DNA from: Devosia sp. Root413D1
Lineage (GTDB): Bacteria; Pseudomonadota; Alphaproteobacteria; Rhizobiales; Devosiaceae
Length of the DNA: 64,000 nt
Assembly (NCBI RefSeq): GCF_001425235.1
Contig: NZ_LMEA01000012.1
Coordinates: 499,818-563,817, forward strand
Direction of reading: 5' to 3'
Shown: piece by piece, positions 1 through 64,000 of the stretch
Layout of the letters: each line of letters begins with the position of its first letter
Position numbering within the stretch: the first letter of the stretch is position 1
Position numbers and translations under genes: made by a program
The notes under the pieces: model-generated
Database searches by the model: none
The model's input: only the letters and a program-made list of their open reading frames with translations
Told to the model about the DNA's origin: nothing

Positions 1-676
1 CGGCGCGGAAACTGTCGAGCGCGATGCCGGTGGGCTCGGCCGTGACCAGCGCCGCAGCGGCCCCGTCGCCCCAGAGGATGAAGGTCAGCAGCCGTTCGAT
101 ATCGGTGGTTTCTTTCAGGTGCAGGGTGCAGAGCTCGACATTGACGGCCAGCACCCGCGCCTCCGGATCCGAACGCACGATGTGATGGGCGAGCTTCAGA
201 GCATTGACTGCCGCATAGCATCCCATGAAGCCGACGATGGTTCGCTCCACCGAGGGCGACAGGCCGCAGCGCTCGATGATCTCGAGGTCGATCCCGGGCG
301 AGGCGAGGCCGGTGCAGGTGGTGACGATAAGGTGGGTGATCCGGGCGGCATCAGACCCGAGCTCCAGCCGGTCCACCGCTTTCTGCGCCAGCACGGGAGC
401 GGCCTCGGCGAAGAGATCCATCCGGGTGGCGGTCGAGGGAAAGTTGCCGCGGGTGAACCGGCCGGCGCCATCGACCGCCGGGCCGTTGGGGTCGTCAGCG
501 GAGGGGAAGCAGCAGTAGCGGTGCTCAATGCCGCTTCTCTCTGCCATCCGGGTGAACACCGCCTGGCGCCTGGGGTCGTCGGCAAGCTGAGAGGCGGCGA
601 AGCCGATGGAGAAACGGTGCACATCGTAATCCGGCACCGCGACAGCGATCTTGTTCACATAGGCCTTGGCAGACAT
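1..676 (-). CDS. Type III polyketide synthase (chalcone/stilbene synthase family), 3' end outside window
   Basis: Reading frame open from an ATG at 676-674 to base 1, so about 225 N-terminal residues are present and the C-terminal part lies outside the window. The translation has hallmark thiolase-fold segments of type III PKS: TTCTGLASPGID, then GFMGCYAAVNALKLA, whose Cys in GCYA is the expected acyl-binding nucleophile, and FILWGDGAAAALV. Known family members condense malonyl-CoA units onto an acyl-CoA starter to make pyrones, resorcinols or phloroglucinols; the substrate cannot be read from this part. The gene starts 163 bp after the end of the riboflavin kinase gene on the same strand and probably has its own promoter. 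The His and Asn of the catalytic triad would be in the missing part. Confidence 0.88.
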   Translation of the reverse strand, partial: MSAKAYVNKIAVAVPDYDVHRFSIGFAASQLADDPRRQAVFTRMAERSGIEHRYCCFPSADDPNGPAVDGAGRFTRGNFPSTATRMDLFAEAAPVLAQKAVDRLELGSDAARITHLIVTTCTGLASPGIDLEIIERCGLSPSVERTIVGFMGCYAAVNALKLAHHIVRSDPEARVLAVNVELCTLHLKETTDIERLLTFILWGDGAAAALVTAEPTGIALDSFRA

Positions 677-839
677 GACGGCTCCTCGGTTGAGACCCAA
701 GGGAGCGGAGAGCACTGTTCCCAGGGCACTCAGGGTCAACACTTGCCGTGGTGGTTTATTCCATCAAACCGACACCATGGCGCGGTGGCGGCCGTCCTTC
801 GGCCGTCGCGGCGCGAGTGCCGCCGCAGGTCTTCAGCCC

Positions 840-1283
840 CTATCCCTGCCCTGGCGAGAGCCGGCCAGGCACCCGGTCCACCAGCAGTTGCCGCGACTGC
901 CGGACATCGCTTTCCATCTGGGCGATCAGCGCCTCGACACTGGTAAAGCGGCGCATGTCGCGCAGGCGGCGCAGCAGGCGAAGCTCGGCGCCGAAGCCAT
1001 AGAGCAGCTCGTCGAGATCGTGGATATGGGCTTCGACGCGGATCGAGGCGATGTCTGGAAATGTCGGGTTGGTGCCGACGCTGACGGTGGCGCCATAGAG
1101 CGTGTCGCGATGCGAGAACCGTGCGACGCTGCAATAGACGCCCTCGGGCGGGAACGGATTGCCCAGGGCCAGCGCAATGTTGGCGGTAGGGAAGCCGAGG
1201 GCGCGACCGCGCTTCTCGCCGTGAACGACGCTGCCGCTGATGACCAGCTCGGCGCCCGGATCAGGAAGCGTTGGAAAGGGCAA
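840..1283 (-). CDS. Stand-alone riboflavin kinase (RibF C-terminal domain type)
   Basis: The protein carries the riboflavin kinase core: GRALGFPTANI (the ATP/flavin-binding PTAN motif), VSVGTNPTF and the following VEAHIHDLDELLYG segment, and ends after about 145 residues. It lacks the N-terminal FMN adenylyltransferase half of normal bifunctional RibF. Expected reaction: riboflavin + ATP to FMN + ADP. The start is uncertain: there is no good ATG; I used the TTG at 1283, which overlaps the end of the upstream flavin reductase gene by 23 bp, but the conserved domain begins only near 1250, so a nonstandard start or a fusion by frameshift is possible. Housekeeping FAD synthesis would be done by another gene; a kinase-only copy beside a flavin reductase and a flavin-dependent monooxygenase suggests a role in flavin supply or flavin catabolism. 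Confidence 0.8.
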   Translation of the reverse strand: MPFPTLPDPGAELVISGSVVHGEKRGRALGFPTANIALALGNPFPPEGVYCSVARFSHRDTLYGATVSVGTNPTFPDIASIRVEAHIHDLDELLYGFGAELRLLRRLRDMRRFTSVEALIAQMESDVRQSRQLLVDRVPGRLSPGQG

Positions 1284-1764
1284 GATACTGGCTCTGGTGG
1301 AAGACCAGCGGCGGGATGTGCGGGAAGAGGCTGGTCTCACGCACTTCGAGCAGAATGATCTCGTGGTCGCCGCCCTCGAGCCGATCGCTGATGGCGCAAT
1401 CGAGCCAGAGCGCTGCGCCCCTGACGAACAGCGCGCCATCGGGGGTCGCCTCGAACTCGACGCCCTGGAAGCGATCGCCGTGGCGCGACGACAGCTGACG
1501 GGAGAGCCGCTCCTGGCTCACGCCCAGCACACTGAGGCCGATGCGCGGCAGGCGGTTGAGCCGCGGCCAGGTGGCGGACTGGCGCGCCACGCAGACCGAG
1601 ACCAAGGGCGGGTCGAGCGACACCGAACTGAACGAGTTCACCGCCATGCCGATGGGCGCCGCGCCATCCATGCCGCACATGGCGACGACACCGGTCGGGA
1701 ACATCGAGAAGGCCCTCCTCAGGGCCAGCGTCGCCTCACCTGCCTGCACCGCGATTTCCTCCAT
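1261..1764 (-). CDS. NAD(P)H:flavin reductase (FMN-binding split barrel)
   Basis: 167 residues, the usual size for the flavin reductase component of two-component monooxygenases. Visible family segments: AFSMFPTGVVAMC near the N-terminus, GMAVNSFSSVSLDPPLVSVCVA (flavin phosphate-binding region) and GDHEIILLEV near the C-terminus. It should reduce free FMN or riboflavin with NAD(P)H and hand it to a partner, most simply the LuxA-like enzyme at 2476-3825. The ATG at 1764 has no obvious Shine-Dalgarno sequence and lies right beside a TAGTCAA..TTTGA motif shared with the promoter at 6.68 kb. The stop codon lies within the riboflavin kinase gene start region, so the two are translated as a coupled pair. 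Confidence 0.87.
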   Translation of the reverse strand: MEEIAVQAGEATLALRRAFSMFPTGVVAMCGMDGAAPIGMAVNSFSSVSLDPPLVSVCVARQSATWPRLNRLPRIGLSVLGVSQERLSRQLSSRHGDRFQGVEFEATPDGALFVRGAALWLDCAISDRLEGGDHEIILLEVRETSLFPHIPPLVFHQSQYLALSNAS

Positions 1765-1765
1765 A

Positions 1766-1807
1766 TAGTCAAGTTTGAATAATTGGACTGAAGCTAGTCA
1801 ATTTGTT
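1766..1807. promoter_or_regulatory. Divergent promoter/operator with two TAGTCAA-type half repeats
   Basis: The 82-bp gap between the flavin reductase gene and the PadR gene is AT-rich against a GC-rich background. It holds TAGTCAAGTTTGA (1766-1778) and TAGTCAATTTG (1795-1805). The first contains TCAA-GT-TTGA, a 4+4 inverted repeat. The same element occurs in inverted orientation at 6681-6694 upstream of the importer operon. I infer that it is the operator of the adjacent PadR-family regulator; no binding data can be read from sequence. Confidence 0.45.
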
Positions 1808-1846
1808 AGAGGGAGACAAGCGCCTTCCCCGGTTTCAGGAGCCAGC

Positions 1847-2452
1847 ATGTCGAACATTACCCGCCTGGTGGTGCTGGGCGCCGTGCGCCAGTTCGAGCCG
1901 GTGCATGGCTATTTCCTGCGCCGCGAGCTGATGACCTGGCATGTCGACGAGTGGGCCAATATCCAGCCCGGCTCGATCTACAACGCACTCAAATCGCTGA
2001 AGCAGGACGGCTACATCCAGGAGAACGGCACCGAAGCCGCCGGCAAGCGCCCGGAGCGGACGATCTACCAGACCACTCCGAATGGCGTGGTCGAGCTGAT
2101 GCGGCTGTTGCGCCAGACGCTGTGGACGGTCGAGACCTTCGACACCAAGCCGGTGATGGCGCTGACCTCGTTCATGTTCCTGCTCAGCCGCGCCGAAGTG
2201 GTGGCGGCGCTGAAGGTCAGGATCGCCGAGATCGACGCCAAGGTGGCGAGCAACGGCTTCGATATCAGCGACGTGGCCAAGTCGAGCACCACGCCGGCCT
2301 ACGTGCGCGAGATCTTCGAACTCTCCTCGCTGCGGCTGAGGGCCGAGCAGGAATGGGCCCGCGGCCTCTACGACCGCATCCTCGGCGGCGCCTATACGTT
2401 TGCCGACGAGATCCCGGCCGGCACGCCGCCGACGGCAGGCCGGGACAGCTAA
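1847..2452 (+). CDS. PadR-family transcriptional regulator
   Basis: 201 residues starting at an ATG preceded by CAGGAG; an upstream TTG in frame (1775) would add 24 residues without homology. The N-terminal winged helix is typical of PadR: LGAVRQFEPVHGYFLRREL, then PGSIYNALKSLKQDGYI and the beta-wing region with RTIYQTTPNG. The C-terminal part (about residues 100-190) is helical, as in the Vir-like C-terminal domain that forms the dimer. It is divergent from the flavin reductase/riboflavin kinase pair and convergent with the monooxygenase gene (23-bp gap), so it sits in the middle of the flavin cluster and is its likely local repressor. The ligand is unknown; riboflavin or a breakdown product is a guess. 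Confidence 0.85.
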   Translation: MSNITRLVVLGAVRQFEPVHGYFLRRELMTWHVDEWANIQPGSIYNALKSLKQDGYIQENGTEAAGKRPERTIYQTTPNGVVELMRLLRQTLWTVETFDTKPVMALTSFMFLLSRAEVVAALKVRIAEIDAKVASNGFDISDVAKSSTTPAYVREIFELSSLRLRAEQEWARGLYDRILGGAYTFADEIPAGTPPTAGRDS

Positions 2453-2475
2453 GTCACGACCCGCCGCAGCCGCCA

Positions 2476-3825
2476 TCACTGCAGCTGGCGATGGCTGGCG
2501 CCGGGATGATCGGGGCTGAGGATCGGGCTTTCGGTGCCCACCAGCCGTTCGCGCAGGCTCTCGCCCTCGTAGTCCGACGCCGCCACGCCCCGGGAGCGCA
2601 GCACCGGCATTACCTGCTCGACGAAATCGAGGGTGGACGTCGGCTGGATCAGCGGGGTGAAGAGGAAGCCGTCGAGGTCGGCGCCTTCGGCCATCTCGCA
2701 CATGATGTCGGCAATCTGCTCGGGCGTCCCGACGAAGGGGTTGGTGCGTACGCCATGGGCATGCCAATCCTTCAGCACGTCGCCGACGGTCTTGTCGCCG
2801 AAGCGGGCGACCTGGGTCTGCGACAGCTCGGTATGAAGCGCGCTCATCTTGGTCGCGGGATCGTAGGACGACAGGTCGAGCCCGGTGAACCAGGCATAGG
2901 AGGCGACGGCGACATCCGGGGTCTGGGTGTCGAGGATCGCCTGGTGCTTTGCGCGCGCCTCGGCTTCGGTCGGCGCGACGACGCAGGAGAAGGCGCTCAT
3001 CAGCTTGATCGAGTTGGGGTCGCGGCCATTGGCAGCGGCCTCGTCGCGGATGGCTTTCACCTGCCCGGCGAGCTTTTCGATCGAACCGCCGCCGAGGAAA
3101 ATGCATTCGCCATGCTTGCCGCCGAACTGCTTGCCGCGGTCGGACGAGCCGGCCTGGAACAGCACCGGGGTGCCCTGCGGCGAGTAGGCGGTGTTGCCGA
3201 AGCCATGCGAGCGGAAATACGGGCCATCATGGGCGATGCGGTGCACCTTGGCCGGGTCGGCATAGCGACCCTGCTTGTTGCGTTCGAGCGCATCGCGTTC
3301 CCAGGCGCCTTCGAACAGCTTGTAGACGAGGCTCATGAAATCGTCGGCCATGTTGTAGCGCTCGTCATGCGCCACCATCGGCACGCCGAAAGCGGCGACG
3401 GCGGTCTCGGCGGTGCCGGTGGTGACGACGTTCCAGCCGATGCGGCCGTTCGACAGGTGGTCGAGGGTCTGCATGCGGCGGGCGAAGGCATAGGGCTGCT
3501 CGAGCAAAGTCGAGCCGGTCATGACGATCCCCAGCTTCTCGGTGGCGCCGATCAGCGCCGCGCCGACAATGGCGGGGTCGAGCCGCGGCAGGTCGAGGCC
3601 CTCGGTGGTGCTGATGTCGGGGCGCGTACCCTTGACGTCGGCCCAGCCCCAGGCATCGGCGAGGAACAGGAAATCGAGCTTCGCATCTTCGCAGATGCGG
3701 GCGATCTTCACCCAGTAATCGAGCCGGTCGAAATTGTGCCGCTCGCTGTCGGGATGCCGCCAGGTGGACGTGCCGGAGTCGTTGGTCTGAGCGTTTTCAA
3801 ACAGCCCAAAGCGTAGCTTCTTCAT
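2476..3825 (-). CDS. LLM-class flavin-dependent monooxygenase (NtaA/SnaA/DszA family), candidate riboflavin lyase
   Basis: 449 residues, typical for the NtaA/DmoA branch of bacterial luciferase-like TIM-barrel enzymes. Recognisable parts are DFLFLADAWG near residue 55, LDHLSNGRIGWNVVTTG near 125, a GTPVLFQAGSSDRGKQF segment and a late GTPEQIADIM segment. Such enzymes use FMNH2 made by a separate reductase, here probably the product of 1261-1764. Known RcaE riboflavin lyase, which splits riboflavin into lumichrome and ribose, belongs to this superfamily and its gene is clustered with a kinase-only riboflavin kinase and a flavin reductase, just as here. The riboflavin assignment is inference; sulfonate, nitrilotriacetate or other substrates remain possible. 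It is the last gene of the importer operon, 40 bp after the permease. Confidence 0.87.
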   Translation of the reverse strand: MKKLRFGLFENAQTNDSGTSTWRHPDSERHNFDRLDYWVKIARICEDAKLDFLFLADAWGWADVKGTRPDISTTEGLDLPRLDPAIVGAALIGATEKLGIVMTGSTLLEQPYAFARRMQTLDHLSNGRIGWNVVTTGTAETAVAAFGVPMVAHDERYNMADDFMSLVYKLFEGAWERDALERNKQGRYADPAKVHRIAHDGPYFRSHGFGNTAYSPQGTPVLFQAGSSDRGKQFGGKHGECIFLGGGSIEKLAGQVKAIRDEAAANGRDPNSIKLMSAFSCVVAPTEAEARAKHQAILDTQTPDVAVASYAWFTGLDLSSYDPATKMSALHTELSQTQVARFGDKTVGDVLKDWHAHGVRTNPFVGTPEQIADIMCEMAEGADLDGFLFTPLIQPTSTLDFVEQVMPVLRSRGVAASDYEGESLRERLVGTESPILSPDHPGASHRQLQ

Positions 3826-3865
3826 AGCAATGTCTTTCGTCAGAGTTGGGTCCGGATCGGGCGCC

Positions 3866-4681
3866 TCAGCGCCCGATGACGTCCTCGTCGCTCCACCACA
3901 GCAGGCGTTTGCGGAGCAGGGCCAGCAGCGACACGAGAAGTACGCCGAGCAGGCAGAGCAGGGCGATACTCGCCCAGGTCACGGGCAGGTTGGCCTGGGC
4001 GGCGGCGATGGTCACCAGCGAACCCAGCCCTGCCTGCTGGCCGGCGGCCACGAATTCGGCCACCGCTGCGCCGACCACCGCCAGTGGCATGGCGATGCGA
4101 AGGCCGGCGAAGACGAAGGGCATGCAGCCAGGGAGCCGGAGATCGCGGAAGATCTCCCAGCGGCTGGCATGCAGGGTCTTGAACACGTCGAGCGCCTTCT
4201 GGTCGACATCCCTGAGGCCGGCCAGCGAGTTGACCAGCATGGGGAAGAACACCACGAGGCCGGTGACGATGTACTTGGGCAGCATGCCGAAGCCGAAGGC
4301 GACGACCAGCGCCGGGGCGATGGCGACGACCGGCGTCACCATGATCACCACGATCAGCGGCATCACCGCCTTCTCGACGATCGGCAACTCGCTCATCGCC
4401 ACGGCGAGGAGGAAGCCGCAGATGATACCGGCGCCGGCGCCGATAACCACCTCCTGGCAGGTGACGAGGAGGTTGGCCCAGTACATCCCGGGGTCGCTGG
4501 CGAGGCTGTTGCCGATGGCGTCAAGCGTCGGCAGCACATAGGGATTGTTGATCGCCACCAGTTGCCAGAGCACGGCGACGATGACGAAAGTCAGCGCCGG
4601 CGGGCCCCAGTCGAAAACGATACGGGCCACGGTGAAACCGGATGAATTGCGCCGCGGCGCGGTTGCGACAGTGTCAGACAC
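3866..4681 (-). CDS. NitT/TauT-type ABC importer, permease
   Basis: 271 residues with about six hydrophobic segments and a BPD_transp_1 EAA-type loop (FKTLHASRWEIFRDLRLPGCMP), which contacts the ATPase. The GTG start at 4681 lies inside the last codons of the ATPase gene (8-bp overlap), so translation is probably coupled. It belongs to the SsuC/ThiX/TauC-like permease group that moves sulfonates, nitrate, pyrimidines or, in predicted RibXY systems, riboflavin. Its position between the ATPase and the monooxygenase suggests that it imports the monooxygenase substrate. Confidence 0.9.
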   Translation of the reverse strand: MSDTVATAPRRNSSGFTVARIVFDWGPPALTFVIVAVLWQLVAINNPYVLPTLDAIGNSLASDPGMYWANLLVTCQEVVIGAGAGIICGFLLAVAMSELPIVEKAVMPLIVVIMVTPVVAIAPALVVAFGFGMLPKYIVTGLVVFFPMLVNSLAGLRDVDQKALDVFKTLHASRWEIFRDLRLPGCMPFVFAGLRIAMPLAVVGAAVAEFVAAGQQAGLGSLVTIAAAQANLPVTWASIALLCLLGVLLVSLLALLRKRLLWWSDEDVIGR

Positions 4682-5504
4682 GGGCAGCCTCCATCACCTT
4701 GCGCAGGGCAGAGCGGACATAGCCTTCGAGGTCGCGGAAGGCGTCGGTGGCGTAGAGCGCCTCGTTGCGCGGCCGCGGCAGGTCGACATCGATGATCTCG
4801 GCGATGCGGCCGGGATGCGAGGCCATCAGCACGATACGATCGGACAGGATGATCGCCTCAGGCACCGAGTGGGTGACGAACAGCACCGACTTGCGGTTGG
4901 ACTGCCAGAAATCGAGCAGGCCCATGCGCTGCTGGTCGCGGTTCATCTCGTCGAGGGCCGAGAACGGCTCATCCATCAGCAGGATCTCGGGATCGAAGAC
5001 GAAGGCGCGCGCGATGGCGGCGCGCTGCTGCATGCCGCCCGAGAGCTGGGCCGGGTAACGGTCGAGCGCATGGCCGAGCCCGAAGCTCTGCAGAATCTCC
5101 CGGGGATCGCGCAGCTTCCGCCCGGCATTGGCGCCGGGGTTGATGCTGATCGGCAGGCTGACATTGTCGAGAATGGTGCGCCAGGGCAGCAGCGCGGGAG
5201 ACTGCGGGACGAGGCCGATGGCCTTGTCCTTCGCCGCCTCGCGCACGGATTTGCCATTGATCGAGACACTGCCGCCATTGGCTTCGGAGAGCCCGGCGAC
5301 CAGCTTGAGCAAAGTGGACTTGCCGCAGCCGCTCGGCCCGATCAGCGAGACGAACTCACCTTTTTTGATCGTCAGCGACACGCCGTTGAGCACCGTCACC
5401 CTGGACTCGTCGCCACCAAAGCTCTTGGTCACGTTGGAGACCTCTACCCCGATGTCATCGGGGTAGGCGGTGCGCGTGCTCTGGAGATGAGAGACTGCAG
5501 GCAT
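4674..5504 (-). CDS. NitT/TauT-type ABC importer, ATPase
   Basis: 276 residues from the ATG at 5504, 8 bp after the binding-protein stop. Walker A is GPSGCGKST at residues 56-64; the Q-loop is LVPQSPALLPW, the signature LSGGMQQRAAIAR and Walker B ILLMDEPFSALD, followed by the H-loop LFVTHSVPEA. This is the SsuB/TauB/ThiZ-type domain set, all motifs intact, so it should be an active ATPase. A longer in-frame ORF reaching 5699 only reads back through the binding-protein gene and is not supported. Confidence 0.93.
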   Translation of the reverse strand: MPAVSHLQSTRTAYPDDIGVEVSNVTKSFGGDESRVTVLNGVSLTIKKGEFVSLIGPSGCGKSTLLKLVAGLSEANGGSVSINGKSVREAAKDKAIGLVPQSPALLPWRTILDNVSLPISINPGANAGRKLRDPREILQSFGLGHALDRYPAQLSGGMQQRAAIARAFVFDPEILLMDEPFSALDEMNRDQQRMGLLDFWQSNRKSVLFVTHSVPEAIILSDRIVLMASHPGRIAEIIDVDLPRPRNEALYATDAFRDLEGYVRSALRKVMEAARV

Positions 5505-5512
5505 CGTCGCGA

Positions 5513-6625
5513 TCACTTCTTTTCCGGCCAGATCAGCTTGCCGTCGGCATAGAGCGCGGCGACGAGGTCCGGATCCATCATGTCGGCGAGCGGCGGCGGG
5601 TTCTTCAGGCCACCGAAGCTCTGCACCATCTGGTACTCGCTCTCCCACTCGGCGATGGTCTGGACGCCCGGCGCGCCATACTGGCTGGTGCGCACCCACT
5701 CGGACTCGACGCCCCAGGTGCGGGCCTGCTGATCCCTTGGGAAGGCCGAACCCTGGTTGTTGTCAGCGGCGAGCTGGCTGATCATGTCGACGCACTTGTC
5801 CTCCTCGGTGAGGCAGAACTCGAGCGCCTTGAGGCTCGCTCGCATGAAGTCGGCCACCACCTCGCGGTGCTCGGCGAGGAACTTCGAGTTCACTTCCATG
5901 ACGTTGTAGGTGCCCTGGAGGCCAAGATCGGCGGGCAGGAACTGGTTGAACGGCAGGCCCATGGCCTTCAGCGTCTGCGGCTGGTTCGAAGCATAGCCGA
6001 CGATGGCATCGACCTGACCGCGAGTGACCACGGTCGGGTCGTAATTGGTCATCTTGATCAGCTCGACCTTGGAGATATCGACGCCGGCGGCATCGAGCAT
6101 CGCCGCGGCGATCGGGGTGATGTTGATGAAGTAGCCGAGGCGCTTGCCTTCGAGATCCTTCAGGCTTTTCACCGCCTCATTGGTGAAGATCGAGAACGGC
6201 GAGGTGCTGCCATAGGTGGCGACGGCGGTGAGGTTGCGGCTGTTGGCAGCCGCCAGCATCACGTCGGACGCCGAGCCCAGCGCGGTGAACTGCGCCTGGC
6301 CCGAGGACACCAGCAACTGGCCGTTGCCGCCTGCCGCGTTGATGTCGACGGTGAGGCAGAGCGCATCGAAATAGCCGAGCTCCTTGGCGAGGAACACGTC
6401 GACCTGGCCGGCGCTGGCCGAATAACCGTAGCCCGAGATGTAGGTGATGGTGCCGGCAGCCTGGTTGCGCGCGCACTCGTCGGCGCTGATCAGCACATGA
6501 TCCGGCAGCTCGCCGGCAGCCTGCGCCGCGGTAGCGCCAAAGCCGCCAATGGTCAGCGCCAGGGTTGCCGAGCTCAGCAGCAGGCGAGCGTTCAAGCGCC
6601 CTGCCCGATTGGTTACGTGAGACAA
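5513..6625 (-). CDS. NMT1/THI5-like ABC importer substrate-binding protein
   Basis: 370 residues beginning at a TTG that is well placed behind GGGAGGA; no ATG fits. Residues 1-36 form a signal peptide ending in ATAAQA-A. The mature part reads like the NMT1/THI5 (SsuA/ThiY) fold: ITYISGYGYSASAGQVDVFLAKELGYF, then AAGGNGQLLVSSGQAQF and VKSLKDLEGKRLGYF. Members bind sulfonates, thiamine precursors, nitrate or, as predicted for RibY, riboflavin. It is the first gene of the operon binding protein-ATPase-permease-monooxygenase and is preceded by the same TCAA..TTGA motif found near the PadR gene. The ligand is inferred only from context. Four Cys lie in the mature chain, two of them close together (CLTEEDKC). 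Confidence 0.88.
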   Translation of the reverse strand: MSHVTNRAGRLNARLLLSSATLALTIGGFGATAAQAAGELPDHVLISADECARNQAAGTITYISGYGYSASAGQVDVFLAKELGYFDALCLTVDINAAGGNGQLLVSSGQAQFTALGSASDVMLAAANSRNLTAVATYGSTSPFSIFTNEAVKSLKDLEGKRLGYFINITPIAAAMLDAAGVDISKVELIKMTNYDPTVVTRGQVDAIVGYASNQPQTLKAMGLPFNQFLPADLGLQGTYNVMEVNSKFLAEHREVVADFMRASLKALEFCLTEEDKCVDMISQLAADNNQGSAFPRDQQARTWGVESEWVRTSQYGAPGVQTIAEWESEYQMVQSFGGLKNPPPLADMMDPDLVAALYADGKLIWPEKK

Positions 6626-6680
6626 AGAGTCCTCCCAAAGTCACGCCCGTTACCTCCAACGGACGCACATTCGTAACCAA

Positions 6681-6711
6681 TCAAATTTGACTATGCAAAC
6701 TTTTTGATTTT
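6681..6711 (-). promoter_or_regulatory. Operator-like palindrome upstream of the NMT1-type importer operon
   Basis: TCAAATTTGA at 6681-6690 is a perfect 10-bp palindrome; read on the minus strand with its flank it is ATAGTCAAATTTGA, matching ATAGTCAAGTTTGA at 1765-1778. A second TCAAA-AAG-TTTG element (minus strand) follows at about 6696-6709. This AT-rich patch lies 56-86 bp upstream of the TTG start, where a promoter is expected. A shared PadR operator is inferred. The rest of the gap up to 6795 is G-rich and I see no gene in it. Confidence 0.45.
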
Positions 6712-6795
6712 GAGATGGGGATAAGCGGGGTGAGGGAGGGGAAATGAGGTGTTGGTGGAGGTGGTTAGGTGGACGGTTGGCTAGCCGCTACCGCT

Positions 6796-6927
6796 GGTGC
6801 GGGCTGACCCCCACCCCTGTCCCCTCCCCCTAAACAAGGGGAGGGAGACCAAAACACCGGCCTATCAGTAAGCGTCTCCCTCCCCATGTTTAGGGGGAGG
6901 GATCAAGGGTGGGGGTCAGCCCGCACC
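6796..6927. repeat. Long intergenic inverted repeat A (53-bp arms)
   Basis: Arms at 6796-6848 and 6875-6927 are nearly perfect reverse complements (only a few mismatches around the middle) separated by 26 bp. Each arm starts with GGTGCGGGCTGACCCCCACC and contains CCCTCCCCCTAAACA followed by GGGGAGGGAGA, itself a smaller palindrome. It sits 15 bp beyond the stop codon of the iron-importer ATPase gene. A transcript from either side could fold into a very strong hairpin, so it may act as a terminator or mRNA stabiliser. It resembles the elements at 10.75, 31.44 and 40.44 kb in overall design. Confidence 0.85.
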
Positions 6928-6942
6928 GGCCATCCAGTCGGA

Positions 6943-7713
6943 CTACCGCGGCGTAACCACCGGGGTGCCCGAAACGGGATCCGCGTAGACCTCGCAGTCG
7001 AGCCCGTAGACGTTGCGGATCAGCTCGGGCGTGACAACGTCCGTCGGCTTGCCCTCGGCGACGATCCGCCCTTCGTGCATCACCACCAGGCGGTCGCCAT
7101 AGCGGGCGGCCTGGGCGATGTCGTGGAGGACGACGATGCTGGTCCGCCCTGCCCCATGCAGCTGGCGCACCAGGTCGAGGGTTTCCACCTGGTGCTTGAT
7201 ATCGAGGAAGGTCGTCGGCTCGTCGAGCATGACGTAAGGCGTGTCCTGCGCCAGCGCCATGGCGATGAAAGCCCGCTGCCGCTGCCCGCCGGAGAGCTCG
7301 GCCACCGGCTTGAAGCGCAACTCGGCGAGCCCGGTGGCGGCGATGGCCTGGTCGACCAGCTCGATATCCCGGGGCGAGCGGAGACCGAGCAGCGACTGAT
7401 GCGGGGCGCGGCCGTAGCCCACCAGTTGCTCGACGGTGATCGCCGTCGGCACGACCGGGCTCTGCGGCAGGTAGGCAATGGTGCGTGCGACGCGCTTGGG
7501 ATGATTGCGCAGCACGTCGAGCTCATCGGCATGGATGGTGCCGGTGCGCGGCTTCAGCAGCCGGCCGATGGTCTTGAGCAAGGTGGATTTGCCGCAGCCG
7601 TTGGGGCCGATCAGGATGGTGACCTCGCCGGTGGCGATGGTCAGGTCGATGTTCTCGACGATGGCGCGGTCGCGGCCATAACCGGCGGTGACGCCCTTGA
7701 CCAGGATGCTCAT
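6943..7713 (-). CDS. Iron-siderophore ABC importer, ATPase (FecE/FepC type)
   Basis: 256 residues. Walker A GPNGCGKST at 36-44, Q-loop YLPQSPVVP, signature [15 protein letters not shown], Walker B VMLDEPTTFLD and H-loop VVLHD are all intact; the TTFLDIKHQ stretch is characteristic of the FecE/FepC group that powers uptake of ferric siderophores, heme or cobalamin. The ATG overlaps the stop of the upstream permease gene (ATGA). It is the last gene of the operon binding protein-permease-permease-ATPase; the iron assignment rests on the FecB/FecCD-like partners and the iron-box-like promoter. Confidence 0.93.
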   Translation of the reverse strand: MSILVKGVTAGYGRDRAIVENIDLTIATGEVTILIGPNGCGKSTLLKTIGRLLKPRTGTIHADELDVLRNHPKRVARTIAYLPQSPVVPTAITVEQLVGYGRAPHQSLLGLRSPRDIELVDQAIAATGLAELRFKPVAELSGGQRQRAFIAMALAQDTPYVMLDEPTTFLDIKHQVETLDLVRQLHGAGRTSIVVLHDIAQAARYGDRLVVMHEGRIVAEGKPTDVVTPELIRNVYGLDCEVYADPVSGTPVVTPR

Positions 7714-8741
7714 GAGTCCTGCTCCGAAGTCGTCGTCAGCATGATGTAGATGAAGAACGGCGCGCCGATCAGCGCGGCGAGGATGCCGGCCGAGACCTCG
7801 ATCGGCGGGGCGATGGCGCGGCCGATGCCATCGGCCAGCACCACCAGCAGCATGCCGACCAGCGCCGCCACCGGCAGCATCAGCCGGTGCGAGCCGCCGA
7901 CCAGCCGGCGGGCAATATGCGGCGCCATCAAGCCGATAAAGCCCATGACCCCGACCACGGCGACGGAAACGCTGGCGAGGAGCGTGGCGACGAGCAGCAG
8001 CAGCAGGCGCTGGCGCGGCACGTTGAGCCCGATCCCGGTGGCGGTGGCCTCGCCGAGTGCAATCAGGTCGAGCCGGTAGGAGAGCAGCAACGCCACCGCG
8101 CTCAGCACGACGAGCGGCAGCCAGCTGACCGCGACATGGGCCCAGGTACGACCCCAGAGCGAGCCGGTGAGCCAGATCATCGGGGCCGAGCTTTCGCTGT
8201 CATTGGAGACGATCAGCAGGTAATCGACGCCGGCCTCGAAGACGAAGCCGACGGCGACGCCGATCAGCGCCAGGTGGATGGCCGAGAGGTTGCGATAATG
8301 CGCCACCACCATGACGAAGGCGGCGGCCACGAGGCCGCCGATACAGGCGGCGAGCGGCATCCAGACCTGCGGGATGTCGGGGAACACCAGCACCAGCACC
8401 AGCGCGAACAGCGCAGCGCCGGAGTTGATGCCGATGATGTTGGGGCTGGCTAAGGGGTTACGGATCACCGCCTGGATGATGGCGCCCGACAGCGCCAGCG
8501 CGGCGCCCGCCAGCAGCGCCAGCACCATGCGCGGCAGGCGCGACTTCATGATGATGTAGGTCTGCTGCTCGCCATCGAGGTTGAACAGCGTGTTGATGAT
8601 GGTCTGGGTGGGGATCGGCACCGCGCCGACGCTGAGGCTCCAGAGCGCGGCGGCAATGACCAGCACGGCGAGCACGGCGATCAGGACGAGGCCGCGAAGC
8701 CTGCTGCGCGGCCTTGCCGGGGCGTGCACCACGGCGCTCAT
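7710..8741 (-). CDS. Iron-siderophore ABC importer, second permease (FecCD family)
   Basis: 343 residues from the ATG at 8741, which overlaps the preceding stop (ATGA). FecCD hallmarks: SRLPRMVLALLAGAALALSG, VIRNPLASPNIIGINSGAAL, and the cytoplasmic coupling region VGVMGFIGLMAPHIARRLVG, with about nine to ten hydrophobic helices. It should pair with the permease at 8738-9724 to form the membrane channel. A longer in-frame ORF to 8936 merely reads back into the other permease gene. Confidence 0.92.
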   Translation of the reverse strand: MSAVVHAPARPRSRLRGLVLIAVLAVLVIAAALWSLSVGAVPIPTQTIINTLFNLDGEQQTYIIMKSRLPRMVLALLAGAALALSGAIIQAVIRNPLASPNIIGINSGAALFALVLVLVFPDIPQVWMPLAACIGGLVAAAFVMVVAHYRNLSAIHLALIGVAVGFVFEAGVDYLLIVSNDSESSAPMIWLTGSLWGRTWAHVAVSWLPLVVLSAVALLLSYRLDLIALGEATATGIGLNVPRQRLLLLLVATLLASVSVAVVGVMGFIGLMAPHIARRLVGGSHRLMLPVAALVGMLLVVLADGIGRAIAPPIEVSAGILAALIGAPFFIYIMLTTTSEQDS

Positions 8742-9724
8742 GCCATGTGCCTCGCCCGCAGCGTCGCATAAAGGAAATACGGCGCGCCGATCAGCGCGCA
8801 GATGACGCCGAGCGGCGTCTCGTAGGGAAAACGCACCAGCTTCGACACCACGTCGGCTGATAGCACCAGCCCTGCCCCGCCCAGCGCCACCGCCGGCACC
8901 AGCAGCCGATGGTTGGAGCCGAACCAGAGGCGGCAAAGATGCGGGATCACCAGCCCGACGAACATCACCGGCCCGGCCGCGGCGACGCTCGCCCCGGTGA
9001 GCACTGCAGCGAGCATGGCGCCGATGAAGCGCATGCGGCGCGGATCGACGCCCAACCCCTGCGAGGCGCCGTCGCCGAGCGCCAGGATGTTGAAGCTGTG
9101 CGCCATGAAGGTGCTGACGGTCAGTCCGCCGGCGGCCCAGAACACCAGCGGCAGCGCCTGGTCGAAACGAGCGGCGGAGATATCGGCCGAAGTCCAGCTG
9201 AGGACGAGCCGGGAGAGGTTGTCCTCGAGGGTGAAGGTAAAGCGCACGAAGGCGAAGCTGAAGGCGCCCACGGTGACGCCGGCGAGGATCAGGCGCATCG
9301 AGTCGAGCCGGCCGCCTAAGCCGCCGGCGATGCCGAAGGTGACGGCGCCGGCCAGCACTGCGCCGATGATCGCCATGGTGTCGAGATTGCCGATCATCAA
9401 CGCCGGGAACACCAGCGCCAGCGCCACCCCGAGGGCCGCGCCCTGGTTGATGCCGAGCACCGATTCCGAGGCCAGCGGGTTGCGCGTCACCGCCTGGAGC
9501 GCCAGCCCCGCGAGCCCCAGGTTGATACCGATCAGCCCGGCGATCAGGGTGCGTGGCAGCCTGAGGTCGACCACTGCCGAACGCGCGAGGCTGCCGTCAT
9601 CGACAAACAGCAGCTGCAGCACGTTGCCGATACCGACATCGCTGCGCTGCCCAATGGTCAACGACAGCAGTGCTGCGATGAGCACTGCTGCCGCAAGGAG
9701 CGCAAAACGGATGGCGACGGGCAA
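8738..9724 (-). CDS. Iron-siderophore ABC importer, first permease (FecCD family)
   Basis: About 328 residues with FecCD hallmarks: VDLRLPRTLIAGLIGINLGLAG, VTRNPLASESVLGINQGAAL and AGPVMFVGLVIPHLCRLWFG. The start is uncertain: no ATG or GTG is well placed, and I chose the TTG at 9724, which follows the binding-protein TAA by 2 bp and would depend on coupled translation. Its stop overlaps the next permease start. Forms a heterodimer with the product of 7710-8741. Confidence 0.88.
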   Translation of the reverse strand: MPVAIRFALLAAAVLIAALLSLTIGQRSDVGIGNVLQLLFVDDGSLARSAVVDLRLPRTLIAGLIGINLGLAGLALQAVTRNPLASESVLGINQGAALGVALALVFPALMIGNLDTMAIIGAVLAGAVTFGIAGGLGGRLDSMRLILAGVTVGAFSFAFVRFTFTLEDNLSRLVLSWTSADISAARFDQALPLVFWAAGGLTVSTFMAHSFNILALGDGASQGLGVDPRRMRFIGAMLAAVLTGASVAAAGPVMFVGLVIPHLCRLWFGSNHRLLVPAVALGGAGLVLSADVVSKLVRFPYETPLGVICALIGAPYFLYATLRARHMA

Positions 9725-9726
9725 GC

Positions 9727-10650
9727 TTATTTCTTGAGGTTCTTGACGATCTCGACGAGGTTGGCGCCGCTGACTTCCGAAGCGATGACGCCGCGCAGGC
9801 GCGACCACTCGTGGGCGTTCACGTCGAAGAGGTTGCCGGTCTTGACCGCTTCGACATTGTCGTAGAGCGGCTGGCCGACCCAGCTGTCGGTGAGGCCGGG
9901 ATCGGCGTATTTGCCGCGGATGATCACCTGCGGGTTGATCTCGGACAGCTGCTCCAGCGAGGTCTTGACGATGGCTTCCTCGTAGGTGTGCCCATCCGGC
10001 GTCGTCATGTTGTTCTTGAAGCCGAACCAGCTGAGCAGCGAGCCGTTATAGCTCACCGGCGAGTGGAGGAAGATGCCTTCGCCATTGTCGACGATGAACT
10101 GCGCCGACCAGGCGGAGACGTCGCCGATGGCGGCCTTGAAGCCCTCCATCTTGGTGGTGTGCTCGGCCAGCCGCGCCTCCATTTCTGCATCCTTGCCGAC
10201 CGCGTGGGCGATGGTTTTGGCGGCCTCGAGCGCCACCTGGTAGGTGCCGGTGAGGCTGTCGAAGGCGATGGTCGGGGCGATCTCGCTGAGTGCGCCGTAG
10301 ATCGCTTCGTGCCGGCTGGTATCGGCGATGATCAGGTCGGGCTGCAGCGAGGCGATAACCTCGAGGCTCGGCGACTTGCGGGTGCCGACCGATTTCCAGT
10401 CGTCGCCGATAACAGCGGTATAGGCGGGAACGATCGACTCTCGCGTGTCGTCGTCGGCGATGCCGACCGGCGCGACTCCCACGGCGGCAAGGCTGTCGAC
10501 GAAGCTGTATTCGAGCACGACGATGCGCTTGGGTTCATCCGGCACCTCGGTGGTGCCGAGGTCGTGCTTGATTTCGACGGCCTGCGCCAGGGGCGCGACG
10601 GCCAGCATGATGACGCCCGCGAGCGTGGCGAGGATGGTTCTGTTGAACAT
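9727..10650 (-). CDS. Iron-siderophore binding protein (FecB/BtuF-like, TroA fold)
   Basis: 307 residues from the ATG at 10650; an upstream in-frame start at 10677 would add nine residues before the signal peptide. Signal peptide residues 1-24 end at APLAQA-V. The mature chain shows the FecB pattern: PDEPKRIVVLEYSFVDSLAAVG, SLEVIASLQPDLIIAD, YGALSEIAPTIAFD and a C-terminal YDNVEAVKTGNLFDV. It is close to ferric citrate and hydroxamate/catecholate binders; the exact siderophore cannot be told. First gene of the operon, behind the iron-box-like palindrome. Confidence 0.9.
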   Translation of the reverse strand: MFNRTILATLAGVIMLAVAPLAQAVEIKHDLGTTEVPDEPKRIVVLEYSFVDSLAAVGVAPVGIADDDTRESIVPAYTAVIGDDWKSVGTRKSPSLEVIASLQPDLIIADTSRHEAIYGALSEIAPTIAFDSLTGTYQVALEAAKTIAHAVGKDAEMEARLAEHTTKMEGFKAAIGDVSAWSAQFIVDNGEGIFLHSPVSYNGSLLSWFGFKNNMTTPDGHTYEEAIVKTSLEQLSEINPQVIIRGKYADPGLTDSWVGQPLYDNVEAVKTGNLFDVNAHEWSRLRGVIASEVSGANLVEIVKNLKK

Positions 10651-10690
10651 GGATGACCCCAGGCTGATTGGCGGCATGTTCTCTGGCCGA

Positions 10691-10715
10691 AAACATGATT
10701 TGTCAAATCATGTTT
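10691..10715 (-). promoter_or_regulatory. Perfect 25-bp palindrome, RirA-type iron-responsive operator (IRO)
   Basis: Twelve-base arms AAACATGATTTG and its exact complement flank a single T. The centre fits TGA-N9-TCA, the IRO consensus described for the iron regulator RirA in rhizobia. It lies 41-65 bp upstream of the iron binding-protein ATG, where it would cover the promoter. Iron-dependent repression of 6943-10650 is therefore a good inference. The 3' flank carries a second partial CAATCAAAC (minus strand) copy. Confidence 0.6.
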
Positions 10716-10747
10716 GATTGGCACGAACACGGAGTTCGTGGGACCTT

Positions 10748-10851
10748 CCCCTCACCCTGACCCTCTCCCCAGAGGGGAGAGGGGACGCACTTCGCACGGG
10801 CAGCGCCACATCGCCCCCTCTCCCCTCTGGGGAGAGGGTCGGGGTGAGGGG
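10748..10851. repeat. Long intergenic inverted repeat B (37-bp arms)
   Basis: Arms 10748-10784 and 10815-10851 are reverse complements with one mismatch. Each arm starts CCCCTCACCC and includes CTCTCCCCAGAGGGGAGAG, a palindrome in its own right, so cruciform or double-hairpin structures are possible. The 30-bp centre is not repetitive. Short ORFs reading through it on both strands (PHPDPLPRGERG-like peptides) are artefacts of the repeat. It separates the iron promoter from the peptide-importer terminator. Confidence 0.85.
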
Positions 10852-10884
10852 CAGAGCACCAAGAGTCACAATCTGACGTGCACA

Positions 10885-10918
10885 AACGAAAACCCCGGCC
10901 TCTCACGAGACCGGGGTT
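10885..10918 (-). terminator. Rho-independent terminator of the oligopeptide importer operon
   Basis: AACCCCGG (10891-10898) pairs with CCGGGGTT (10911-10918), extended by CTC/GAG, around a TCAC loop. On the minus strand the stem is followed by TTTTCGTTTG. It lies 20 bp beyond the stop codon of the binding-protein gene at 10939. Confidence 0.8.
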
Positions 10919-10938
10919 CGTAGCACGCAGCAGCGCGC

Positions 10939-12525
10939 TTACTTCTCGATGGTGACCGCGTCGAAATACGGCACGTTCAGCGGCGAGCGCCAGAAGCCTT
11001 TCACGTAGGGCTTCATCATCATGTACTGGTTGCGGTGATACTGCGGCAGGATCACTGCATCGTTCATGATCAGCGCCTCGGCCTGGCGCATGTCGGCGAG
11101 AGATTGCTTCTCGTCATTGGTCGCCTTGGCGTCGGCGATCAGCTTGTCGTAATCGGCGTTCGACCAGTTGGCGAGGTTGTTGGCGCTGCCGGTGACGAAG
11201 TTGTCGAGGAAGGTCATCGGGTGCGGGTAGTCGGCGCCCCAGCCCATCTGGGCGATCTGGTACTCGACCTTCTGCACTTCGGGATAGAACACCTGCCACT
11301 CCGACGCCTGGATCTTGACGTCGATGTTGAGGTTTTTCTTCCACATCTGCTGGATGGCTTCGAGGAGCTTTTCGATCGGCGGCGACGAGTAGGTGACGAA
11401 CACCGTGTCGGGGAAGCCGGCGCCATCGGGATAACCGGCCTCGGCGAGCAAAGCCTTGGCGGCATCGACTTCGGCGGTCGGGGCGAGGCCGAAGCTGTCC
11501 GAGCCGTCACGGAAGTCTTCGCCGGCAACGTTCATGCCGGGCGGGACCAATGCCATGGCCGGGATATCGGCCGACTGCAGCACGAACTCGACGATCTCTT
11601 CGCGGTCGATCGCCATCGACAGCGCCTTGCGGACGCGCACGTCGTCGAGCGGCTTCTGGTGCGGGTTGAAGAAGGCGTAGGTGGTGCCGAGCGCCGGCAC
11701 GACGAGGAAGCCATTATTGTCTTCCGACGCGAGGCGCGGGATTTCCGGCGCAGGCACCGCCTCGACGCCATCGACATCGCCGGCCTCATAGGCGGCGAGC
11801 GCGGTCGCGGGATCGGGGATCAGCCGGAAGGTCAGCTTGTCGAGGCTGACATTGGCGGCGTTGTAATATTCGGGGTTCTTCTCGAGGACGATCGACTCAC
11901 CGAAGTTCATCGCTGTAACGCGGAACGGGCCGGTGCCGATATAGCTGGCCGGCTTGCGGGTCCAGCCTTCGGGATCGGCGGCAACGATATCCTCGCGCAC
12001 CGGATAGAAGGTGGAAAAGCCGAGCAGCTGCAGCATGTAGGGCACGCGCTGCTTCAGGGTGAAGGTGAGCGTGTGGTCGTCGGTGGCCGAGATCGCCACG
12101 TTGTCCTTGCTTTGGTCGGCGTAGAACTCTTCGGCGCCGGCGATGCCATAGAGCATCTGGCTGTTCTTGGCGCCCGAGGCCGGGGTCAGGACGCGCTTCC
12201 AGGCATAGACGAAATCACCTGCGGTCACGGGCTTGCCGTCCGACCACTTGGCGTCGGCGCGCAGCTTGAAGGTGTAGGTGAGGCCATCATCGCTGATGGT
12301 CCAGCTCTCGGCCAAAGCCGGCACCACGGCGCCATCCGAGGCGTATTTCACCAGGCCCTCGAAGGCGTTGCCGATGATCGGCGTGGCGAAGGTCTCGGCC
12401 GTGGTACCCGGATCGTAGGCGGCGGATTCGTTGTTGACCACGTAGGTCAGCTCGCCGGCGGCCCAGACCGGACCGACCGAGGCCAGCAGAGCCGCGGCAA
12501 CCAGCGGCAGCAATCGCTTCAGCAT
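10939..12525 (-). CDS. Oligopeptide/dipeptide ABC importer binding protein (SBP family 5, OppA/DppA type)
   Basis: 528 residues, normal for OppA/DppA. Signal peptide residues 1-22 end at GPVWA-A. Family 5 features: ALAESWTISDDGLTYTFKLR, AKWSDGKPVTAGDFVYAWKR near residue 95-115, VRVRKALSMAIDREEIV-like segment near 300, and a C-terminal AVILPQYHRNQYMM. The ATG has a clear AGGAGAG. It is the last gene of its operon, an unusual position (58 bp after the second ATPase), and is followed by a strong terminator, so the abundant binding protein may also have extra transcripts. Peptide binding is the usual role; some members bind opines, nickel or sugars. Confidence 0.9.
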   Translation of the reverse strand: MLKRLLPLVAAALLASVGPVWAAGELTYVVNNESAAYDPGTTAETFATPIIGNAFEGLVKYASDGAVVPALAESWTISDDGLTYTFKLRADAKWSDGKPVTAGDFVYAWKRVLTPASGAKNSQMLYGIAGAEEFYADQSKDNVAISATDDHTLTFTLKQRVPYMLQLLGFSTFYPVREDIVAADPEGWTRKPASYIGTGPFRVTAMNFGESIVLEKNPEYYNAANVSLDKLTFRLIPDPATALAAYEAGDVDGVEAVPAPEIPRLASEDNNGFLVVPALGTTYAFFNPHQKPLDDVRVRKALSMAIDREEIVEFVLQSADIPAMALVPPGMNVAGEDFRDGSDSFGLAPTAEVDAAKALLAEAGYPDGAGFPDTVFVTYSSPPIEKLLEAIQQMWKKNLNIDVKIQASEWQVFYPEVQKVEYQIAQMGWGADYPHPMTFLDNFVTGSANNLANWSNADYDKLIADAKATNDEKQSLADMRQAEALIMNDAVILPQYHRNQYMMMKPYVKGFWRSPLNVPYFDAVTIEK

Positions 12526-12583
12526 AAGTTTCTCTCCTGTTTTGCGGGCCGTTGTCCGGCCCTGTTGAAAGTCAAAAAACGGT

Positions 12584-13581
12584 TCAGGCGGCGACCGCCT
12601 GGCCGGCCATCACCTCGGCCGCATAGTGGCAGGCGGCGAGGTGACCGCCGCCGACGTCGCTGAGTGGCGGCTCGACCCGGGCGCAGAGTTCGGTGGCAAA
12701 GGGGCAGCGGGTGCGGAAGCGGCAACCGGATGGGATATCGATCGGGCTTGGGATCTCGCCGCGCATCGGCGCCACGTCGCGGCGTGCCTCGGGGTCGGCC
12801 ACCGGGATCGAGGCCAGCAGCGCCTGGGTGTAGGGGTGGGCGGGGGCGCGATAGAGCTTGTCGTTGGAGGCGAGCTCGACGATCTTACCCAGGTACATCA
12901 CCCCGATGCGGTCGGAGATGTGGCGCACCATCGACAGGTCGTGGGTGATGAACAGGTAGGTGAGGCCCAGCTCTGCCTGCAGGTCCTCGAGCATGTTGAC
13001 CACTTGGGCCTGGATCGACACGTCGAGCGCCGAGATCGGCTCGTCGCAGATCACCAGTTCGGGGTTGAGCGCGATGGCGCGGGCGATGCCGATGCGCTGG
13101 CGCTGGCCGCCGGAGAATTCGTGCGGGAAGCGATGGGCGTGGTCGGCGTTGAGGCCGACCCGCGCCAGGAGCTCGGCGACCCGCTGCGCCCGCGAGGCAG
13201 CAGTGCCGATGCCGGCGATTTCCAGCGGCTCGGCGATCAGGCTCTGGACCGTCATGCGGCCATTGAGCGAGGCATAGGGATCCTGAAAGATCATCTGCAT
13301 GCGCCGCCGATACGGCACCAGTTGCCGCTCGGGCAGGTCGGCGATATCAACGCCATCGAACAGCATCTGGCCGGAGGTCGGCTGGAACAGCCGGATCAGG
13401 GTGCGCGCCAGGGTGGATTTGCCGCAGCCGCTTTCGCCCACCAGCCCGAGCGTCTCGCCCCGGCGGATCTCGAGGTCGACGCCGTCGACCGCCTTCAGCA
13501 GTGGCCGGTTGCGGCCGAACAGATCGCCCGGCAGCGAGAAGTGCTTAGTGAGGTTTTTGAGTTCGACCAGCGGGGTATCGG

Positions 13582-13585
<4 letters not shown>
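12584..13585 (-). CDS. Oligopeptide ABC importer, ATPase (OppF/DppF type)
   Basis: 333 residues. Walker A GESGCGKST at 50-58, signature FSGGQRQRIGIARA, Walker B LVICDEPISALD and H-loop FITHDLSMV. The C-terminal oligo_HPY extension shows LLASIPVADPEARRDV and the cysteine cluster GCRFRTRCPFATELC, which in OppD/F-type proteins can bind an iron-sulfur cluster. The ATG overlaps the OppD-type stop (ATGA). Confidence 0.93.
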
Positions 13586-14594
<1,009 letters not shown>

Positions 14595-14598
<4 letters not shown>

Positions 14599-15794
14599 GT
14601 GCGCAACCGTGGATCAAGTGCATCGCGCAGGCCGTCGCCGAGGAAGTTGAAGGCGAACATGGTGAGGCTGATGGCGGCGGCCGGGAAGAACAGCTGGTAG
14701 GGATAGGCGCGCAGCGTCTCCACCGCTTCGGAGGTCAGGGTGCCCCAGCTGGCCTCGGGCGGGGTGACGCCGAGCCCGATGAAGCTCATGAAACTCTCGA
14801 TGAAGATGGCGCTCGGGATCAGCATGGTGAGCGTCACGAGGATCGGACCGACCGAATTGGGCAGCAGGTGCCGGACCAAAATGCGCGGCGTCGAGGCACC
14901 CATGGTGCGGGCAGCAGCGACGTAATCCTGCTGCTTCAGGGTCAGGATCTGGCCGCGCACGATGCGCGCCATGTCGACCCAGTAGACCGAGCCGATGGCC
15001 AAGACCACCGACAGGAAGCCGGAGTTGAACACTACCATGATCAGGATGACGTAGAGGGTCAGCGGGATGGTCGAGATCACCTCGACGATGCGCATCATGA
15101 TGGTGTCGGCCTTGCCGCCGAGATAGCCGGCGAGACCGCCGTAGAATACGCCGATGAAGAAGTTCACCAGCGTCGCGACAAACGCCACGGTCAGCGAGAT
15201 GCGGGCGCCATAGAGTTGGCGGGCCAGCACGTCGCGGCCGAGCTGGTCGGTGCCCAGCAGGTTGCTCATGTTCCACTGCCAGCCGCCGGGGGCGAGCGCT
15301 GCGCCATCGGCAAAGCTCAGCTGCTGCTTGGCGGTATCGAGCACCACCTCCCGATCGCCGAACTTGAACTGCTGCTGCTTCTTGATCAGGTCTTTCTTGG
15401 CTGGCCGGAGCAGCCCGGCAACTTCGCCTGATGGCGTCACCTCGTAGAGGTTGAGGTTGCCCGAGTTGAAGAAGAAGCGCGTCGTCGCGCCGGCGCTGTC
15501 GGTGACGGCATAAGTCTGGAACAGCGGCGGTACGTTGGAGAGTTTGAGATCCTGCTCGAAATAGGTGTGCCGCGACAGCATCGGCCCGAAGATCGCGGCG
15601 AGCACCAGGAGGATAATGAAGCCGAGCCCCAGCATGGCCGGCTTGTTGGCCCAGAGGCGTTTCCGCACATCCTGCCAGAAGGTGAGGCTGGGCGCGGCGA
15701 TATACTCGGCGGCGGCGCCGTCCCGCGTCGCCGGGACCCACATTTCAGGCGCGATCTCAATGGCGACCGTTTGGTCGGTCATTCGGTCGGTCAT
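14595..15794 (-). CDS. Oligopeptide ABC importer, permease (OppC/DppC type) with enlarged periplasmic loop
   Basis: 399 residues, about 100 more than E. coli OppC. An OppC_N-like first helix (residues 52-70) is followed by an insert of roughly residues 80-175 before GTDQLGRDVLARQLYGARIS, where the usual short first periplasmic loop would be. The insert is hydrophilic and contains YAVTDSAGATTRFFF and two lysine-rich stretches. The core BPD_transp_1 part has about five more helices and the EAA loop QQDYVAAARTMGAS. Two ATG codons (15794 and 15782) are possible; I used the first, which overlaps the upstream stop as ATGA. The insert may modulate binding-protein docking; this is inference. Confidence 0.91.
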
Positions 15795-16720
15795 TTGGCG
15801 TCGGCCCGATATTTGATGCGCGGGTCGAGCACGAGGTAGAGCATGTCGACGATGAAGATCATCACCATCAGCACGGCGGCATAAAAGATGGTGATGCCCA
15901 TGATGGCGGTGTAGTCGCGGTTGGTGATCGACAAGACGAAATGCCGGCCGATGCCGGGCAGCGCGAAGATCTGCTCGATGACGAAGGAGCCGGTGAGGAG
16001 ATTGGCGACCACCGGACCGAGCACCGTCACCACCGGGATCAGCGAGTTGCGCAACCCATGCTTGAACAGCACGGTGCCGCGCTTCAGCCCCTTGGCCTTG
16101 GCGGTCATCATGTAATCCTGCTGCAGCGTCTCGAGCAGGCTCGAGCGGGCCAGCCGGGCGATGAACGAGATCCAGAACCCCGACAGCGCAAACACCGGCA
16201 GGAAATAGCCGCGCCAGTCATCGAGCCCGAAAGTCGGTACCCAGCCGAGCCGTAAGGCGAAGACATAGAGCGCCACGGTGGCGATGACATAGGAGGGAAC
16301 GGCGACGCCGATGGTGGCGATCACCATCACCAGCGTATCGGGCCAGCGGTTGCGGTTCAGCGCCGCGACAATGCCGAGCGGTACGCCGAGCGCCACCACG
16401 CAGATCAGCGCCAGGGCGCCGGTCTTCATGGTGACCGGCAAGCCCTCGGCGATGATCTCGTTGACGCTCATCCCGGCATATTTGAACGACGGGCCGAGAT
16501 CGAGGCTCAGCACGCCCCGGAGGTAATTGAGGTATTGCAGCCAGAGCGGATCATCGAGGTGATACTTGGCGTTGAGTGCCGCCTGGATCTCGGGCTGCAG
16601 CATCTTTTCGGAGGTGAACGGGCCTCCTGGTACGGCATGCATGAGAAAGAAGGTCAGCGTGATGATGGCGAACAAGGTCACCAGCATCAGCAACAGGCGC
16701 TGCACAACATAGGCCGTCAC
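15791..16720 (-). CDS. Oligopeptide ABC importer, permease (OppB/DppB type)
   Basis: 309 residues, normal length, GTG start. N-terminal VVQRLLLMLVTLFAIITLTFFLMHAVPGGPF is the classic OppB opening; the EAA loop is QQDYMMTAKAKGLKRG and the conserved late motif GSFVIEQIFALPGIG is intact. It is the first gene of the five-gene operon (permease, permease, ATPase, ATPase, binding protein). About 90 bp separate it from the GAF gene upstream, which has the same orientation, so either an own promoter or read-through is possible. Confidence 0.92.
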   Translation of the reverse strand: MTAYVVQRLLLMLVTLFAIITLTFFLMHAVPGGPFTSEKMLQPEIQAALNAKYHLDDPLWLQYLNYLRGVLSLDLGPSFKYAGMSVNEIIAEGLPVTMKTGALALICVVALGVPLGIVAALNRNRWPDTLVMVIATIGVAVPSYVIATVALYVFALRLGWVPTFGLDDWRGYFLPVFALSGFWISFIARLARSSLLETLQQDYMMTAKAKGLKRGTVLFKHGLRNSLIPVVTVLGPVVANLLTGSFVIEQIFALPGIGRHFVLSITNRDYTAIMGITIFYAAVLMVMIFIVDMLYLVLDPRIKYRADAK

Positions 16721-16811
16721 TTGGACAGGCCCGCTTGGCCCCGGACTCGCAAAACTTTAGCCCCACTATAATCGGGACATATCAGCACCTTGGCGGCGCC
16801 GGCGCAACTGG

Positions 16812-17306
16812 TCAGATGGTGAAGCGGCTGCGCAGGATCAGGAAACAGGCAGCGGCAGGGACGACGAGGGCACGGGCGGCTTCGACCTTTTCGGCCGGAT
16901 AGGCGCCCTCGACCTCGAGCAGGTTAACGCTCCCCAGCATTTCGCCGCCGGCGACCACCGGGATATTGATGGCCGAGCCGCAGCCGAGCGAACGGATCAG
17001 CGTCAGGTCGGGAAAATCCTGCTCCATCGCCTTGACCGAGTTGGCCGAGTAGATGAAGCGCTCGGTGCGCATCTTCTCATAGGTGTCGTCAAAGACGATC
17101 GGCTTGGTACCGAGCACCGGATAGGCCACCTCGTCGCTCGAATAGACCCGCCGCACATAGCCGCCGGCCGGGTTGTCGGCGGTCATGGTGAAAAGCTTCA
17201 CCCCGACCAGCGCCTCGGCCAGCCGATGCAGCGCGGCGCCGACATCGCGCTCGGTGCGGTAAGTGGCGAGCGCCTCGGCAAAGGCGTCATGCGGCGACTG
17301 GGTCAA
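16812..17306 (-). CDS. Stand-alone GAF-domain protein
   Basis: 164 residues from a TTG (17306) that stands 8 nt after GGAGA. Almost the whole protein is one GAF fold: AALHRLAEALVGVKLFTMTA, VRRVYSSDEVAYPVLGTKP, and SLGCGSAINIPVVAGGEMLGSVNLLEVEGAY, the usual GAF core. No catalytic output domain is attached. It lies between the Liv-type operon (123 bp upstream) and the peptide importer, all on the same strand, and could be the last gene of the Liv-type transcript. Two close Cys (GCGS, and one near the C-terminus) do not reproduce the three-Cys set of free-methionine sulfoxide reductase, so I do not assign that activity. Confidence 0.75.
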   Translation of the reverse strand: MTQSPHDAFAEALATYRTERDVGAALHRLAEALVGVKLFTMTADNPAGGYVRRVYSSDEVAYPVLGTKPIVFDDTYEKMRTERFIYSANSVKAMEQDFPDLTLIRSLGCGSAINIPVVAGGEMLGSVNLLEVEGAYPAEKVEAARALVVPAAACFLILRSRFTI

Positions 17307-17429
17307 GGCGTGGTCTCCGAGAAGGCGTTGAATACCCTTCTCAAATCAGACTCGGGCCGGAAAGGGAACGGGGTGCGGCAAGACCGCACCGGCTCACACG
17401 GCGCTCGCCAACTCGATGCGAGCGGCCCT

Positions 17430-18206
17430 TCAGAGCGCCAGGTACTCGCGCCGCAGCGCTTCGTCGGCGAGCACGTCCCGGGCGAGGCCGGTGAAAGCGA
17501 CTTCGCCGGTGTCGAGGATCACCGCGCGATCGGCGAGGCGGAGCGCGGCGACGGCGTTCTGCTCGACGATGATGGTGGTGATGCCGAGCGCCTTGATCTC
17601 GTTGAGGATGCGTTCGATTTCCTCGACGATGACCGGGGCGAGCCCCTCATAGGGCTCATCGAGCAGCAACAGCTTCAGGTTGCGGGCCAGTGCCCGGGCG
17701 ATGGCCAGCATCTGCTGTTCACCGCCCGACAGCGTCACGCCCTCCTGGCGGCGGCGTTCGGCGAGCCTGGGGAAATGCGAGTAGATCCGCTCGAGCTCCC
17801 AGCCGTGCCCGGGGGCGACCTGGGCGATGGTGAGATTTTCCTCGACCGTCAGACCCTGGATGATGCGGCGATCCTCCGGCACCAGCTGAATGCCGGCGCG
17901 CGCCGCTTCGAACGACTTCATTTTGTGGATCGGCTGGCCGTCGAGCCAGATCTCGCCCGCCTGCAGGGCCGGGTTGTCGACCCGAGCGATGGTGCGCAGC
18001 GTCGAGGTCTTGCCGGCGCCGTTGCGGCCCAGCAGCGCCAGGATTTCGCCGTGCCGGATATCGAAGCTGACGCCCTGCACGATGTAGCTCTCGCCGTAAT
18101 AGGCGTGAATATCCCTCGCGGCAAAGTACGGGCCGTCGTGCGGCACGACGCGTTCGGCGCTGCGGGCGGTGGTGCTGAGATCAGTGTCCATGGCGATCGC
18201 GCTCAT
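17430..18206 (-). CDS. livF: Branched-chain amino acid/amide-type ABC importer, ATPase LivF
   Basis: 258 residues. An N-terminal tail of about 25 residues precedes the ATPase core; Walker A GRNGAGKT at 60-67, signature LSGGEQQMLAIARA, Walker B LLLLDEPYEGLAP (the LivF-typical GLAP), H-loop IIIVEQN. The ATG is coupled to the LivG stop by TGATG. Together with LivG it energises the importer; substrates of this family include branched-chain amino acids, urea and short amides. Confidence 0.93.
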   Translation of the reverse strand: MSAIAMDTDLSTTARSAERVVPHDGPYFAARDIHAYYGESYIVQGVSFDIRHGEILALLGRNGAGKTSTLRTIARVDNPALQAGEIWLDGQPIHKMKSFEAARAGIQLVPEDRRIIQGLTVEENLTIAQVAPGHGWELERIYSHFPRLAERRRQEGVTLSGGEQQMLAIARALARNLKLLLLDEPYEGLAPVIVEEIERILNEIKALGITTIIVEQNAVAALRLADRAVILDTGEVAFTGLARDVLADEALRREYLAL

Positions 18207-18994
18207 CAGTGCACCGCCTCGAGCCGGTGGGCGCCGCCGAGATAGGCCTCCTGCACCTTGATATTGCCACGCACCTCATCGGGCAGCCCCTCGGCAATGA
18301 TCCTGCCGCCCGACAGGACGGAGATCTTGTCGGCCAAGGAGAACACGACATGCATGTCGTGTTCAATGATCACCTTGGTCATGCCGCGCGCCTTGATCTT
18401 CTGTAAGAGGTCGATGGTGGTGTTGGTGTCGTGCCGCGACATGCCGGCGGTCGGCTCGTCGAGCAGCAGCAGGCGCGGATGCTGGATCAGGCACATGGCC
18501 AGCTCCATGCGCCGCTTGTCGCCGCGGCTCAGGGCGCCGGCATGGGACAGCCGGCGATCGGCGAGGCCGACATCCTCGAGGATCGCCTCGGCTTCGTCGC
18601 GCAGCGCCGCTTCGCGCTCGACGCTGCGCAGCACATTGACGCGGAAGGCGCCATCGCGCCTGGCGAAGGCCGGCACCATGACGTTCTGCAACACCGTCAG
18701 ATCGGGGAAAATCTCGGGGGTCTGGAACACCCGGGCGACGCCGAGCTGGTTGATCTGGTGCGGCTTCTTGCCGGTCAGCACCTGGCCATCGAACACCACG
18801 GCGCCGCTGGTCGGCGCCAGCCGACCGATGATCACGTTGAGCAGCGTGGATTTGCCGGCGCCGTTCGGCCCGATAATGGCGTGAGTCTGGCCCTCTTCGA
18901 CTTCGAGGTCGATGTCGGACAAAGCGTGCAGCCCGCCGAAATTCTTGCTGACGTCATCGACATGCAGGACGACATTGCGTTCTGTGGTTGTCAT
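18206..18994 (-). CDS. livG: Branched-chain amino acid/amide-type ABC importer, ATPase LivG
   Basis: 262 residues. Walker A IGPNGAGKST at 41-50, the LivG-typical GVARVFQTPEIFPDLTVLQN, signature SRGDKRRMELAM (a variant of LSGG, seen in urea/amide-type LivG-like proteins), Walker B LLLLDEPTAGM, H-loop VIIEHDM. The start lies 7 bp after the LivM stop. Confidence 0.92.
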   Translation of the reverse strand: MTTTERNVVLHVDDVSKNFGGLHALSDIDLEVEEGQTHAIIGPNGAGKSTLLNVIIGRLAPTSGAVVFDGQVLTGKKPHQINQLGVARVFQTPEIFPDLTVLQNVMVPAFARRDGAFRVNVLRSVEREAALRDEAEAILEDVGLADRRLSHAGALSRGDKRRMELAMCLIQHPRLLLLDEPTAGMSRHDTNTTIDLLQKIKARGMTKVIIEHDMHVVFSLADKISVLSGGRIIAEGLPDEVRGNIKVQEAYLGGAHRLEAVH

Positions 18995-19001
18995 CTTGGC
19001 G

Positions 19002-20144
19002 CTACTCCGCCGGCTGGACGCGCATGGCGCCGGCTTTGGGTGGGTTGCCCCGGCGGAACAGCGCGCCGATACGGCGCACGCCCTCCATGATGCCGCCGGG
19101 CAGGAACACCACGACCAGGACGAACAGCAGCCCCAGCGTCAGCTGCCAGCCTTCGCCGACGAACTTGCTGGCGATGGCGACGACGGTGTCGTGCAGCGGG
19201 GCGGGAATGAAGTCGAAGAAGCGGCTCAAGATGCCCTCGTTGAAGGACGAGAAGATGTTCTCGAAATACTTGATCAGCCAGGCACCCATCACCGGCCCGA
19301 TCAGCGTGCCGACGCCGCCGAGGATGGTCATCAGCACCACCTCGCCGGAGGCCGTCCACTGCATGCGTTCGGCGCCCGCCAAAGGATCGGTGACTGCCAG
19401 CAGCGCCCCGGCGAGCCCGGCATACATGCCCGAGATGACGAAGGCGGTGAGCGCATAGGGGCGGGTGTTGAAGCCGGTATAGCTCATCCGCATCTGGTTG
19501 GATTTGATGCCCCGCAGCATCATGCCGAAGGGCGAGGCGAAGACCTTCTGGGCAAAGAAGAAGGCGATGAGCAGCACCACGGCGCAGAAATAGAAGCCGC
19601 TGAGCCCGCTTAAAGTCACGCCGAACAGGCTCGCCGTCGGCAGGCCGGCACCGCGGGTGGTGAAGGCGAGGTCGATGAGGCGCGGATCCTGCAGCGTCAA
19701 TTGCAGCGAGGTCTCGCCATTGGTGATCGGGGTCAGCACCGAGTAAGCGAGGTTGTAGCTCATCTGGGCGAAGGCCAGGGTCAGGATGGAGAAGTAGATC
19801 CCCGATCGCCGGAGGCTCAGGAAACCGATGACCAGCGCGAACAGCCCGGAAATCACCACCGCGAGGAGCAGCGCCGGCAGCGCGTCCATGGTCAGGAGCT
19901 TGAACGACCACACGGCGGTATAGGAGCCGACCCCGAGGAAGGCGGCATGGCCGAAGCTCAGGTAACCGGTGAGCCCGAACAGGATGTTGAAGCCGATGGC
20001 GAAGATCGCGTAGATCGCGAATTTCTGCATCAGGCCCGGATAGTTGGCGCCGAACGGCGCCGTCCATACCGGCATGGTGACGACCACCAAGGCGAAGAGC
20101 GCGAGGATCAGCGCGTCGCGGCGGGAGAGCTGGAACAGCGCCAT
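19002..20144 (-). CDS. livM: Branched-chain amino acid/amide-type ABC importer, permease LivM
   Basis: 380 residues from the ATG at 20144, which has GGAGA 7 nt upstream; an earlier TTG overlapping the LivH stop is less likely. LivM hallmarks: [25 protein letters not shown], the EAA-like [23 protein letters not shown] and [16 protein letters not shown]. About ten helices. The long C-terminal loop [20 protein letters not shown] is larger than in E. coli LivM and recalls the urea/amide branch. Confidence 0.92.
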
Positions 20145-20146
20145 GG

Positions 20147-21175
20147 TCAATTCTCCATCATGCCGCGGCGGCCGAACAGCCCGCGCGGCCGGACGAGGAG
20201 GATCACCACTGCCGTCAGGTAGATGATGATCTGATCGATGCCGGGCAGGATCGACTTGATCTGGTTCATCGAGGCAAAACTCTGCAGGATCCCGAGCAGG
20301 AACCCGGCGGCCACGGCGCCCGGCAGCGAGCCCATGCCGCCCACCACCACGACGACGAAGCTCAGCACCAGGAAATCCATGCCCTGGTGATAGTTGGGCG
20401 GCAGCAGCGGGGTGTACATCACGCCGGCGAGGCCGGCGACCACCGCGGCAAGACCGAACATGATGGTGAAGCGGCGGTCGATATTGATGCCGAGCAGCCC
20501 CACCGTCTCACGATCGGCCATGCCGGCCCGCACCACCATGCCGAAGGTGGTGAAGCGCAGGAAGCCGAACACCGCGGCGATGACGCCGGCCGAGAACAGG
20601 AAATACACCAGCCGCCACAGCGGATAGGTCAGCGCCCCCGGTGCAAGGCCGATCAGCGCCCCGACATCGGCGGCGCCGCGCAGCGCGGTGGGCATGGCCT
20701 GGCTGATCGGGTTGGGCCCGAAGATCGCCTTGACGATCTCCTGCAACACGATGGCGAGGCCGAAGGTGACGAGAATCTGCTCGGCGTGCGGACGCTTGTA
20801 GAAATGCTTGATCAGCCCGCGTTCCATGACGATGCCGATGACCAGCATCACCGGGATGGCGAGGAGGATTGAGAGCGGCACCGACCAGTCGATCAGCACC
20901 GCCCCCCAATCGCCGAACCAGGTCTGGGCGAGCGGCGTGCGCACTTCGAGCGCGGTGCCCCAGGCGGTGGTCTGGGTGGGGTCGACGGTGACGGTTTCGA
21001 GGGTGATCAGGTAGCGGAAGGTGACGGCACAGAAGGCGCCGAGCATGAACAGCGCGCCATGCGCGAAGTTGACGACGCCGAGGGTGCCGAACACCAGGGT
21101 CAGCCCGAGCGCGATCAGCGCGTAGGCGCCGCCCTTGTCGAGGCCGTTGAGAAGTTGCGCGAGTATGGCGTCCAT
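20147..21175 (-). CDS. livH: Branched-chain amino acid/amide-type ABC importer, permease LivH
   Basis: 342 residues. LivH hallmarks: [40 protein letters not shown], the EAA loop [22 protein letters not shown] and [20 protein letters not shown] hydrophilic insert near residues 60-85 ([16 protein letters not shown]) enlarges an early loop. The ATG lies 72 bp after the binding-protein stop and heads the membrane/ATPase half of the operon. Confidence 0.92.
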
Positions 21176-21247
21176 GGTCCGCTGCCCTGTTGGTGCCAGA
21201 GTAGCCGCTCCGGCTGGATCGCAGCCGGAGCGGGCCTCAGGTGTCGA

Positions 21248-22597
21248 TCAGCAGGCGACCGCGGTGTCGGGACCGAGCTCGCCGCCGAAGATCGCCGGAT
21301 CGTAGGTGACGCTTTCCTTGGAGGCGGTGGCGACCACTTCGAGCAGGTCGAACGGGTTGGCCGGCGCTTCCTTGCCCTTCACCACATAGACTTCCTTGAA
21401 GCACTGGTGGTCTGTGGCGCGGTAGCTGGTCGGACCGTTCCCCATGCCGTCGAACTCGAAGCCCTCGAGGGACTTGATGACCTCTGGCGGATAGAAGGTG
21501 CCGGCGCGTTCGCAGGCATCGGCATAGAGCAGTGCCTGGACGTAGGAGGTGTGGGCGGCCTGGCTCGGCGGCTGGCCGAACTTGGCGCCGAACGACTTGG
21601 TAAAGGCCTTGCTGGCGTCGTCGGGCAGCTGCCAATCCCAGTTCGAGGTGCCGTAAATGCCCTTCATGGCATCGCCGGCGCCCTTGGCCATCAGGTCGGA
21701 GACCAGCGGCACGACGATCTCGAACTGCTTGCCGTTGGCCTGCTTGTCCTTCATGCCGAACTGCACCGCCTGGGTGAGCGAGTTCACCATGTCGAAGCCG
21801 TAATGGTTGAGGATCAGCACGTCGGCGCCGGAGTTGAGCACCGGTGTCAGATACTGGCTGAAATCGCCGGCGCCCACCGGGGTGCGGACCGGCGCCAGGG
21901 TCTTCCAGCCGAGCGCCTCGGTGGCGTTCTTCATCGACTCTTCCTGGGTCCAGCCCCAGGTGTAGTCGGCGGTCAGGTGGTAGGCGACGCGATCCTTGCC
22001 ATAAGCATCGCCGAGCACTGGCCCCAGCGCGATGCCCGACTGATAGGCGTTGAAGAAGTGGCGGAAGCCGTAGCGCTTCTTGTCCTTGCCGGTGGTGTCG
22101 TTGGAGTGGGTGAGCGCCGCCATGAAGATGACGCCCTTTTCCTGGCAGAGCCCCTGCACGGCGATCGCCACTGCCGAGGAGGAACCGCCGGTGATCATCA
22201 CCGCGCCATCGCGCTCGATCATGCGGCGCGCCGAGTCGCGGGCGGCATCGGCCTTGGTCTGGTCGTCGCCGGTGACGCCCACCACCTTCTTGCCGAGGAT
22301 ACCGTTGCCCTTCAAAGTCTTCGACGAGAAGAACGGGATCAGGCCGCCATCGCCGCCGCCATTGAGGTGCTCGACGGCGAGCTCGTAAGCGCGCTGCTCG
22401 TCGGCGCCCTCATCGGCATAGGCGCCGGTCAGCGGCATGTTGAAGCCGATGGTGACGGTGTCACCGGTCGGTGCGTTGCAGAATTCCTGGGCATAGGCGC
22501 CCCGGGTGAAAATCAGCGGCGAAACGCCGGTCGCCAGAATGCCGGCAAGGCCGCCCTTCAGCACGCCGCGGCGGCTGAAGTTCCCAGAATTGGTCAT
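21248..22597 (-). CDS. LivK-like ABC importer substrate-binding protein with Tat signal
   Basis: 449 residues from the ATG at 22597, behind GAGGAGG. The N-terminus FSRRGVLKGGLAG is a twin-arginine signal with predicted cleavage after AYA near residue 36. The mature chain has the periplasmic-binding type 1 fold: VTIGFNMPLTGAYADEG, AVMITGGSSSAVAIAV, GVIFMAALTHSNDTTG. Members of this Peripla_BP_6 group bind amino acids, urea or amides. Tat export suggests folding before export. It is the first gene of the Liv-type operon and divergent from the ScfR-like gene (180-bp gap). Confidence 0.9.
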   Translation of the reverse strand: MTNSGNFSRRGVLKGGLAGILATGVSPLIFTRGAYAQEFCNAPTGDTVTIGFNMPLTGAYADEGADEQRAYELAVEHLNGGGDGGLIPFFSSKTLKGNGILGKKVVGVTGDDQTKADAARDSARRMIERDGAVMITGGSSSAVAIAVQGLCQEKGVIFMAALTHSNDTTGKDKKRYGFRHFFNAYQSGIALGPVLGDAYGKDRVAYHLTADYTWGWTQEESMKNATEALGWKTLAPVRTPVGAGDFSQYLTPVLNSGADVLILNHYGFDMVNSLTQAVQFGMKDKQANGKQFEIVVPLVSDLMAKGAGDAMKGIYGTSNWDWQLPDDASKAFTKSFGAKFGQPPSQAAHTSYVQALLYADACERAGTFYPPEVIKSLEGFEFDGMGNGPTSYRATDHQCFKEVYVVKGKEAPANPFDLLEVVATASKESVTYDPAIFGGELGPDTAVAC

Positions 22598-22746
22598 TAG
22601 CTCCTCCTCATGCGCGGCGGGGCACGGTGCATTGCCATGCGCCTCACAGCGATGCGCCACTATCCGGCGGTCTGCAAAGCTGCGCAACAGGTGACTGATA
22701 TTGCTCAGCATTTCTGTAAATCATTGGCCTTGCTCGGCTGCCGATG

Positions 22747-22762
22747 TGTCAATAGATTGACA
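22747..22762. promoter_or_regulatory. Perfect palindrome upstream of the ScfR-like regulator, probable autoregulatory operator
   Basis: TGTCAAT (22747-22753) and ATTGACA (22756-22762) are exact inverted 7-bp arms around AG, ending 15 bp before the regulator ATG and overlapping the zone of its ribosome-binding site. A 16-bp palindrome of this kind fits a dimeric XRE-type regulator binding its own leader; the assignment is inferred. Confidence 0.5.
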
Positions 22763-22777
22763 ATCCAGGGGAGATAC

Positions 22778-24400
22778 ATGCGCGCGCCGATCGGGCTCAA
22801 GATCAGTTCACGTCGCCGGGCATTGGGGGTGTCGCAGGCCGCGCTCGCGCGCCGCGCCGGAATTTCCGCGAGCTATCTCAACCTGATCGAGCGCAACAAG
22901 CGCCATGTCGGCGGCTCGCTGCTGATCCGCCTCGCCGAAGAGCTCGGGGTGGAACTCAGCGAACTCAGCGGCGATGCCGAGCACCGGCTGATCGCCGAAC
23001 TCGACGAAGCCTTCGCCGATCCGGTGCTCGAGGGCATCGACATGCCGGCGTCGCGCGATCTGGTGGCGCAGCAGCCGGCCGCTGCGCGCGCTATCGCCCG
23101 CCTCCGCCGCGCCTATCTCGGCGCCACCGCCAATGCCGACAGCTATGCCGACCGGCTGCGGACCGATCCGCTGCTGGCGCAATTGCTGCACCGCATCCTC
23201 TCCGGCATCACCGCCGTCCGCTCCACCGCCGAAATTCTCGAGGATGTCACCGATCTCGAGGAAGGCGAGCGCGAGCGGTTCGTCGAAACGATCACGCGCG
23301 AGACGCGCGGGCTCACCGATGTGGCGCGCAGCCTGATCGGCCAGTTCGAGGTCGATGCCCGGGGCCGGCGCACGCTGTCGCCGATCCGCGAACTCGACGA
23401 CCTGATCTTCGAGCGTGACAATTACTTCCCGGGGCTCGAGGCCGTCGCCGCCGAGTTGCGGGCCGAGATCGAAGCCAGCGGCCCGTTCGGCGAAGCTGCA
23501 CTTGCCGCCTGCCTTGCAGCCAAGTTCGGGGTCAGCGTCTCCCGCAGCGCCGATCGCGAGGTGGATGCTGCCGGTTTCCCCGGCCAGTATCACTTCAACT
23601 CCAATACCCGCACCATGTGGTTCCAGGCGAGCGCCGGCGCCGCCACCCGGCAGTTCCAGCTCACGCGGCTTTACGCCGAACTCAGCGCCGCCGACGCCAT
23701 CGAGCGTGAAGTCGACACCCCGCAACTGTCGACTGGCACGGCGCGGCGGCTTGGCTATCGGGCGCTCAGCTCCTACCTCGCCGGCGCCATGGTGTTTCCC
23801 TATGCGCAGTTTCTCGCCGATGCCGAAGCGCAGCGCTATGACATCGAGACGCTGCGCCAGCTCTACACTGCGAGCTTCGAGCAGGTGGCGCATCGCCTGG
23901 TTTCGTTGCGCAAACCGGGCGAGCCCGGACTGCCGTTCGGGTTCCTGCGCTCCGATGCGGCGGGGCGATTGACCAAGCATTTCCCCCTGCCCGGCCTGCC
24001 GCTGCCAAGTGCCGGGCACGCCTGCCCGCGCTGGGTGATCTATGGCGCGTTCCGCACGCCGCGGACGCTGGCCCGGCAGATCGCGCAGTTCGCCGACGGC
24101 TCGCGCTACCTGTTCATTGCCAGCGCGCAACCGCGACAGGGCGCCGGCTATGCCGACCACGCCATTCCGACCTCGGTGATGCTCGCCTGCGATGTGCTGC
24201 ATGCCGATCGCACGGTTTACGGCGCCGGCCTCGATCTCGGCGACAGCAGCGCCGACGTACCGGTCGGGCCGAGCTGCCGCCTCTGCCCGCGGCGCGATTG
24301 CGCCGACCGGCAGGAAGAAGCCTTCACCACGGCGGGCGAGCCTGCCGCCATCCGGGCGCCGCTGGTGCCCCGGCGTTTCGACATTGGCGAGCCGGACTAG
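22778..24400 (+). CDS. ScfR/RamB-like XRE regulator with degenerate IrrE-type and DUF2083 regions and a HisKA-like segment
   Basis: 540 residues; the ATG follows AGGGGAG. Residues 5-62 are an XRE helix-turn-helix (ALGVSQAALARRAGISASYLNLIERNKR). The middle holds an IrrE/DUF955-like region whose HExxH is lost (FQLTRLYAELS instead), and the C-terminus is the DUF2083 region ending with a Cys cluster, CRLCPRRDC. ScfR/RamB proteins of about 470 residues control short-chain acyl-CoA or acetate metabolism. Here residues 130-190 form an extra helical pair that aligns with a histidine-kinase dimerisation domain: HRILSGITAVRSTAEIL matches the H-box, with His138 at the phospho-acceptor place, and ERERFVETITRETRGLT matches the second helix of the neighbouring kinase. 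No ATP-binding domain follows. The next genes encode that kinase and a receiver protein. Confidence 0.88.
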   Translation: MRAPIGLKISSRRRALGVSQAALARRAGISASYLNLIERNKRHVGGSLLIRLAEELGVELSELSGDAEHRLIAELDEAFADPVLEGIDMPASRDLVAQQPAAARAIARLRRAYLGATANADSYADRLRTDPLLAQLLHRILSGITAVRSTAEILEDVTDLEEGERERFVETITRETRGLTDVARSLIGQFEVDARGRRTLSPIRELDDLIFERDNYFPGLEAVAAELRAEIEASGPFGEAALAACLAAKFGVSVSRSADREVDAAGFPGQYHFNSNTRTMWFQASAGAATRQFQLTRLYAELSAADAIEREVDTPQLSTGTARRLGYRALSSYLAGAMVFPYAQFLADAEAQRYDIETLRQLYTASFEQVAHRLVSLRKPGEPGLPFGFLRSDAAGRLTKHFPLPGLPLPSAGHACPRWVIYGAFRTPRTLARQIAQFADGSRYLFIASAQPRQGAGYADHAIPTSVMLACDVLHADRTVYGAGLDLGDSSADVPVGPSCRLCPRRDCADRQEEAFTTAGEPAAIRAPLVPRRFDIGEPD

Positions 24401-24452
24401 TTATGCCTAAGTAGGCCAAGCCTGATTGGGAGGTCGGGCAGGAGGGGGAGAT

Positions 24453-24836
24453 TTGGCTGTCGATGTTCTCATCGCCGAGGATGAGCCGAGCATTCTAAGA
24501 TCGCTCGACTTTATCCTCCGCCGCGCCGGCTGGTCGATCGAAGCGGTCACCGACGGCGACGCCGCGCTCAGCGCGGTGCGCCGCAGCATGCCCAAAGTGC
24601 TGGTCCTCGACGTGATGCTACCCAAGCGCTCGGGCTTCGATGTACTGAAGCAGATCCGCGCCGATGACGCCTTGCGGCAGTTACCGGTGCTGATCCTCAC
24701 CGCCAAGGGGCAGGCACAGGATCGCCGCACCGCCGAGGAGCTCGGCGCCGACCGGTTCGTCACCAAGCCCTATGCCAATGCCGAGGTGGTCGGGGCGGTG
24801 CGCGAACTGATGGGCCTCGCTCCGGCGGTGGAATAG
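24453..24836 (+). CDS. Receiver-only response regulator
   Basis: 127 residues from a TTG behind GGAGGGGGAG; no in-frame ATG is available. The whole protein is a CheY-like receiver: VLIAEDEPSI acidic pocket, phospho-acceptor Asp in VLVLDVMLPKRSG, conserved Thr in LILTAK and Lys in FVTKPYAN. There is no output domain, so it must act by protein contact, for example as a phosphate shuttle or by binding the HisKA-like part of the upstream regulator. It lies 52 bp after the ScfR-like gene and 4 bp before the next one. Confidence 0.92.
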   Translation: MAVDVLIAEDEPSILRSLDFILRRAGWSIEAVTDGDAALSAVRRSMPKVLVLDVMLPKRSGFDVLKQIRADDALRQLPVLILTAKGQAQDRRTAEELGADRFVTKPYANAEVVGAVRELMGLAPAVE

Positions 24837-24840
24837 ACCG

Positions 24841-25074
24841 ATGGAGCGCCGGAAGCTCGAAAGCGCGGCGCTGTTCCTCAGCCTCCTGGGTGTTTTGCTG
24901 ATCCTGCCGCCACTCGCCGTGGTGTTCCAGCTCGAGCGGCGCCTGTTCGGCGTGCCGTTCGAGGTGATCTACCTGTTCGTTTGCTGGCTGGGGCTGATCG
25001 CCGCTGCCTTCTGGCTCGGCCGCCGCCTGCCGCGCGAAACCGAGGCCGAACCGCCAACCGAGGGCGAGGACTGA
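24841..25074 (+). CDS. Small two-helix membrane protein preceding a symporter-kinase
   Basis: 77 residues with two hydrophobic helices (about residues 9-29 and 40-60), then an acidic tail rich in Glu and Pro. It begins 4 bp after the receiver stop and its TGA overlaps the start of the symporter-kinase gene (TGATG). Size, topology and position are those of small proteins commonly encoded beside solute:sodium symporters of the SSS family (DUF485/DUF4212-like), but I cannot assign the family firmly. A partner or stability role for the symporter part is inferred. Confidence 0.78.
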   Translation: MERRKLESAALFLSLLGVLLILPPLAVVFQLERRLFGVPFEVIYLFVCWLGLIAAAFWLGRRLPRETEAEPPTEGED

Positions 25075-27749
25075 TGCTGACGCCGGACGTGGTCATCGCC
25101 GTCGCCATCGGTTACGTCGGCCTCCTCTTCCTCATCGCCTATGTCAGCGACCGCCAGGCGCGTAACCACAAGGCGGCGTTCCTCCGCTCGCCCTTCATCT
25201 ACACGCTCGCCATCTCGGTCTATTGCACCAGCTGGACGTTCTACGGCGCCGTCGGTTCGGCGGCGCGCAACGGGCTCGAATATCTCGCCATCTATCTCGG
25301 GCCGACGCTGGTGTTCATCGGCTGGTGGTTCGTACTGCGCCGGCTGGTGCGGATCAGCCACAAGCAGCGCATCACCTCTATCGCTGACCTGCTATCGGCG
25401 CGGTTCGGTAAATCGAGCCGCCTCGCTGTGCTGATCACCGTCATCGCGGTGATCGGCATCGCGCCCTATATCGCGCTGCAACTCAAGGCCGTCACCTCGT
25501 CGCTGCAGGCCATTGCCGGGGTCGGCGAGTTTCCCGGCCGGACGCTGCGCGGCATCGACGAGGTCGGGCTGGCGCTGGCGGTTGCGGCGGGGATGGCGCT
25601 GTTCACTATCTTGTTCGGCACACGCAATGTCGATGCCAAGGAGCAGCATCACGGCGTCGTCGCCGCCATCGCCTTCGAAGCCATCGTCAAACTCGCGGCG
25701 CTGCTGGCGATCGGCATCTTCGTCATCTATGCGGGTGGCGGGCTCGAAGCGATCTTCTCGCGCGCCGAAGCGGCCGGGATCGACATCTACTCGACCGGCA
25801 ATTTCGACGACCGCTGGGTGGCAATGAACGTGCTTTCGGCGGCAGCCATCCTCTGCCTGCCGCGGCAGTTCCAGATCACCGTGGTCGAGAACTCCAACGA
25901 AAATCACCTGCGCACTGCCGGCTGGGCCTTTCCGGCCTACCTGCTGCTGATGAGCCTGTTCACCCTGCCGATCGCGCTGTTCGGGCTGACCTCGATGCCC
26001 GCGGGCGCCAACCCGGACATGTTCGTTCTCACCCTGCCGCTCTCGGCCGGACAGGAGGGCCTCGCGCTGTTCAGCTTTATCGGCGGCTTCTCGTCGGCCA
26101 CCTCGATGATCATCGTCGAGTCGATTGCGCTCTCCATCATGGTCTCCAACCATATCGTCATGCCGATCGTGCTGCGGGTCACCCAAGGGCACGGCGTTGC
26201 CAGTGCCCGTGGCGTCAGCCGCCTGCTGCTCAACTCGCGCCGCTTCTCGATCGCGCTGATCCTCTTACTGGGGTTTTTGTATTTCTACCTGACGCGCGAT
26301 TCCGACGCGCTGGCGCCGATCGGGCTGATCTCGTTCTGCGGCGTGGCGCAGTTCCTCCCCGCCATCATCGCGGCCCTGTTCTGGCGCGAGGCCTCGCTCA
26401 AGGCCGCGACATCAGCGGTTGCCGTCGGTTTCGTGGTCTGGGCCTGGTCGAGCTTCATGCCGTCGTTCCAGAGTTCGTCGCCGCTGGTGGCTCAGATCAT
26501 GGCCGAAGGGCCGTGGGGGTTCACCTGGCTGCGGCCCGAGGCGCTGTTCGGCGTCGAGGATATCGACCCGCTGGTCAACGTGGTGTTCTGGAGCCTCTTG
26601 CTCAACACCGCGACGCTGGTGGTCGTTTCGCTCTTCACCTCGCAATCGGCGCTGGAACGGGTGCAGGCGGCGCTGTTTGCCGATCTGTTCCGCCGCCCCG
26701 GCACCGGCGCGCCGGCAGTGATCCGCGGCTCGGCGACGGTCGAGGATCTCTATTTCGTCGCCGAGCGGGTGCTGGGTTCGCCGCGCGCCAAGGCGCTGTT
26801 CGAGGGGGTGGCTGGCGCGCCGCCACCGCAGTTCATCGATCGGCTGGAGCGCGAGCTCGCCGGCTCGATCGGCGCCGCTTCGGCGCATGTGATGCTCAGC
26901 AAGGTGGTGTCGGGCGACGCGGTATCGCTCGAGGAAGTCTTCGAGATGGCCGGCGAGACCCGGCAGGTGATCGAATATTCGCAGGAGCTGGAGCGCACCT
27001 CGGCCGAGCTCCGCTCGACGGCGCAGAAACTGGAGGAAGCCAACACGCAGTTGCGCGCCATCGACACCGAGAAGGACGAGTTCCTGAGCCAGGTCAGCCA
27101 CGAAGTGCGCACCCCGATGACCTCGATCCGCTCGTTCTCGGAGATCCTGCTCGAGGAGCAGAGGCTGACCGCCGACGAGCGGCAACGCTTCGTCAAGACC
27201 ATCCATCAGGAGAGTCTCAGGCTCACCAAGCTGCTCGACGACATCCTGGGGATGAGCGCGCTCGATCACGGCGAGCATGGCTGGGACAACACGCCGATCG
27301 AGGCCGAGCGCTCGATCGATCGCGCCATTGAAGTCTGCTCGGCGCTGGCGCGGCAGCGCCGCATGCAGCTGACCGTCGGCAGCCGCGCGCCGAGCGCGGT
27401 GATCTCGGGCGAACCCGACCGGCTCTGCCAGGTGCTGATCAACCTCGTCTCCAACGCCATCAAATACAATGATGCGGCCGAGCCGATGGTCGAAGTCCGC
27501 TCCCGCACCGGGCGCGGGCGCTACCTGATCGAAGTCGCCGATAACGGCCCCGGCATCCCCAAAGCCGAGCGTAAACTGATCTTCGAAAAGTTCGCGCGTG
27601 GGCAATCGGGCGGCGTCACCGCGCCCGCCGGGGCCGGCCTCGGCCTCGCCATTTCGCGCCAGCTGATCGAGCGGATGAACGGCAAGCTGGAACTGCTGCC
27701 GGCCACCGGCCAGGGCGCCTGCTTCCGCATCACCCTACCCCTGCTGTAG
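25074..27749 (+). CDS. Hybrid solute:sodium symporter-sensor histidine kinase (CbrA-like)
   Basis: 891 residues. The N-terminal half (about 1-500) is an SSS-family symporter with a dozen or more helices (VSVYCTSWTFYGAVGSAARNG-like opening, VVENSNENHLRTAGWAFPAYLLLM, IGGFSSATSMIIVESIALSIM). After a linker, a HisKA domain has the H-box SHEVRTPMTSI with His676, followed by HATPase motifs NLVSNAIKYND (N-box), DNGPGIP (G1) and GAGLGLAI (G2). The whole set is intact. It probably senses an organic acid or other solute through the transporter part and phosphorylates the receiver at 24453-24836. CbrA and related proteins control carbon source use; acetate or another short-chain acid is suggested by the ScfR-like neighbour, but not proven. 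Confidence 0.93.
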   Translation: MLTPDVVIAVAIGYVGLLFLIAYVSDRQARNHKAAFLRSPFIYTLAISVYCTSWTFYGAVGSAARNGLEYLAIYLGPTLVFIGWWFVLRRLVRISHKQRITSIADLLSARFGKSSRLAVLITVIAVIGIAPYIALQLKAVTSSLQAIAGVGEFPGRTLRGIDEVGLALAVAAGMALFTILFGTRNVDAKEQHHGVVAAIAFEAIVKLAALLAIGIFVIYAGGGLEAIFSRAEAAGIDIYSTGNFDDRWVAMNVLSAAAILCLPRQFQITVVENSNENHLRTAGWAFPAYLLLMSLFTLPIALFGLTSMPAGANPDMFVLTLPLSAGQEGLALFSFIGGFSSATSMIIVESIALSIMVSNHIVMPIVLRVTQGHGVASARGVSRLLLNSRRFSIALILLLGFLYFYLTRDSDALAPIGLISFCGVAQFLPAIIAALFWREASLKAATSAVAVGFVVWAWSSFMPSFQSSSPLVAQIMAEGPWGFTWLRPEALFGVEDIDPLVNVVFWSLLLNTATLVVVSLFTSQSALERVQAALFADLFRRPGTGAPAVIRGSATVEDLYFVAERVLGSPRAKALFEGVAGAPPPQFIDRLERELAGSIGAASAHVMLSKVVSGDAVSLEEVFEMAGETRQVIEYSQELERTSAELRSTAQKLEEANTQLRAIDTEKDEFLSQVSHEVRTPMTSIRSFSEILLEEQRLTADERQRFVKTIHQESLRLTKLLDDILGMSALDHGEHGWDNTPIEAERSIDRAIEVCSALARQRRMQLTVGSRAPSAVISGEPDRLCQVLINLVSNAIKYNDAAEPMVEVRSRTGRGRYLIEVADNGPGIPKAERKLIFEKFARGQSGGVTAPAGAGLGLAISRQLIERMNGKLELLPATGQGACFRITLPLL

Positions 27750-27838
27750 AAGCAGGTTTGCCAGGCGGCGGGGGCGATTTGGGCTTGCGATTATTCGCCC
27801 GCTCGATGAGTATCCGCCCAATCGGAGGGCAAAGCTTC

Positions 27839-28795
27839 ATGGCTCGTCAAGACACAGCTGTCACGCGTCTCGACGATGCGGCCAGGGCGGGGTGGCTCTA
27901 CTACGTCGCCGGCAACAATCAGGAGCAGATCGCCAAAAAGCTCGGCGTGTCGCGCCAGACGGCGCAGCGGCTGGTGTCGCTGTCGGTGAGCGAGGGGCTG
28001 GTGCGGGTGCGGCTGGACCATCCGATCGGGCGCTGCATGGAACTGGCCGAGCAGCTGCAGAAGCGCTACGCGCTCGATTTCGCCGAGGTGGTGCCGACCG
28101 ATCCCGAGGCGCCCGGGGCGATCCATGGCGTGGCGATCGCCGCCGCGGCCCAGATCGAGCGCTGGCTCAGGAGCGACACGCCGACGGTGATGGCGATCGG
28201 CACGGGGCGAACGCTGAAAGCGGCGATTGAGCAGCTGACGCCGATGGAGGCGCCGCAGCACAAGATCGTGTCGCTGACCGGCTCGATCGCCCCCGACGGC
28301 TCGGCTGCCTTTTACAACGTGATCTTCAACATCGCCGAGACGGTGAAGGCGCGCAGTTTCCCTATGCCGCTGCCGGTCATCGCCTCGTCGGCGGCCGAGC
28401 GCGACATGCTGCTGAGCCAGCCGATGATCCGCGAAACCCATACCCTGGCGCAGCAGGCCAATGTCACCTTCGTCGGCATCGGCGACCTCGGTCCCGAGGC
28501 GCCGCTGGTGGTGGATGGCTTCATTTCGCCGGCCGAACTGAAGCTCCTGCAGAAGGCCGGGGCGGTCGGTGAGATCGTCGGCTGGGCGTTCGATGCGCAG
28601 GGCAAATTCATCAGCGGGCTGACCAATGACCGCGTCGCCTCAGCGCCATTGCCGTCGCGGGAGAGCTCGACGGTGGTGGCAACGGCGGTCGGCGAGCGCA
28701 AGGTGCCCGGCATCCGGGCCGCGCTGACCCGCCGGCTGGTCAATGGCCTGATCACCGACGAGCAGACCGCCGAGGCGATTCTCGCGGCTGATTAG
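27839..28795 (+). CDS. SorC-family transcriptional regulator of the polyol operon
   Basis: 318 residues; the ATG follows CGGAGGG. The N-terminus has a helix-turn-helix (QEQIAKKLGVSRQTAQRLVSLSVSEGL), the rest is the sugar-binding SorC domain: MAIGTGRTLKAAIEQL, VSLTGSIAPDGSAAFYNV, VTFVGIGDL and GEIVGWAFDAQGKFI. SorC regulators sense phosphorylated or free sugars and polyols. The gene lies just upstream of, and in the same direction as, the polyol importer operon, separated by a promoter region with an inverted repeat. Confidence 0.9.
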   Translation: MARQDTAVTRLDDAARAGWLYYVAGNNQEQIAKKLGVSRQTAQRLVSLSVSEGLVRVRLDHPIGRCMELAEQLQKRYALDFAEVVPTDPEAPGAIHGVAIAAAAQIERWLRSDTPTVMAIGTGRTLKAAIEQLTPMEAPQHKIVSLTGSIAPDGSAAFYNVIFNIAETVKARSFPMPLPVIASSAAERDMLLSQPMIRETHTLAQQANVTFVGIGDLGPEAPLVVDGFISPAELKLLQKAGAVGEIVGWAFDAQGKFISGLTNDRVASAPLPSRESSTVVATAVGERKVPGIRAALTRRLVNGLITDEQTAEAILAAD

Positions 28796-28981
28796 GGCGC
28801 TTTCTGCCGCACCAGCGGGGCTAGTTGGCCTCGGCCTTGACCTACCCACCGGATGTCATCGTGGTTGGGGGCCGGCATCGGCGAAACACCCCAACGGATC
28901 TGCCGTTTTCCAACAGCGAAAAACGAACCTAAGCGGGATGCCGAACGCATCACCCTCCGGATTCCCGCGTTTTCCACCCGC

Positions 28982-29016
28982 TTGACATCATACTAAAGTT
29001 TGTGAGTAATTGCTCA
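28982..29016 (+). promoter_or_regulatory. Promoter with overlapping inverted repeat for the polyol operon
   Basis: TTGACA at 28982-28987 is a perfect -35 box; 17 bp later comes AGTAAT as a weak -10. TGAGTAATTGCTCA (29003-29016) is a 14-bp palindrome with one mismatched pair and covers the -10, a good place for SorC regulator control. The remaining part of the 257-bp gap upstream shows nothing else I can name. Confidence 0.55.
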
Positions 29017-29052
29017 ACGGCGAGACAAATGCTCGCCTATGGGAGGACATTG

Positions 29053-30360
29053 ATGAAACTGCTTCCGCTTTTCTCGAGCGCGCTGGTGCTTGCGCTCGGC
29101 TCGACGGCCTATGCCCAGACCACCCTCACCATCGCCACCGTGAACAATGGCGATATGGTTCGCATGCAGGGGCTGACCGACGATTTCACCGCCAAGAACC
29201 CGGATATCCAGCTGCAGTGGGTGACGCTCGAGGAGAATATCCTGCGCGAGCGCGTCACCACCGATATCGCCACCAAGGGCGGCCAGTTCGACGTGATGAC
29301 CATCGGCACCTACGAAGTGCCGATCTGGGCCAAGAACAGCTGGCTGTTGCCGCTCGACAATCTCGGCGATGCCTATGATGTCGACGATCTGCTGCCGGCC
29401 ATCCGCGGCGGGCTCAGCGCCGACGGCAAGCTCTACGCCGCGCCGTTCTACGGCGAGTCGAGCTTCATCATGTATCGCAAGGACCTGATGGAGAAGGCTG
29501 GGCTGACCATGCCGGATGCCCCGACCTGGGACTTCGTTGCCGACGCCGCCCGCAAAATGACCGACCGCGCCGCCGAGATTAACGGCATCTGCCTGCGCGG
29601 TAAGGCCGGCTGGGGCGAGAACATGGCGTTCCTGACCGCGATGTCGAACTCGTTCGGCGCGCGCTGGTTCGACGAGGCCTGGAAGCCGCAGTTCGACCAG
29701 CCTGAATGGAAGAACACGCTGCAGTTCTACGTCGATCTGATGAAGGATGCCGGCCCGGTCGGCGCCTCCTCGAACGGCTTCAACGAGAACCTGACGCTGT
29801 TCCAGCAGGGCAAGTGCGGCATGTGGATCGACGCCACCGTCGCCGCCTCGTTCGTCACCAACGCCAAGGAATCGACGGTGGCCGACAAGGTTGGTTTCGC
29901 TCTCGCCCCCGACACCGGGCTCGGCAAGCGCGGTAACTGGCTGTGGGCCTGGTCGCTCGCCATCCCGGCCGGCTCGCAGAAGGCCGATGCGGCGCAGAAG
30001 TTTATCTCCTGGGCAACCAGCAAGGACTACCTGGCGCTGGTCGCCGCCAAGGAAGGCTGGGCCAACGTTCCGCCGGGCACCCGCACCTCGCTCTATACCA
30101 ACGCCGACTACCAGGCCGCGGCGCCCTTCGCCAAGATGACGCTCGACTCGATCAACGCGGCGGACCCGACCAATCCGGCGGTGAAGCCGGTGCCCTATAC
30201 CGGCGTGCAGTTCGTCGCCATCCCCGAGTTCGCCGGCATGGCGACCACGGTCGGCCAGTTGTTCTCGGCCGCACTCGCCGGCTCGACCAGCGTCGATGAC
30301 GCACTGGCCCAGGCACAGCAGTCCGTCGACCGCGAGATGAAGGCGGCCGGCTACTACTGA
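29053..30360 (+). CDS. smoE: Polyol (sorbitol/mannitol-type) ABC importer binding protein
   Basis: 435 residues from the ATG behind GGGAGGA. Signal peptide residues 1-22 end at STAYA-Q. Family 1 sugar-binding features: QGLTDDFTAKNPDIQLQWVTLEENILRERVTTDIATKGGQFDV and DAPTWDFVADAARKMTDR, close to SmoE/MtlE of rhizobia and Rhodobacter. The polyol assignment is supported by the mannitol 2-dehydrogenase and SorC genes in the same cluster. The mature protein has two Cys that could pair (GICLRGKAG and GKCGMW). Confidence 0.87.
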   Translation: MKLLPLFSSALVLALGSTAYAQTTLTIATVNNGDMVRMQGLTDDFTAKNPDIQLQWVTLEENILRERVTTDIATKGGQFDVMTIGTYEVPIWAKNSWLLPLDNLGDAYDVDDLLPAIRGGLSADGKLYAAPFYGESSFIMYRKDLMEKAGLTMPDAPTWDFVADAARKMTDRAAEINGICLRGKAGWGENMAFLTAMSNSFGARWFDEAWKPQFDQPEWKNTLQFYVDLMKDAGPVGASSNGFNENLTLFQQGKCGMWIDATVAASFVTNAKESTVADKVGFALAPDTGLGKRGNWLWAWSLAIPAGSQKADAAQKFISWATSKDYLALVAAKEGWANVPPGTRTSLYTNADYQAAAPFAKMTLDSINAADPTNPAVKPVPYTGVQFVAIPEFAGMATTVGQLFSAALAGSTSVDDALAQAQQSVDREMKAAGYY

Positions 30361-30381
30361 GGTCCCTCCTCCCGAGCGACT

Positions 30382-30404
30382 GCCCGGCGGCCAGGCTGCC
30401 GGGC
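30382..30404 (+). terminator. Intercistronic hairpin after the polyol binding-protein gene
   Basis: GCCCGGC (30382-30388) pairs with GCCGGGC (30398-30404) and is followed by TTCTTC. Placed 22 bp after the binding-protein stop inside the operon, it probably stops part of the transcripts or protects the binding-protein mRNA, giving more binding protein than permease. Confidence 0.55.
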
Positions 30405-30522
30405 TTCTTCGGATCAGGGCTGCGCTCGCCGGAGCCTACCCCACGCGGGCGTCATACTGGCGCGGGGGATAGATTGCGCAAGATTGCCGGTGGGGACCGG
30501 CGCATTTGGGGGAAACAGCATC

Positions 30523-31395
30523 ATGGCCACCAAGCAGTCACATCGCCTCGCCCGCTGGATGATGGCGCCTTCGGTCTTCGTGCTGCTGATCTGGATGATC
30601 GTGCCGCTGGCCCTGACCATCTGGTTTGCCTTCCAGCGCTACCGGCTCACCAACCCCAACATCAAGGGTTTCGCCGGTTTCGCGAACTTCGAGTTCTTCG
30701 TCACCGATCCCGCCTTCTGGCCGGCCATCATCAACACACTGCTGATCGTCGTCGGCGTGCTGGTGATCACGGTGGGTCTCGGTATCCTCCTCGCCTTGCT
30801 GCTCGACCAGCCGATCTGGGGCCAGGGCATCGTCCGTATCCTGATGATCTCGCCCTTCTTCGTCATGCCGCCGGTGGCGGCGGTGGTCTGGAAGCACGAG
30901 CTGATGAACCCGACCTGGGGCGTATTCGCCGCGGTCTCACGGTTTTTCGGGCAGGAGCCGGTCAACTGGCTCGGCAATTACCCGCTGCTGTCGATCATCG
31001 TCATCGTCGCCTGGCAGTGGCTGCCGTTCGCGACACTGATCCTCCTGACGGCGATGCAATCGCTGAGCGAGGAACAGAAGGAGGCGGCCGAAATGGACGG
31101 CGCTAATGTGTTCCGGCGCTTCTGGTACATCATCCTGCCGCACCTGGCGCGGGCGATCACCGTGGTGATCCTGATCCAGACGATCTACCTGCTCGGCGTC
31201 TATGCAGAGATCCAGATCACCACCGGCGGCGGCCCGGGCTTCGCCAGCACCAACCTGCCGTTCCTGATCTACAACACCGGCGTCCTGGGCGGAAACATCG
31301 GCGCCGGCGCGGCTGGCGGGTTGGTGGCCGTGGTGCTCGCCAACATCGTCGCGATCTTCCTGATGCGGGCGGTGGGGAGGAATTTGGATGCGTGA
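30523..31395 (+). CDS. smoF: Polyol ABC importer, permease (SmoF type)
   Basis: 290 residues from the ATG at 30523 (GGGGGAAA upstream). Six or so helices; MalF-like EAA loop EEQKEAAEMDGANVFRRFWYIILP, and the typical opening APSVFVLLIWMIVPLALTIWFAFQRY. Pairs with the permease at 31597. The stop is followed by a 200-bp gap filled by inverted repeat C. Confidence 0.9.
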   Translation: MATKQSHRLARWMMAPSVFVLLIWMIVPLALTIWFAFQRYRLTNPNIKGFAGFANFEFFVTDPAFWPAIINTLLIVVGVLVITVGLGILLALLLDQPIWGQGIVRILMISPFFVMPPVAAVVWKHELMNPTWGVFAAVSRFFGQEPVNWLGNYPLLSIIVIVAWQWLPFATLILLTAMQSLSEEQKEAAEMDGANVFRRFWYIILPHLARAITVVILIQTIYLLGVYAEIQITTGGGPGFASTNLPFLIYNTGVLGGNIGAGAAGGLVAVVLANIVAIFLMRAVGRNLDA

Positions 31396-31435
31396 GATTA
31401 TCAGTGTCGTCACGCGGCCATCACTCGCAGACGCC

Positions 31436-31545
31436 CCCCTCCCATCCTCCCCCATGAAGGGGGAGGTGCCGGCCGGTGGTCGGCGCACGATCGAGCCCCA
31501 GTCTCAACTCTTCACCTCCCCCTTCATGGGGGAGGCCGGGAGGGG
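31436..31545. repeat. Long inverted repeat C (33-bp arms) inside the polyol operon
   Basis: Arms 31436-31468 and 31513-31545 are reverse complements with two mismatches, separated by 44 bp. Each arm holds CTCCCCCATGAAGGGGGAG, a palindrome by itself. The element lies between two permease genes that in other species are adjacent, so it probably inserted into the operon. Frames remain open across it, explaining a spurious ORF on the plus strand. Confidence 0.85.
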
Positions 31546-31596
31546 CCCGTCTCTATCAGTCAGGGCGACCGCGCCGCGTATCGAGGGAGAACTCTA

Positions 31597-32421
31597 ATGG
31601 CCCGCGCCGTATCCACGCGCCGCAAGCTCACCATGACGATCCTCGTCTGGCTGGTGGCGCTGATCGTCTTCTTTCCGATCCTCTACACCATCATCACCAG
31701 TTTGAAGACCGAGGGTGAAGCCGCGGCCGGGTTCTCGATGCTCCCGTCCTTCACCTTCGAGAGCTATGCGGCGGTGCTCGACCAGCAGGATTACTTCCGG
31801 CCGTTCTTCAACTCGGTGGTGATCTCGATCGGTTCCACCATCGTGGCGCTGCTGATCGCGGTGCCGGCGGCCTGGGCGATGGCGTTCACGCCGACGCCGA
31901 AAACCCGCGACGTGCTGATGTGGATGCTCTCGACCAAGATGATGCCGGCCGCAGGCGTCCTGGTGCCGATGTACCTGATCTTTCTCAACACCGGGCTGCT
32001 CGATACGCTCTTGGGGCTCACCATCATCCTGACGCTGGTGAACCTGCCGATCGTGGTGTGGATGCTCTACACCTACTTCAAGGAAATCCCGGTCGATATC
32101 CTCGAGGCGGCGCGCATGGATGGCGCAACGCTGGGCAAGGAATTGGTCTATGTGCTGCTGCCGATGGCGGTGCCGGGCATCGCCTCGACGCTGCTGCTCA
32201 ACGTCATCCTCGCCTGGAACGAGGCGTTCTGGACGTTGAGGCTTTCCACCGATGATGCGGCGCCGCTGACCGCCTTCATTGCATCGTTCTCTTCGCCGCA
32301 AGGCCAATTCCTCGCCAAGCTTTCCGCCGCGTCGGTGCTGGCGATCCTGCCGATCCTGCTGCTGGGCTGGTTCAGCCAGAAGCAGCTGGTACGCGGTCTC
32401 ACCTTCGGCGCCGTGAAATAG
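31597..32421 (+). CDS. smoG: Polyol ABC importer, permease (SmoG type)
   Basis: 274 residues; ATG preceded by GAGGGAGA. MalG-like features: [33 protein letters not shown] loop [25 protein letters not shown], and about six helices. It ends 10 bp before the ATPase gene. Confidence 0.9.
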
Positions 32422-32431
32422 GGGATTTCAG

Positions 32432-33433
32432 ATGGGCTCCATCACACTCGAACACGTCAACAAGACCTTCGGTGGCCATCCGGTCATCCCCGATGTTTCG
32501 CTCGAAATCGAGGACGGCGAGTTCGTCGTCTTCGTCGGGCCCTCGGGGTGCGGCAAGTCGACTCTCCTCCGACTGATCGCCGGCCTCGAGGACACGACCT
32601 CCGGAGCGATCAAGCTCGACGGTGTCGACGTCACCGACAAGGGTCCGGCGCATCGCGGCCTCGCCATGGTGTTCCAGTCCTACGCGCTCTACCCGCATAT
32701 GACGGTGCGCCAGAACATCGCCTTTCCGCTGAAGATGGCCAATATCGACAAGGCGATCGCCGAGCAGAAGGTGGCGGATGCGGCACGGGTGCTGAACCTC
32801 ACCGACTATCTTGATCGAAAGCCCCGGGCGCTGTCCGGCGGGCAGCGCCAGCGCGTCGCTATCGGCCGCGCCATCGTGCGCCAGCCCAAGGCGTTCCTGT
32901 TCGACGAGCCGCTGTCGAACCTCGATGCGGCGCTGCGCGTCAACATGCGCATCGAGATCACCGAACTGCACCAGCAGCTGAAGACCACCATGGTCTATGT
33001 GACGCATGACCAGGTCGAGGCCATGACCATGGCCAACCGCATCGTGGTGCTGAATGCCGGGCGGGTCGAGCAGTTCGGCACGCCGCTCGAACTCTACAAG
33101 AGTCCGGCCAACCGGTTCGTCGCCGGCTTTATCGGTTCGCCCAAGATGAATTTCCTCGAAGGCGCCGCGGCCGGCAAGTACCAGGCCGAGGCGATCGGCG
33201 TCAGGCCGGAGCATGTGCGCATCTCGCGTGACGCGGGGGAGTGGCAGGGCAAGGTCGGCGTGGCCGAGCACCTTGGCTCCGACACCTTCCTCCACGTCCA
33301 TGTCGATGGCGTCGGCCTCCAGACGGTGCGCACCGGCGGCGAGAACGACTATCATCCCGGCGAACAGGTATGGCTCTCGCCCGAGCCGGGCCGTATCTAT
33401 CGCTTCGACCGCGCCGGCCAGGCGCTCCGCTGA
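32432..33433 (+). CDS. smoK: Polyol ABC importer, ATPase (MalK/UgpC family)
   Basis: 333 residues. Walker [10 protein letters not shown] at 36-44, Q-loop [14 protein letters not shown], signature [14 protein letters not shown], Walker [13 protein letters not shown]-loop [11 protein letters not shown], then a C-terminal TOBE/OB domain beginning around [12 protein letters not shown]. The C-terminal domain in this family can take part in regulation. It follows the permease closely (10 bp) and precedes the dehydrogenase by 18 bp. Confidence 0.94.
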
Positions 33434-33451
33434 CCACGCAGGAATAGACCC

Positions 33452-34930
33452 ATGCCGCTAGAACTCTCCGCCGAAGACCTGCCGGAGATCGCTGCCGTCG
33501 CCAGCGTGCCCCGCTACCAGCGCGGCTCGCTGACACCGGGAATCGTGCATTTCGGTGTCGGCAATTTTCATCGCGCCCACCAGGCGGTGTATCTCGATAG
33601 CCTGTTCAACCTGGGGCTCGACCACGACTGGGCCCTGGTCGGCGCGGGCGTCCGGGCCAACGACGCCGAGATGCGAGAGAAGCTCCTGGGGCAGGATTAC
33701 CTCACCACCGTGGTGGAACAGGAAGCGGGCGGAACCAGCGCCCGGGTCACCGGCGCAATGATCGACTTCCTGCCGGTCGGAGACCTCGCTGCAATCAGCG
33801 AAACGCTGGCCGACCCGAAAGTCCGGATCGTCTCGCTCACCGTCACCGAGGGCGGCTACTATATCGATCCGGCCTCGCAGCAGTTCGACGTAGACCACCC
33901 CGATATCGTCGCCGACAGCGTCAACCCGGAGGCACCGAAGACGGTGTTCGGGCTGATCCTCCTCGGCCTGCAGCTGCGCCGTGAGCGCGGCATCCAGCCG
34001 TTTACGGTGATGAGCTGCGACAATATCCCGGGTAACGGCCACGTCACTGAGAATGCCGTGGCAGGGCTCGCCGAGCTGATCAGCCCGGAGCTCGCCGGCT
34101 GGGTGCGGGAGTCGGTGGCTTTCCCCAACGGCATGGTCGATCGCATTACCCCGGCCACCGGGCAGCGTGAGCGTGACGCGCTCGAGGCCGATTTCGGCAT
34201 TGTCGATGCCTGGCCGGTGTTCTGCGAAGAGTTCAAGCAGTGGGTGCTGGAAGATCACTTCCCGGCCGGCCGCCCGGCGCTCGAAAAGGTCGGGGTGCAG
34301 TTCGTCGCTGATGTGGCGCCCTACGAGCACATGAAGATCCGCATTCTCAATGGCGGGCACGCCACCATCGCCTACCCGGCCGGATTGCTCGACATCCATT
34401 TCGTGCATGAGGCAATGGAGCATCCGCTGGTTCGGGCCTTCCTCGAAAAGGTCGAGCGCGAGGAGATCGTGCCGGTGGTGCCGCCAGTGCCCGACACCGA
34501 TCTCGGTGACTATTACAAGCTGATCGAGCGGCGGTTCTCGAACCCGAAGATCGGCGACACCATCCAGCGGCTCTGCCTCGACGGCTCGAACCGGCAGCCC
34601 AAATTCATCCTGCCCTCGGCAGCGGATCGGTTGGCGGCGGGTCAGTCGGTGACCGGGCTGGCGCTGGTCTCGGCGCTGTGGGCCCGCTACTGCTATGGCG
34701 AAAGCGACAGCGGCAAGCCGATCCCACCGAACGATCCGAACTGGGAGCGCCTGACGGCGCTGGCCACCGAGGCCAAAACCGATCCGGTGGCATGGCTGTC
34801 GATGGGCGATATCTTCGGGCCGCTCGCCAGCAACCCAACCTATGTCGCGGCCTTCACCACGGCGCTGTCGAGCCTCTGGTCACGGGGGACCAAGGCGACG
34901 CTCGAAGCGTATCTCGACGGAGTGCTCTAG
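33452..34930 (+). CDS. mtlK: Mannitol 2-dehydrogenase (long-chain polyol dehydrogenase)
   Basis: 492 residues, the standard size. The NAD-binding N-terminal part has GVGNFHRAHQAVYLD; the catalytic residues of the long-chain mannitol dehydrogenases are all present, Lys295, Asn300 and His303 in KIRILNGGH. It oxidises D-mannitol to D-fructose with NAD+, and often D-arabinitol or D-sorbitol. Located directly after the importer ATPase, it supplies the first catabolic step for the imported polyol. Confidence 0.94.
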   Translation: MPLELSAEDLPEIAAVASVPRYQRGSLTPGIVHFGVGNFHRAHQAVYLDSLFNLGLDHDWALVGAGVRANDAEMREKLLGQDYLTTVVEQEAGGTSARVTGAMIDFLPVGDLAAISETLADPKVRIVSLTVTEGGYYIDPASQQFDVDHPDIVADSVNPEAPKTVFGLILLGLQLRRERGIQPFTVMSCDNIPGNGHVTENAVAGLAELISPELAGWVRESVAFPNGMVDRITPATGQRERDALEADFGIVDAWPVFCEEFKQWVLEDHFPAGRPALEKVGVQFVADVAPYEHMKIRILNGGHATIAYPAGLLDIHFVHEAMEHPLVRAFLEKVEREEIVPVVPPVPDTDLGDYYKLIERRFSNPKIGDTIQRLCLDGSNRQPKFILPSAADRLAAGQSVTGLALVSALWARYCYGESDSGKPIPPNDPNWERLTALATEAKTDPVAWLSMGDIFGPLASNPTYVAAFTTALSSLWSRGTKATLEAYLDGVL

Positions 34931-34993
34931 GCTTCTGAGAGCAACCTTGCCGAAGCGGATGTCGCCCGGCTACCGATAAGCCGGGAGGGCAGC

Positions 34994-37270
34994 ATGGCGC
35001 CGATCAAGCTCGTCATCTTCGACTGCGACGGCGTGCTGGTGGACAGCGAGCCGCTGGCGATGCGGATGCTGCTCGAGCTGATCGCCGAGCAGGGCATCGC
35101 CATCGAACGCGAGGTGGCGTTCCGCTCCTATCTGGGGCGCAGCCTTGCCTCGATCTCCGAAAGCCTGAACCAGAGCCATGGGGCACACCTCAGCGACGCC
35201 TCGCTCAGCGGCATGCGCGACCGGCTCTATGCGCTCTACCGGCGCGAGTTGAAGCCGACCGGCTGGATCGGCGAGGTGCTGGCGGGGCTCGAGCTGCCAT
35301 TCTGCGTCGCCTCATCGAGCCAGCTCGAACGGATCCGGCTGAGCCTCGAGCTCACCGGCCTCCTGCCCCGCTTCGAGGGACACGTCTACTCGGCCAGCAT
35401 GGTCAAGAACGGCAAGCCGGCGCCCGACCTGTTTCTCCACGCGGCGCGTGAGATGGGCGTCGCGCCGGAACACTGCCTCGTCATCGAAGACTCGCCGGCC
35501 GGTATCCTCGCGGCGCAGGCGGCCGGCATGCGGGTCTTCGCCTATGTCGGCGGCAGCCATATCGAACCAAGCGGCCTCCGGCCCGAGATCGAGGCGCTGG
35601 TCCCCGATGCGATCATCGAGGACATGCGGTCGCTGCCCGGGCTCCTGGAACTCCACGCAGCGCGCGAAACAGGCGAGGCGGCGATGCTGGTTGCCGTGGA
35701 TGTGGGGACGGCAAGCGCGCGGGCCGGCCTCGTCACGCCGTCGGGGCGTCTGGTCAGTCGGGCGGAACACCCGTTAGAACTGAACCGGGTCGGCTCGGAC
35801 ATCGCCGAATACGATTCCGAGCAGATCTGGGATGCGGTCGCCGAGGCGGTGCGCACGGCGATGCGGCTGGCGGGCGTCGCGGCGCACGAGGCGAGAGGGA
35901 TCAGCTTCGACGCGACCTGCTCGCTGGTGGTGCGCGATGGCGTCGGCGCTCCCCTGCCCGTCAGCCCTGGCGGCGCCTCGCGCTGGGACACCATTGCCTG
36001 GTTCGATCACCGGGCGCAGGCCGAGGCGGAGGCATGCACGGCAAGCGGCCATCGGGTGCTCGATTTCATCGGCGGCACGATGTCGCCGGAGATGGAAGTG
36101 CCCAAACTGATGTGGCTGAAGCGCCATACGCCCGAAAGCTGGGCCCGGGCCGGCCAGATCTTCGACCTCGTCGATTTCCTGAGCTGGAAGGCGTCGGGGT
36201 CGAATGCGCGCTCGGAGTGCACGCTCACCTGCAAATGGACCTATCTCACGCATGAGAGCCCGAGCTGGCAGCGGGATTTTCTTGCAGCCATGGGCCTCGA
36301 TGAGCTGTTTGAGCGCGCCGGGCTGCCCGAGACGGCGAGCCGGATCGGCCAGTCACTGGGGCCGATGACGGCCGCTGCCGCGGCGAAGCTTGGCCTCACG
36401 CCCCGCTGCGTCGTCGGCGTCGGCCTGATCGATGCCCATGCCGGCGCGCTCGGGGCGCTGGCGAGCTTTGCCAAGGACCCCGCCAACCTCCACCGGCATA
36501 TGGCGCTGATCGCCGGAACGTCGAGCTGCGTGATGGCGCTGTCCGACCAGCCGATGCCGACCCCGGGCATCTGGGGCCCCTATCATAACGCCGTGCTGCC
36601 CGGCACCTGGCTCAACGAAGCCGGCCAATCGGCGACCGGCGCCCTGCTCGACCACGTGCTGCGCACGCATGCGGCGGGGGGCGACCCCACTCCGGAGCTG
36701 CACCGCCAGGTGATCCAGCGGGTGGCCGAACTGCGGGCCAGCGAGGGCCCCGACCTGGCGCCGCAGCTCAATGTGCTGCCGGACTTTCACGGCAATCGCT
36801 CGCCGCTGGCCGACCCACGCGCCCTGGGGGTGATTTCGGGCCTGTCGCTGGACAGCGATTTCGACAGCCTCTGCCGCCTCTACTGGCGCACCGCAGTGGC
36901 GATCGCCGTGCAGGTCCGGCACATCCTCGATACCCTCACCGCGCGCGGCTACGGCATCGAAACCCTGCACGTCACCGGCGGGCATAGCCACAACCCGCTG
37001 CTGATGGAACTCTATGCCGATGCGGCCCGCTGCACGGTGGTGGTGTCGACGGCGGAGGATCCAACTTTGCTCGGTGTTGCTATGGTGGCGGCCACCGCAG
37101 CGGGCCTACATGCCGATCTGCCCGCCGCCGCTGCGGCAATGGCGCAGCCCAGCACGGAACTTTCGCCCCACCCCGAAGCGCGCGCCGGGCTCGAGCGCGA
37201 CTATCGCATCCAGCTCGCTATGCAGCGCCATCGCGCCGAGCTTGTCGCGTTGGGGATCGCTGGAACCTGA
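34994..37270 (+). CDS. HAD phosphatase-FGGY carbohydrate kinase fusion
   Basis: 758 residues in one uninterrupted frame; ATG behind GGGAGGG. Residues 1-225 form a complete HAD/beta-phosphoglucomutase-like hydrolase (FDCDGVLVDSE with Asp10 and Asp12, SSSQLERIR, KPAPDLFLHAA, VIEDSPAG). Residues 229-758 are a complete FGGY kinase: AVDVGTASARAGLVTPSG (phosphate loop), GISFDATCSLVV, GVGLIDAHAGALG with the likely catalytic Asp, and GTSSCVMAL; this looks like the ribulokinase-like branch. In related polyol operons the two activities are usually separate genes. An internal ATG at 35685 starts the kinase part and could give a second product. The substrate is probably a ketose made from the polyol; this is inference. 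Confidence 0.9.
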   Translation: MAPIKLVIFDCDGVLVDSEPLAMRMLLELIAEQGIAIEREVAFRSYLGRSLASISESLNQSHGAHLSDASLSGMRDRLYALYRRELKPTGWIGEVLAGLELPFCVASSSQLERIRLSLELTGLLPRFEGHVYSASMVKNGKPAPDLFLHAAREMGVAPEHCLVIEDSPAGILAAQAAGMRVFAYVGGSHIEPSGLRPEIEALVPDAIIEDMRSLPGLLELHAARETGEAAMLVAVDVGTASARAGLVTPSGRLVSRAEHPLELNRVGSDIAEYDSEQIWDAVAEAVRTAMRLAGVAAHEARGISFDATCSLVVRDGVGAPLPVSPGGASRWDTIAWFDHRAQAEAEACTASGHRVLDFIGGTMSPEMEVPKLMWLKRHTPESWARAGQIFDLVDFLSWKASGSNARSECTLTCKWTYLTHESPSWQRDFLAAMGLDELFERAGLPETASRIGQSLGPMTAAAAAKLGLTPRCVVGVGLIDAHAGALGALASFAKDPANLHRHMALIAGTSSCVMALSDQPMPTPGIWGPYHNAVLPGTWLNEAGQSATGALLDHVLRTHAAGGDPTPELHRQVIQRVAELRASEGPDLAPQLNVLPDFHGNRSPLADPRALGVISGLSLDSDFDSLCRLYWRTAVAIAVQVRHILDTLTARGYGIETLHVTGGHSHNPLLMELYADAARCTVVVSTAEDPTLLGVAMVAATAAGLHADLPAAAAAMAQPSTELSPHPEARAGLERDYRIQLAMQRHRAELVALGIAGT

Positions 37271-37285
37271 TACGTCAAACAACGA

Positions 37286-37323
37286 GCCGGCCAGCCTGAT
37301 CAGATACGATCAGGCTGGCCGGC
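37286..37323. terminator. Strong hairpin ending the polyol operon
   Basis: A perfect 16-bp stem (37286-37301 with 37308-37323, arm GCCGGCCAGCCTGATC) around the loop AGATAC, starting 15 bp after the stop codon. No U-tract follows, so it may act with Rho or mainly as an mRNA 3' protector. Confidence 0.65.
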
Positions 37324-37730
37324 AGGAACGAAGACGGGGCCACGGGCCTTGCCGGAACCCATCAGCATGGCCACCGCACCGTGGCCGAGCCGTCCAGCTT
37401 CGTGGTTGAGAAGTTGATGCGGTACTCGGCGTCACCGGTTGCCCGGTAGATCTCGGATCGGTGGGAGCCTTGAAATTGATGCGATTGTTACCGGCACCAA
37501 GGTGAATGTCGTCGATCCCGTCAGAGCGAATCCCGGAGATCGCGACGCGCTTTGGGGGGACACAGGTCAGACTCGCACAGCGCCACCGCGCCAGCCTGTC
37601 TCGTTGGCAGCAGCGGGCCAAAGTCGCCGCAACCAACCTCCGGTACTGACGGCGCCCGCTGGGACTCCAGGCGGGCCTACCAAGGAACAGCGGGGAGCAG
37701 CGAGGCCGGCACCAGTTCACGCCGTTGGTC
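37324..37730. other. Intergenic stretch, possibly with a decayed coding fragment
   Basis: No gene with convincing start, ribosome-binding site and homology was found here. On the minus strand between about 37360 and 37560 one frame reads SGIRSDGIDDIHLGAGNNRINF and, after a shift of frame, IYRATGDAEYRINF followed by STTKLDGSATVRW and a stop. The repeated RINF element and the frame change look like the remains of a once-coding sequence, but I cannot name a family. The part 37560-37730 shows nothing recognisable. Confidence 0.3.
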
Positions 37731-38573
37731 TCAGCCGAGCTCCAGGGTCGTGATGCCGAATATCTCGTCGAGCGTGAGCGCCGGCGCCGCGCCGAGGTAC
37801 ATGCGGGCGGTTTCGAAGGCGGGGGTGAGGCCGAGGCGGCGGGCCATCGCGGCGGCGGCGCGATTGGGCTCGGGGATGTCGATGAAGATCATGTCGGTGG
37901 CTGCGGGGGTCACCAGCGTCGCCAGCAAGGTCTCGGCGATCGCCGGGGTATCAGCGAAGAGCGGGCCGATCTTCCAGCCGTCGACGCAGCGGCGGATGGT
38001 GCCGAAGCCGCGCAGCGCGCCGTCTTCGAAATAGCCCTCGGTCTGGCGCGACGGCGACGGGGCGAGCCAGGCTTTGAGGAAGCGCTGGCGGTCGGCGGCG
38101 ACGTGCTTATTGTCATAAGCCAGGACGGCGTCCATGTCGGTGACCTCGGTCGGCCGGACGAAGGAGCGGGTCGTGACCAGGCCGCGAAGCGAGCCGCCCC
38201 AGCGCACAGTCTTGTGGGCGAAGGCGAAGCCGGATTTGCGGTAATTGTCCTGCTGCGCCACGACACCATCGAGCCCGATGGTGCGGCCGGCGGCGCTGGC
38301 GATGCCGGCGTCCCAGATGGCCTTGCCGTAGCCTTTGCCGCGGTGCGCCGGGTGGACGATGTAGAGGCCGAGGAAGGCGAAATCCGATCCGTATTTGATG
38401 ACCGAAATGCAGCCGATGCGAACGGTGCCCAGCCAGCCCATCAGGAAGCCGCCGGGATCCTGCGCGTAGAAGGCGCCGGCATCGTCGAGCCCCGGGTTCC
38501 AGCCTTCGTCGCGGGCCCAGCCGAGCGCCACGTCGAGGTCGCTCAAGGTCATCGGTCGGATGGTCAGGTTCAT
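37731..38573 (-). CDS. GNAT N-acetyltransferase with C-terminal extension
   Basis: 280 residues from the ATG at 38573. The N-terminal 140 residues are a GNAT domain: IRPMTLSDLDVALGWARDEGWNPG, then the acetyl-CoA motif A region LYIVHPAHRGKGYGKAIWDAG. The C-terminal half (VTDMDAVLAYDNKHVAADRQRFL onward) resembles the Acetyltransf_18 domain found in YitH-like proteins. The substrate is unknown; being 107 bp beyond the polyamine-type importer on the same strand, a polyamine or amino compound would be reasonable. A longer frame reaching 39086 merely reads through the permease gene. Confidence 0.88.
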   Translation of the reverse strand: MNLTIRPMTLSDLDVALGWARDEGWNPGLDDAGAFYAQDPGGFLMGWLGTVRIGCISVIKYGSDFAFLGLYIVHPAHRGKGYGKAIWDAGIASAAGRTIGLDGVVAQQDNYRKSGFAFAHKTVRWGGSLRGLVTTRSFVRPTEVTDMDAVLAYDNKHVAADRQRFLKAWLAPSPSRQTEGYFEDGALRGFGTIRRCVDGWKIGPLFADTPAIAETLLATLVTPAATDMIFIDIPEPNRAAAAMARRLGLTPAFETARMYLGAAPALTLDEIFGITTLELG

Positions 38574-38680
38574 GCCGCCAGCGTAGGCGCAAACAGGCCC
38601 GCTTGCGAAGTGCCCGAGCTCAGCGCCACCAACCTTTCGGCGGGTTTGACGGCGACACCATCGATCAGCAACAGCCGCAT

Positions 38681-39502
38681 CTAGGCGCGCGCCCGCTTGC
38701 GCCTGATGAGCAGGATGATCCCCAGCGTCAGGAGGATCACGGCGAAAGAGAACAGCGTCGTCACCGTTCCCAGGGCGTAAAGCACCGGCGTCGTGACATT
38801 GGTGGTCATGCCGTAGATCTCGAGCGGCAGCGTGTTGAACGTGCCGGCGGTCATCAGTGTGCGGGCGAACTCGTCGTAGGACAGGCTGAAGCCGAACAGG
38901 CCGACGCCGATCAGGCTGGGGGCGATCATCGGCAGCAGCACGTGGCGGAAGGTCTGCCACGGTGAGGCGCCAAGGTCGCGCGCGGCCTCCTCGTAGGACG
39001 GCGAGAAGCGATTGAAGACGGCGAACATGATCAGCACGCCGAAGGGCAGCGTCCAGGTCAGGTGCGCGCCGAAGCCCGAGGTCCACCAGGCGGGGCGGAA
39101 GCCGATCTGCTGGAACAGCACACCGATGCCGAGGCTGACGATGATCGAGGGAACGACGAGGCTGGCGATGGTCAGGTAAAAGAGCGGCGTGCCGCCGAGA
39201 AACCTGCGGCGAAAGGCGAGCCCCGCGAGCAGCGCGACGAGGACGGTCGAGACCATGACCATCAGCCCGAGCAGCAGCGAACGGCTGAAGCTGGCGCCGA
39301 AATCGCCGACCGCCTGCTTTTCGAACAGATTGCCGAACCAGTGCACCGAAACGCCGTTGAGCGGGAAGGTGAGACCGCCGTTGGGCCCCTGGAACGAGAG
39401 GATGAAGATCGCCGACATCGGACCGTAAAGGAACAGCACGAAGAGCGCGAAGAAGGCGGCGAGGATATAAAAGCTGAACGGGCGTTTCTCGCGCTGCTGC
39501 AT
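38681..39502 (-). CDS. Spermidine/putrescine-type ABC importer, permease (PotC-like)
   Basis: 273 residues, about six helices. PotC-type features: FYILAAFFALFVLFLYGPMSAIFILSFQG, EAA loop YEEAARDLGASPWQTFRHVLLP and the FSLSYDEFARTLMT segment typical of polyamine permeases. It starts 1 bp after the PotB-like stop. Substrates of the family include polyamines, gamma-aminobutyrate and choline-like amines. Confidence 0.91.
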   Translation of the reverse strand: MQQREKRPFSFYILAAFFALFVLFLYGPMSAIFILSFQGPNGGLTFPLNGVSVHWFGNLFEKQAVGDFGASFSRSLLLGLMVMVSTVLVALLAGLAFRRRFLGGTPLFYLTIASLVVPSIIVSLGIGVLFQQIGFRPAWWTSGFGAHLTWTLPFGVLIMFAVFNRFSPSYEEAARDLGASPWQTFRHVLLPMIAPSLIGVGLFGFSLSYDEFARTLMTAGTFNTLPLEIYGMTTNVTTPVLYALGTVTTLFSFAVILLTLGIILLIRRKRARA

Positions 39503-39503
39503 C

Positions 39504-40418
39504 TCAGAGCTCCTTGCGGATGTCGACGATACGCAGGATGCCCCCGACCAGCAGCAGCACCAGGACGAGCAGCACGACGGCGTTGGCCGCGGCGGCGGGA
39601 TATTGCAGCAGGGACATCTGGTTCTTCATCATCAGCGCCACGGAAGCGCTTTGTCCGCCGCTCATCACCTGCACGGTGGAGAAATCCGCCATCACCAGGG
39701 TCACCACGAAGATGGTGCCGATCGCCATGCCGGGCTTGGCCAGCGGCAGGATGACGTTCCACATGATCTGCCACGCACTGGCCCCGGCGTCGCGCGCCGC
39801 CTCGATCAGCGAGCGGTCGATGCGCATCAGCGTGTTGAAGATCGGGGTGACCATGAAGAGCGTGAACAGGTGCACCATGGCCAGCACCACGGCGAAATCG
39901 GAATAGAGCAGCCATTCGATCGGCTGCGAGATGACCCCCATCTCGACCAGCGTCGAATTGACCAGGCCATTGCGGCCCAGCACCGGAATCCACGAGATCA
40001 TGCGGATGATGTTGGAGGTGAGGAACGGCACGGTGCAGACGAGGAACAGCACCATCTGCATGGTCGCCGACCTGACGTGGAAGGCGAGAAAATAGGCGAC
40101 CCAGAAGCCGATGAAGAGCGTCAGCGCCCAGACGATGGCCGCGAATTTCAGCGTATTGAGATAGGTCTTCCAGGTGACCCAGGAGCCGAGCGTCTCGACA
40201 TAGTTGGTGAAGACGAAGCCCGGATACATCCGGGCAAAATCGTAGTCCCAGAAACTGACGAAGACGAGCAGCAGGATCGGCAGCAGCAGGAAGAACCCGA
40301 GGATCAGGCAGAGCGGGATCGACTGGAGGTACGAGGCGAGCCGGCCGAAGGAGAGCGGCGTTTTGCGCGTCTTCGGCTTGCTGGTCGGCACGGCGATGGA
40401 TTGATCGGCGACGGCCAT
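39504..40418 (-). CDS. Spermidine/putrescine-type ABC importer, permease (PotB-like)
   Basis: 304 residues with a 30-residue cytosolic N-terminus, then about six helices. PotB-type opening LCLILGFFLLLPILLLVFVSFWDYD, FLVCTVPFLTSNIIRMISWIPVLG (highly typical), EAA loop SLIEAARDAGASAWQIMWNVILP. It is separated from the binding-protein gene by the inverted repeat D (171-bp gap), otherwise the operon would be tight. Confidence 0.92.
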   Translation of the reverse strand: MAVADQSIAVPTSKPKTRKTPLSFGRLASYLQSIPLCLILGFFLLLPILLLVFVSFWDYDFARMYPGFVFTNYVETLGSWVTWKTYLNTLKFAAIVWALTLFIGFWVAYFLAFHVRSATMQMVLFLVCTVPFLTSNIIRMISWIPVLGRNGLVNSTLVEMGVISQPIEWLLYSDFAVVLAMVHLFTLFMVTPIFNTLMRIDRSLIEAARDAGASAWQIMWNVILPLAKPGMAIGTIFVVTLVMADFSTVQVMSGGQSASVALMMKNQMSLLQYPAAAANAVVLLVLVLLLVGGILRIVDIRKEL

Positions 40419-40443
40419 TTTGGCTCCCGGCTATCAGTCAGGT

Positions 40444-40574
40444 CACCCTCCCCCTTGCGGGGAGGGATGGGGTGGGGGGCGCAGCACGCTCGGTGCAAGC
40501 ATCTCCCCCCGCCCTAGTTTCGCTACGGACCTGTCGGTCCCAGCTGCACTACCCTCCCCGCGAGGGGGAGGGTG
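40444..40574. repeat. Inverted repeat D (23-bp arms) inside the polyamine-type operon
   Basis: Arms 40444-40466 (CACCCTCCCCCTTGCGGGGA plus GGG) and 40552-40574 are reverse complements with one mismatch, 85 bp apart, and each arm is palindromic itself. It fills the gap between the binding-protein and PotB-like genes. Same general design as repeats A, B and C. Confidence 0.8.
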
Positions 40575-40589
40575 GCGGTCGGTGGCTCA

Positions 40590-41885
40590 TCAGGCCGCGA
40601 TGAACTCGTTCCAGCGCGTGACCATGTAGCGGTCCTCATCCATCACCGAGTTCCAGCAGGCGACGTGGCCCATGCGCTCGAGGAAGGAACCGCCGTCGCG
40701 CACGGCGCCGGCCTTTTCCATCACCGCGCCATCGGGCGACAGGATGTCGCCGACTGCTGCCTTGCCTTCGATCCAGAAGCCCCATTCGTCTTCCGACATG
40801 TACTCCTTGGCGGTGTCCATGGCCGCCGAGTAGTAGCCCTGGCGGTTGAGGTAACCACCGACCCAGCCCGAGGTGTACCAGTTGATGTACTCGTAGGCCG
40901 CGTCGAGCTGGGCGCCCGAGAGATGTGCGGCAAGGCCGAGGCCGCCGCCCCAAGAACGATAGCCTTCCTTGAGCGGCTGGTACTTGCAGGCGATGCCCTT
41001 GGAGCGCACGGCGGCGACGGCCGGCGACCACATGGACTGGATCACCACTTCGCCCGACGCCATCAGGTTGACGCTCTCGTCGAAGCTCTTCCAGAAGGCG
41101 CGGAACTGGCCATCCTGCTTGGCCTTGATCAAGAAATCGATGGTCGCATCGATCTCCGCCTTGGTCATGTTGCCCTTGTCGGCATATTTGATGTTGCCCA
41201 TCGCCTCCATGATCATGGCCGCATCCATGATGCCGATCGAGGGGATGTTGAGGATCGAGGTCTTGCCCTTGAAGGCGGGGTCCATGATGTCGGCCCAGGT
41301 GGTGATCTCGCGGCCGACGAGGTCAGGGCGGATGCCCAGCGTGTCGGCGTTGTAGATGGTCGGGACCATGGTGAAAAAGCCGGTCTCCGCCTTGGCGAAT
41401 TCCTTGGAATCCGGTGCATCGACATAGCCGACGGTGTGCGGCGCGGTGCCCTGGGCGATGACACTGTCGGGCGTCAGCTTGCCGGTTTTGAACAGCGGCA
41501 CGATCTTGTCGTAGTATTTGAGCTTGGTCACATCCATCGGCTGGATCACGCCGGTCGGGTAGACCTTCTTGAGGATCCAGTATTCGATATCGGCGATGTC
41601 GTAGCTGTCGGGCTGGGTGACGGCGCGCTGCGCGGCCGCATCGGAATCGGTCGCGGTCATTTCGAGCGTGATGCCCAGGTCCGCTTTGCACTTTTCGGCG
41701 ATGGCGTTGAGGTTCGACACACCGGTGCCGAACTGGCGCAGGGTGATCGGGTTCTGCGCCCAGACCGTCGGGAAACCACCCAGGGCGCCGGCGCCCGCGG
41801 CAGCGCCGGCCAGCGCGGCCGCTCCCTTGAGCATGCTGCGTCGCGAAATCATGGCCGCCTTGGCCGTCTTGCTGGATTCAGTCAT
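40590..41885 (-). CDS. Spermidine/putrescine-type ABC importer binding protein with Tat signal
   Basis: 431 residues. The N-terminus carries ISRRSMLKGAAAL, a twin-arginine signal with predicted cleavage after VWA near residue 43. The mature part shows PotD-like features (RQFGTGVSNLNAIAEKC, DSYDIADIEYWILKKVYPTGVIQPMD, ELDAAYEYINWYTSGW-like end). The ligand cannot be told; relatives bind polyamines or other small cations. It is the second gene, 27 bp after the ATPase. Confidence 0.89.
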   Translation of the reverse strand: MTESSKTAKAAMISRRSMLKGAAALAGAAAGAGALGGFPTVWAQNPITLRQFGTGVSNLNAIAEKCKADLGITLEMTATDSDAAAQRAVTQPDSYDIADIEYWILKKVYPTGVIQPMDVTKLKYYDKIVPLFKTGKLTPDSVIAQGTAPHTVGYVDAPDSKEFAKAETGFFTMVPTIYNADTLGIRPDLVGREITTWADIMDPAFKGKTSILNIPSIGIMDAAMIMEAMGNIKYADKGNMTKAEIDATIDFLIKAKQDGQFRAFWKSFDESVNLMASGEVVIQSMWSPAVAAVRSKGIACKYQPLKEGYRSWGGGLGLAAHLSGAQLDAAYEYINWYTSGWVGGYLNRQGYYSAAMDTAKEYMSEDEWGFWIEGKAAVGDILSPDGAVMEKAGAVRDGGSFLERMGHVACWNSVMDEDRYMVTRWNEFIAA

Positions 41886-41912
41886 AGCCTAAAACCCCTG
41901 TTGCTGATGGCT

Positions 41913-42998
41913 TTACGAATTGGGGCGGCCGAGGATGATCGCATCCTCGGCATCCCAATAGAGTGGCACCGCGTCTCCGACGGCGACCGGCTTCGAAAAG
42001 AAGCTCTTGTCGTCGACGATGGCGGTGAAATCCTCGATGCCGGCGCCGTCGACCGAGAGCTTCACCGAGGCGCCGCGATACTCGATGTTGGAGACGATGC
42101 CGGTGAAGCCGAGCCCTTCGGCAGGAGTCGTCCCGACGCGCACATGATCGGTGCGGATGCCGACATCGACGGGTGAGCCAACGGCGAGCGGCGCCCCCGA
42201 GGCAGCAAAGCTGCTGCCGCCCGGCACCTCGACGCTGACGACGCCATCGGCGACCGATCGGGCGCTGCCGGTGACGACGTTGTGATCCCCCATGAAGCGG
42301 GCGACGAAGGCAGTTGCGGGCCGCTCGAACACCTCGCGCGGCGCCGCCGCCTGCTCGACCCGGCCGTTGTTCATCACCACGATGAGATCAGCCAGCGCCA
42401 TGGCCTCTTCCTGGCTGTGGGTGACATGGACGAAGGTGATGCCCAGCCGCGTCTGCAGCTTCTTGAGCTCGGCGCGCATGCGGATCTTGAGGAACGGATC
42501 GAGCGCCGAGAGCGGCTCGTCGAGCAACAGCACCTCGGGATCGGTGATCAGGGCACGGGCCAGCGCCACGCGCTGCTGCTGGCCGCCGGAAAGCTGGGCC
42601 GGCCGCCGCGAAGCGTAGCCATCCATCTGCATCAGCTTGAGCAGCTCGAGCGCCTTGGCCTGTCGCGGCGCCTTCTCGATGCCCTTCATCTTGAGGCTGA
42701 AGGCAACGTTGTCGATCAGGTCGAGATGCGGAAACAGCGCGTAGGACTGGAACATCATCGCCGTGCCGCGCCTGGCCGGCGGCAGGTCGGTGACATTGGT
42801 GGACGACAGGATGATATCGCCGTCGGTCGCCGCCTCATGTCCTGCAACCATGCGCAAGGTCGAGGTCTTGCCGCAGCCCGATGGTCCGAGCAGGCAGCAA
42901 TAGGTGCCGGCCGGCACTTTGAGATCGATCGAATCTACCGCAAGCGCATCGCCGTAGCGCTTGGTCAGCTTCACAACTTCCAGGTCGCCCTGCGCCAT
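41913..42998 (-). CDS. Spermidine/putrescine-type ABC importer, ATPase (PotA-like)
   Basis: 361 residues. Walker A GPSGCGKT at 38-45, Q-loop [14 protein letters not shown], signature [14 protein letters not shown], Walker [13 protein letters not shown]-loop [11 protein letters not shown], followed by a TOBE_2-type C-terminal domain ([13 protein letters not shown]). It heads the operon ATPase-binding protein-PotB-PotC and is divergent from a GntR regulator gene with a 265-bp gap. Confidence 0.94.
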
Positions 42999-43193
42999 GC
43001 ACCGCCCCGTAGGCCACCTCTTGGCCGTCGGGTAAGCAACTGCAAGAGCTGTGCCAGCGCGCGGCGCCCCAGGTATCGCGCCCTAGGCCATTGAAATCAC
43101 GCGATGGTTCAGGGACGAGTGGTCCCTTGCCGTGTCTGCATCATTTCTTCTCAATGCCTAAAATATAGGCGAGTGCATTCGATATTGGCAGAC

Positions 43194-43206
43194 TTTGTAT
43201 ACGAAA
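43194..43206. promoter_or_regulatory. Probable GntR/FCD operator in the polyamine-type divergent promoter
   Basis: TTTGTATACGAA (43194-43205) is palindromic except for one pair around GTATAC. It lies 58 bp before the GntR start and about 200 bp before the ATPase gene. FadR/VanR-type GntR proteins commonly bind sites with a central GTATAC or GTnnAC. The rest of the gap holds nothing else I can identify. Confidence 0.45.
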
Positions 43207-43263
43207 CGCCGATAGCGGTGTGTCCAGTTCTCGGCTAGATTCGACTGGGTTCGGGAGTTCGGC

Positions 43264-43998
43264 ATGCTCGAAAGCGACGAGATCGATGAGAGTGAGGGTC
43301 GCCCCGCGGTGCGGCGCTCCGCGCTCTATATCGGTTTGCGCAATGGCATCCTCGGGCACGGCATCGACCCCGGCACCAAGTTGCCCGAGGACGAGCTGGG
43401 CGCGATCTATTCGGTAAGTCGCACCGTGGTCCGCGCGGCGCTGCAGGCGCTGGCGCATGACCGGCTGGTGCGGCTCGAACCCAATCGGGGCGCCTTCGTC
43501 GCCAAGCCGACGCGCACCGAAGCCCGCGAAGTGTTCGAGGCGCGAGCGCTGGTCGAGCCCAAGGTTGCCGCACTCGCGGCAGGGATCGCGACGCATGCCG
43601 ACGTCGAGCGGCTGCACCGGCACCTCGAGGAGGAGCACAAGGCCGTGCGCGCCGGCAAGGATGGCGAGGCGGTAATGCTCTCGGCGCAGTTCCACGTCGC
43701 CATCGCCGAGATCGCCGGTCAGTCGATCTTCACCGAAATGGTGCGCGATCTCTGCTCGCGTTCATCACTGATCATCTCGCTCTACTGGCGGCGGCGCGAC
43801 ACGATCTGCGAAAGTCACGCCCATCATGCGCTGGTCGATGCCATCGCCAAGCGCAGCGCCCTCGATGCGTCGGAGCTGATGACCAGCCACCTGGTGGACC
43901 TGCTCTCCGGGCTCGACCTGTCGGAGCGCCAAAGCTCGGGCAAGAAACTGGCAGACATCCTGATGGGGCGGTCGCCGGCGCGAGGATCCGAGCCCTAG
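43264..43998 (+). CDS. GntR-family regulator, FCD (FadR) subgroup
   Basis: 244 residues. N-terminal winged helix with GTKLPEDELGAIYSVSRTVVRAALQAL; C-terminal all-helical FCD ligand domain with the metal/ligand residues Asp/His in FEARALVEPKVA, FHVAIAEIAG and HAHHALVDAI. The N-terminal half is strongly similar to the GntR protein at 53941-54678 (shared GTKLPEDE, SRT.VRA, EAR.VFE), so the two are probably paralogues. Divergent from the polyamine-type importer, it most likely controls that operon. Confidence 0.9.
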   Translation: MLESDEIDESEGRPAVRRSALYIGLRNGILGHGIDPGTKLPEDELGAIYSVSRTVVRAALQALAHDRLVRLEPNRGAFVAKPTRTEAREVFEARALVEPKVAALAAGIATHADVERLHRHLEEEHKAVRAGKDGEAVMLSAQFHVAIAEIAGQSIFTEMVRDLCSRSSLIISLYWRRRDTICESHAHHALVDAIAKRSALDASELMTSHLVDLLSGLDLSERQSSGKKLADILMGRSPARGSEP

Positions 43999-44136
43999 AG
44001 ACTTCTCCGTGAGAGCACAGGGACAGGGACGGCTATCTCGTCGTTGGGAGTTTGCCTGGCCGGACAATAGCTTTGCGGGCGGCGAGACCGTCGCAGAGGC
44101 GGTGCAGAAACCACCGCGCGGCACGGCCGAGCGCCT

Positions 44137-44553
44137 TCATTGGGCACGCTCCGCCAGAAACGCGCGCCACCCCCCGAAGCGGGTGATCTCCTCCGCCTCG
44201 GCTACCGCATGGGACTCGCACAGAAAGCCCGAGACTGCCGTGCCGTCATCGAGGGAAATCTTGCCGATGCCGAGCGGCGCGGGGATCCTGGCGACGAAGC
44301 GGCCGAACGCGTCGGACGGCAGGGACCACACCTCGACCTCGAGGCCGGGTCCGTCAAAGCCTGGTTCGCGCACCATCCCCGGCTTGGGCGGGGTGGTGTT
44401 GGGGAGTGCGAACAGCCGGTAATCCGGGGCCGTGCGACAGCGCTTGAGCAGGTGTCCGCCCGAGGAGGTGAGTTCCGTATTGAGCGGCAGGCCGGTGAGG
44501 TGGGCACCTACGACCACGATGGGGAGCGGGCTCTCAGCTTGGTTTTCGGGCAT
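44137..44553 (-). CDS. Free-standing allophanate hydrolase C-terminal domain protein
   Basis: 138 residues; ATG behind AGAGGAGA and only 2 bp after the carboxylase stop, so it is a real, coupled gene. The whole protein matches the C-terminal domain of allophanate hydrolase (AtzF/DUR1,2): VVGAHLTGLPLNTEL, APDYRLFALPNTTPPKPGM, VWSLPSDAFGRFV and SGFLCESHAV. In full-length enzymes this domain follows an amidase-signature domain and helps decarboxylate N-carboxycarbamate. Here the amidase part is missing. Either a separate amidase is encoded elsewhere or this is a remnant kept in use. Confidence 0.85.
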   Translation of the reverse strand: MPENQAESPLPIVVVGAHLTGLPLNTELTSSGGHLLKRCRTAPDYRLFALPNTTPPKPGMVREPGFDGPGLEVEVWSLPSDAFGRFVARIPAPLGIGKISLDDGTAVSGFLCESHAVAEAEEITRFGGWRAFLAERAQ

Positions 44554-44555
44554 GT

Positions 44556-47500
44556 TCAGATCTCCTCTAGGACGATGATGACGTCGCCGGTCTTGATGTT
44601 GCGCCCCGGGCCGGCGCGGACGTCGCGGACGGCGCCGGCGGCGTGAGCGGTGACGGTGATTTCCATCTTCATGGACTCGATGATGGCGACCGGCTGGCCG
44701 GCTTCGACATGGGCGCCGGTCTCGACGAGGATCTTCCAGATATTGCCGGGGACCGAGCTTGCGACGCCGAAGTGGCCGGACGGCATTTCGGCGCTATCGG
44801 AAGCACTTGCGTCCTCCTCCGCCACGAAGCTGTCGAGACCCTCGTCCTTCCAGCGCTGGCGCTCGGCTTCGAACGCCGTCTGCTGCGTGTGCTTGAAGGC
44901 GGCGATGCTGCCGGCGTTGCGCGCGAGCTCGGCGGCATAGTCGGCATAGGAGAGGCTGGTCTCCTCAATGCGGATCGGATAGCCGCCGTGCGGGAAGGCC
45001 GCGCGGGCTTCCGTCAGTTCGTCATGGCTGACCGGGAAGAAGCGAATCTGGTCAAAAAAGTCGAGCAGCCACGGGGACCTGGCAAAGGCCGGCGTCTTCC
45101 GCCAGGTGTTCCAGACCTGGACGGTACGGCCGAACAGCTGGTAGCCGCCCGGGCCCTCCATGCCATAGATGCACATGTAGGCGCCGCCGATACCGACGGC
45201 GTTCTCCGGGGTCCAGGTGCGGGCCGGGTTGTACTTGGTGGTGACGAGCCGGTGACGCGGGTCCATCGGGGTCGCCACGGGTGCGCCGAGATAGACATCG
45301 CCGAGACCGAGCACGAGATAGCTGGCATCGAAGATGGTTTTCCTCACCGCCGCGAGATCGGGCAAGCCGTTGATGCGGCGTATGAACTCAATGTTGTCCG
45401 GGCACCACGGGGCATTCGGGCGGACCAGCTCCTGATATTTCCGCATGGCCAGTTGCGCCTCCGGGTCGTTCCAGCTGAGCGGCAGGTGGACGATGCGGGA
45501 GGGAACGGTGACCTGCTCCGGGGCGGGGAGGGACTGCTCGATCTCGGACAGCAGGCCGAGGAGGCGGTCGCGGGAGAGGCGGGTCGAGTCGTAGTGGACC
45601 TGCAGCGAACGGATACCGGGCGTGAGATCGACGATGCCGTTCCCGGCGCCGAGCCTGCCCTCCCCGTTAACGGCTTCCATCAGCAGATGAACGCGCAGGC
45701 GCAAGGCGAGATCGAGCGCCATCGGGCCGTACTCGACCAGGAGGTTGTCGTCACCTTGCCGTCGGTAGACGACCGGCACAGGCCCGTTGTCGGAATACCC
45801 CACAATCGCCGAGCCGGCTTCACTTGGCCGATGAACTGCGGGGCCGGCGATCTTGTCATCAGGGCGAGCGACGGGGACAAAGCGGATGGTGTCGCCGGGC
45901 TTGAACTGGCCGAGCTTCCACAGTTCGTCGCGCGCCATGACGGCCGGGCAGACGAAGCCGCCGAGGCTTGGCCCGTCCGGGCCGAGGATGATCGGCATGT
46001 CGCCGGTAAAGTCGATGGCTCCGACGGCGTAGGCGTTGTCGTGGAGGTTGGAGGGATGCAGGCCTGCCTCGCCACCATCCCGGCGCGCCCATTTCGGCGC
46101 CGGGCCGATCAGGCGCACCCCGGTGCGGGCCGAGTTGAAATGGACTTCGTAGGCTGTCGAAAACAGCGCCTCGATGTCTTCTTCGAGGAAGAAGTCGGGA
46201 GCGCCGTGCGGGCCGTAGAGCACGGCGACGTCCCATGTGTGCGTCAACGGTACCGGATCGTTGGCGGGCCTCGCCACCTGCGGCAGGCCGGCGAGATGCA
46301 ACACCTCGCCGGTGCGCAGGGTGCCGGTCGCGTGACCGCCGAACTTGCCAAGCGCGAAGGTGGCGCGGGAGCCAAGCACTTCCGGAGCAGCGAGACCACC
46401 GGAGATCGCGAGATAGGATCGCTGGCCGGGGCCCTCGATCGCGCCGATGCTCAGCACCTGTCCGGCGCCGACGTCGATCGGCTGGTTGTGCGGCAGCGGT
46501 GCGCCATCGAGTTTCATCGGCATATGCGCCCCGGCGAGGGCGACGATGGCAGGAGCGTGGAAGCGCAGGGTCGGGCCGGAGACGGTGAGTTCCAGCGCGG
46601 CCGTCTCGTCGGCATTGCCGACCAGCCGGTTGGCGTGGCGGAAACTGCGTTCGTCCATCGGCCCCGAGGGCGGCACACCGACATGCCAGAGGCCGAGCCG
46701 GCCGGGCAGTTCCTGCAGCGAGGATTGCGCGCCGGGCGCAATGACTTCGACGACCTCGGGCGTGAAGGCGAAGCTGCGCAGTGCGGTGGTCGCCACCTTG
46801 CCGGAGGCGAGGAGGTCGGATGCCGCGATGGCTCGCAGATAATCGAGATTGGTCTCGATGCCGGCGATGCCGGTATCGGCAAGGGCGGCCTGGAGCCTGA
46901 CGATGGCGGCCGGGCGATCAGCTGCGGCGACGATGATCTTGGCCAGCATCGGATCGTAGTAACTGGTGACCTCGGTGCCGGTCTCGACCCAGGTGTCGAC
47001 CCGCGCGTCGCCGAACTTCACCTCGGTCAGGAGGCCCGCGCTGGGCTGGAAGTCGGCGTGCGGGATTTCCGCATAGAGCCGAACTTCCATGGCCGCGCCC
47101 TTGGGGGACAGCGGCAGCGTGGGGATCACGTCCTCGCCGGCGGCCTGGCGGATCATCCACTCGACCAGATCGATGCCGAAAACGGCTTCGGTGACCGGAT
47201 GTTCGACCTGCAGCCGGGTGTTGACCTCGAGGAAGTAGAACGCCTCGCGATCGGGATCGTAGATGAACTCGACGGTGCCGGCGGAACGGTAACCGACAGC
47301 CCGGCCGAGGTTCACGGCGGCCTCGTGCAGCCGATAGCGGGTCGTGGTGGAGAGGCCGGGCGCCGGCGTCTCCTCGACCACCTTCTGGTTGCGGCGCTGC
47401 AGCGAGCAATCGCGTTCACCCAGCGCGATCACCCTGCCCTTGCCATCGCCGAACAGCTGGACCTCGACATGGCGGGCATCCGACACGAAGCGTTCGAGAT

Positions 47501-48089
47501 AGACGCGCGCATCGCCAAAGCTGGCTCGAGCGGTGCGCTGCACGCCGTCGAAGGCAGCATGCAACGCCGCGGCGTCGGCACACAGCGACATGCCGATGCC
47601 ACCGCCGCCGGCGGTGGATTTGAGCATGACCGGGTAGCCAATGGCGTCGGCCGCTACGAGCGCCTCTTCGGCGGTGGCGAGAAGGTCCGTGCCGGGAAGG
47701 AGCGGCACGCCGTTGGCCCTGGCCAGCTCGCGCGCCGTGTGCTTGAGGCCGAACGCTTCGATGTTCTCGGGCGTCGGGCCGATGAAGGTGATGCCTTCGG
47801 CTTCGAGGCGGCGGGCAAAGCCGGTGTTCTCCGACAGGAAGCCGTAGCCGGGGTGGACGGCTTCAGCCCCGGTTGCCTTGCAGGCGGCGATGACGGCCTC
47901 GACATTGAGGTAGCTCTCGGCGGCCGGAGCCGGCCCAAGCCGCACGGCTTGGTCGGCGAGCTGCACCGCCCTGGTGAAGCGGTCGGCGTCGGAATAGACC
48001 GCGACCGAGGCGATACCCATGCGCCTCAGCGTGCCAATGATGCGGACCGCGATCTCGCCGCGGTTGGCGATCAGGACTTTCGTGAACAT
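44556..48089 (-). CDS. Guanidine/urea carboxylase (biotin-dependent)
   Basis: 1177 residues from the ATG at 48089 (TGATG overlap with the preceding gene). Domain order: biotin carboxylase (1-450; [15 protein letters not shown], the glycine-rich [25 protein letters not shown]), then the AHS2/AHS1 carboxyltransferase region (about 470-980; [22 protein letters not shown], and [21 protein letters not shown]), a linker, and a biotinyl domain at the end with ESMKMEI. All parts are complete. The enzyme carboxylates guanidine (or urea) with bicarbonate and ATP. Guanidine is favoured because the operon is led by a guanidine-I riboswitch and contains two DUF1989 subunits; sequence alone does not settle urea versus guanidine. 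Confidence 0.93.
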   Translation of the reverse strand: [1177 protein letters not shown]

Positions 48090-48709
48090 CACTCAGCGTC
48101 CCAGATCAGGACCTGGATGGGCGTCGGGTTGAAGCCGTTGCAGGGGTTGTTGATCTGCGGGCAGTTGGAGATGACGCAGAGGACGTCCATCTCGGCAACG
48201 AGATCGACGTAATCGCCGGGTCCGCTCAGCCCATCGACGATGGTCATTTCGCCCGAGGGCGAGATCGGTACGTTCATGAAGAAATTGATGTTGGGAACGA
48301 TGTCCCGCTTGCTCATGCCGTGCCTGGTCACCTCGATGAGGAAGTTGTCGCGGCAGGCGTGCAGGTAGCGGGTGTCGTGACCAAAGCGGACGGTGTTGCT
48401 CTCGCACGAGCAGGCGCCGGCCATGGTGTCGTGGCGGCCGCACGTGTCGGCGACCACGGTGAGCATGGTATTGCCCTCGTTGGAGACGAGTTTGGTGCCG
48501 ACCCCGATATAGGCCGAGCCTTGGCTGCGCAGGGTATCCTGAGCGCTGTAGCGTTCGGCGAAGTCGTCGGCACGATAGAAGATGGTGTCAACGGCCTGCT
48601 GGCCCTCGCTGTCGACAATGCGGATGGTCTGGCCCCGCTTGACGATGCCGGACCACGGCGCTTCGGCAGGGATCAGGTGGGACTGGCTGGCGGTATCCTC
48701 GGTGCGCAT
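48089..48709 (-). CDS. DUF1989 protein, carboxyguanidine deiminase subunit (urea carboxylase-associated)
   Basis: 206 residues from the ATG at 48709, 1 bp after the upstream stop. DUF1989 features: SGIVKRGQTIRIVDSEGQQAVDTIFY, GACSCESNTVRFGHDT, INFFMNVPISPSGEM and ENCPQINNPCNGFNPTPIQ-like end with several Cys that may bind a metal. Experimentally characterised CgdAB, formed by two DUF1989 proteins, converts carboxyguanidine to allophanate plus ammonia. This is the shorter partner. A longer frame to 48802 reads back into the other subunit gene. Confidence 0.87.
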   Translation of the reverse strand: MRTEDTASQSHLIPAEAPWSGIVKRGQTIRIVDSEGQQAVDTIFYRADDFAERYSAQDTLRSQGSAYIGVGTKLVSNEGNTMLTVVADTCGRHDTMAGACSCESNTVRFGHDTRYLHACRDNFLIEVTRHGMSKRDIVPNINFFMNVPISPSGEMTIVDGLSGPGDYVDLVAEMDVLCVISNCPQINNPCNGFNPTPIQVLIWDAE

Positions 48710-48710
48710 C

Positions 48711-49526
48711 TCAGGCCTCCGCGCGGGCGTTGTTCTCGAAGCCGCGGACGGCCTCGGCGGTGGCCATACGGCAGAGATCATCAGCCGTGACCTCGGTGAC
48801 ATAACGGGTCACCTCGACGGGGTTCGGCGCATAGGCCGGCCCGGGATCGAGCGGGTGCGGACAGTTGGAGAACGCGACAAGCAGGTCCATTTCGGCGCGC
48901 AGGTCGACATAATCGTTGCCGTTGAGCAGGCCCGGCTGCCAGGCGAAATGGCCGTCTTCGTCGGAGACGCGGATCGGGGCGAACAGGGTCAGCGCCAGCG
49001 GAATGTCACGGCGCGACAGGCCGAGCTTGCCGGCGGCGAGCACGAGATTGTCGCGGGTGTTGCGGGTGGCAGTCCCTGGATATTTCGCAGCGTTGGCGGC
49101 CGCGGTGGAGCCGCCGAGCAGCACATCATGGGCGCCGCCGGACGAGTCCTCGGTGATCGACAGCATCACCCGGCCCATATCCGAGAACAGCACCCGCCCC
49201 TTCTGGGTACGGGTGTCCCACTGCACCTTGACGGTGTCCGGCAGATTGAGCCGCTCGCTGGTATCGTGCGCGCTCCAGCAGACGAGGGCGACCGAGGCGG
49301 GACCATGGGGTTGGGCGACGCGCAGCGCTTCGCCCTTGCGCAGCACGGTCGACCAGTACCAGCCAGCGGCAATGGTTTCGGTCGCAACGACGCTGCCCGG
49401 CGCGATGGGCGCGGCTGGCACAGCGCTGGCTTCGGGCAATGCCCTGGTGGCGAAGGCGAGGCCCTTTTTCTGGTGCTCTTCGTAGCGGGCGCGGTCGGCG
49501 GCGATCTGCTCTGGGGTTCGGCTCAT
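48711..49526 (-). CDS. DUF1989 protein, second carboxyguanidine deiminase subunit
   Basis: 271 residues. After a 25-residue basic/helical lead, DUF1989 features follow: AGWYWSTVLRKGEALRVAQPHG, VLFSDMGRVMLSITEDSSGGAHDVLLGG, IPLALTLFAPIRV, and VAFSNCPHPLDPGPAYAPNPVEV near the end. Partner of the product of 48089-48709. Its ATG overlaps the ATPase stop (ATGA), so transporter and enzyme genes form one unit. Confidence 0.87.
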   Translation of the reverse strand: MSRTPEQIAADRARYEEHQKKGLAFATRALPEASAVPAAPIAPGSVVATETIAAGWYWSTVLRKGEALRVAQPHGPASVALVCWSAHDTSERLNLPDTVKVQWDTRTQKGRVLFSDMGRVMLSITEDSSGGAHDVLLGGSTAAANAAKYPGTATRNTRDNLVLAAGKLGLSRRDIPLALTLFAPIRVSDEDGHFAWQPGLLNGNDYVDLRAEMDLLVAFSNCPHPLDPGPAYAPNPVEVTRYVTEVTADDLCRMATAEAVRGFENNARAEA

Positions 49527-50359
49527 GCCGGATCTCCTTGAGGGGATGGCGCCGGGTCGTCCCGGCCAATGCCCACCTCATGGATCGGGTCGTCCCGATC
49601 GGGGCTATCGGCAAATGCGTCCGGATCGAGCTGGCCAGCGCGACGCGGCGGCCAGATGTAGATGTCGCGGCTGAGCGAGGCGCCGTAGCGTTCGCGCTCG
49701 TCGGGCCGGTTGCGTGGCCGCTCGAAGGCGATGACGCGGGTCCCGAGCGTAAAGGCTTCACGCATGTCGTGGGTGACCATCACCACGGTGAGGTTGGTCT
49801 CGTTCCACAGACGTTTCATCAGCACATGGATTTCAGCGCGGATGCCCGGATCGAGCGCGCCGAACGGTTCATCGAGCAGCAGAACGCGCGGCTGCATGAT
49901 CAGCGCCTGCGCCAAGGCAAGGCGCTGCTGCATGCCGCCCGAGAGCTGGGCCGGGAACTTGGTTTCGCTGCCGGCGAGGCCGACTTCGGCAATGAGTTCC
50001 CGGGCCTCCTCAACAGCGGCGCGACGCGCCGGACCAACGAGCCGGGCGCGGAAGCGGGAGGCGGCGAATTCCTTGCCGAGCAGCACATTGCCCAGCACGG
50101 TCAGGTGCGGGAACACCGAATAGCGCTGGAACACCACGCCACGGTCGGGTCCCGGCTCGGGTGACAGCGGCGCGCCATCGAGCGTGATGGTCCCCTGCGT
50201 CGGGCGTTCCTCACCGAGCAGCAGTTTGAGGAAGGTGGTCTTGCCGCAGCCCGAAGGGCCGACGAGCGCGACGAAGGCCCGGTCCTCGATGGTGAGCGAC
50301 ACCTTCTCGAGCACGATCTGGTCGCCGTATTCCTTCCACACATTGTCGACGACGATCAT
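49523..50359 (-). CDS. Guanidine-operon ABC importer, ATPase (NitT/TauT type)
   Basis: 278 residues from the ATG at 50359 (ATGA overlap with the permease). Walker A GPSGCGKT at 34-41, Q-loop VVFQRYSVFPHLTV, signature LSGGMQQRLALAQA, Walker B LLLDEPFGALD, H-loop VMVTHDMREAF. The C-terminal 60 residues (from GTRVIAFERPRNRPDERERYGAS) are an extension found in the transporters linked with urea carboxylases. A longer frame to 50641 only reads through the permease gene. Confidence 0.92.
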   Translation of the reverse strand: MIVVDNVWKEYGDQIVLEKVSLTIEDRAFVALVGPSGCGKTTFLKLLLGEERPTQGTITLDGAPLSPEPGPDRGVVFQRYSVFPHLTVLGNVLLGKEFAASRFRARLVGPARRAAVEEARELIAEVGLAGSETKFPAQLSGGMQQRLALAQALIMQPRVLLLDEPFGALDPGIRAEIHVLMKRLWNETNLTVVMVTHDMREAFTLGTRVIAFERPRNRPDERERYGASLSRDIYIWPPRRAGQLDPDAFADSPDRDDPIHEVGIGRDDPAPSPQGDPA

Positions 50360-51174
50360 GACGCCTTCCCCAGGTCGGACCAGGGGAAGACCCGGATGCG
50401 GAGCAGATCGAGCAGGACGTTGGCGAGCACGGCCAGCAGCGTGATCCAGATCACGTACGGAAAGATCACGTCCATGGAGAGGTAACGGCGGACCAGGAAA
50501 ATCCGGTAGCCAAGCCCGGAATCCGCCGAGATCGCCTCGGCCGCGATGAGGAACAGCCAGGCCGGGCCAAGCTGCAGGCGGAGGCAGGTGATGAGCCGTG
50601 GCAGCACCTGTGGCAGGACCACGCGGATGGCGATCTGCCATGAGTTGCCGCCAAGCGTTTCAGCCTTCACCGTCTGCTCGCGCGGCAGTTCCATGACCTT
50701 GAGCGCCAGGTCGCGGATCATGATCGGCGCGACACCGATGACGATGAGGGTGATCTTGCTGGTTTCGCCCAGCCCCATGACGATGAACAGGATCGGCAGC
50801 AGCGCCAGCGGCGGCACCATCGAGACGGCGGCAAAGAACGGCGCCAGCAGCGCCCGGGCATAGGGAAACATGCCCACGATCATGCCGAAGACCAGGGCGA
50901 TGAGCGTCGAAATGCCCAGCGCCGAGAACAAGCGGCCGAGGCTCGCCCAGGTATCGGACCACAGCAGGTATTCGCCGGTGCGGGGGTCGGGGACGAATGC
51001 CATGCGATTGACCGCGTCGGCGAGGCTGGTCAGCGCCGGCAGCAGCTTGTCGGCGGGGTTATCGGCGAGCCGGGCTGCCGAGCCCAGCGCATAGGCCACC
51101 AGCAGCGCAACAAACGGCAGCAGCGCCAGGATCAGCTGGTTGGTTCGCGATGGCTTGAGGTTGATGAGACGCAT
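50356..51174 (-). CDS. Guanidine-operon ABC importer, permease (NitT/TauT type)
   Basis: 272 residues, about six helices: ILALLPFVALLVAYALG, then VSMVPPLALLPILFIVMGLGETSKI, with the EAA loop REQTVKAETLGGNSWQIAIRVVLP. It resembles permeases in urea carboxylase and guanidine operons. The 90-bp gap to the binding-protein gene contains a partial GC-rich palindrome (CCTCCCCCGCCCCTGAGGGC) like one arm of the intergenic repeats. Confidence 0.91.
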   Translation of the reverse strand: MRLINLKPSRTNQLILALLPFVALLVAYALGSAARLADNPADKLLPALTSLADAVNRMAFVPDPRTGEYLLWSDTWASLGRLFSALGISTLIALVFGMIVGMFPYARALLAPFFAAVSMVPPLALLPILFIVMGLGETSKITLIVIGVAPIMIRDLALKVMELPREQTVKAETLGGNSWQIAIRVVLPQVLPRLITCLRLQLGPAWLFLIAAEAISADSGLGYRIFLVRRYLSMDVIFPYVIWITLLAVLANVLLDLLRIRVFPWSDLGKAS

Positions 51175-51265
51175 GGAGTGGCTCGGATGATTGAGACGTC
51201 ACCGACCTCCCCCGCCCCTGAGGGCGAGGGCGCCGAGCGCGGCGAGACGGGTGGGGAGCACGGAC

Positions 51266-52333
51266 TTACAGCGTCCCTGCCGCCGCTTCCTTCATGTAGA
51301 CGTCGGTGAACCGCAGCTTGACGTTGGCCGGATCCCCCAGCACTTCGCCGCCGGGGAGCTCGATGCCGATGACGTCGGCGGAAGCGGCGCCGGAGCCAAG
51401 CAGGCCCTTGTCGAACAGGAAGGCGCGGACCTTGTCCATGGTGGTCTGGAGGTCAGGAGAAGTGACGAAGGTCACGGCTTCGGCGGGCGTCGGGAACAGT
51501 TTCGTCGCCGCAAGCTGCGCTTCGAAGCCCTGCTGATCGGTACCGGAAGCTGCGCCCATGGCGGCGCGCGCTGCGGCGCCCTCGGGCGTCTGGGCGGTCA
51601 TGATGGCCATGGTGTCGTACCAGATGCCGGCCAGCGCCTTGCCGAAATTGGGGTTGTCGGTGAGCACCTGGGTGTTGGCAACCATCATGTCGATGATCTC
51701 GCCAGGGATCTGCGCGCTGTCGAACACCTTGTGAGCGCCGGGCAGAGCAGCGATCTCAGAGACCATCGGATTCCAGGTGACCATGGCGCTGACATCAGGG
51801 GTCTGGAAGGCGCCGACCATGTCGGGGTCGGAGGTATTGACGACATTGACGTCGCGCTCGGTCAGACCGACGCTTTCGAGGGCGCGGGCGAGCAGGTAGT
51901 GCGAGACCGAGAACTCGACGAGGTTTACGGACAAGCCCTTGATATCGGCCAGCGAGGTCTTGTCCTTGAGGATCACCGCGTCGTTGCCGGCCGAGAAGTC
52001 GCCGATGATGACGGCGGTGGTGTCGACCCCGCCGGCGGCGGGGATGGAGAGGCCATCCATGTTGGTGAGGGTCACCGCGTCATAGGCGCCGGCCGTATAT
52101 TGGTTCATCGACTCGACGTAGTCGTTGAACTGCGTGACCTCGATGCCGATGCCGTATTTGTCGGCCCATTTCTTGACGATGCCGTTGTCGGCGGCGTAGC
52201 CCCAGGGCATCCAGCCGACATAGATCGACCAGGCAACCTTGAAGTCGTTCTTCTGCTGCGCCTCAGCGCCGGTGCCTGCGGCAGCAACGAGCATCGCGAG
52301 GGCGAGGGCGGAAACCAGTCTGGTGAACTTCAT
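51266..52333 (-). CDS. Guanidine-operon ABC importer binding protein (NitT/TauT family)
   Basis: 355 residues from the ATG at 52333; a TTG two codons earlier is possible. The ATG sits 7 nt after AGGGGA. Signal peptide residues 1-26 end at GAEA-Q. The mature chain has VAWSIYVGWMPWGYAADNGIVKKWADKYGIGIEV and DAVTLTNMDG, typical for the urea-carboxylase-linked binding proteins (NMT1-like). First gene of the transcript under the riboswitch; guanidine is the expected ligand by context. Confidence 0.9.
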   Translation of the reverse strand: MKFTRLVSALALAMLVAAAGTGAEAQQKNDFKVAWSIYVGWMPWGYAADNGIVKKWADKYGIGIEVTQFNDYVESMNQYTAGAYDAVTLTNMDGLSIPAAGGVDTTAVIIGDFSAGNDAVILKDKTSLADIKGLSVNLVEFSVSHYLLARALESVGLTERDVNVVNTSDPDMVGAFQTPDVSAMVTWNPMVSEIAALPGAHKVFDSAQIPGEIIDMMVANTQVLTDNPNFGKALAGIWYDTMAIMTAQTPEGAAARAAMGAASGTDQQGFEAQLAATKLFPTPAEAVTFVTSPDLQTTMDKVRAFLFDKGLLGSGAASADVIGIELPGGEVLGDPANVKLRFTDVYMKEAAAGTL

Positions 52334-52338
52334 GCACA

Positions 52339-52361
52339 ATCCCCTGTTTCGACTTGGGGAT
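52339..52361 (-). promoter_or_regulatory. Shine-Dalgarno-sequestering hairpin (riboswitch expression platform)
   Basis: On the minus strand GATCCCC is followed after an 11-nt loop by GGGGATT; six bases pair perfectly (52339-52344 with 52356-52361). The right-hand arm contains the AGGGGA ribosome-binding site of the binding-protein gene. It lies between the guanidine-I aptamer and the start codon, so guanidine binding may open it. Regulation at translation is inferred. Confidence 0.5.
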
Positions 52362-52403
52362 CGGCGAAGCGCGTAAAGACCCGCGCTGCCAATCCCTTGG
52401 CTT

Positions 52404-52514
52404 ACGAGGTCTCCCGGGCTTTTGTCCCGCCGTGTCCCGGAGGGATGTCTCCCGCTCCGGTGGGTGCTCTCGGACCAGACGCGCCGGAAAAGATGGCGCC
52501 GGAACCCTAGCTCC
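52404..52514 (-). ncRNA. Guanidine-I riboswitch (ykkC-yxkD leader)
   Basis: The minus strand carries the conserved blocks of the ykkC class I aptamer in order: GCTAGGGTTCCGG at the 5' side, TCTGGTCCGAGAGCACC, CACCGGAGCGGGAGA, ACACGGCGGGACAAAAG and the closing CCCGGGAGACC. The first and last segments can pair to form P1. It lies 71 bp upstream of the binding-protein ATG. Guanidine binding is established for this class; it turns on transporters and guanidine carboxylase genes, exactly the genes found downstream. Confidence 0.93.
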
Positions 52515-52673
52515 TAACTCTGCATACAACGGAGCAAGGGCCATGCCAGAATCGAATATCGTTATCTGTCAGTGCATTAGTAAGATCGTCCGTCTCCAAT
52601 CCCGACGCTCGGCGTCGAATGCGGGGCATCGTGCACATAAAGTGGGCGCTGCCACTGTGCTGTGCAGTACCTG

Positions 52674-53597
52674 CTATTTGGTGATGGCAGGAGCCCCGGC
52701 ATTGGCTCCGAGGTAGCGCTCCTCCCACCAGGTAAAGAGCAGGTCGCGGAGCGCCGCGCCGTCGTCGTCGCCGTAGAGCGGCAGCCGGGCCGCGTCGAAC
52801 AGGGCCGCTTCTTCCTCGGTCAGCGTGACCGCAAGTTCCTTGATGCGGATCGGCACGTTGGTGAAGGCCGGCGCGTAGGCGGGGTCGCGGGTGAGTTCGC
52901 GGTCCGCCTTGATGTGGGGCTGGCGGAAATCCCTGGGTGTCCGCTGGCTGCGCAGCACCGGCGTCGGCGGGACGGCGGCGAGGTCGGCTTCGGTCGCCTC
53001 GAATACGGTGAGGCGGATCGGCTTCAGCGAGAAGTTGGAGGTGCGCATGACGTCGGCGCCGCAAACATTGGGCACGGCGAGCACATCGGTCAGCGCCAGG
53101 AGATCGACATGGTCCCCTGCCCGGCTCGACTGCCGGGTGATCGTCGCCCGCCCATCGGCGCCAATCTCGGTGTTCATGAAGAGGTTGAAGCTGTCATGCA
53201 CGTCGTCCGGGGTCAGACCGTACTCGCGCTGCGCCTCGGACTGGATGTCGTGGCAGTTGGTGTGATCGTGAAAGCCATAGGCGCTTTCGTAGAGATAGGC
53301 CGAGCAGCGCGGGAACAGCACGTCGTTACGCTTCACGGTATCCTTGAGGATATAGAGCAGCGCCCGCTCGCGCGGCGGCTGGCTCCACAGGAACGCACCT
53401 TCGGTAGGGTTGAAGCCATGCACGGTGCGGGTACGGCCGCAATGCATGAACTCCTTGTAGTCGTGCAGGTTGAAGGCGTTGAAATCGACGCATTGCCCGC
53501 CCTCCACCTGCTCGATGCGCAGGATCTGCCCGGCGAGCAGTTCGATCGCCTTGCCGGTGCCCGGCTGCAGCATCAGGGTCTGGAGCACGGTTCTCAT
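52674..53597 (-). CDS. Third DUF1989 (urea carboxylase-associated family) protein
   Basis: 307 residues, longer than the two subunits in the main operon. DUF1989 core: AGQILRIEQVEGGQCVDFNAFNLHD, GAFLWSQPPRERALLYI, a middle with HDHTNCHDIQSEAQREYG and FNLFMNTEIGADG, and NVCGADVMRTSNFSLKPI. It then continues with about 70 residues of its own (DFRQPHIKADRELTRDPAY.. to the end). It is not under the riboswitch, since it ends 160 bp upstream of it. Its ATG overlaps the stop of a 47-codon gene. Function unknown; perhaps a deiminase or carbamoyl-type enzyme for a related guanidino or amide compound. Confidence 0.85.
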   Translation of the reverse strand: MRTVLQTLMLQPGTGKAIELLAGQILRIEQVEGGQCVDFNAFNLHDYKEFMHCGRTRTVHGFNPTEGAFLWSQPPRERALLYILKDTVKRNDVLFPRCSAYLYESAYGFHDHTNCHDIQSEAQREYGLTPDDVHDSFNLFMNTEIGADGRATITRQSSRAGDHVDLLALTDVLAVPNVCGADVMRTSNFSLKPIRLTVFEATEADLAAVPPTPVLRSQRTPRDFRQPHIKADRELTRDPAYAPAFTNVPIRIKELAVTLTEEEAALFDAARLPLYGDDDGAALRDLLFTWWEERYLGANAGAPAITK

Positions 53598-53737
53598 TTG
53601 GCGCGCCGCTCCGCGTGCTCGCGAATGGCCAGCTTCACCAATGCCGCACGGTCAGGTGCCACGCCTTTTGCGATGGTGCGGTCGATCAGTTCGAGCTGCT
53701 GCTGGTTGAGCTTGAGAATAATGGTCCTGGCCGGCAT
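53594..53737 (-). CDS. Small ribbon-helix-helix-like protein (47 residues)
   Basis: ATG at 53737 behind GGGAGAGG; the 47-residue frame ends in TGA that overlaps the DUF1989 ATG (ATGA), so it is very likely translated. The sequence opens with ARTIILKLNQQQLELIDR, a beta strand with alternating residues followed by a helix, then GVAPDRAALVKLAIREHAE, as in CopG/ParD-type ribbon-helix-helix proteins. It could be a local DNA-binding regulator of this pair. Too short for certainty. Confidence 0.7.
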   Translation of the reverse strand: MPARTIILKLNQQQLELIDRTIAKGVAPDRAALVKLAIREHAERRAK

Positions 53738-53764
53738 GCGCCTCTCCCGTTCGAATACCAAAAC

Positions 53765-53772
53765 TGTATACA
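53765..53772. promoter_or_regulatory. TGTATACA operator-like palindrome between the small gene and the second GntR gene
   Basis: TGTATACA is a perfect 8-bp palindrome 28 bp upstream of the small gene start, sharing the GTATAC core with the site at 43194-43206. A likely site for the GntR protein encoded at 53941. The 203-bp gap is otherwise AT-richer than its surroundings and also contains CGTATGCATGA near 53905. Confidence 0.4.
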
Positions 53773-53940
53773 TGATTGACGGAACAACGATCCAGTTTCA
53801 TGCAGATCAGCCATGCGATTCTCGCATGTTGGCCGCAAGTGGCTGCAAACTGCTGCAGTTTTTGCTGTGCGATGGTGAAATCTGGCATACTTGCAACGCA
53901 CCATCTCGTATGCATGAATGATCGGCAACACGAGGTTTGA

Positions 53941-54678
53941 ATGACCAGGCCATCCCCCCGCACCGATATCGCTCATGAGGCGCTGAAACAGGCGATCCTC
54001 GAGCGGGCGCTGCAACCGGGCACCAAACTGCCCGAGGATGAGATTGGCGCACATTTCGGCATGAGCCGGACGCTGGTGCGGGCAGTGCTGGCGAAACTGC
54101 AATCAGAAGGGCTGGTCGATGCTCGACCCAAGCGCACGGCCATCGTCGCCCAACCGACCCTGGCGGAAGCCCGTGACGTCTTCGAGGTGCGGCGCGGGCT
54201 GGAGGCCCAGGCCGTCGACCTCGTCATCAAGCGCTGGAAGCCAAGCTTTGGCGCCGAGCTCGAAGGGCTGGTGCGCGAGGAGGATGCGGCCCGCGAGCGG
54301 CATGAAGAACACGTTGCCGGGCGCCTGGGTGGTGAGTTTCACATCCGGCTGGCGAAACTGAGCGGCAATGTCCTGCTCGAGCGCTACATGTCGGAACTTG
54401 TGACCCGCTGTTCGCTGATCCTTGCCGTTTACGGCTCGCCGCACAGCCACGATCACAGCGGCCCCAACGAGCATATCGAGATCATCGCCGCGCTGCGTGC
54501 CGGCGACGCTGCCAAGGCCATCGCCCTCATGGATGCGCACATGTCCGCCGTGGAGCGTCGGGCCATGCACGACACCGACCCCGCCGGCGCGGCGCTTGGC
54601 GATGTGCTCGCCCGCTATGCCGGCGCGATCGCCGCGCCCGCCGGCGCCATCCCGCTCAAGCGCAAGCGCACCAGATGA
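53941..54678 (+). CDS. GntR-family regulator, FCD (FadR) subgroup
   Basis: 245 residues. Winged helix GTKLPEDEIGAHFGMSRTLVRAVLAKL; FCD ligand domain with VFEVRRGLEAQAVDLV, FHIRLAKLSG and HDHSGPNEHIEIIAAL, containing the usual His ligands. Paralogue of the regulator at 43264-43998. It is divergent from the small gene/DUF1989 pair and overlaps the flavin reductase-like gene (ATGA), so it may control both directions. Confidence 0.9.
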   Translation: MTRPSPRTDIAHEALKQAILERALQPGTKLPEDEIGAHFGMSRTLVRAVLAKLQSEGLVDARPKRTAIVAQPTLAEARDVFEVRRGLEAQAVDLVIKRWKPSFGAELEGLVREEDAARERHEEHVAGRLGGEFHIRLAKLSGNVLLERYMSELVTRCSLILAVYGSPHSHDHSGPNEHIEIIAALRAGDAAKAIALMDAHMSAVERRAMHDTDPAGAALGDVLARYAGAIAAPAGAIPLKRKRTR

Positions 54679-55346
54679 GCGGGCATCTGCATTTCGACTT
54701 TGCCGAACTGGACCCGCGCGAGCGCTACAAGCTGCTGATCGGGACGGTGATCCCGCGGCCTATCGCGTTCATCACCACGCTCAGCCGCGATGGCCGGCGC
54801 AACGCCGGGCCGTTCAGCTTCTTCAATGTTCTCACCCACGATCCGGCGATCGTCGCCATCGGCATCGAGAACTACGACGACATGCGCCTCAAGGACACGG
54901 CGCGCAATATCCGCGAGACCGAGGAGTTCACCGTCCACATCGTCGATGACGCACTGGCCGCGCAGATGGAGATCTGCGCCATCAAGTTCGGCCCCGATGT
55001 CGATGAACTCAGCGAGGCCGGCCTCGAAACGGTACCCGGCAAGGCAGTGCGCAGCCCGCGCATCGTCTCGGCCCCGGCGGCGCTCGAATGCCGCCGGCAC
55101 ATGACCATCGAAGTGGGCAAGGCGCGCGAGATCGTGCTCGGCCAGGTGCTGGGCATCCACATCCGCGCCGACATCGTCGATGCGGCACGCCTCCACGTCG
55201 ACCAGATCAAGATGGATGCGATCGGCCGTCTCGGTGGCCATGGCTATGCCCGCACGCGCGACCAGTTCGACATCCGGACGCTCAGCGTGGGCGAGTACGA
55301 ACAGCTCAAGGCCGACCGCCTTGTGACTGAGACCGGCGCCGCCTAG
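54675..55346 (+). CDS. Flavin reductase-like protein (FMN-binding split barrel)
   Basis: 223 residues. Family features: YKLLIGTVIPRPIAFITTLSRDGRRNAGPFSFFNVLTHDPAIVAIGI and a C-terminal RLGGHGYARTRDQFDI, the pattern of the larger flavin reductase-like proteins of the DIM6/NTAB group. These bind FMN; many have no known substrate. The gene overlaps the GntR stop. No partner monooxygenase lies nearby, so its role is open. Confidence 0.87.
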   Translation: MSGHLHFDFAELDPRERYKLLIGTVIPRPIAFITTLSRDGRRNAGPFSFFNVLTHDPAIVAIGIENYDDMRLKDTARNIRETEEFTVHIVDDALAAQMEICAIKFGPDVDELSEAGLETVPGKAVRSPRIVSAPAALECRRHMTIEVGKAREIVLGQVLGIHIRADIVDAARLHVDQIKMDAIGRLGGHGYARTRDQFDIRTLSVGEYEQLKADRLVTETGAA

Positions 55347-55474
55347 CCGCGCGCAGGAACGACCCGACTAAACGGAACGCCGCGCCAACGCGTGGCCGAG
55401 ACGGTGAGCGCATGCCGCGCTCCCCGGACGATGAAACCTGGACTCACGGGGGTGCAACCTTGTCCAACTTCTCA

Positions 55475-56563
55475 ATGAACCGCCGACATTTCCTCGGCAC
55501 TGCTGCCGCCGGATCGCTGCTGCTGGCGAGCGGCATGAAGGCACAAGCTGCAACGCCGCTGACCATCGGCATGATCTATGTCGGGCCGGTCACCGATTTC
55601 GGCTGGAACCAGGCCCATGCGGTCGGCGCCGCCGCGCTGAAGGCGCTGCCCGATGTCACCGTGGTGGAGGAGGAGAATGTCCCCGAAACCGACGCGGTCG
55701 CCCAATCGATGGAATCGATGATCAACCTCGACGGCGCCAAGCTGCTGTTTCCGACCTCGTTCGGCTATTTCGACCCGTTCATGAAGGAAGCGGCGAAGAA
55801 GCACGCGGACGTCGAATTCCGCCACCCGACGTCGCTGTGGAACAAGGACACCGACCCGATCAACCTCGGAGGCTACTTCTGCTACCTCGACCAGGGCCAC
55901 TACGTGAACGGCGTCGCCGCGGGCCTCTCGACCAAATCCAACAAGATCGGCTTCATCGCCGCCAAGCCGATCGCGCTGGTGCTGCGAAACGTCAACGCCT
56001 TCACGCTGGGCGTCAAGAAGGTGAACCCGAACGCCGAGGTGCGCCTCATCATCACCGGCGAGTGGAGCCTGCCGGTGCGCGAGGCCGAGGCCGCCAATGC
56101 GCTGGTGGATGCCGGCTGCGACGTCATCGCCTGCCACGTCGACAGCCCCAAGGTGGTGGTCGAGACGGCCGAGGCGCGTGGCGTCAAGAGCTGCGGCCAT
56201 AATGCCGACCAGGCCTCGCTGGCCCCCAACGGCTTCATCACCGGCGCCGAGCTCAAATGGGGCACGGTCTATACCGAGTACGCCAGGCTGATCGCCGCGG
56301 GCGAGAAACTGCCCAACGTCAACGAGGGCGGCTACGACAAGGACATGGTCTTTTCCACGCCGTTCGGCGTGGGAGCGACCGAAGCGGCGATCGCCGCAGC
56401 CACCAACGCGATTGCCGAAACCAAAGCCGGGGCGCCGATTTTCGTCGGCCCGCTCAAGGACAATACCGGCAAGCTCATCAGTCAGGAGACGCTCGGTCTC
56501 TATGATGGCGCCCTGTGGGGCACCGACTACCTGATCGAAGGCGTGGTCGGCTCGATCACCTGA
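55475..56563 (+). CDS. BMP/Med-family ABC binding protein with Tat signal (orphan)
   Basis: 362 residues when started at the ATG 55475 directly before the twin-arginine motif NRRHFLGTAAAGSLLL; a TTG at 55460 would add SNFS-type residues and cannot be excluded. Mature part has the PnrA/BMP fold: IGMIYVGPVTDFGWNQAHAVGA, LLFPTSFGYFDPFMKEAAKKH, CGHNADQASLAPNGFITGAELKWG and DGALWGTDYLIEGVVG. Such proteins bind purine nucleosides or related bases for BmpDEF-like importers. No permease or ATPase is next to it, which is unusual. It follows the flavin reductase-like gene by 128 bp. Confidence 0.88.
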   Translation: MNRRHFLGTAAAGSLLLASGMKAQAATPLTIGMIYVGPVTDFGWNQAHAVGAAALKALPDVTVVEEENVPETDAVAQSMESMINLDGAKLLFPTSFGYFDPFMKEAAKKHADVEFRHPTSLWNKDTDPINLGGYFCYLDQGHYVNGVAAGLSTKSNKIGFIAAKPIALVLRNVNAFTLGVKKVNPNAEVRLIITGEWSLPVREAEAANALVDAGCDVIACHVDSPKVVVETAEARGVKSCGHNADQASLAPNGFITGAELKWGTVYTEYARLIAAGEKLPNVNEGGYDKDMVFSTPFGVGATEAAIAAATNAIAETKAGAPIFVGPLKDNTGKLISQETLGLYDGALWGTDYLIEGVVGSIT

Positions 56564-56655
56564 GAGCGTCGGTGTGCGGGCCGCTACGGCGACCCGTACA
56601 CCGATCCAGTTGCGATTGAGGCATTGGTGGAGGCCTGGCTCCGCCAATGCCAAGC

Positions 56656-57174
56656 TTAGTTGCCGGCCCGACCCGTCTCGAACAGGAACCAGGTCCGGCG
56701 TTCGGCTTCGTCGATCCAGACTTCGACGAGGCTGGTGGTGGCGGAATCATTGTGACCGGCAGCCAGTTCGTGCACGGCGCGAAGCAGGCTGACGAAGCGT
56801 GAGTTGTCGTCGGCCAGTTCGGCCAGCATGTCGGCCGGGGTGACGAACTCGGCATCGTTGTCGGCGAGGCGCTGCAGGCGGCCGATCTGGCCGATCGAGC
56901 GCAGGGTGCCGCCGCCGATCTTGCGGGCCCGTTCGGCGATATCGTCGGTGATGGCGAAGATCTGGTCGGCCTGCTCGTCGAGCAGCAGGTGATAATCGCG
57001 GAAGTGCGGGCCCGACATATGCCAGTGGAAGTTCTTGGTCTTGAGGTAGAGCGCGAAAGTGTCGGCCAGCAGTGCGGTCAGCGCGGCGGCAATGTCCTTG
57101 ACCGCGGCTTCGCCGAGATCGGTGGGGGTGTGGAGCGGCGCGGCGCGCAGTGCACGGGTACGAGCGATGTCCAT
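56656..57174 (-). CDS. dps: Dps ferritin-like DNA-protecting protein
   Basis: 172 residues. The inter-subunit ferroxidase ligands are present: KTKNFHWHMSGPHFRDYHLLLDEQADQI has His, His, Asp and Glu in the standard spacing. It oxidises and stores iron and protects DNA under oxidative or starvation stress. ATG after AAGGAGA, 24 bp behind the bicupin stop, so the two are probably one transcript. Confidence 0.95.
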   Translation of the reverse strand: MDIARTRALRAAPLHTPTDLGEAAVKDIAAALTALLADTFALYLKTKNFHWHMSGPHFRDYHLLLDEQADQIFAITDDIAERARKIGGGTLRSIGQIGRLQRLADNDAEFVTPADMLAELADDNSRFVSLLRAVHELAAGHNDSATTSLVEVWIDEAERRTWFLFETGRAGN

Positions 57175-57198
57175 TCTGTTTCTCCTTGAGTGAGTGGG

Positions 57199-58260
57199 TC
57201 AGGCGACCGGGTCGATCGGGTTGATACGGTTGACGAGCAGGGGATCCTGTTCGGTGAAGGGGAAATCGGGGAGTTCGGCGCGCGACACCCTCAGCGTTGC
57301 GGCCAGCACTTCGGGCGGAAAGCTGCCGACAAGGGTGCGGAAACCGATATCGCCGGGGTCGGCGCGATCAAAGAAGATCAGGAAGTGGGCGTCGCCGGCG
57401 CCGATATTCTCGATGTGATGCGGATAGGCTGGCGGGATGAAGTAGACGTCGCCGCTCTGCAGCTCGTAGGTGTCCGTCGTTCCATCCGGGTCGAGGATGG
57501 TCATCCGCGCCCGGCCCTCCAGCACGTAGCCCATCTCGGCCGTTGCCGGGTGCCAGTGCGGCTCGCGCATGCCGACATCCGAGATGCGGACCGAGTACAT
57601 CGCGATATCCTCGAGCACCGGCCAGAGCCCCGCCTTGGTCTGGCGGGCGGAGCCGGCGGCGGCGTCGATCTGCGGCAGGTTGGCCTCGACGCGATACTTC
57701 AGTGCATCGACATGCAGGGCCTGCGGTTCGATCCCGGCCTCGCCGTCGACATGGACGATCTCGGGCTCGATCGGGCGGGTGGTGATGCTGCCGATCTCCT
57801 GGAAGAAGGCGGTCGGCGCGTCGAAGGTGTTGCCGAGCACGGCCGGCGTCATGGCCGCGAAGCTGCCGCCAAGACCGAAATCCTCGGGCTTCTCATGCGA
57901 GAACGCCAGGATAAACTCGGCCTCGGCCGGGCCGATATTGCGGATCGAGTGGAGGCTGCCGCTCGGGGCGAAGAACATGTCGCCGGGCCGGACGACGAAG
58001 CTGTCGCGTACAGCGTGATTGCGCACGATGGTGACCAGCGCCTCGCCGCGGACGCAGTAGCCCAGTTCATGGGCATTGGCGTGCCAATGCGGTTCACGCA
58101 GCCCTTCGGGCGCCAGCAGCAACCGGCGCAGCGACAGCCGCTTCAGGAGCGGCAACGCCGTGCTGTCGATATGAACCGTCGATCCCGACGCGTTCGCATA
58201 GCTGGGCGGCTGCAGGCTGATTGAAGCGACATGCCGCGAGGTATTGGGTTTGAAGTCCAT
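57199..58260 (-). CDS. Bicupin, oxalate decarboxylase-like
   Basis: 353 residues with two cupin barrels. Metal sites: REPHWHANAHELGY (His58, His60, Glu65) with a later SGSLHSIRN His, and REPHWHPATAEMGY with a later YPHHIENIG His. Arrangement is that of oxalate decarboxylase/oxidase-type bicupins that bind manganese. The lid residues that fix decarboxylase activity cannot be judged, so the substrate is left open. Gene order bicupin-dps suggests a stress-related role. Confidence 0.87.
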   Translation of the reverse strand: MDFKPNTSRHVASISLQPPSYANASGSTVHIDSTALPLLKRLSLRRLLLAPEGLREPHWHANAHELGYCVRGEALVTIVRNHAVRDSFVVRPGDMFFAPSGSLHSIRNIGPAEAEFILAFSHEKPEDFGLGGSFAAMTPAVLGNTFDAPTAFFQEIGSITTRPIEPEIVHVDGEAGIEPQALHVDALKYRVEANLPQIDAAAGSARQTKAGLWPVLEDIAMYSVRISDVGMREPHWHPATAEMGYVLEGRARMTILDPDGTTDTYELQSGDVYFIPPAYPHHIENIGAGDAHFLIFFDRADPGDIGFRTLVGSFPPEVLAATLRVSRAELPDFPFTEQDPLLVNRINPIDPVA

Positions 58261-58341
58261 GTCTCGTCTCCTCAGGTCGGTTGACCATCGGAAGGTGGAC
58301 TGAACGCGGCGCCGGCAGAATCCTCCGCAGGTTTGCGTGGC

Positions 58342-58357
58342 TCATACCTGAGTACAG
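58342..58357. promoter_or_regulatory. ACCTnnGTA-type motif upstream of the DUF1275 gene
   Basis: TCATACCTGAGTAC is a near-palindrome; on the plus strand ACCTGAGTA and on the minus strand a GGTATGA element are seen. It matches the motif repeated at 59145, 61476 and 61938. It lies in the 184-bp gap between the bicupin and DUF1275 genes. Confidence 0.4.
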
Positions 58358-58444
58358 GGTCGAGCCAACCAGCGCACGATGGGCTGCCGATCCCGGGGCG
58401 CGTTAGCTCGATAGTCGAAGCAGCCCAGCGAACGGAGACATCCA

Positions 58445-59134
58445 ATGGAGCGCTCGATCACGGCCGGCAACCCTACCGGCACGAGCTATGAAGGCCTTGC
58501 ACCATTGCTGGCGTTCGTTGCGGGCTATGTCGACGCCACGACGTTCCTGGCGTTCGGTGGCCTGTTCGTGGCCCAGGCCACCGGCAGCCTGGTGGTCGCA
58601 GGCTCCGCCTTCGAAGCCGGTGGCGCCGATATCCTCAAGCTCGCGGCCATCCCTGCCTTCATTCTGGCCGGTATTGTAACGACTGCGGTGGTGCGCAGCT
58701 TCGGCCCCGACCGGGAGCACGCCCTCGCGGCTGCGCTGTTCATGGAGACGGTGTTGGTAGCCGGACTGGCGCTGTCGGCGTTGCTGATCCCGCATGACGC
58801 GCTGCTGCCGGGGCTGTTCGGCCTCGGCGCCATGGGCGTGCAGAGCGCGCTGGTGCGCCTGTTGCTCAGCGGCGGGTCGACCAACGTGATGACCACCAAC
58901 CTGACGCAGCTTTCGATCGACATCGAGGGCGCCCTTGCCGGTCTCGCGCGCAACCACATCGATCGCACCGCACTCGCATCGCTGCGCCGGGTGGCACTGT
59001 TGATCCTGGGCTTTCTCGCAGGCGTGCTGGTGGGCAGCGTCGGATTTCATATCGCCGGCAGCGCCGGGGTGGTGCTGATGGTGGCTGTGCTCGCGGCACT
59101 GGCGCTGTGCGCCTGGATCCACGCTTTGCCCTGA
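58445..59134 (+). CDS. DUF1275 (YoaK-family) membrane protein
   Basis: 229 residues, about six helices. Family features: LAFVAGYVDATTFLAFGGLFVAQATGSLVVAG at the N-terminus, GAMGVQSALVRLLLSGGSTNVMTTNLTQL in the middle. Function unknown in the family; a transporter-like role is often suggested. It precedes the FixJ-type kinase gene by 143 bp on the same strand and carries the shared motif upstream. Confidence 0.92.
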   Translation: MERSITAGNPTGTSYEGLAPLLAFVAGYVDATTFLAFGGLFVAQATGSLVVAGSAFEAGGADILKLAAIPAFILAGIVTTAVVRSFGPDREHALAAALFMETVLVAGLALSALLIPHDALLPGLFGLGAMGVQSALVRLLLSGGSTNVMTTNLTQLSIDIEGALAGLARNHIDRTALASLRRVALLILGFLAGVLVGSVGFHIAGSAGVVLMVAVLAALALCAWIHALP

Positions 59135-59144
59135 GGCGACCCAA

Positions 59145-59156
59145 ACCTCTGTATGA
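59145..59156 (+). promoter_or_regulatory. ACCTCTGTATGA motif upstream of the kinase gene
   Basis: Matches ACCTnnGTATGA exactly and lies 122 bp before the kinase ATG, 10 bp after the DUF1275 stop. Confidence 0.45.
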
Positions 59157-59277
59157 TGGCAAATCTCCAGCGCCGCGGCACATTGCGTGCGGTCAGGCCG
59201 CCGCACTATCCGAGTTGCTCGGAGCGCGGCATGATCGGGTCGCCCGGACCACGCCGGGCGCTAGAGGACACGCGTCA

Positions 59278-60810
59278 ATGTCGTCACAAGCCGTCGCAGA
59301 AGGTGAAGCAGCGCCGGGTGGCAAGCGGCCGCAACCGCTGATCGGCGCCAACGGCTATCGCCTCAGCGCTGCGGCGCTGGCGCTCGCGATCTTCCTCTTC
59401 GATATCCTGTCGCCGCTCGAAGGCGCCATCGCCGTGCTCTACGTGCTCGTGGTGTTCATGGTGGCGCGCACTGGTCGACGCAGGGAGATCATCGCCGCCG
59501 CGGCCGCCTGCCTCGGGCTCACGCTACTGGCTTATTTCATCTCGCATGGCATCAGCCATGCCGGCGCACCGACGCTGCGCGCGCTGGTCAGCATCGCCGC
59601 TATCGGCGTTGCGGCCCTGCTGGCCCTGCAGAACCAGTCGGCCACCGCCACGCTGGTGCGCAGCGAACGGCGTTACCGGCGGATGTTCGACGCGACGCGG
59701 ATCGGCGTGATGCAGGAGGACTGGACGCGCGTTCGAAGGGAACTGGCCGATGCGAGTCCCGCTGACCTCGAGGCGCGCGCGCCGGGCCTGATCCGCATCG
59801 TCGACGTCAATCCGGCATTCCTCGCCATGGTTGGCGCCGCCGACAGAGGCAGCTTCCGCGGCACGCTCGAAGATATCCTGAGCGCCGGGGACCGCACGTT
59901 TGCCGGAGCGCTCGCCGCTTTCGCCCGTGGCGACACCCACTATGAGGGGGAGACCGAGATCATCGCCACCGACGGCCGGCGCGTGCCGGTGCTGTTCGCC
60001 ATCACCCTTCCAGCAACGCCCGAGGATGACGGCAACGTGCTGGTCTTCGTGGTCGACATCACCGAACGGCGCGAAGCGCATGACGCGCTGCACCTGGCGC
60101 AGACCGAGCTGGCGCATGCCGCCCGCGTGGCGACGCTGGGTGAGCTGACCGCCTCGATTGCCCACGAGGTCAACCAGCCCCTGATGGCGGTGGTGACCAA
60201 CGGCGAGGCCGGCATGCGCTGGCTGCGACGCGAGCCGCCAGACCTCGGCGAGGTTGAGAAGGCAATGGGCCGGGTGATCTCTGAAGGCCGCCGCGCCAGC
60301 GATATCGTCAAGCGCATCCGCGCCTTCCTGAGCAAGGCGCCGGGTCAACCGGCCGAGCTGAGCGTCTCCTCGCTGATCGAGGAAGCTTCGGCGCTGGTCG
60401 AGCGCGAGCTGGCTCGGGCCGGCGTGCAGTTGAGCATCGAGGCGCCGGACGGATTGCCCACGGTGCTCGGCGACCGGGTGCAGTTGCAGCAGGTGATGGT
60501 GAACCTGATGGTCAACGCCAGCCAGGCCATGGCAGGACATCCCGGCAACCGCCTCTTGACCGTCAAGGCATGGGCAGACGGCGGCAAGATCGAGATCATG
60601 ATGTCCGACACCGGCCCGGGCATTGCGCCCGAGAACCGGCAGCGGCTGTTCGATCCGTTCTTCACCACCAAAGCGGATGGCATGGGCATGGGGCTCGCGA
60701 TTTGCCGGACCACCGTCGAGGCGCATGGTGGCTCCCTCACCGTCGAAAGCGAGCCACCCGATGGCGCGACCTTTCGCATATCGCTGCCAGCCCAGGAGGC
60801 CAGCCCATGA
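59278..60810 (+). CDS. Membrane sensor histidine kinase (FixL/DctB-like HisKA)
   Basis: 510 residues from the ATG behind AGAGGA; an upstream frame to 59107 is not supported. Residues 25-125 hold about four helices, then a PAS-like domain (about 140-275, VNPAFLAMVGAADRGSF to VFVVDITERREA), HisKA with ELTASIAHEVNQPLMAVVTNGEA (His296), and HATPase motifs NLMVNASQAMAG, DTGPGIAP and MGLAICRTTVEAHGG. All motifs intact. The HEVNQPL form is typical of kinases that pair with FixJ/LuxR-type regulators, and the next gene, overlapping by ATGA, encodes one. Confidence 0.93.
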   Translation: MSSQAVAEGEAAPGGKRPQPLIGANGYRLSAAALALAIFLFDILSPLEGAIAVLYVLVVFMVARTGRRREIIAAAAACLGLTLLAYFISHGISHAGAPTLRALVSIAAIGVAALLALQNQSATATLVRSERRYRRMFDATRIGVMQEDWTRVRRELADASPADLEARAPGLIRIVDVNPAFLAMVGAADRGSFRGTLEDILSAGDRTFAGALAAFARGDTHYEGETEIIATDGRRVPVLFAITLPATPEDDGNVLVFVVDITERREAHDALHLAQTELAHAARVATLGELTASIAHEVNQPLMAVVTNGEAGMRWLRREPPDLGEVEKAMGRVISEGRRASDIVKRIRAFLSKAPGQPAELSVSSLIEEASALVERELARAGVQLSIEAPDGLPTVLGDRVQLQQVMVNLMVNASQAMAGHPGNRLLTVKAWADGGKIEIMMSDTGPGIAPENRQRLFDPFFTTKADGMGMGLAICRTTVEAHGGSLTVESEPPDGATFRISLPAQEASP

Positions 60811-61460
60811 TCCGGCAGACATCGGGGCGCGGCGCCTCGGCAGAAGACCCCACAGTGCCGTTCGTGGCGGTCGTCGACGACGATCCGGCAGTGCTCGAAG
60901 CGCTCGACAGCCTGCTGCGCTCCATCTCGCTCGCAACGCGGTTGTTCGGCTCGCCGGCCGAGCTGCTGGCCGCACAGTTGCCCGACGCACCGGGCTGCAT
61001 CGTGCTCGATGTCCGGCTGCCGGGCGTCAGCGGGCTGGATTTCCAGGGACAACTGGTCGAGCGCGGCATCGGTCGGCCGATCGTGTTCATGACCGGGCAC
61101 GGCGATATCCCGATGAGCGTCCGCGCCATGAAGGCCGGGGCGGTGGATTTCCTGTCCAAGCCCTTCCGCGACCAGGACATGCTGGACGCGGTCACCGCCG
61201 CAATCGAACGAGATCGGCAGCAGAGAGCGGCGGCCGCCAGCCGCAACGATCTGACGGCGGAGTTCGAAACGCTGACGGCGCGGGAGCGCGAGGTCATGAC
61301 CCACGTCGTGGCTGGCCTCATGAACAAGCAGGTCGCCGGCATCCTGGGGCTCAGCGAGATCACCGTGAAGATCCATCGCGGCAACGTCATGCGAAAGATG
61401 GGTGTGCGGACGCTGGCCGACCTGGTGCGAAAGGCTGAGGCGCTCGGGATCAAACCATGA
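60807..61460 (+). CDS. FixJ-type response regulator (receiver plus LuxR helix-turn-helix)
   Basis: 217 residues. Receiver: VAVVDDDPAV acidic pair, phospho-acceptor Asp68 in IVLDVRLPGVSG, Thr in FMTGHGDI, Lys in FLSKPF. C-terminal GerE/LuxR domain: LTAREREVMTHVVAGLMNKQVAGILGLSEITVKIHRGNVMRKM. Coupled to the kinase by ATGA. Probable DNA-binding output of the system and likely reader of the repeated ACCTnnGTATGA motif. Confidence 0.94.
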   Translation: MIRQTSGRGASAEDPTVPFVAVVDDDPAVLEALDSLLRSISLATRLFGSPAELLAAQLPDAPGCIVLDVRLPGVSGLDFQGQLVERGIGRPIVFMTGHGDIPMSVRAMKAGAVDFLSKPFRDQDMLDAVTAAIERDRQQRAAAASRNDLTAEFETLTAREREVMTHVVAGLMNKQVAGILGLSEITVKIHRGNVMRKMGVRTLADLVRKAEALGIKP

Positions 61461-61475
61461 GGGGGAGCGGGGCAA

Positions 61476-61487
61476 ACCTGCGTATGA
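61476..61487 (+). promoter_or_regulatory. ACCTGCGTATGA motif upstream of the receiver gene
   Basis: Exact match to ACCTnnGTATGA, 15 bp after the FixJ-type stop and 88 bp before the receiver ATG. Confidence 0.45.
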
Positions 61488-61574
61488 TTCCGCGAGGCTC
61501 GCAGCTGCGCCATAACGACGGTGGACGCAGGGCTTGGCCACATGGCCGAGCTTCAGCGACACGAGAAATTTGTC

Positions 61575-61934
61575 ATGCACAGTGAAAAGACCATCGCCAT
61601 CGTCGACGACGACGAGGGTGTCCGCATTTCCCTCGCCAGCCTCCTCCGTTCGTTCGGCTACCAGGTCAGCACCTATGGCTCCGCCATCGCATTCCTCGAG
61701 AGCGGCGCGGCGCCGGACTGCATGGTCGTCGACATCCAGATGCCGACGATGCAGGGCGACGAGCTGCAGGCGAGGCTCATCGCCGACGGGCAGTTCATTC
61801 CGATGATCTTCATGACGGCATTTCCGACCGAGGCAGTCCGCAATCGCGTCCTCGCGGCCGGCGGCCGGGCTTTCCTTGAGAAACCCACCGATACCGACAT
61901 CCTCGTCCATGAGGTCGAGCGGGCCATGGCCTGA
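61575..61934 (+). CDS. Receiver-only response regulator
   Basis: 119 residues from the ATG at 61575; earlier in-frame starts at 61521 and 61542 are possible. A single receiver: IAIVDDDEGV, phospho-acceptor Asp53 in MVVDIQMPTMQG, Thr in FMTAFPT, Lys in FLEKPTD. Its sequence is of the FixJ receiver kind. It may be a second target of the neighbouring kinase or a phosphate sink. Confidence 0.92.
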   Translation: MHSEKTIAIVDDDEGVRISLASLLRSFGYQVSTYGSAIAFLESGAAPDCMVVDIQMPTMQGDELQARLIADGQFIPMIFMTAFPTEAVRNRVLAAGGRAFLEKPTDTDILVHEVERAMA

Positions 61935-61949
61935 CATACCTTGGTATGA
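61935..61949 (+). promoter_or_regulatory. CATACC-TT-GGTATG palindrome (ACCTTGGTATGA motif) upstream of the hydrolase gene
   Basis: A perfect 14-bp palindrome at 61935-61948, beginning directly after the receiver stop and 87 bp before the hydrolase ATG. Contains ACCTTGGTATGA, the fourth copy of the local motif. Confidence 0.5.
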
Positions 61950-62035
61950 GTGCGCCACCCCAGCGTAGAATTCGGCCGACGACGAACCGGCCCTAGGCTC
62001 CAGGCGTTGTATCACCTCAACGCAAGGAGCAGCAG

Positions 62036-62872
62036 ATGAGCAGCGGCTACATCACCACCCGGGACGGCACCGAGATCTTCTACAAGGACTGGGGCAGCAA
62101 GACCGCGCAGCCCATCGTCTTCCATCATGGCTGGCCGCTATCGGCCGATGACTGGGACGCGCAGATGCTGTTCTTCTTTTCGAAAGGCTATCGCGTCATC
62201 GCGCATGATCGACGCGGCCACGGGCGTTCGAGCCAGACCGACACCGGCAACGAGATGGACACCTACGCCGCCGACGTCGCCGAACTGGCCGAAAAGCTCG
62301 ATCTGCGCAACGCCATCCATGTCGGCCATTCCACCGGCGGTGGCGAGGTTGCCCGCTATGTGGCGCGCTACGGCAAGGGCCGGGTTGCCAAGGCGGTGCT
62401 GATCGGAGCGGTGCCGCCGATCATGGTGCAGACCCCCAGCAATCCCGGCGGCTTGCCGCTCTCGGTGTTCGACGGCTTCCGCTCAGCCCTCGCGGCCAAC
62501 CGCTCGCAGTTCTACCTCGACGTGGCATCGGGTCCGTTCTACGGCTTCAACCGACCCGGTGCGACGGTGATCGAGGGCGCCATCCGCAACTGGTGGCGGC
62601 AGGGCATGATGGGCGGGGCCCAGGCGCACTACGAGTGCATCAAGGTCTTCTCCGAGACCGACTTCACCGAAGACCTCAAAGCCATCGAGGTGCCGGTGCT
62701 GGTGATGCACGGCGAGGACGATCAGGTGGTGCCGATCGCCGACTCGGCGCTGTTGTCGATCAAGCTGCTACAGCAGGGCACGCTCAAGACCTATCCGGGC
62801 TATCCGCACGGCATGGCGACAACTCATGCCGACGTCATCAACCCGGACCTCCTGGCCTTCATCACGGCATGA
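62036..62872 (+). CDS. Alpha/beta hydrolase, cofactor-free haloperoxidase/arylesterase type
   Basis: 278 residues; ATG behind AAGGAGCAGCAG. Catalytic triad visible: nucleophile Ser99 in VGHSTGGGE, Asp in [10 protein letters not shown], His in [11 protein letters not shown]; oxyanion loop [12 protein letters not shown]. Typical of the non-heme chloroperoxidase family, which are esterases with perhydrolase activity. The natural substrate is unknown. It lies in the FixJ-type motif block and convergent with the AraC gene. Confidence 0.93.
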
Positions 62873-62926
62873 CGGTTTGCGGCGGCCACCGGCCACAAGT
62901 GGCCGCCGCAACGCCGGCGGATTTCG

Positions 62927-63847
62927 TCAGAGGCGCGATCGCGCCCGCAGAGCATCCGACGGCGTGTGACCGAAGCGCTCGGCATAGTAAGCCGAGAAGC
63001 GACCCAAATGCCAAAAGCCCCATTTCATCGCGATCTCGGAGACGCTGCCGTTGGCGCTGTTGAGGTCGCGGCGTGCGCCATGCAGCCGATGCTGGCGCAG
63101 CCAGGCGCTGGGGGTAATGCCGATCGTTTCCGTGAAGGCTTCGCGCAGGCTTGTAGCCGGAACACCAAGCTCCTGCGCCATATCGGAGACCGACAGCGGT
63201 TCGCGATGCTGATCCTCCATCAGGCGCAATGCCTGCCGGTAGAGCGCATAGGCGGCTCGAGGGCGCAGCGCGGTATCATCGCTGAGAAGGAAATGCTGCA
63301 GCATGGCGTGCAACCGGTCGAGGACGAGGCCCGGCAGCAAGGCGTCAAGCTCCGGCGGGGCCTCGTTCCTGCCATAGATGGCCAGCAACGAACTGAGCCA
63401 CTGTTTGGTGGCTTCGGTTTGGGCTGAGCCGAAACAATAGCGCACCGGCGGGATGTCCTCCGCTGCGACACCCAGCTGTTGCGCCTCGACTGTAACGATC
63501 AGCACGTCACTGTGGTCGGGCGCCACGGCGGTGACTTCCGTGCCGCCGCGGTAAAGCGAGATGACATCGGTGCCGCGTCGGGCCGCGTTGACGCGCCACT
63601 CCGCCGAGTTCGACAGGGACGCGACGAAAACGGCGCAACCCAGTGGGCTTGCGATCTCCTGCGCCACGGCCAGGTTCACGCGCTCCCGGGTAATGCTGAT
63701 CCCCGGCAGGCTCAACGTCTGAACCTCGCCGGCGAAGCTGCCGCGATGCAGTTGGCTATAGCGCTGATGCCAACCCACCAGCGCCGCTTCCTGCACGGAA
63801 GCATCCGCAAAGCACTGTCGCGTGAGGTGGTGGGAACTTGTGCGCAT
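62927..63847 (-). CDS. AraC-family transcriptional regulator
   Basis: 306 residues from the ATG at 63847; an upstream TTG (63892) would add 15 residues. The C-terminal 100 residues hold two helix-turn-helix units: LSVSDMAQELGVPATSLREAFTETIGITPSAWL and GSVSEIAMKWGFWHLGRFSAYYAERFGHTPSDAL. The N-terminal part looks like the AraC_binding_2-type domain seen in EutR/FeaR-like proteins. The effector is unknown. It is divergent from a gene that starts at the window end. Confidence 0.9.
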   Translation of the reverse strand: MRTSSHHLTRQCFADASVQEAALVGWHQRYSQLHRGSFAGEVQTLSLPGISITRERVNLAVAQEIASPLGCAVFVASLSNSAEWRVNAARRGTDVISLYRGGTEVTAVAPDHSDVLIVTVEAQQLGVAAEDIPPVRYCFGSAQTEATKQWLSSLLAIYGRNEAPPELDALLPGLVLDRLHAMLQHFLLSDDTALRPRAAYALYRQALRLMEDQHREPLSVSDMAQELGVPATSLREAFTETIGITPSAWLRQHRLHGARRDLNSANGSVSEIAMKWGFWHLGRFSAYYAERFGHTPSDALRARSRL

Positions 63848-63885
63848 CGTGTGGCCTTCGCCTGAACGTAGCAGAGCGCATAGAT

Positions 63886-63919
63886 TAGGCAAGCGTCGGT
63901 GTTGCCTACGATTTAGGCA
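63886..63919. promoter_or_regulatory. TAGGCAA inverted repeat plus direct copy upstream of the AraC gene
   Basis: TAGGCAA (63886-63892) and TTGCCTA (63902-63908) are exact inverted arms, and a third copy TAGGCA lies at 63914-63919. Spacing suits AraC-type binding between divergent genes. Inference only. At the window end, GGAGA followed by ATG at 63997 is probably the start of the divergent gene, whose body is not included. Confidence 0.4.
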
Positions 63920-64000
63920 GAATTTCTGCTCAAACTGGATATTCAGCCTCAGTCCGGCCTCGCTAGCCTCTCCTCGAAACGCGATGGAGACCCCGCATGG

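Follow-up and report, generated by a model that had tools for sequence, protein, structure and literature searches.

A histidine kinase-like DHp hairpin inserted in an ScfR-type transcription factor as a candidate docking site for a receiver that lacks an output domain

Many single-domain receivers lack a known output. The phosphotransferases Spo0B and ChpT have DHp-type domains that exchange phosphate with receivers and are not kinases; unlike the regulator described here, both have a degenerate CA-like domain and lack a DNA-binding one. The nearest known mechanism to the one considered below would be that of DivL and DivK of Caulobacter, in which, as described in the available text of PMC4211667, a kinase-like region that does not function as a kinase senses whether a single-domain receiver is phosphorylated. 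DivL itself, a PAS-kinase that includes a CA domain, governs the activation of CtrA via other kinases (PMC4211667, available text). By contrast, the DHp of the present regulator stands alone inside a DNA-binding protein and its His is mostly kept. The described ScfR regulators (PrpR/MccR, PccR and RamB) share with this protein an XRE HTH, an IrrE-like domain and an ScfRs domain (PMC10370305, available text), whereas the present regulator has a DHp of ~70 residues inserted and its gene is part of a two-component module. Pden_1785, a protein of the ScfR network of Paracoccus denitrificans, adjoins a two-component system, and the available part of PMC10370305 mentions no DHp in connection with it. 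The SLC5-type kinases CrbS, CbrA and RpuS join a symporter-like membrane part to a histidine kinase core, as the kinase of this locus probably does, and RpuS/R and CrbS/R are SLC5 systems (PMC9100948, available text). RpuS/R pairs with a LuxR-type response regulator, RpuR, whereas here the receiver is without an output domain and the output lies on a separate DHp protein. Among the matches listed in a literature search that covered few subscription journals, no transcription factor was found that carries a DHp/HisKA domain minus the ATP-binding domain.

We analyzed a window of 64,000 nucleotides from Devosia sp. Root413D1. As proposed by an earlier reading made from the sequence only, the regulator (22778-24400) and the kinase (25074-27749) were found in one gene string with an output-less receiver (24453-24836), all on the forward strand. 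The receiver-only protein of 127 aa (TTG start taken, exact start not settled) was recognized by Pfam, with PF00072 scoring 91.4 bits over residues 5-116, and no output domain was found in the window protein. Among 51 module receivers, D10, D53 and K105 are invariant and T83 is conserved in 50. With its catalytic residues intact and no output domain, the protein has the make-up of a single-domain response regulator, and because these residues are intact the module receivers should be phosphorylated. The next gene (24841-25074, +) encodes a small protein of 77 aa, probably membrane-bound, that is present in most modules. It is followed by the probable SLC5-type membrane sensor histidine kinase of 891 aa, which has a complete histidine kinase core (HisKA 61.2 bits, HATPase_c 93.6 bits) with its DHp domain at 27072-27272 (+). 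The SLC5/STAC assignment was based on the many hydrophobic segments and on ~40% identity over residues ~6-645 to frames of ~1180 aa in many of the genomes searched, which we take to be CrbS-like; the Pfam search gave no SSF match.

By Pfam domains and structure match, the 540-aa product of 22778-24400 is a long-form ScfR-type transcription factor, composed of an XRE HTH (residues 11-63), a DHp insert (130-190), an IrrE-like M78 domain (250-374) and a putative acyl-CoA/iron-sulfur domain of the ScfRs type (377-517). The HTH_3, M78 and ScfRs (PF09856) models scored 46.9, 35.0 and 137.5 bits, respectively, every one above its own cut-off. From residue 200 on, the predicted model of the regulator matched PrpR of M. 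tuberculosis (6cyj) with a Z of 36.7 and an rmsd of 2.3 over 316 residues, and the best 50 rows of a whole-protein structure comparison were matches to the HTH and the C-terminal part. The Cys residues of the iron-sulfur site (C416, C500, C503 and C508) are conserved in 74 of 75 regulators and, by analogy with PrpR/RamB (PMC10370305, available text), may bind an iron-sulfur cluster. The protein falls outside the RamB equivalog, as it scored 292.9 bits against NF038139 with its curated cut-off of 700. No ATP-binding domain (HATPase_c) was detected after the DHp by Pfam search, in agreement with the sequence-only reading.

Judged by sequence comparison, residues 130-190 of the regulator (bases 23165-23347, +) are a HisKA/DHp hairpin that is homologous to the DHp of the adjacent SLC5-type kinase. 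The coordinates and letters given earlier for this segment were correct, with His138 (codon 23189-23191) lying within HRILSGITAVRS, and the second helix ERERFVETITRET was aligned opposite ERQRFVKTIHQES of the kinase as had been claimed. The proposed alignment of the segment with HisKA was likewise borne out: comparison by hhalign of 57 regulator DHps with 40 module-kinase DHps gave a probability of 99.6 over 60 columns (E=4e-24 for a single comparison), and 36 of 57 regulator segments matched PF00512 at E<=0.01 (best 4e-11), as did 23 of 27 members of a smaller set at E<=0.1. For the window regulator taken singly the HisKA evidence is modest, with E=7e-4 (about 20 bits) for the 76-aa segment alone and E=0.018 (15.5 bits) for the whole protein, both below the curated cut-off of 26.9; once its relatives are included, the evidence from alignment becomes decisive. 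When its own genome was searched with the regulator profile, the regulator (105 bits) was followed by the adjacent kinase (64.2 bits, E=5.8e-17), the best kinase match of this DHp in the genome, and then by matches of 25.1 bits or less, the value for the next kinase. Chance likeness to HisKA was ruled out by the profile-profile match, the ranking within the genome and the HisKA matches among relatives. Gene conversion between neighbors was also considered and is unlikely: in six genomes with no kinase near the regulator, a kinase on another contig matched the regulator profile at E<=1e-12 in five (G628, G505, G297, G516 and G660; not G412), and thus nearness on the DNA alone is not the cause of the likeness.

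Structure prediction of the regulator alone, a check that the sequence-only reading had named, yielded the two-helix hairpin in model form, with helices at residues 131-156 and 162-198. AlphaFold2 run as a monomer on residues 84-206 with 74 rows gave block pLDDT values of 80-96 for residues 124-193, and a full-chain prediction with 28 rows gave a poor hairpin (block pLDDT 42-72 over residues 121-200). In structure comparison the hairpin matched HK853 first (4jav, Z 9.6, rmsd 3.4, 85 aligned); however, unrelated helical hairpins reached Z 9.3, so this comparison does not discriminate a DHp from other hairpins. In a PDB sequence search with the 71-residue profile, HK853 (E 3.9e-5) ranked below protein A repeat constructs, and no single stretch reached significance by itself.

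Alignment suggests that the DHp is an insertion in an otherwise ordinary ScfR protein. Approximately 70 residues lie between the HTH-linker and the IrrE-like domain in 31 long forms and are missing in all 7 short forms of the alignment, consistent with the earlier statement that described ScfR proteins are about 70 residues shorter. The second ScfR protein of the same genome (L001) is a short form with an open frame of 481 aa. In an ScfR tree built without the insert columns (41 long and 17 short rows) the two forms were separated by one change (SH-aLRT 88); the tree is unrooted, so this separation does not distinguish gain from loss of the insert.

We compared 63 long-form loci (L003-L006, L038-L053 and L084-L126, near-copies retained), each taken with wide flanks, with 17 short-form loci chosen from the search listing. 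An SLC5 kinase was found in the stretch at 57 of 63 long-form loci, compared to none of the 17 short-form loci, and a P0002-like receiver at 58 of 63 compared to 1 of 17. At the short-form locus L138, a receiver lies in a 240-aa frame ~1 kb away, together with part of another kinase. Regulator and kinase are mostly direct neighbors; the kinase is ~4-9 kb off in L043, L101, L120, L122, L123 and L126, and is present only as its first part (stretch or contig end) in L043, L050, L120, L122, L123 and L126. Regulator, small membrane gene and kinase are present at L099, where no receiver was found. Six loci have no kinase in the stretch (L084, L097, L105, L108, L112 and L124), and all six genomes hold one elsewhere at E<1e-220; in four of them (L097, L108, L112 and L124) the fetched stretch contained neither kinase nor receiver. 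The sequence-only reading had set against its own proposal any relatives that carry the segment with no nearby kinase and no conserved His. Such relatives were found at L108, L112 and L124, the first two belonging to one family, and each of their genomes holds an SLC5 kinase elsewhere. In this conserved module it is the DHp regulator that is available as a partner able to bind DNA. A different arrangement was also considered, in which the DHps of regulator and kinase form a mixed four-helix bundle that holds the regulator at the membrane. The two DHps do closely resemble each other over both helices, but such a bundle gives the nearly always present receiver no role and no sign of mixed bundles was seen here, leaving this arrangement most unlikely.

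The same association was observed across genomes. A kinase relative, defined at E<=1e-150, was detected in 46 of 297 genomes of the order; the next matches were 5e-146 and weaker, and those beyond the cut-off were mostly ~1180-aa frames aligned over residues ~6-645 only. A DHp regulator was found in 44 of the 46 kinase-bearing genomes, 27 from the first regulator search and 17 from a search that scored every candidate. The remaining two are G194, in which the exonuclease variant (see below) was found, and G128 (88% complete, 370 contigs). Seven genomes that had given no kinase match were searched with the regulator profile: three yielded no match, and in the other four the matches were weak (3e-9 to 1e-6) and fell in frames with scores of 41-67 bits for the kinase-DHp profile. 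A set of 385 genomes of the class yielded 43 further regulators, all with a kinase (37 in the stretch and 6 elsewhere in the genome); this count leaves out a fragment of 69 residues from G360, a genome that is 68% complete and gave no kinase match. Among 398 genomes of the phylum, matches in regulator-length frames all came from the same class, within which the system occurs in many alphaproteobacterial families. The number of candidates scored per genome was the best 4 in the first regulator search of the order, the best 3 in the kinase search of the order, the best ~10-11 in the class and phylum searches and every candidate in the follow-up regulator search; absences are thus weaker where only the best few were scored.

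Co-evolution was examined by partial Mantel tests on 44 loci (filtered from 51). The partial r of the DHp was 0.11 (p 0.02) with the receiver and 0.14 with the kinase DHp, values no higher than those of the HTH or C-terminal regions; the C-terminal part of the regulator gave 0.34 with the receiver, for control sets that differed slightly. All parts of the regulator correlated with all parts of kinase and receiver, and by this approach no clear DHp-receiver signal was detected beyond co-inheritance of the whole module. As the module is inherited together, linkage alone is no proof of contact, and DHp domains dimerise; the hairpin might be a borrowed dimerisation or spacer element without a signaling role. 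We consider this quite unlikely, as polar positions taken as exposed by helix geometry (T145 in 71, R148 in 83, S149 in 86 and E152 in 79 of 92 regulators) are nearly as conserved as I153 (91), F168 (88) and L179 (89 of 92). In addition, the DHp occurs with this kinase and is absent from the short forms examined, and the kinase is matched even when it is encoded elsewhere in the genome.

We next compared the residues around the His in 75 regulators and 52 kinases, with a wider set of 92 regulators (64 after 80% filtering) for some positions. In all 52 kinases, H+1 is E, H+3 is R and H+5 is P. By contrast, the regulators have mainly Q (30 of 75) or R (24 of 75) at H+1, L at H+3 (60 of 75) and no Pro at H+5 in any of 75, and the H-box HExRTP for autophosphorylation was not found in the regulator DHps. 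Farther along the hairpin the two groups are alike, with T at H+7 (56 of 75 regulators, 47 of 52 kinases), R at H+10 (66 and 52), S at H+11 (70 and 47), I at H+15 (74 and 44), F at H+30 (71 and 44) and L at H+41 (72 and 52). As the E/R/P box is lost and the two groups share helix 1 in its second half and helix 2 over much of its length, the autokinase chemistry appears to be gone and much of the receiver-facing part retained; the His and the H+4 hydroxyl are also mostly kept. The title of PDB entry 4jau names five HK853 positions that were changed to rewire the kinase-receiver interface (A268, A271, T275, V294 and D297). Regulators and kinases agree closely at the rewiring positions H+11 and H+15, and less well at H+8 and in helix 2. 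With His260 of HK853 as the reference, the five lie at H+8, +11, +15, +34 and +37. By analogy with HisKA biology, a receiver may dock at the retained half of the regulator DHp.

The retained His bears on two further possibilities. His occupies the H position in 83 of 92 regulators, or in 56 of 64 when the set is filtered at 80%, which is more than pure docking needs and counts against it. Such retention would fit a phosphorelay in which the receiver passes phosphate to His138, as Spo0F does to Spo0B, and the phosphorylated regulator alters its DNA binding. Phosphotransfer to a DHp requires no ATP domain in the acceptor. However, the other nine regulators have F (4), Q (3), Y (1) or L (1), the residues that accompany the His in the kinases, E at H+1, R at H+3 and P at H+5, have mostly disappeared, and the exonuclease proteins described below have no His in 23 of 23; we regard a phosphorelay as unlikely. 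In the HisKA proteins tested, an acid at H+1 is needed for kinase activity only and T/N at H+4 for phosphatase activity only (PMC3510030, available text). An acid occupies H+1 in 16 of 92 regulators. S, T or N occupies H+4 in 90 of 92, so that the DHp might instead be a receiver phosphatase by which the regulator resets the receiver. This we judge very unlikely: Ser, the commonest H+4 residue of the regulators (42 of 92), differs from the tested T/N, Gly is the most frequent residue there in the exonuclease proteins (11 of 23), and a phosphate sink leaves the place of the domain on a transcription factor unexplained.

An ABC importer is encoded divergently from the regulator. The substrate-binding protein lies at 21248-22597 (-; probable start 22597, open frame to 22711), and permeases and ATPases of LivH-, LivM-, LivG- and LivF-type, assigned by order and size, lie at 17430-21175 (-). 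This importer (binding protein, permeases and ATPases) was found beside 59 of 63 long-form loci, compared to 0 of 17 short-form loci. It is missing at L109, L115, L116 and L117, and L048 and L098 show only part of the binding protein; at the short-form locus L139 a single weak LivG-like match was seen at a distance of 8 kb. No substrate was found for the importer; in the PDB, the relatives of its binding protein differ in kind or have unnamed ligands. A D-lactate importer is reported from Phaeobacter. A box search revealed an operator-like site of two boxes, TTCTGTAAATC and TGTGTCAAT, 32 bp apart, at 22712-22753. The box TTTACA(A/G)A or its reverse was detected in 44 of 57 long-form upstream regions (75 loci minus 18 near-copies) compared to 17 of 1140 random 300-bp stretches from the same loci, and the commonest spacing to a second box was 32 bp (9 cases). 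The box was also found in 9 of 17 short forms (350-bp region around the frame start) and thus belongs to the ScfR family more widely. A search of the 5.85-Mb genome with a relaxed two-box pattern, TGTAAATN{19,27}TGTMAAT, gave a single occurrence, with 0 in the backward control. The likely targets predicted from these sites are the regulator's own operon and the importer.

Taken together, we favor a mechanism, with a probability of roughly 0.55 for the whole, in which the detached DHp is a receiver-reading input domain of the regulator. The kinase would sense a solute and phosphorylate the free-standing receiver, which, having no output domain, is proposed to act by docking on the DHp hairpin of the regulator, a mimic of the receiver-binding face of the kinase. 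Docking would probably be preferential for the phosphorylated receiver, and the docked receiver would alter the regulator dimer and change its binding to the two boxes between its own operon and the divergent importer operon. Receiver binding, its phosphate dependence, the direction of control and the importer as a target are the parts of this scheme that we infer. The usual layout, in which a receiver is joined to a DNA-binding domain, would be reversed, and the regulator would work like DivL, whose pseudo-kinase region reads phosphorylated DivK. The sequence-only reading had suggested that the regulator might dock the receiver, dimerise with it or accept phosphate through it; docking is now the best supported of these, since the module is kept across Alphaproteobacteria, the receiver-facing half is kept and the autokinase motif is lost. 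This wiring would be an unusual route of signal to genes, and the observation behind it is larger than could be seen from the single locus. If the mechanism is true, single-domain receivers gain a concrete, searchable target class, namely proteins with a kinase-like DHp minus the ATP domain, and a membrane solute sensor and an acyl-CoA-sensing type of transcription factor are joined in one switch.

A parallel was found outside the class, where 23 genomes match the regulator profile and the matched frame (903-981 aa) is an SLC5 kinase. We retrieved eight stretches (L189-L196) that contain a kinase of this kind but lack a DHp regulator. In L192, L193, L195 and L196, the last of which is inside the class, the kinase lies beside a receiver gene and a gene for a protein of 689-756 aa. 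This protein has an RNase_T exonuclease domain well above cut-off and weak PAS-like matches below their cut-offs, with a DHp-like segment between the two parts. In the passages searched of CrbS papers, neither exonuclease nor DnaQ was found. The segment matched Pfam HisKA weakly in L192 (E 0.006) and L196 (0.14), and Pfam HisKA gave no match to the exonuclease proteins of L193 or L195; profile comparison gave probabilities of 98.5 versus the kinase DHp and 98.1 versus the regulator DHp. When aligned on a common R-x-P, none of 23 exonuclease proteins has His at the His position (E 17, T 2, P 2, A 1, M 1). A His-less DHp that accompanies the same kinase and receiver favors docking over phosphotransfer as the common principle. 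We tentatively propose, at slightly below even odds, that the detached DHp is a receiver reader joined to an ScfR factor in Alphaproteobacteria or to a PAS/DnaQ-type exonuclease in other Pseudomonadota, reached in both by receiver docking, with the usual receiver-plus-output layout reversed. Of the 23 outside-class genomes, all but G743 encode the exonuclease protein at nearly full length, as does G194; in 17 of the resulting 23 genomes its gene shares a contig with the kinase gene and lies no more than ~5 kb from it, and in the other six it is on another contig.

The second box of the two-box operator-like site was found to be overlapped by the dyad TGTCAAT-AG-ATTGACA (window 22747-22762), and dyads resembling it were detected at L003 and L004, both of them close Devosia loci. 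A branched-chain-type ABC importer of five genes is encoded on the minus strand (window 17430-22711); importer and regulator are divergently oriented in the window and in 59 of the 63 loci with a long-form, DHp-bearing ScfR regulator.

Directly 3' of the SLC5-type kinase gene lies an LsrR/DeoR-type regulator (window 27839-28795), which is probably not part of the module, as a relative was found at the same place only in L003 and L004. Most modules retain the 77-aa protein encoded between the receiver and the kinase (window 24841-25074). This small protein is probably membrane-bound; a Pfam search detected no family above cut-off and an NCBIfam search returned no match.

In the module at L099:6007-10415, no receiver was found, and the genes for the regulator, small membrane protein and kinase are contiguous. 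Regulators of one family (L118, L119, L121 and L125) are 434-483 aa long, with the IrrE-like region cut to about 100 residues and the HTH, DHp and Cys-bearing C-terminus retained.

A SLC5 kinase of the same type and a receiver gene also accompany an exonuclease protein composed of PAS-like, His-less DHp and DnaQ-type exonuclease regions (L192:2494-4611, L193:9306-11372, L195:3965-6232 and L196:9497-11653). This protein was found outside Alphaproteobacteria and, within this class, in genome G194.
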